Positions 1 to 21,384 of a stretch of DNA of 21,384 bases are shown piece after piece. The notes beneath the pieces were generated by a model. The model worked only from the letters and a program-made list of their open reading frames with translations, was not told the origin of the DNA and made no database searches. The position numbers and the translations under genes are program-made. Positions within the stretch are counted from its first letter, which is position 1; each line of letters begins with the position of its first letter. The stretch lies in the IMG/VR virus record IMGVR_UViG_3300022602_000480, positions 1-21,384 of that record; one strand, 5' to 3'. This DNA comes from a virus.

Positions 1-177
1 TGTTACCCACTCTTTTAGCCTGTTCCTAAATCTTTTCAAACAATCAAACCGCTTATAGGCGTATGCGATCCTGGTCCTGTTAAGGATACTGATTGAGTGC
101 TCACCACAGCTGAGTCTTCCCGCCCTGTGATCCTAGATCCAGTTTTTGGGGCGCACGACGTTAACCTGCGCTAGTCT
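1..177. other. Left-edge region with no recognisable gene, higher GC
   Basis: I see no supportable complete gene here. GC is about 50-53% over 61-180, against about 38% in the next 60 bases. The minus strand has no ATG at all. One minus-strand frame is open from about 132 to the left edge; it would read a basic, Arg-rich peptide (…SILNRTRIAYAYKRF…) that I do not recognise, and its only candidate start is a late TTG. A short inverted repeat GCGCA/TGCGC (151-171, 11-nt loop) is present but has no U-run, so it is not a standard terminator. It could be the end of a neighbouring gene, a structured RNA, or a junction; none is established. Confidence 0.4.
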
Positions 178-624
178 TTATACTGTTGACTGGGTGTCTA
201 TTTTATTCTTAATGTGAGAGCCATGGATTCTACAGGCTATTTGGCCATTGTAGTAATTATCTGATTCTAATACTTTTCTTTCGAACTGGGTTCTTGCTTC
301 TATATAGGAGCATTCTGCTTTGCTACTACAATAATATAGTATTTCTCTTGTGAAATTGTCAACTCCCAATTTCTCCACATCTGCATTTAATTCTGTGTTG
401 CTTCCGTAATATGATTGCCAATCCGAGTCAATCTTACTTCTAATCTTTTTCTTTCGCTTGGTGCCGTTTTTTAATTTTACTGTTCTATAAGTTGTTCGAC
501 TAAATTTTGCTAATTTTTTTCCAATATACTGCCTACCGGTGATCAAATTCTTTATGATGTACACAAACCCAACACAATCATCGGGTAGTGTTTCTACTGG
601 GGAATCTTCGAATAGCCATGTCAT
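178..624 (-). CDS. Small GIY-YIG-type nuclease, free-standing
   Basis: A 148-aa protein whose N-terminal half carries a GIY-YIG signature: GFVYIIKNLITGRQYIGKK at residues 19-37 gives the paired 'VYI' and 'YIG' strands, followed by a Lys/Arg-rich stretch (about 47-64) and DSDWQSYYGS. The downstream helix with Glu and Arg (IEARTQFERKVLES, about 107-120) and the late Asn (YYNGQ) sit where this fold places its metal-binding Glu and conserved Asn. Family knowledge: GIY-YIG enzymes nick or cleave DNA. In T4-like phages they occur as Seg-type homing endonucleases and as endonuclease II; similar stand-alone proteins occur in aquatic T4-like phages. It starts at ATG 624, 19 nt after the stop of the broken radical SAM gene, with no clear Shine-Dalgarno. 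It is probably the last gene of the leftward operon in this window. Homing versus host-DNA degradation cannot be decided. Confidence 0.75.
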   Translation of the reverse strand: MTWLFEDSPVETLPDDCVGFVYIIKNLITGRQYIGKKLAKFSRTTYRTVKLKNGTKRKKKIRSKIDSDWQSYYGSNTELNADVEKLGVDNFTREILYYCSSKAECSYIEARTQFERKVLESDNYYNGQIACRIHGSHIKNKIDTQSTV

Positions 625-643
625 ACATATTAGTTATCATCGA

Positions 644-1033
644 TCACCACTGTGTTGCATAATCTTGATTTACGATCTTGGAGGAACATTTTGTTTGGCA
701 TTCTTGCCACTTAAATGTTTGAAATTCTTCTTTCCAAAAACTGTCAGACAAGGCTTCGGTTAATGTACAATGATGTAAATCGAACTGTTCTGCTAATGTT
801 TGCCATTCTTGATTATGACTATACCTATTTGCTACCCAACAGCATGGAAATAATCTACCCCGAGCATCTATATATAATCCTTTATTACCTATCTCGCATA
901 GTGGAACCACGGGTGTTCTATCTTGATTCTGAGTATATAATTCAAAATTAATTGGGTGTATCTTTTGTTTTTTTACCAGTAAAGTTGTACTGTTCTCTTT
1001 CAAATCTATGTGTGTTACTAATAAATTTATCAC
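644..1033 (-). pseudogene. C-terminal (SPASM/twitch-like) part of the second radical SAM protein, in a shifted frame
   Basis: This frame encodes CEIGNKGLYIDARGRLFPCC followed by W, then a later HC and a CQTKC motif. That is the Cys-rich auxiliary [4Fe-4S] (SPASM/twitch) region expected at the C-terminus of the protein encoded just upstream. The intact neighbour has the same block (IYIDAQGRVSPCCW) in one continuous frame. The nominal ATG at 1033 lies inside the coding region of the N-terminal part, so I do not think it is an independent gene. Reading passes cleanly from the upstream frame to this one if one A is removed from the A7 run (T7 at 968-974 on the + strand), giving FTGKKQKIHPINF and a composite of about 334 aa. 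It may be a genuine inactivating indel, a phase-variable or programmed +1 site, or a sequencing error. Confidence 0.7.
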
Positions 1034-1649
1034 TGGGCTCTAGTGGATCGTTTGCGCCATACCCAGGATATACACTGCCAAACTTGGTGCTTTTAGTCAA
1101 TTGAAATTGATCAACCCCGAGACTTTTTGCAAACTGTTTCATTAAACCCAATTGATTTTCGTTAAACTTAAATGCAATAGCAGCCCACACTATTTGACAC
1201 TGGCTAGAGAGACGTAATGTTTGTAACCCTGCAATGATACTGTTGTAGTCACTGTTAACACGATACTGGTTGTTGCTGTCATTGTCCCACCCGTCAATGC
1301 TGAAATGCACCGAATCGTCGCAGTCTAACAGTTGTCCAAGATCTGTCCACCAGGTTGATTTTTTATGTGATCCGTTGGTGATAATAACAATTTCCACAGG
1401 CTTTATGCTTTTTATATACTTGATCACTGGAATCAAGTTGTGTGCGTATATCGGATCACCGTCATCACCGCAGAAGGTAATCTTTTCTACATTGTCTTTA
1501 ATAAACTTTGGAGTAAAGTTACGTTCAAAGAACTCTAAATCTAATTCGGTATTAACCAGTGTGTTGGGCACTTCTTGTCTAGCACACCGAGGACACCGAA
1601 GCGTACATTTACTTGAAATCTCAATATGAAAGTGCCAGGTGGCTAACAT
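948..1649 (-). CDS. Second radical SAM protein, N-terminal part, interrupted by a +1 shift
   Basis: The 233-aa frame holds the radical SAM core. CTLRCPRC (C15, C19, C22) is the CX3CX2C cluster motif; FCGDDGDP matches the neighbour's CGNYGDP in the SAM-binding region; FSIDG is a later core motif. It ends after the A7 run with a short non-conserved tail (TKDTPN), and the expected Cys-rich C-terminal domain continues in the next frame (644 to about 973). The ATG at 1649 overlaps the upstream radical SAM stop by 7 nt and has a good ribosome site (GAGGT, 1656-1660, 6-nt spacer), so translation is probably coupled. The protein is a diverged tandem paralogue of the upstream gene. Family knowledge: such enzymes bind a [4Fe-4S] cluster and cleave SAM to start radical chemistry on peptides, sugars or cofactors. 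The substrate is unknown. Confidence 0.75.
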   Translation of the reverse strand: MLATWHFHIEISSKCTLRCPRCARQEVPNTLVNTELDLEFFERNFTPKFIKDNVEKITFCGDDGDPIYAHNLIPVIKYIKSIKPVEIVIITNGSHKKSTWWTDLGQLLDCDDSVHFSIDGWDNDSNNQYRVNSDYNSIIAGLQTLRLSSQCQIVWAAIAFKFNENQLGLMKQFAKSLGVDQFQLTKSTKFGSVYPGYGANDPLEPSDKFISNTHRFEREQYNFTGKKTKDTPN

Positions 1650-2479
1650 AATTCTACCTCACGTTGCCATTGTGCAGTGAATGTAGTTTTTTTATTATCA
1701 GTACTACATGTTGCACGGCATACAGGATTTGATGCGGTGGCAACCCCTTCAAACTTAAAGCCCTGCTGTCTAGAGCCCAACCAACAACACGGGCTAACAC
1801 GACCTTGGGCATCTATGTATATACTCTGTTCGTTTAAAGCAAAACACTCTATGGCACCAGTTTTTTCTAAAGGCGATTGCCACTCCTTAGGGTACTCTAA
1901 TCCTTCAGCCAACGGACGCTTGCTTACTTTAGCACGAAACCAAGTAAATCCCATATCTCTTGCTAGTTTTTCGCAAGCATCGACTTGATGTTCATTATGA
2001 CGATATACTAACATGTCCCAATGTGCCGATCCACCTGCAGAAATGAACGCTTGAGCATTAGCCATAACAATATTCCAATTTACATTTTTTCTATATATAT
2101 GATTGGTGTCTTCTAGTCCGTCGATGCTGAATACAACATAGTCTTGGGATTGATTAAATCTTGATCCAATTTGAGTCCACCACCAAGATCCGCGAATGCC
2201 ACCATTGGTGTTCATGCCTAATGTAATCTTGGGGTTAATTGACCTAAAGTAATCATATATTTCTAAAGTAGTTGAACCAGCTGCTGGATCGCCGTAGTTA
2301 CCGCACATAAACATCTTATCTAGATTTTTTATAAACTCAGAATTGAATTTATCTTTAATTTGATCTACAGACAAATGATGTTTTTTATTTTTATCAAATA
2401 CCAAATCAGTTTCTCTAGCACACAGCGGGCAAGCAGCTTGACAAACATCTGTAGGTTCAATGTGCAGTACTTTATACAA
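1643..2479 (-). CDS. Radical SAM enzyme with SPASM/twitch-like C-terminus
   Basis: An intact 278-aa protein. EPTDVCQAACPLC gives the CX3CX2C [4Fe-4S]/SAM motif (C13, C17, C20); CGNYGDP (59-65) is the GGE-like SAM-contact region; MNTNG (about 89-93) and FSIDG (117-121) are further core strands. The C-terminal domain has C212, the PCCW pair (C231, C232), CRATC (C254, C258) and a terminal C278, as expected for one or more auxiliary Fe-S clusters. The start is a TTG (2479-2477): an in-frame TAG lies two codons upstream and the next Met is past the cluster motif. The TTG overlaps the gp46 stop by 8 nt, implying translational coupling; a GGA about 8 nt upstream may serve as ribosome site. Aquatic T4-like phages are known to carry radical SAM genes, but substrates are undefined. 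A peptide-, glycan- or tRNA-modifying role is possible and unproven. Confidence 0.85.
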   Translation of the reverse strand: MYKVLHIEPTDVCQAACPLCARETDLVFDKNKKHHLSVDQIKDKFNSEFIKNLDKMFMCGNYGDPAAGSTTLEIYDYFRSINPKITLGMNTNGGIRGSWWWTQIGSRFNQSQDYVVFSIDGLEDTNHIYRKNVNWNIVMANAQAFISAGGSAHWDMLVYRHNEHQVDACEKLARDMGFTWFRAKVSKRPLAEGLEYPKEWQSPLEKTGAIECFALNEQSIYIDAQGRVSPCCWLGSRQQGFKFEGVATASNPVCRATCSTDNKKTTFTAQWQREVELC

Positions 2480-4241
2480 TTTCTACATCCGTATTGTAAC
2501 TAGTATATCCGTTTTCCTTAACCACGTGTAGGGTGTTGTTTACACGCCCGGCTAGCTCGTCTTTGTGAGAGACTAACCAAATACTTTTATTAGCGTCACG
2601 ACTCATTTTTTTAAGTATTGCTAAACTGTTTTCTACCCCCGAACTGTCCATGCCCGAATCGACTAGTTCGTCAATGAACAACAAGTTGATAGGTTGGTAT
2701 AGGCTTTCCCACACATCGCGGAAACTCCAACTTAAACTTAAGATCAAACGATTGCGTTCTCCGCGACTTAGATTATCAAAGTCTAAGTCTCTGCCTAATT
2801 CTGTAATACTCACAGTTAAGTCGTTATTGAACTTGACAGTGTGCGGTAAGCCAATGCGATCTAGATACTGACCTAAACGAGCATTTAGGTAACTTAGATT
2901 CTGATCAATAATACGTTTACGAATAAAAGAATCTTTATTGGTCAATAACTTCATTAAAAATTCTTGATGTTCTTTAAGATTAGTCAGTTCGTTAATTACA
3001 TCAAATTTAATTTCTTCGATGCCTTGACTCTGCATCTCTGCAATTTGATCACGGTATGGATCATCCTCTTCGGACTTAACTGCCAGCTGTTGCTGCAGGC
3101 TAGCTACACTAGCACGATGTTGTACAGCATCTTGTTCGCTGTCATAAAATGTTGTAGGAACAGCACCCAACTCACCTAAGGTGGTTAGTGCTTCGGTAAA
3201 AGCCGCTACATCATTGGTAAATGTGATTAAGTTTTCTTCAGCAACTGCGAGATCCTGCCGTTTCCCCGCCACGACCTGTAGATGTTTTGCGTCGTGGAAC
3301 TCTTGCCCACAGGTATGACACTGATGGTTGTTGAGTGTTGCGATCTCTTGTTCAAGTTTTTCAATAATCTTATTTTCGCGTATTTGGTCCTGCCGGGCAC
3401 GTCGAAGATGCGACTGTAGGTCACTGATATCTTTCTCCTTCTGGCGATATGTTGCAAGCGCCTGATGTGCTTTAATCTCTTCATCAATATCAATTTCGAG
3501 TAACTGATCGAGAGCGGTTTCCAAGCGTGAGATGTCTTCGTCATGTCGTGTTTTCCATAAGGTTTGCCTACGCTTTAGATTTTCAATTTGTTCTTCAATT
3601 CTTCGATTAGCGTCGGTTACTGCTTTAATACGAAATTCTTCTTGTGTGATAGCGTCTCGGGTAGTTTTACCAAGTTCTTTTAATCGGTCAGCTTTTTCAC
3701 TTAGTAGTGTAATACCCAATAACTGTTCAATAATAGTTCGTTGATCGTTTGCCTTAAGTGCAAGGAAAGGTTCAGTATAGGTATTAAGTGCCACAATGTG
3801 TTTAAACATGTCGTGGCTCATGCCCAGCATACGTTCTATATCTGCTTGTGTTTCTCTTGAGTCACCTTGTGCTTCGTCGGTAATTTCTCGTTCTACATCG
3901 CCAACAAAGAATCGCATAACATTAGGTTTGCGACCGCGTTCAATTCTGTAATCTATGCCGTCTTTTTCAAAATCAATAGTAACCATCATATTTTTACTAT
4001 TGGTCTTATTGATTAGGTTATCTTTTTTGATATTGGTAAGAGCATTGCCGTACATAGCATAGCTCAGTGCATTGATAATGGTAGTCTTACCCGTGCCATT
4101 TCTTGCACCCAAATCGTCACCGCCTAAGTCCAAATTTTCGCCTAGTACCAGAGTTAAATCGCGGCGATCAAAATTAACGGCTTGTGTAGTATTACCTACA
4201 CTCATAAAGTTTTTTACGGTTAGAGTTTTTATTTTAAACAT
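2472..4241 (-). CDS. 46: Recombination endonuclease subunit gp46 (SbcC/Rad50-type ATPase)
   Basis: A 589-aa SMC-like ATPase that pairs with gp47 to resect DNA ends for recombination-dependent replication and repair. Visible elements, numbered from the chosen Met: N-terminal FMSVGN resembling T4 gp46 (IMSVG); Walker A GARNGTGKTT (45-54); a long charged coiled-coil region (about 180-430) broken by the zinc-hook CHTC (308-311); the ABC signature LSRGER (491-496); Walker B LLFIDE followed by LVDSGMD (520-528); and the His switch LVSH. Length is close to T4 gp46 (about 560 aa). I start at ATG 4241 because MFKIKTLTVKNFMSVGN aligns with the family N-terminus; an upstream start at 4274 would add 11 unmatched residues. 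The ATG overlaps the stop of the SGNH-like gene by 8 nt, and the gp46 stop overlaps the radical SAM start by 8 nt. Confidence 0.95.
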   Translation of the reverse strand: MFKIKTLTVKNFMSVGNTTQAVNFDRRDLTLVLGENLDLGGDDLGARNGTGKTTIINALSYAMYGNALTNIKKDNLINKTNSKNMMVTIDFEKDGIDYRIERGRKPNVMRFFVGDVEREITDEAQGDSRETQADIERMLGMSHDMFKHIVALNTYTEPFLALKANDQRTIIEQLLGITLLSEKADRLKELGKTTRDAITQEEFRIKAVTDANRRIEEQIENLKRRQTLWKTRHDEDISRLETALDQLLEIDIDEEIKAHQALATYRQKEKDISDLQSHLRRARQDQIRENKIIEKLEQEIATLNNHQCHTCGQEFHDAKHLQVVAGKRQDLAVAEENLITFTNDVAAFTEALTTLGELGAVPTTFYDSEQDAVQHRASVASLQQQLAVKSEEDDPYRDQIAEMQSQGIEEIKFDVINELTNLKEHQEFLMKLLTNKDSFIRKRIIDQNLSYLNARLGQYLDRIGLPHTVKFNNDLTVSITELGRDLDFDNLSRGERNRLILSLSWSFRDVWESLYQPINLLFIDELVDSGMDSSGVENSLAILKKMSRDANKSIWLVSHKDELAGRVNNTLHVVKENGYTSYNTDVEIV

Positions 4242-4968
4242 ACTTTTTTGCACTATCATATAGCATATCTGCAATATACATGTGCCCGTCAGCCGTTGGG
4301 TGGTTCCCTAGCCAATGATTATTTGCAATTAATATACTTTTTAGTTGGTGTAAATAAAAGCTATTCCATCCATAAAATCTATTGGTATCTATTTGTCTAA
4401 GGTAAAATTGTATTTCGTCATATTCGGCACGTATCTGCTCGTCGGTCATTAAATCAAAATTTATTAATTTTTTAACTGAATCAATAAATTCAGGCCAGGG
4501 GTTTAACCAACGGTCTAGGTCATTATAATGTGTGTTTAACATTAGATAATTTTTATTGTATTGGGTAAACATTGTTTGTAGTTGTATAATTTGTTGTAGC
4601 CACAGTTTAAATGCATACAATCTATTGTACCAAACTTGGAATAACGTTCTTCCCCATATTTTATAATAATCTTCTTCACCAAAAAATTTGTGAACTAGCA
4701 AAGGATTAAAATGTGCTTCAAAATTATTGTCGGACTTGTAAAAAGTAAATTTAGCTACACTTGTCCATACTATTATATATAAATCAATATCTTTTTCTAA
4801 ATGCTTTATTGCTCTATATACAAAATGTTCATTTGAGCCAGACAAACACGAATCGTTATATACCTCTGCACCTAGTTTGTTACCTAACACCGCCGGCCAT
4901 GCCTGTGTGTTGGGGCTTTTTAAACCGTCGCCGTAAACCCAACTATCTCCAGCTACATAAATTTTCAT
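4234..4968 (-). CDS. SGNH/GDSL hydrolase-like protein between gp47 and gp46
   Basis: A 244-aa protein with the block I motif GDSW (7-10, Ser9 as candidate nucleophile) right after a short beta strand (MKIYVA). A GSN (44-46) is a plausible block II/III oxyanion element, and HPTADGHMYIA near the C-terminus (His223) is the usual block V context. The classical catalytic Asp three residues before that His is a Leu here (WLGNHP), so the catalytic triad may be incomplete. No signal peptide or membrane segment is visible, suggesting cytoplasmic action. Family knowledge: SGNH enzymes are esterases or acyl-transferases acting on lipids, glycans or acetylated polymers. The gene begins 1 nt after the gp47 stop (TAATATG) and ends overlapping gp46, so it is an insertion into the 47-46 pair and should be co-expressed. 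Substrate unknown. Confidence 0.75.
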   Translation of the reverse strand: MKIYVAGDSWVYGDGLKSPNTQAWPAVLGNKLGAEVYNDSCLSGSNEHFVYRAIKHLEKDIDLYIIVWTSVAKFTFYKSDNNFEAHFNPLLVHKFFGEEDYYKIWGRTLFQVWYNRLYAFKLWLQQIIQLQTMFTQYNKNYLMLNTHYNDLDRWLNPWPEFIDSVKKLINFDLMTDEQIRAEYDEIQFYLRQIDTNRFYGWNSFYLHQLKSILIANNHWLGNHPTADGHMYIADMLYDSAKKYV

Positions 4969-4969
4969 A

Positions 4970-5989
4970 TTATAGATTTCTATAGATGTCTAGCAACAAA
5001 TTTGGATCGTATTGTTTGCTGTCTATGGTATTAAGTTGACTATACACTATTTGATCCACAGACTCAAATTCAATATTACCGGCTATTTCGTAGTCGGTTA
5101 AGTCTGTTACCTTAGCGGGTATAAGTGTAATTTCTCTTAGTTGATATGTTTCAATAAATGTTTCTTTGATAAATGTAGCTTCTTCGTAACTGATATCAAT
5201 ATCCAAATTGACTCGGACATGCATATTTGGTTGTAGCATCGCCTCAGTGTGCTTGAGCACATCACTCAATTGGAATACACGGTATCTGGGTTGATCGGGC
5301 CAACTATGATAAACTGGCTCTTGGCCCCACTCTAAGATCATAAGACCACGATCATCGTCGCCGGCGTCAGCATAGTTATGCGGGAAACAGTTACCTAAGT
5401 ATGTAACATTTCCTCGAGTCTGTCGTTTATGAAAGTGCCCAGAATAAACGTGTTCAAATCCGGCTAAATCGTTTTTGGGATTTACTTCACCGTGATCGGG
5501 CATGGCCACCATGGCATTCATTAGGTATCCAGGCAACTCAAAGTGCCCAAACATATACTTGCCCGACAGTTTTTTCAGCTTCTTGTAGTCGTCGCCCACA
5601 AGCCACGGAGCAATAGTAACGTCGCCGATAGTAGTCCAATCGTTACAAATGTGGATGCGAGATAGGTGTTTGGCCCACTCCACACTTTGTACATCACGCT
5701 TGTCGCGATAATACAGATCGTGGTTGCCAGGAATAAAGTATGTTTGATCAAAGTTTTCATTTAGGTGCTCCAGAGCACGTAGGCTATAATTGAGTGTGAC
5801 TATATTAATGGATGCACGATTGTTGTGCCAGTCGCCCAAGAACAAGGCTGTTTCACAACCTTCGGCTCGGGCACGGGCAGTAGCCCATTTTATAAAATTG
5901 AGACAGTCCTCATTGTGTTGCGTACTGTTGGACTTCAAACCAAAATGCACGTCAGTGAAAACCGCTGCTTTTTTAAATAGATTAGTCAT
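4970..5989 (-). CDS. 47: Recombination endonuclease subunit gp47 (SbcD/Mre11-type)
   Basis: A 339-aa calcineurin-like metallophosphoesterase, the same length as T4 gp47 as I recall it. All nuclease motifs are present: DVH (13-15), GDWH (52-55), GNHD (88-91), GHFE (148-151) and GHFH (184-187), which ligate two metal ions. The C-terminal 120 residues would form the capping and gp46-binding part. The partner gp46 is two genes downstream, separated by the SGNH-like gene. The ATG at 5989 is preceded by ACTGTACTACT, with no visible Shine-Dalgarno, and by an AT-rich hairpin terminator after gp55, so it may have its own promoter or be made by readthrough. The order 55-47-46 is also seen in T4, which supports the call. 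Confidence 0.95.
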   Translation of the reverse strand: MTNLFKKAAVFTDVHFGLKSNSTQHNEDCLNFIKWATARARAEGCETALFLGDWHNNRASINIVTLNYSLRALEHLNENFDQTYFIPGNHDLYYRDKRDVQSVEWAKHLSRIHICNDWTTIGDVTIAPWLVGDDYKKLKKLSGKYMFGHFELPGYLMNAMVAMPDHGEVNPKNDLAGFEHVYSGHFHKRQTRGNVTYLGNCFPHNYADAGDDDRGLMILEWGQEPVYHSWPDQPRYRVFQLSDVLKHTEAMLQPNMHVRVNLDIDISYEEATFIKETFIETYQLREITLIPAKVTDLTDYEIAGNIEFESVDQIVYSQLNTIDSKQYDPNLLLDIYRNL

Positions 5990-6006
5990 AGTAGTACAGT
6001 ATAGAC

Positions 6007-6028
6007 AAAAATTTGATAAAAATCAAAT
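6007..6028 (-). terminator. AT-rich hairpin plus T-run after gp55
   Basis: On the minus strand ATTTGAT-TTTT-ATCAAAT (6028-6011) forms a perfect 7-bp stem with a 4-nt loop, followed at once by TTTT (6010-6007). It starts just past the gp55 stop (6030-6032) and before gp47. The stem has only one G-C pair, so if it is an intrinsic terminator it is probably weak and leaky. Confidence 0.5.
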
Positions 6029-6029
6029 A

Positions 6030-6944
6030 TTATTCGTCCGCTCCGTGTCCTATACCGCCTCCCCAATCGCCCTGACGAGTGTAGCTTGGAGTTAGGTTGT
6101 TCATTTCTAATATATCGTCTCTTAGATTTTGATTTCGCTTTTCAATATTAAGAACACGAGTAAAACTATTAGTAATTGCAGCAGTATAATAGGCAAAAGG
6201 GTTTTGAGATTTTGATTCATCGAATTGTAGTCCAATCTGGCTTAGTTGTAGTAGTGCCTGGCTACGCATTTCATCGTTATAGGTATAGCCACGCCAATTG
6301 CTACGTGTGGCATAGCGTTCACACAATTTAATAAACATATGAGCCAGTTTAGGAGTCATTTTGCCGTGATCCCGTGTAAACTTACCGGTTTTCATGCCAC
6401 CGGACCAATGACTTTTACCAACACACACAGCTTCACCATCATCGTTTATCTTCCAATGCTGAAAAGGTGGAAAGTTTACTTTGACATACTTGTTATGTGT
6501 AGTATCTTCTTCGTCATATTCTGTAATTAAGGGATCTTCTGAATCTTCAATATCCAGTGCTGTCATACGTGCTTTGCGTGTTTTAACATCATCTACTGGA
6601 ATATGGTCCCAGGTCATAATTCGAAATACCACATCGGTATCGGCAATGTCTCGGAGTTTTATTTCAAATTCATCTAATTTACGCTTGACGCCGGATTCGG
6701 CTACAGCAGCTTCGTGTGCTAATTTGGCCAGTCGTTCGGCACGATTTTTACGAGCTTCTAGGGTATTCTTTTTATTAATTTTTTCTACACTGGGTAATAT
6801 CATGTCATAATCTTGATATTCCTGACGAGTATAACTACAGTAAGTGGTTTTGCTCTTGTGTATTTCTTTGAGTATATCTTTGTTGTTGAGATAATTGTGC
6901 TTAATTTTAGTTCTCCTAATTGCTGTCTCCCGACAGGTTAGCAC
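6030..6944 (-). CDS. 55: Late-transcription sigma factor gp55, with a large insertion
   Basis: The N-terminal KHNYLNNKDIL matches T4 gp55 (KYNYVNNKELL). The region from about residue 198 (MFIKLCERY … RGYTYNDEMRSQALLQL … FDESKSQNPFAYYTAAI) matches the T4 sigma-region-2 core (GYTQSWKQEMIADG … FDETKYKNPHAYITQA). T4 gp55 is 185 aa; this is 304 aa from GTG 6944, or 291 aa from ATT 6905. The extra is about 140 residues inserted between the N-terminal motif and the core: charged and helical at 58-100, acidic at 131-148, then WSGGMKTGKFTRDHGK near 180-195. The C-terminus (DWGGGIGHGADE) lacks the hydrophobic clamp-binding tail of T4 gp55 (SLDFLYE). The start is uncertain: GTG 6944 is the first conventional start in frame but has no ribosome site, whereas AGGAG at 6917-6913 lies 7 nt before ATT 6905, exactly at the conserved N-terminus. 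Role: recognises TATAAATA late promoters. Confidence 0.9.
   Translation of the reverse strand: MLTCRETAIRRTKIKHNYLNNKDILKEIHKSKTTYCSYTRQEYQDYDMILPSVEKINKKNTLEARKNRAERLAKLAHEAAVAESGVKRKLDEFEIKLRDIADTDVVFRIMTWDHIPVDDVKTRKARMTALDIEDSEDPLITEYDEEDTTHNKYVKVNFPPFQHWKINDDGEAVCVGKSHWSGGMKTGKFTRDHGKMTPKLAHMFIKLCERYATRSNWRGYTYNDEMRSQALLQLSQIGLQFDESKSQNPFAYYTAAITNSFTRVLNIEKRNQNLRDDILEMNNLTPSYTRQGDWGGGIGHGADE
6913..6917 (-). promoter_or_regulatory. Strong Shine-Dalgarno placed before an ATT codon of gp55
   Basis: AGGAG (minus strand 6917-6913) is followed by a 7-nt spacer (AACTAAA) and ATT (6905-6903), which begins IKHNYLNNK, the conserved gp55 N-terminus. No ATG, GTG or TTG lies near this position in frame. 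It suggests AUU initiation, as known for infC; the alternative GTG at 6944 has no such site. Confidence 0.45.
6923..6936 (-). promoter_or_regulatory. Hairpin with GGGA loop in the gp55 leader
   Basis: Minus strand CTGTC-GGGA-GACAG: a perfect 5-bp stem closed by a GNRA-type tetraloop, ending 5 nt before the AGGAG site. It falls in the 5' leader if translation starts at ATT 6905, but inside the coding region if it starts at GTG 6944. It could stabilise the mRNA 5' end or modulate initiation; neither is shown. Confidence 0.35.
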
Positions 6945-6973
6945 ATACTAACATATTTATCTGCACCGGTCAA
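6945..6973 (-). promoter_or_regulatory. Candidate sigma70-type promoter for gp55
   Basis: Minus strand TTGACC (6973-6968), a 17-nt spacer, then TAGTAT (6950-6945): 5/6 and 4/6 matches to the -35 and -10 consensus at ideal spacing. The inferred start is near 6938, which would exclude the GTG at 6944 from the message. A GATAAATA (6961-6954), 7/8 to the T4 late box, overlaps it. Confidence 0.4.
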
Positions 6974-7004
6974 CCATTCTATAATATTAGCAGTTTATTT
7001 TATC

Positions 7005-7012
7005 TATAAATA
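7005..7012 (+). promoter_or_regulatory. T4-type late promoter box TATAAATA
   Basis: A perfect TATAAATA match to the T4 late promoter, 21 nt before the first baseplate ATG (7033) in the divergent spacer. A good ribosome site AAGGA (7021-7025) lies 7 nt ahead of the ATG. The gp55-like factor encoded divergently next door would be expected to read it. Confidence 0.75.
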
Positions 7013-7032
7013 CTTGTAATAAGGATACATTA

Positions 7033-8244
7033 ATGTCTTATGTAGTTATACAAAATGCTGATACTGGACTATGGGACGTAGTTAATACCACTACCGATGA
7101 AACAGTTGCTAGCGGTATTACAAACCAAGCTATAGCCCAAGAAACTGCTAACAGTTTAGCGCAAGCAGAAACTGCAACTGCCAACACGTCTACCTACGGT
7201 ATTCCAGGACAAACAATATACGACGACGGTAGCTCAATTCAAACCTTTGATGACGGTAGTACTATTATCACGGACAACGAAGGAACAGTATCCAGTACTC
7301 CGTCTATTCCTGATCCTATAGAAACTTCGCCAAATACATCTGGTTTTTTAAGTCAAGCCGGAGGGTTTATCAGTAGAAGTGCCAGCGGTGCTGTTGATTA
7401 TGCTAGAAATATTGGCCCCAATTTACTGAACGGAGTAGGTTCAACTGCTTCACTGCTGAATCCTAATTTAGGTAGATTAGCTGCGTCAGGACTTAATCTT
7501 GGTGGATCAAATACCGGAGGACCAACCGGGGATCCTACAGTTAATATTAATACTGTTGCCGGAACTCCTAAAGAAAAAGATTGGCGCATACGTATCAGCT
7601 TACCAAGCCAAAGTCCGCTGTTGGCTTCGCCTATATTTGGCAAGAACACCTTGATTGATAAAACCAATGGTGTAATATTTCCCTACATTCCTACAGTGAC
7701 AATTACGCACAATGCCAGATATCAAGAACAAGCACTGACACACAGCAATTATAAAAATTACTTTTACGAAGGTTCAGATGTGGCAGCAATTACCATTGCC
7801 GGCGAATTTACTGTACAAAATGTCACTGAAGGGCAGTATCTACTAGATGCCATATACTTTTTTAGAACCTGCACCAAAATGTTTTTTGGCGCACAGGAAA
7901 AGACCGATACTGCAGGTAATCCACCGCCGATTGTATTCTTAGACGGTTATGGGCAATATTATTTGCCACATGTCAGCTGTGTAATTACCTCATTCCAACA
8001 CACCATGCCTGATAATGTTGACTATTTAGAAATACCTACAAACACTGGAACTACTAACAATCCTAATCAGAATCCCACCAGTAGTACCGGCACAGTAAGG
8101 TTACCTACCAGCAGTCAACTACAGGTTACTCTACAGCCAGTATACAGTCGTCGTAATGTATACGACAATTTTAGTCTAAATAAATTTGCCAGTGGAGCAC
8201 TGTTAGGTAACCCAGGCAGTAAAGATACAGCAGGATTCTTATAA
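7033..8244 (+). CDS. Baseplate-tail tube junction protein, gp48/gp54-like
   Basis: A 403-aa protein in two parts. Residues 1-175 are low-complexity (Thr/Ser/Asn/Gly) with a small N-terminal unit (YVVIQNADTGLWDVVNTTTD) and a repeated DDGS motif (64-67, 73-76). Residues 183-382 form the conserved domain: WRIRISLP, GVIFPYIPTV, LTHSNYKNYFYEG, ITIAGEFTVQ, IYFFRTCTKMFFG, PPPIVFLDGYGQYY and the HVSCVITSF strand. From memory this pattern matches the baseplate tube-cap proteins of aquatic T4-like phages, which cap the baseplate and seed the tail tube. I cannot separate gp48 from gp54 by eye. It is the first gene after the late promoter, and its stop shares one base with the next start (TAATG). Confidence 0.7.
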   Translation: MSYVVIQNADTGLWDVVNTTTDETVASGITNQAIAQETANSLAQAETATANTSTYGIPGQTIYDDGSSIQTFDDGSTIITDNEGTVSSTPSIPDPIETSPNTSGFLSQAGGFISRSASGAVDYARNIGPNLLNGVGSTASLLNPNLGRLAASGLNLGGSNTGGPTGDPTVNINTVAGTPKEKDWRIRISLPSQSPLLASPIFGKNTLIDKTNGVIFPYIPTVTITHNARYQEQALTHSNYKNYFYEGSDVAAITIAGEFTVQNVTEGQYLLDAIYFFRTCTKMFFGAQEKTDTAGNPPPIVFLDGYGQYYLPHVSCVITSFQHTMPDNVDYLEIPTNTGTTNNPNQNPTSSTGTVRLPTSSQLQVTLQPVYSRRNVYDNFSLNKFASGALLGNPGSKDTAGFL

Positions 8245-8549
8245 TGGCCACACCTACTTACAAAAAAAATAGCGCATACTATACTACCAGTAGTTTTGGA
8301 CCTTTCCTTGACATTCTATCATATAGGCCCATTACTACCAAGCCCGATGATGTAGTTTATACTATAAATTCTATCTATCAGTTTAGACCTGACATGTTGG
8401 CCTTTGACCTATATGGCGATTCAGGTCTATGGTGGGTATTTGCTGCTCGCAATCCTAACACAATTGAAGATCCACTGCTGGACTTCCGTGCTGGTACTAC
8501 TATATACATTCCTAATAAAGCAACGCTAACCTCAGACCTAGGGCTTTAA
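8244..8549 (+). CDS. 53: Baseplate wedge subunit gp53-like
   Basis: A 101-aa protein. YQFRPDMLAFDLYGDSGLWW followed by VFAARNPNTIEDPLLDF is the typical gp53 / LysM-like wedge core (RPD-LAYDLYGD--LWWVFA-RNPN), ending in a short strand (GTTIYIPN). T4 gp53 is about 196 aa, so this is the short form. In T4, gp53 joins the wedge late and links neighbouring wedges to the hub. The ATG overlaps the upstream stop by one base, so translation is coupled; the next gene starts 3 nt after its stop. Gene order (53 just before hub genes and gene 5) matches T4. Confidence 0.8.
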   Translation: MATPTYKKNSAYYTTSSFGPFLDILSYRPITTKPDDVVYTINSIYQFRPDMLAFDLYGDSGLWWVFAARNPNTIEDPLLDFRAGTTIYIPNKATLTSDLGL

Positions 8550-8552
8550 ACT

Positions 8553-11360
8553 ATGGCAGATTTTTCTGATACAGCTTCATCAAATACAGCCACAGATGCC
8601 GTAGTCAATGAAATACCCCCAAATAGTCCTGAGTTAGATCCTACCAGTAGTTTAGCCACAGCACAAACACAAAATACCGGCACAGCAGTTCCTAGTGGAA
8701 CACCTGCAATAACAGATACCGAAGCCGCCAACATTGACCCTTACAATCCTAATGCTTGGGACAGTGAAGGCGAAGCAGTTCCTTATACTCCAGACCCAGC
8801 GCAACAAGCATCACTGACGTCAAATCCCAGTACTGCCAATGCCGAAGATGGCTCGATTAATACTAAAGCAACTAGCACTTCTTCAACCAGTACTACTTCT
8901 ACTGGCAATACCTTAGATAACATATTACACAACTATCCGGGTTATACATATGGTTTGACTTTACACGCACTAGATTCTAATGCCTATTCAGAACTGTTGG
9001 CTGACCCTAAAAATCTCAAATATACCGCCACCTTGATCAGTTCAGCCAGCAGATTTCACGATACACGTAGCAAATACTTTAAAGATGATTTTTATTTTGA
9101 AGATTTTAAAATGAAAACTGTAATAGGCATGAATGCTCAGAATAAAGCATCAAATGCGGTGAATTTAAGTTTTACTATCATTGAGCCTTATGGCATGACC
9201 TTGATCAATAGACTATTGGATCTTACTGAAAATACACTACGAATAGAAAATTATCTTGTTATTCCGTATGTGTTACAGTTAGATTTTTTTGGCTATGATG
9301 ATTCTGGTAACCCAGCCGCACTTTCAAATCTAACCAAACGCATACCTATCAGATTAATCAATATGAAAATGCGAGCCGGCGTAAGAGGCACAGAATATCA
9401 GATCGAAGCCGTGCCGTTTGGGCATCAGGCTAATTTTTCTACTACACAGGCAGTACCGGTACAGGTTGAAATTGTTGCTACCACAGTCAGTGATTTTTTA
9501 AACAACAGATCAGCTGATGCTTCAACTACAGCATCGGTTACGGCAGCAAAAACACAGATTCAAGATGATGCTATAAGAGTAGATGTTCAAAATCAAGTGG
9601 CCACCAGCGGAGAACTAGATCCTGGTGCGTATCAAGACCCTCCAGGAAATGCACAGGCAGTAACACAACCCAATACAACTGGCACAAATTCTGCTGTTAG
9701 AACCCCGGGAGGAACCACAGAAACAAAAAATACAGCACCTCCGCCTTCAATTAAAACCAGTAATGGATTTGCAGCGGCCTACAATGCCTGGTTTGGTTCT
9801 TTGCAAAAATCAGGACAGGCCATGTCACAGGCCGATCAGATTTCGTTTGTAATACAAGAAGGATCAACAGTGGGCTTAGTCGGAGTTCCACTATTGGGTT
9901 CAGCAACTTTAAGTTTTAAAACAGACGCTAAAAAAACTACAATGACCAGCCAAGGTGCTGCTGGAAAAAATACTGCGGTCAGAAGCAATGACCCTACACT
10001 ATCGGCTACCACTGCCAGTGCGCCCATTAACCAACTTAACTCGGGAACATTTGCTATTAATGCTGGTACTAGTATACAATCAGTTGTTGATACTGTGATT
10101 ACCAACAGCAGTTATATACTGAATCAATTGACCAATGCAGAATCAAAAACTGCAACCACTAACAATCCTGACAGTATAGCCACAGCCTTGGGTGCAAAAC
10201 AGATTTACTGGTATCGAATTGTTCCAAAAGTCGAACTTGCTGGATTTGACAGCACACGACAAACCTGGGCTAAAAAGATTACCTATTATATTAGACCTTA
10301 CATACACTATAACATGCGTGACGAGCGTGCTCCAATTTCAACTTTGCCACCGCCGGTTAAAGAATACGATTTTTTATACACTGGAAAAAATCGTGATGTT
10401 ATTAATTTTGATATGGATTTTAACGCACTGTTTTTTACAGCCATACAGGTCAATAAAAAGAACAAAGAAGATACGGGTCTAACACCAAAGTCGCAAACTA
10501 TCGGTCCTCCCGCGGGCAAGAGTTCCAAAAAAACCGGTTACGAAGTGTTGCCAACTATGCAAGAAGCAGTAATTAACAATACCAATAACAGTACTGCTGG
10601 TGCTATCAAAGACGGAGATAAACAAAACGCACAGAGTTTTAAAGACAGCGTGTATAGCCAACTAAGTGGAGACATGCTACATTTAAAACTACAGATAGTC
10701 GGTGACCCTGATTTTATTAAACAAGACGATATATTTTTCACGCCCGAATCAAAAGGTTATACTCCGGGTGGCGCTCGGGTTTCTTCAGACACAGGCAGCA
10801 GTCTAAACATGGACGCCGGTGCAGTTTATTGCAGAGTAACTTTTAAAACACCAGCAGATATTGACACTACCGGCAAAGGACTAAGCTACTATAACAATAC
10901 CGAAACAACTTCGGCATTCAGCGGTCTTTATAGAATACTTGTAGTAGATTCAGAGTTTCGTCAGGGTCGATTTACACAAACTTTAGAAATGGTAAGAGAA
11001 CCAAACCAAGCAGAAGATCTGCGCACCAAAGGCACAGACCGAACTCGCCAGGAAGATCCGGTTAAACCTGTTGCAAAATCTGCACTGGCCAATAATCCTA
11101 AAATTTCTGGTTCCTTACTTAACAATATATCTGATATACCAAGTCTTGAAGATCTCCCACTAGATCCGTTTGCTGAGGAAAATGCTCCACCAGAGGCCTT
11201 AGATGACAGCACCAGTGACTCACAGGTTTTTGATGATACCAGTGATTTATACAATGACCCAACTGACGATGGAATATCAGACGCAGACACAACAGATCTT
11301 GCGGCCATCACAGACTCAGGACCCGAAGTAGCAATAGGCGAGGATATTTCTTTTGCTTAA
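8553..11360 (+). CDS. Large baseplate hub / tail structural protein (gp27 position)
   Basis: A 935-aa protein. Residues 1-120 are disordered-looking and Ser/Thr/Asn/Pro-rich. Residues 121-315 form a folded block (LHNYPGYTYGLTLHAL, FEDFKMKTVIGMNAQ, IIEPYGMTLINRLL, IPYVLQLDFFGYDD, RIPIRLINMKMR). Residues 335-405 are a linker. Residues 500-860 form a second block (YWYRIVPKVELAGFD, KEYDFLYTGKNRDVINFDMD, MLHLKLQIVGDPDFI, YRILVVDSEFRQGRFTQTLE). The last 75 residues are a very acidic tail. The final strand pair resembles the end of T4 gp27 (FYVDEVIHELSNN), and the gene sits directly before gene 5, so it is probably the gp27-type hub partner enlarged by insertions. Identity is inferred from position and general pattern, not a close match. 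The ATG lies 3 nt after gp53; a weak AGGG lies upstream. Confidence 0.6.
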   Translation: MADFSDTASSNTATDAVVNEIPPNSPELDPTSSLATAQTQNTGTAVPSGTPAITDTEAANIDPYNPNAWDSEGEAVPYTPDPAQQASLTSNPSTANAEDGSINTKATSTSSTSTTSTGNTLDNILHNYPGYTYGLTLHALDSNAYSELLADPKNLKYTATLISSASRFHDTRSKYFKDDFYFEDFKMKTVIGMNAQNKASNAVNLSFTIIEPYGMTLINRLLDLTENTLRIENYLVIPYVLQLDFFGYDDSGNPAALSNLTKRIPIRLINMKMRAGVRGTEYQIEAVPFGHQANFSTTQAVPVQVEIVATTVSDFLNNRSADASTTASVTAAKTQIQDDAIRVDVQNQVATSGELDPGAYQDPPGNAQAVTQPNTTGTNSAVRTPGGTTETKNTAPPPSIKTSNGFAAAYNAWFGSLQKSGQAMSQADQISFVIQEGSTVGLVGVPLLGSATLSFKTDAKKTTMTSQGAAGKNTAVRSNDPTLSATTASAPINQLNSGTFAINAGTSIQSVVDTVITNSSYILNQLTNAESKTATTNNPDSIATALGAKQIYWYRIVPKVELAGFDSTRQTWAKKITYYIRPYIHYNMRDERAPISTLPPPVKEYDFLYTGKNRDVINFDMDFNALFFTAIQVNKKNKEDTGLTPKSQTIGPPAGKSSKKTGYEVLPTMQEAVINNTNNSTAGAIKDGDKQNAQSFKDSVYSQLSGDMLHLKLQIVGDPDFIKQDDIFFTPESKGYTPGGARVSSDTGSSLNMDAGAVYCRVTFKTPADIDTTGKGLSYYNNTETTSAFSGLYRILVVDSEFRQGRFTQTLEMVREPNQAEDLRTKGTDRTRQEDPVKPVAKSALANNPKISGSLLNNISDIPSLEDLPLDPFAEENAPPEALDDSTSDSQVFDDTSDLYNDPTDDGISDADTTDLAAITDSGPEVAIGEDISFA

Positions 11361-11382
11361 ATTAATCAATTAAATATACAAT

Positions 11383-14300
11383 ATGGGACAAATTAACGGC
11401 GTAGTAGGATCAAAATTACCCAAGTGGACGGACAGAACCCGTGCTTCGGGTATAAAATACGACGCGGCCACCTACATGGGAGTGGTCAAAGACAACTCTG
11501 ACCCTATACGCAGTGGACGACTGCGTGTTTGGATTCCTGACTTTGGCGGTACTGAGGATCAAGAAGATTATTGGCAAACAGTCAGCTATGCCAGTCCTTT
11601 CTTTGGAGCAACTTTTGTAGGTCCAGCAACAGCCAACAACGCATTCAACACTACTAATCATACCTATGGTATGTGGATGGTTCCACCCGACTTAAACAAC
11701 CAAGTATTATGCACTTTTGTCAACGGTGACCCAGATCGCGGTTATTGGTTTGCTTGTGTAAATCCCACACTTAGCCACCATATGGTTCCTGGTATAGCCG
11801 GTGCTCCACAGGCTGAAGAAGATACCAGCCATGTGTCAGCCACAGTTAAAAAAAGTTTGCTCAATGACAATAGTCAAACACTACCGGTTGTTGAATTTAA
11901 CGAAAATGACAATAATGCCTATACATCTGCATTTTACAATAATCCTAAACCTATACACGAAACACAGGCCAGCATACTATTTCAACAGGGTCTAGATCGC
12001 GATCCTGTGCGCGGTGCTATTAGTAGCAGTAGCCAACGAGAAAGCCCTAGTTCTGTTTTTGGTATTAGTACTCCTGGTAGAGCGCACGGTGCCGGCGATC
12101 CGTCTAACGACCCTAATTATCAAGCAAAACTTCAAAGCGGAACTTTCAAAACCACAGACTACGTGGTTAAAGCTCGTAATGGTGGGCATAGCTTTGTCAT
12201 GGATGACGGAGATGCTGCCGGTAAAGATAGACTAGTAAGATTAAGATCATCGGGCGGACACACTATTTTAATGAACGACACTGAAGGTGTTATGTTTATT
12301 ATCAACTCTACTGGTACAACCTGGATTGAGTTAGCCAAACATGGTGACATGAACATATACAATGCTGGCAGTTTTAGTGTTAGGTCTCAAAAAGATATAA
12401 ATTTACACGCCGACAGAAATATCAATATTAACAGCAAAGAACTTAATATCAATGCCGACACAGTTATTAATGCTGTATCTGCAGACATTAACATCAGTGC
12501 GTCGGCTACGGCTTTATTATACGGTGGTAAAACTAACATAGGTGCTGGTGGCGCATTAACTGCTGCCGGTAGCACAGTAACAGTAGGGTCTGGTGGTGCT
12601 ATTACCATTGCCGGGGGAACAGTTGACATTAACAGTGGTGCTGATGCTCCAGAAGTCTCAAGCAAAACACTACAAAAAACCGACTATCCTGACACCAGTT
12701 ATGATTCGGGTACCGGTCTTTGGAATTCTGTTACTGGTGCTGCATCAAGTATAGTTGGTGTTTTTCCAACACATCAACCCTGGATTAGATCTGCCACCCC
12801 TGGGGTTGATCCTAACGCTATTCCATCGCAGACCTTGCCAACTACAGTTTGTCCGCCCAAGCCCGGAACTGGACCAGCTAGTACAGTATTACCACCACCC
12901 AATGGTAATAAACTTGACTATGGAACACTACGCAATTTTGGCAAACCTAACAAGGGTGATGCACCATGGACCACAGACACCGAATTTTTGGATAAAGTAA
13001 AATCTGTTGCTGCCGCACTGAATGCCGACTACATAGATGTATTGGCATTTATGTACAACGAATCTGCTGGCACATACGATCCAGGTATTGTGAACAGCAT
13101 TGGTGCCACAGGACTTATACAGTTTATGCCAGCAACAGCCACCGGCTTAGGGACTACCACACAGGCGTTAGCACAGTTAAGTCGCGTTGATCAAATGGAC
13201 TGGGTATTAAAATATTTTAATTATTTTAGATTTAAACAAAAAGTACCTAATCCTAAACTACAAGATTTATATCTCTGCGTATTTTGGCCAGCTGCTATTG
13301 GACAAGCGGACAATTATGTAATTGCACCGGCCGGTAGTCAAGTTGCAAGTCAAAATAGGGGATTATGCGGCCCAGACGGAAGCATTACCTGTGCCAGCGT
13401 TGGTGCAGTAGCAGCAGCAAAAGTACCACTGGTCAAGCAGGCATTAGCCAATGCAGGAGCAGTAAATCCCAATGGAGTAGTACAGTCTGGTTCAGGAGTA
13501 GCAGTCACCGACGGATCGGGTAACCCGGTAACTACCGGCACAGCCAATACCACTGGGTCGTCATCGGGTAATGTAGGAATAACTAATGCTGCCAACAAAT
13601 CTATCACTAATCAATGTCCTTCGGACTGGTTATTCAAACCTGAGTTATACAAAGCCACAGGACCTATCAGTACTTCGGCTCCATACTTAACACAAACTTA
13701 TGCCACAAATATGCTGGCTGAGCTAGCCTACTTTGAAAGCAAGTGGGATTACACACTGACCAATCCAAACGGCATACTGGTTGGCAAATATCAAGTTGAT
13801 GCTAACTATCTGGCAGATGCCGGCTATGTTAAACCTGATGCTGTTGCACAGTACGGTGATGGCACACTCAAACAGGATGAAAGCTGGACTGGCACAGACA
13901 ATATCAACAGCCAAGCAGATTTTATTGCTAATAAACAAATACAAGACAGTTTGCAAAATCAAGAATTTAATGCTAACTACTCTAAACTATTATCCAATCA
14001 AGGTATATACCAGTCTGATGATATCTGTACAGCCGCTGGTATGCTGTTTGTAGCACACAAATATCGCAGTGCAGATTTAGCCGCAGAATGGCGCCGAACT
14101 GGATCAGTGGCCAATCCACCGGCCTATATTGGAGTAGCCGGCTCAGCTGAAGAATATTATAATCATGGTAGATATGCAATTGATGTTTTAAGTGCTAAAA
14201 ATTCTGCACCAGCAACTAATCAGGCTGTTGCTAAAGTTAATCCAACCAGCATAGATCCAAATAGTGTATTAAACTTTACATCAGGCACAGGCTCGTTAGA

Positions 14301-14676
14301 GTCATTCCAGGCAACCAGTAGCACATTCCAGTCGGCTATGCTACAGGCGGCCAAGGCATTTTTAGATGCCACTGGAACAAAAATAACTGTAAACAGTGCT
14401 TATCGTAGTCAAGAAAGTCAAACTGCATTGTACGATCGATGGGTAGCTGCCGGAGGAAAAATACCAGAAAAGCCCACTGCCGCCGGAATTACAACACCAA
14501 GTAAGAGTGTGGGCAGTCACGGCGGTATAGCCATAGACTCAAGTCAGTCCACTTTGGTAGCACAGACAATAGATTTAGCCAAATTTGGTCTGCGCTGGGG
14601 CGGAACATTTACCACTCCGGATGCTGTACATATACAGTTGTTGGCCTGGGCACCTGGTCAGGCAATACCACAATAA
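11383..14676 (+). CDS. 5: Baseplate hub spike gp5 with three predicted murein-hydrolase modules
   Basis: A 1097-aa protein (T4 gp5 is 575 aa). Domain order: OB-fold (about 30-130: YMGVVKDNSDPIRSGRLRVW, DFGG, GDPDRGYWFACV), as in gp5/VgrG; a Gly/Asn/Ile beta-helix-like stretch (260-420: HADRNININSKELNINADTV) for the needle; a lytic-transglycosylase-like domain (530-650) with Glu560 in YNES and GATGLIQFMP (574-583); a second lysozyme/transglycosylase-like domain (765-935) with Glu785 in FESKWD and GKYQ (801-804); and an M15/VanY-like peptidase (965-1092) with SAYRS (1005-1009), SHGGIAID (His1046, Asp1052) and DAVHIQL (His1083). Linkers are Gly/Ser/Thr/Pro-rich. Role: puncture the outer membrane and open the wall during injection. 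T4 gp5 has a single lysozyme inserted before the helix; here the enzymes follow it. The ATG lies 22 nt after the hub gene, with no clear Shine-Dalgarno. Confidence 0.85.
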   Translation: MGQINGVVGSKLPKWTDRTRASGIKYDAATYMGVVKDNSDPIRSGRLRVWIPDFGGTEDQEDYWQTVSYASPFFGATFVGPATANNAFNTTNHTYGMWMVPPDLNNQVLCTFVNGDPDRGYWFACVNPTLSHHMVPGIAGAPQAEEDTSHVSATVKKSLLNDNSQTLPVVEFNENDNNAYTSAFYNNPKPIHETQASILFQQGLDRDPVRGAISSSSQRESPSSVFGISTPGRAHGAGDPSNDPNYQAKLQSGTFKTTDYVVKARNGGHSFVMDDGDAAGKDRLVRLRSSGGHTILMNDTEGVMFIINSTGTTWIELAKHGDMNIYNAGSFSVRSQKDINLHADRNININSKELNINADTVINAVSADINISASATALLYGGKTNIGAGGALTAAGSTVTVGSGGAITIAGGTVDINSGADAPEVSSKTLQKTDYPDTSYDSGTGLWNSVTGAASSIVGVFPTHQPWIRSATPGVDPNAIPSQTLPTTVCPPKPGTGPASTVLPPPNGNKLDYGTLRNFGKPNKGDAPWTTDTEFLDKVKSVAAALNADYIDVLAFMYNESAGTYDPGIVNSIGATGLIQFMPATATGLGTTTQALAQLSRVDQMDWVLKYFNYFRFKQKVPNPKLQDLYLCVFWPAAIGQADNYVIAPAGSQVASQNRGLCGPDGSITCASVGAVAAAKVPLVKQALANAGAVNPNGVVQSGSGVAVTDGSGNPVTTGTANTTGSSSGNVGITNAANKSITNQCPSDWLFKPELYKATGPISTSAPYLTQTYATNMLAELAYFESKWDYTLTNPNGILVGKYQVDANYLADAGYVKPDAVAQYGDGTLKQDESWTGTDNINSQADFIANKQIQDSLQNQEFNANYSKLLSNQGIYQSDDICTAAGMLFVAHKYRSADLAAEWRRTGSVANPPAYIGVAGSAEEYYNHGRYAIDVLSAKNSAPATNQAVAKVNPTSIDPNSVLNFTSGTGSLESFQATSSTFQSAMLQAAKAFLDATGTKITVNSAYRSQESQTALYDRWVAAGGKIPEKPTAAGITTPSKSVGSHGGIAIDSSQSTLVAQTIDLAKFGLRWGGTFTTPDAVHIQLLAWAPGQAIPQ

Positions 14677-14686
14677 ATAATATACT

Positions 14687-15073
14687 ATGAAACAATTTTA
14701 CAAAGGTTTTAGCACAGTCCGACGACACAAAAAGTTTCGTGTTACTGACATGAACTTAATCAAACAAGACCTGCTTAATCATTTTAGTGTACGCAAAGGC
14801 GAAAAGCTCATGCAACCCAACTTTGGCACTATTATTTGGAATTTATTGTTTGAACCAATGACTGATGCAGTCCACCAGGCCATAGTAGATGATGTTACTC
14901 GCATAGTCGGATACGATCCTCGTACTAATCTACAGACTATAACCATTAACGAATACCATAATGGCATACAGATTGCTGTAGATTTACTGTATATTCCTAC
15001 TAATCAAACAACTAGTCTTAATCTACAATTTGACTCAAATAATCAAACACTAACCACTAGCGACTTGGTTTAA
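14687..15073 (+). CDS. 25: Baseplate wedge subunit gp25
   Basis: A 128-aa protein, close to T4 gp25 (132 aa). It shows the gp25-like sequence GEKLMQPNFGTIIWNLLFEP (38-57), where the conserved 'F-EP' is the family hallmark, followed by an amphipathic helix (DAVHQAIVDDVTRIVGYDPR) and the beta strands TITINEY and IQIAVDLLYI. The gp25 family is shared by phage baseplates and type VI secretion sheath baseplates (TssE). It docks sheath and wedge to the hub; the historical lysozyme label is not supported by visible catalytic residues. It starts 10 nt after the gene 5 stop with no obvious Shine-Dalgarno, so reinitiation after gene 5 is likely. Confidence 0.9.
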   Translation: MKQFYKGFSTVRRHKKFRVTDMNLIKQDLLNHFSVRKGEKLMQPNFGTIIWNLLFEPMTDAVHQAIVDDVTRIVGYDPRTNLQTITINEYHNGIQIAVDLLYIPTNQTTSLNLQFDSNNQTLTTSDLV

Positions 15074-15093
15074 TATACGTAGTTTTTAACAGC

Positions 15094-15101
15094 GATAAAT
15101 A
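15094..15101 (+). promoter_or_regulatory. Near-match late promoter box before gene 6
   Basis: GATAAATA matches the T4 late box at 7 of 8 positions, in the 49-nt spacer between genes 25 and 6, the longest gap within the rightward operon. Spacing to the gene 6 ATG (15123) is 21 nt, the same as for the perfect box before 7033. A ribosome site AAGGGA (15108-15113) follows. Confidence 0.5.
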
Positions 15102-15122
15102 CTCTATAAGGGATATATTCGC

Positions 15123-18100
15123 ATGGCTATTACTACTCGTCAAACCAATCTACTGGTAAACCAAGACTGGACTACCCTATACCAGAGCTTTCAAAATGCT
15201 GACTTTCAAAGCTATGACTTTGAAACTATACGCAACGCAATGATCAATTATTTGCGTAATTACTATCCAGAAGATTTTAACGATTTTACTGAAAGCTCAG
15301 AATACGTAGCCCTAATAGATCTTATTGCCTATCTAGGACAGAGTCTGGCATTTCGTACAGATCTAAATGCCAGAGAAAATTTCTTTGATACCGCGGAACG
15401 CAGAGACAGCATACTACGCCTGGCCAGTTTAATTAACTACAATGCCAAACGCAATACAGCCGCATCGGGCTATTTAAAAATTGATTCAATTACTACCAGT
15501 GAAAGTGTATTTGACAGCAATGGCCTAAATCTGGCTAACCTATTAATTAATTGGAATGACACTACTAATCCAGACTGGCAAGAACAGTTTACTGCTATAT
15601 TCAATGCTGCGTTAATTACCAATCAAAGTATTGGTAATCCCGGAAACACACAGGACATAAACGGTATAATGACCAGCGAATATAGCATAAACATGGTGCC
15701 TAATGTTATACCTGTTTATAGATTTAATGCAATCATTGAAGGTACCACTACCACATTTGAAGCTGTTAGTGCTACCAGTGCAGGACAAAATTACGTATAT
15801 GAAGCAAGTCCAGCGCCCAGTGGCAAGTTTAACATATTATATCAAAACGATAATCTAGGTAATGGCAGTATCAATACCGGATATTTTTTGTATTTTAAAC
15901 AAGGTGCTTTAAACAATATAAGTCTTAATCTACAACAGAGTTTGCCTAATCGTGTAGTCAGCATTAACTATGATAATATTAACAATTCTGATGTTTGGTT
16001 ATACCAGTTAGACAAAAATAATCGCCCATCTACAATTTGGGCCAGTGTGCCTGCTGTGGCCGGCATTAATATCATTTACAATCAAAGCACCAATCGTAAT
16101 CTATATCAGGTTAATACTCGTGCCAATGACCAAATTGATTTAGTATTTGGCGATGGCAGTTTTGCCAATATTCCACAGGGCAATTTCCAGGCATTTTATC
16201 GCATCAGCAACGGATCTACTTATAAGATCACTCCTGATGAAATGCAAAACATCACCATTACAATAAACTATGTAAGTCGAAATAACACAGTTGAAACTCT
16301 GACGGTGCAGGCCAGTTTACACTACACCGTTACAAATGCCACTGTTAGGGAAACACTTAACGACATTAGAGTCAAAGCACCACAACAGTATTATACACAA
16401 AATCGCATGATCACTGGCGAAGACTACAATCTTTTGCCATATACTAATTTTAGCGATATTATAAAAGTTAAAGCAGTAAATCGCACCAGTTCAGGAATCA
16501 GTCGTTATTTAGATGTATTAGATGTTACTGGCAAATATTCCAGCACCAATGTTTTTTGTACAGATGGTATTTTGTATGAACAAACAACATTACCAAGCCA
16601 GACATTTAATTTTAATTCATTAAATGATATTAACAGTGTAATTTATAATACGGTGTTCAGTATATTGGCCAGTACAGCGGTGAAACAATTTTACTATGCT
16701 AACTACACCAGATATACACCAACAGTTACAGCAACCTGGGTGCAGAACACCGCTGACTCGGGTACCAGTACTGGTAATTTAGTAAACAACAACAGTATTT
16801 TACAAGTAGGATATATAACATCCAGCAATAACTTACAGTATGTAACCACTGGCGCACTGTTAAAATTTACAGCCGGCACTGGCAAATATTTTAATGCACA
16901 AAATATAATTGTTACAGGAACGCTACAATATCCTACTGATAAACTGTATATCTATGCCGCAGTAAGCACAGTTACTAATGGAACTAATTTACAAATTACA
17001 GCCAATATACCAACAGGTGCAGTACTGAGCAGTATTATTCCGGTATTTAAAACAACACTTACCAATATAACCGTGATAAACACCATGGTTAATCTTATTA
17101 AGAGTTACAAAAATTTTGGTCTTAGGTATGATGTCGCAAGTCAGAGTTGGCAAATTGTTGCACCTGCCGATCTAAGTTTTGGTGCATTTAGTCTAGCACA
17201 TCAAGGTGATACATCGAGTGGAAATCTTGACAGCAGTTGGATAGTGTCGTTTGCCTATAACGGAGTCAGTTATAATATTGCTAATCGCAGTTTAGAATAT
17301 GTATTCGAAAGCACAGCTCAAACAAAATTTTACTTTGATCCAGATGTAAAAGTTTTTGACAGCAAGTCAGGAAAAACAATTAATGATCAAATTAATGTAT
17401 TAGGTACAAACACAGCGCCCGACAGTCTGAGTTCAATTGGTCAAGAACAAACCTGGTACATATATGATCGTGTTACAGCACCCGACGGCTATATTGACGA
17501 TACTAAAATTAAAGTCACTTTCCCTAATACCAACAATGGTGTGCCAGTAGATCCAGATCTGTTTACTAACATTGTAAACCCCACAGTCAATGCCAGTAAA
17601 AAATATGTTTACTTCCAAGAAGTTACTGATCAAACCACTGGTAGTTTTATCAGTATAGAACCTGTAGACAGCGCATTGGTAGTATCAGACTATACAACTA
17701 AATCAGCAATCTTAGCTAACCAAAATTTATACATTAACGGACAGATATTCTACGCCACAGCAGAAAATAACTTTTATACTTTGTCAATCGATGCCAATTT
17801 GGTAAGAACACTTACATTGTCTACAGTATATCAAGCCGAAATTGGTCGCCAGGACTTATATTTCCAGTATCAACATAATAGCCCCAGTGATCGTCGCATT
17901 GATCCAAGTCCAAATAACATAATGGACCTGTATATATTAACTGCCAGCTACAGCAATGATTATATTGCCTGGATACAAGATACCACTGGTGCAGTTCCTG
18001 AACCAGCAGTTCCAACTAATGACGAACTAAAACAGGCCTACGGATCAGGTCCTAACAGTCTTGAAAACTATAAGGCCTTAAGCGACACTATCATTTATAA

Positions 18101-18506
18101 TCCTGGCAAGTACAAACCAGTGTTTGGTAGCAAAGCTGATAGTAATTTCCAAGCTACATTTAAAATTGTTAAAAATCCAAATTTAACTATCACAGACAAT
18201 GATGTTATTAGTCAGACTATTGTTGCCATTAATACCTATTTTAACACAGCCAATTGGGATTTTGGCGAAACATTTTATTTTAGTGAATTGGCCACATACC
18301 TGCACAACACACTAGCGCCAGGTGTAGCCAGCATTATTATCGTACCTACTAACACTGATACTGCCTTTGGTGGATTAATGCAGATTAATACTAACCCTGA
18401 TGAAATTATTATCAGTTGTGCCACAGCACAAAATGTACAGATAATCAGTGCTATAACTGCTGCACAAATTAACCAAACACTTGCTGGAACAAACATAATT
18501 GTATAA
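15123..18506 (+). CDS. 6: Baseplate wedge subunit gp6 (enlarged)
   Basis: An 1127-aa protein. The N-terminus is typical of gp6 of T4-like phages: DFQSYDFETIRNAMINYLRN, EDFNDFTESSEYVALIDLIA, then YLGQSLAFRTDLNARENFFD and a block ending RLASLINYNAKR. The gp6/baseplate J-type core follows (VFGDGSFANIPQGNFQAFYR; the MITGEDYNLLP loop near 435; FSDIIKVKAVNRTSSG). The C-terminal region has the conserved ending TANWDFGETFYFSELATYLH and GVASIIIVPTN. T4 gp6 is about 660 aa; the excess lies in the middle and second half (about 530-1000), in strand-rich, Ser/Thr/Asn-rich sequence. Role: gp6 dimers form the inner iris ring of the baseplate and partner gp7 and gp53. It has its own candidate late box and a good AAGGGA site 9 nt before the ATG. 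Confidence 0.9.
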   Translation: MAITTRQTNLLVNQDWTTLYQSFQNADFQSYDFETIRNAMINYLRNYYPEDFNDFTESSEYVALIDLIAYLGQSLAFRTDLNARENFFDTAERRDSILRLASLINYNAKRNTAASGYLKIDSITTSESVFDSNGLNLANLLINWNDTTNPDWQEQFTAIFNAALITNQSIGNPGNTQDINGIMTSEYSINMVPNVIPVYRFNAIIEGTTTTFEAVSATSAGQNYVYEASPAPSGKFNILYQNDNLGNGSINTGYFLYFKQGALNNISLNLQQSLPNRVVSINYDNINNSDVWLYQLDKNNRPSTIWASVPAVAGINIIYNQSTNRNLYQVNTRANDQIDLVFGDGSFANIPQGNFQAFYRISNGSTYKITPDEMQNITITINYVSRNNTVETLTVQASLHYTVTNATVRETLNDIRVKAPQQYYTQNRMITGEDYNLLPYTNFSDIIKVKAVNRTSSGISRYLDVLDVTGKYSSTNVFCTDGILYEQTTLPSQTFNFNSLNDINSVIYNTVFSILASTAVKQFYYANYTRYTPTVTATWVQNTADSGTSTGNLVNNNSILQVGYITSSNNLQYVTTGALLKFTAGTGKYFNAQNIIVTGTLQYPTDKLYIYAAVSTVTNGTNLQITANIPTGAVLSSIIPVFKTTLTNITVINTMVNLIKSYKNFGLRYDVASQSWQIVAPADLSFGAFSLAHQGDTSSGNLDSSWIVSFAYNGVSYNIANRSLEYVFESTAQTKFYFDPDVKVFDSKSGKTINDQINVLGTNTAPDSLSSIGQEQTWYIYDRVTAPDGYIDDTKIKVTFPNTNNGVPVDPDLFTNIVNPTVNASKKYVYFQEVTDQTTGSFISIEPVDSALVVSDYTTKSAILANQNLYINGQIFYATAENNFYTLSIDANLVRTLTLSTVYQAEIGRQDLYFQYQHNSPSDRRIDPSPNNIMDLYILTASYSNDYIAWIQDTTGAVPEPAVPTNDELKQAYGSGPNSLENYKALSDTIIYNPGKYKPVFGSKADSNFQATFKIVKNPNLTITDNDVISQTIVAINTYFNTANWDFGETFYFSELATYLHNTLAPGVASIIIVPTNTDTAFGGLMQINTNPDEIIISCATAQNVQIISAITAAQINQTLAGTNIIV

Positions 18507-18518
18507 TCGGAAGTCATA

Positions 18519-21384
18519 ATGGCATCTATAAAAACTATAAATTTTTTACCTGAAGTATTCAGAACAGATACTAATCAAAAGTTTCTAAATGCTACTTTAG
18601 ATCAACTGTACACTCCGCCGGATCTTAGATCAGTTAATGCCTATATAGGTCGTAAGTTTGCACCTACTTATCGAGCCGGCGACAATTATCAACCAGAACC
18701 AACAGCCACAAGACAAAATTATCAATTAGAACCCAGTGTGGTTGTAAAAAACCCTATTACCAACAACGTTGATTTTTTCAGCAGTTACCCTGATCTACTG
18801 AATCAGCTTGGGTACGATGGTGCTATCACCAATAATCAAGACCGACTATTTTCAGCAGAAATGTACAGTTACGATGGCCTGTTTGATTTTGATAAATTTG
18901 TAAATTTTAATCAATACTACTGGTTAGCCAACGGTCCAGACACAGTCGGTGTATATGGATCTTCTGTGCCAAATTCGGCCACCTACACAGTTATCAGAGA
19001 TGCCAACACCGGGACTTATCATTTTTCTGGATATGGGGTAGCAGAGAATCCTTCATTGCGTTTGGCACGTGGTGGTGTATATACATTTATAGTTAATCAG
19101 CCAGGTTATCCGTTTTGGATACAGAGCAGTCCGGGAACATCAGGATTAAAGGATAATCAGAGTAATCTCAGCAGTAGAGATGTATTAGGTGTAGTTAATA
19201 ACGGCACGGATGTTGGCACTATAACATTTAGTGTGCCACAGAACAATGCACAAGATTATTACGTCACTATGCCGGTGGTATATTCTGCGGATGTTAGTAC
19301 AGCCTTACACTATAATCAAATACAGGGTAGCACTATAGAACAGCTACAGGCCTTAGGCGGACTTGATGGCATCACTGGCAATCTAGTGGGTAAAACTTTT
19401 ATTTTTACCAACACTGACATTGATGCCCTGTATTGGACAGTGGGGGGAGTAACAGTACCAGTTGCACAACGTCGAAATGTCTGGCAAATACAGTTAGTAG
19501 GCACCGCAATTAATCTTATACCTGTACAGACAGTTACAACAAATCAGCGTGTGTATGTAACTGCAGGTAAAACTTATGCAGAATATAGTTTTTATATTGA
19601 TCCTAGCTATACATATTATCGCGCAGTTCCTAACCTAACAGCTACATTAGCCACAGTCTACTATCAAGACGGTGTTGGAGCAAGTCTAGTAGGTGAATTT
19701 AATTTAGTTGCCGCAAATGATTCCACAGTCAATGTTGATACTGATATTGTAGGAAAGGCAAATTATACCAGTCAGACTGGAATTGCATTTACCAATGGTT
19801 TAAAAATAAAATTTGATAACAGCGCCGTGCCTGCCAGTTATGCTGGCAATACCTACTATGTAGAAGGCGTTGGCACAGCTATACAGTTAATAGCAGAAAC
19901 TGATCTGCAGACACCCGACACTTATTTACAAGGTCAAGGACCAACAACTCCCGACTATATTACCATTAATCGCGCCAGCCAAGATCTAAATCCTTGGACT
20001 CGCAGTAATCGTTGGTTCCATATAGATGTTATAAAAGCCACTGCCGCTTACAATAAAAACATTCCGGTATTTGATCAAAATTTACGTGCCAATAGACCTA
20101 TTATTGAGTTTGAAGCCAATTTACAATTATACAACTTTGGCAGAGCAGCCAAAGTACCAGTGGATATTTTCTGTAATGATGGATCTATTACCGATGCTCG
20201 TAATCAAGTTGAATTACAGGTCTATAAAGAAATAATGGGTGTGCCGTTACAAGACGGACAACGAATTATATTTGCTGACGATTTTGACAATACAGTTCGT
20301 AATCAGATATTTGTAGTCAGTATCAGTATTATTAATCTAACTCCGGTAATTACTTTAGAACCGGCTGCAGACAGTGATATATTGGCCTATAATAATTTAA
20401 TAGTATTATCGGGCACTAACTCTGGTGTTGAATATTGGTATAACGGCAATGAGTGGATTGAAGGACAACAAAAAACGGCAATAAATCAAACTCCAATGTT
20501 TGATGTCATCGACATGAATGGTGTTAGTATTGGTGACATTTCTGTATATACTGCTAGTACTTTTGCCTCTACTAAAAACAACCTAGGTACTGTGGTTGGA
20601 GGAACACCTGTTTTTTCTTATGATGTTGGCACAGGCACACCAGACCAGGTCTTGGGATTTCCATTAAATTATAGAACATTTACTCTATCGGGTGACATAC
20701 AGTTTGTCAATAACTTTGACTCTGACACCTTCAGCTACACAGAAAATTCTGCTACATTATCAGCAAATATTAACACCGCAGGCACACTACAGCAAAACAC
20801 CGGACTAACCACATACGATCTAAGAAATGCCTGGACCACAGTGGTAGAACCAAGCCACCAATATCAAACCATTAGTGGTGTATATGATGGTGTAAATCCC
20901 TATTTTAAAATTGATATACTACCACCAACATCGGCCAGTATACCATATATTAAAGTTTATAAAAATTTTATCGAACTAGTCTTTATTAAAGATTATATTA
21001 TACTGCAACAGGGGGTTAATTACTATGTAAAAATTATCAACAGTTCTTTAATAGCTCAAGATCAAATTGATATAACAATTTATAATCCCACATCGGTTAC
21101 TGCTCTAGGCTATTATCAAGTTCCTGAAAATTTAAACTTCAACAGTAAAAATTCTGACTTTACCACATTGACATTAGGACAACTACGCAATCATTTAGTT
21201 GCCTTGGTATCTAACAGCAATAGTATAGTTGGTTCGGCACTAGGCGATACTGTTATAAGAGATCGTTACATAAAAGCACAAGGTGGTAATATATTACAAC
21301 ACGCCAGTCCTATTCTGTATAGCGAATTATTTTTAGTTGATTCGGATACTAACTATTTTAAAGGACTGGATCTTGCTAGACACA
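18519..21384 (+). CDS. Large virion structural protein at the gene 7 position, partial (runs off the right edge)
   Basis: An open frame of 955 codons with no stop before the window end. It starts at ATG 18519, 12 nt after the gp6 stop, with GGAAG (18509-18513) 5 nt upstream. The N-terminus (MASIKTINFLPEVFRTDTNQ, KFLNATLDQLYTPPDLRSVN, AYIGRKFAPTY, RQNYQLEPSVVVKNP, FDFDKFVNFNQYYW) is a pattern I recall from very large structural proteins of aquatic T4-like phages. Residues 174-250 (NPSLRLARGGVYTFIVNQPG then YPFWIQSS) resemble a small cupredoxin-like beta domain seen in phage tail proteins. By position after gene 6 it could be the gp7-type wedge protein, but the sequence does not obviously match T4 gp7 (1032 aa). 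Baseplate/tail location is inferred from context. Confidence 0.75.
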   Translation, partial: MASIKTINFLPEVFRTDTNQKFLNATLDQLYTPPDLRSVNAYIGRKFAPTYRAGDNYQPEPTATRQNYQLEPSVVVKNPITNNVDFFSSYPDLLNQLGYDGAITNNQDRLFSAEMYSYDGLFDFDKFVNFNQYYWLANGPDTVGVYGSSVPNSATYTVIRDANTGTYHFSGYGVAENPSLRLARGGVYTFIVNQPGYPFWIQSSPGTSGLKDNQSNLSSRDVLGVVNNGTDVGTITFSVPQNNAQDYYVTMPVVYSADVSTALHYNQIQGSTIEQLQALGGLDGITGNLVGKTFIFTNTDIDALYWTVGGVTVPVAQRRNVWQIQLVGTAINLIPVQTVTTNQRVYVTAGKTYAEYSFYIDPSYTYYRAVPNLTATLATVYYQDGVGASLVGEFNLVAANDSTVNVDTDIVGKANYTSQTGIAFTNGLKIKFDNSAVPASYAGNTYYVEGVGTAIQLIAETDLQTPDTYLQGQGPTTPDYITINRASQDLNPWTRSNRWFHIDVIKATAAYNKNIPVFDQNLRANRPIIEFEANLQLYNFGRAAKVPVDIFCNDGSITDARNQVELQVYKEIMGVPLQDGQRIIFADDFDNTVRNQIFVVSISIINLTPVITLEPAADSDILAYNNLIVLSGTNSGVEYWYNGNEWIEGQQKTAINQTPMFDVIDMNGVSIGDISVYTASTFASTKNNLGTVVGGTPVFSYDVGTGTPDQVLGFPLNYRTFTLSGDIQFVNNFDSDTFSYTENSATLSANINTAGTLQQNTGLTTYDLRNAWTTVVEPSHQYQTISGVYDGVNPYFKIDILPPTSASIPYIKVYKNFIELVFIKDYIILQQGVNYYVKIINSSLIAQDQIDITIYNPTSVTALGYYQVPENLNFNSKNSDFTTLTLGQLRNHLVALVSNSNSIVGSALGDTVIRDRYIKAQGGNILQHASPILYSELFLVDSDTNYFKGLDLARH

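Follow-up and report, generated by a model that had tools for sequence, protein, structure and literature searches.

The open reading frame analysed here lies in a 21,384-nucleotide stretch of viral DNA (the window; positions 1 to 21,384 of IMG/VR record IMGVR_UViG_3300022602_000480) and probably encodes the central spike, a gp5-like hub, of a jumbo myovirus, its tip bearing a string of peptidoglycan-processing modules. The order along the protein is an OB fold, a beta-helix needle and then three modules, namely an SLT-type module, a second domain termed D2 and an M15-like module (Table 1). An initial annotation had described a hub spike with three such modules, and its reading frame, module order and residue numbers were all exact (E560, 13060–13062; E785, 13735–13737; H1046, D1052 and H1083); that the OB fold and needle precede every predicted wall-cutting module is likewise borne out by PF04717, phrog_13211 and the spike matches. 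IMG/VR scans with the hub, its C-terminal half, an M15 profile and a hub profile identified the SLT-D2-M15 order in 23 distinct hubs (hereafter triple hubs) of one uncultivated jumbo-phage lineage. Chance motifs were ruled out by the profile E-values and by conservation in the 23 hubs, and fusion through assembly error by the identical order across many independent contigs.

Table 1. Features of the hub gene, with positions in the window
Feature	Position	Strand	Basis
gp5-like baseplate hub protein, 1097 aa	11383..14676	+	phrog_13211 match and T4-like gene order
OB domain (Phage_base_V), about residues 30–130	11470..11772	+	PF04717, E 6.9e-7, over Pfam cut-off
Beta-helix needle, about residues 300–420	12280..12642	+	phrog_13211; DUF3540-type repeat match; spike matches VgrG 6u9e, 7aef
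PTHQPW motif, residues 462–467, just past needle	12766..12783	+	Conserved among hubs
Module 1, SLT-type lytic transglycosylase (predicted), residues 534–681, catalytic E560, GLIQF	12982..13425	+	9udh match, fold, conservation
Module 2 (D2), lytic-transglycosylase/lysozyme-like fold, residues 759–942, E785 and Q804	13657..14208	+	Model; Pootjesviridae homology
Module 3, M15-like zinc peptidase (putative), residues 969–1090; H1046, D1052, D1080, H1083	14287..14652	+	phrog_2649, PDB profiles, conservation

Residues 32–418 match phrog_13211 (‘baseplate hub subunit and tail lysozyme’, E 8.9e-34 in a PHROG profile search), a jumbo-phage hub family that covers the N-terminal 420 residues of the window hub. 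An OB fold followed by a beta-helix, encoded among baseplate genes in the order gp53-like, structural, hub, gp25 and gp6-like wedge, places the protein among the gp5-like baseplate hubs; late sigma factor and SbcCD-like genes lie upstream on the opposite strand. It is not a T4 gp5 tail lysozyme proper, in which a GH24 domain is inserted between the OB fold and the helix: no Phage_lysozyme match to the window hub was found with Pfam or PHROG, and the enzyme modules all lie beyond residue 530. The closest isolate hubs belong to PA5oct, Atu_ph07 and Rak2-like jumbo phages, with alignment limited to about the first third of the protein. The PA5oct hub (L022, 3417–4847), annotated as a tail lysozyme, stops after the needle, with no enzyme domain seen, and the hub of Phosso has a C-terminus related to that of Atu_ph07, placed behind a very long glycine-rich linker (L023, 3408–6002, and L024, 3414–6545, for the Atu_ph07/Phosso hubs). 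Elsewhere in the window (948–2479, minus strand), two adjacent ORFs match the same part of radical SAM PHROG 21308, resembling a tandem pair.

A motif of the PTHEPW/F type (PTHQPW in the window) was present in 73 of the 94 hub proteins tested, a count that includes some near-copies and one false match, in L069, within its SLT. In the enzyme-less hubs of PA5oct and SCTP-2 this motif sits at the extreme C-terminus, and it is possibly a spike-tip element, perhaps involving a metal. Because the motif that directly follows the needle is the C-terminus of enzyme-less hubs, the comparison suggests that the enzyme string hangs off the needle tip. Should the C-terminal half instead be an endolysin, released by processing and serving lysis rather than entry, the endolysin names borne by phrog_2649 and other matches would be explained. 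We consider this highly improbable, as the modules are all fused to the hub in a single ORF between the gp53-like and gp25 genes, and the record of the related PA5oct hub marks detection by mass spectrometry.

Glycan cutting by the SLT is the best supported of the three predicted activities, on the grounds of homology and of its model. It shares ~37% identity across 147 residues with a solved phage enzyme, PDB 9udh (phmmer E 2.6e-21; profile search E 2.1e-43), and its model superimposes on that structure with a Z score of 20.5 over 147 residues at 2.1 Å, and on phiKZ gp144 with a Z score of 9.9. It also matches PHROG 4928 (E 1.6e-26). Its Pfam SLT score was 19.9 bits versus a cut-off of 21.3, while the closer phage family matches well. 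The catalytic Glu in an ES/ET motif, the GLxQ motif and the SLT fold are all present, and E560 and GLIQF are invariant in 23 of 23 distinct triple hubs; the lytic-transglycosylase-like domain first proposed around Glu560 is thus upheld by homology, fold and conservation together.

D2, which in its wider extent covers about residues 745–945, had no Pfam match. It matches PHROG 27932 (E 8.9e-15), and tblastn ties it to gp5 of rhizobial Pootjesviridae, with E-values down to 3e-11. A model built from a 31-sequence alignment (pLDDT 92.4) gave Z scores of 8–11.3 against lytic transglycosylases, the phi6 lysin and lysozymes, among them Cj0843 (11.3), phiKZ gp144 (9.6), MltE (9.4) and the phi6 lysin (8.5). 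E785 is residue 27 of this model, by the C-terminus of its first long helix (13–28), where the catalytic Glu of the lytic transglycosylase/lysozyme superfamily is usually found. Foldseek alone returned no match under E 0.001 and a search of PDB sequences with the D2 profile found nothing, so the fold match derives solely from the model. A profile alignment of D2 with the SLT sets E785 opposite E560 but is weak and not significant (1% probability), and we accordingly do not claim descent of either domain from the other. The fold of this confident model, with a Glu ending the first helix, and the combination of catalytic Glu and motif Gln nevertheless place D2 in the superfamily, in keeping with the second lysozyme/transglycosylase-like domain that had been proposed at Glu785; structure prediction for this region thus gave a hydrolase-superfamily fold. 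The GKYQ motif noted earlier is present and can now be defined more closely, as it ends in Q804 and forms part of a D2 motif, E785...GKYQ. The Glu and Gln occur together in the window, in 13 other triple hubs and in Pootjesviridae, and are absent from one sister clade. With its motif intact, the window D2 may be catalytic, bearing in mind that a fold match alone is no proof of activity.

Module 3 matches PHROG 2649, an endolysin family (E 5.2e-13), and profile searches of the PDB matched the Ply500 peptidase 2vo9 (E 0.009), VanXY 4f78 and YodJ 4ox3, with Ply500 and VanXY nearest; its Pfam VanY score falls under the curated cut-off. D1080-A-V-H1083 aligns with DYPH of Ply500, which holds the catalytic acid and third ligand. 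The motif in relatives is SxHxxGxAxD ... DxxH, with a His-Asp spacing of +7, whereas the zinc motif of the window, SHGGIAID, has a spacing of +6 and is one residue short. The +6 spacing belongs to the window phage alone, as every M15-bearing relative with a full motif has +7. Assembly error was ruled out as the source of the deletion, which preserves the reading frame and is seen again in another record (L010/L137). Owing to the +6 spacing, we name the module M15-like rather than a proven M15 peptidase, and with the metal motif one residue short its activity in this phage is doubtful. Within a 573-residue model, the M15 portion was of middling to poor confidence, and the structure search of that model reported the SLT part alone. 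Thus the M15/VanY-like peptidase of the initial annotation holds for family likeness and for the presence of H1046, D1052 and H1083, but not for the spacing of the zinc motif.

In the tree based on the OB and helix part, the triple hubs known when it was made form one clade (support 94/88). Hubs with D2 only, SLT only or M15 only (the last being L163, L175, L176 and L178) exist in the family. Slot 1 is GH19 in L029 and L030 (Pfam 1.6e-6; PHROG 181, 8.8e-41) and a muramidase type in L036, through phrog_30077, which is common to the Atu_ph07 hub. The L161 hub (2004–5861; 1286 aa) carries four modules, a muramidase-type slot 1 (assigned by eye), D2, M15 and what is probably an SGNH module, with a Pfam GDSL match of 0.01 that is under the cut-off. 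In many cases (L048, L056, L071, L074, L080, L099 and others) a D2 or D2-like domain, often without the Glu, is encoded by the next ORF after a shorter hub. The full string was found in no isolate phage, no isolate match covers 80% of the hub, and the M15 module of L028 used as query gave no isolate-phage match. By sequence comparison, the string is a cassette array that evolves across relatives by cassette exchange and decay. The earlier suggestion of an ancestral injection toolkit is not supported by this distribution, in which single-module hubs occur widely, a single clade holds all SLT-D2-M15 strings and the occupant of slot 1 is exchanged. No evidence was found for the unusual host wall offered as its alternative, and a host search against genome contigs returned one partial match, which was uninformative. 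The Polynucleobacter-1 RNA (Rfam RF01718), present in the window at 38–176 (minus strand, 105 bits), also occurs in 11 of 20 related-phage contigs, both 354-kb contigs (L170, L176) included, and is absent from all 14 control genomes; this RNA rides on the jumbo-phage lineage and may hint at its host.

Both D2 residues are kept in 14 of the 23 triple hubs, the window included. Nine relatives have lost the Gln, and eight of those nine (L002, L003, L007, L008, L011, L012, L113 and L122, of which L011 is truncated) have lost the Glu too, leaving L114 as the one in which the Gln alone is gone. Eight tree rows with support of 100/99 lack the Gln throughout and, except for L114, the Glu. Since the catalytic pair is missing while the domain is retained, D2 catalysis appears dispensable in that close clade. 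Saturation of dS in comparisons of the window with its relatives meant that selection could be read just within the L002–L012 group, where pairs with unsaturated dS gave a dN/dS of about 0.05–0.15 for the decayed D2. These copies look like pseudoenzymes and, still being under purifying selection, are kept for something other than D2 catalysis. A rule that D2 decays only beside other enzymes was unsupported, as a large clade has a degenerate D2 and no other Pfam hydrolase.

Such retention without catalytic residues, together with the shortened M15 motif of the window, would fit a spike in which the SLT alone is a working enzyme, while D2 and the M15-like module are pseudoenzymes that anchor it, chiefly by binding the wall or as spacers. 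We regard that as unlikely for the window hub, in which D2 has both E785 and Q804, as in 13 other triple hubs, and every relative with a full motif retains the M15 ligands. Instead, the SLT, D2 and M15-like string after the needle likely opens the wall locally, a reading for which we infer catalysis, trimeric state, timing and virion location. By analogy with T4 gp5, the hub would be a trimer, giving nine modules per needle. Sheath contraction would drive the needle across the outer layers until the C-terminal string reaches the cell wall, where the SLT would cut glycan and D2 would either make a second cut of the lytic transglycosylase/lysozyme type or grip the glycan. The M15-like module would attack stem peptides or cross-links, which is likely for the family and uncertain in this phage, and glycan and peptide cuts together would produce a local hole for the tube. 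Two glycan-cutting folds and a peptidase-like module past the needle of one hub, as originally proposed, are supported by homology, fold and conserved architecture; the working of all three is less secure, given the D2 residues missing in a close clade and the short M15 motif. It is also conceivable, if improbable, that the modules have different targets, with the SLT acting on peptidoglycan and D2, M15 or both on capsule, exopolysaccharide, S-layer or surface-protein peptide. GH19 or SGNH-like modules in the strings of some relatives would suit such a division, but the solved structures nearest to the three modules belong almost entirely to murein enzymes.

More broadly, we tentatively propose that on spikes of this lineage as many as four wall-active modules form an exchangeable string, that cassette exchange brings in modules which then persist as pseudoenzymes gripping the wall, and that D2 represents a so far unmodelled muralytic family common to Pootjesviridae and uncultivated jumbo phages. 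D2 is a widespread domain family, and all three modules are new candidate murein-cutting enzymes. Natural relatives that lack, swap or decay single modules make the contribution of each activity to entry testable.

We found no description of three lytic modules on a gp5 spike in the literature, of which our coverage was incomplete. In a 2017 review, the virion lysins described have either a single lytic domain or two, those with two coming only from Gram-positive phages (PMC5380687); these (phi11 gp49, HydH5, CwlP) share with the window hub the presence of multiple lytic domains in one virion protein, but there is no three-module gp5 spike among them. The hub of Agrobacterium phage Atu_ph07 (gp699), a predicted lysozyme according to its description (PMC6102473), is likewise a jumbo-phage hub with a muramidase-like module past the helix; however, a trypsin-like domain comes next (PF13365, E 6.1e-17), and SLT, D2 and M15 are lacking. 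The hub of Vibrio phage 2.275.O (AUS03008; L026, 3438–6086) also belongs to PHROG 13211 and combines peptidase-like (M23) and glycan-cutting (GH24) modules, although these are two modules of other families and the M23 match is under the Pfam cut-off. Pootjesviridae gp5 proteins (phiM9, OLIVR5, P10VF) share the D2 domain with an intact E...GxYQ motif, but there D2 precedes the beta-helix and is the sole recognised enzyme module. Finally, T4 gp5 has in common with the window hub an OB domain, a beta-helix needle, a muralytic spike (predicted here) and T4-like baseplate neighbours; whereas T4 gp5 carries one lysozyme between the OB domain and the helix, the window hub carries three modules of other families past the helix.
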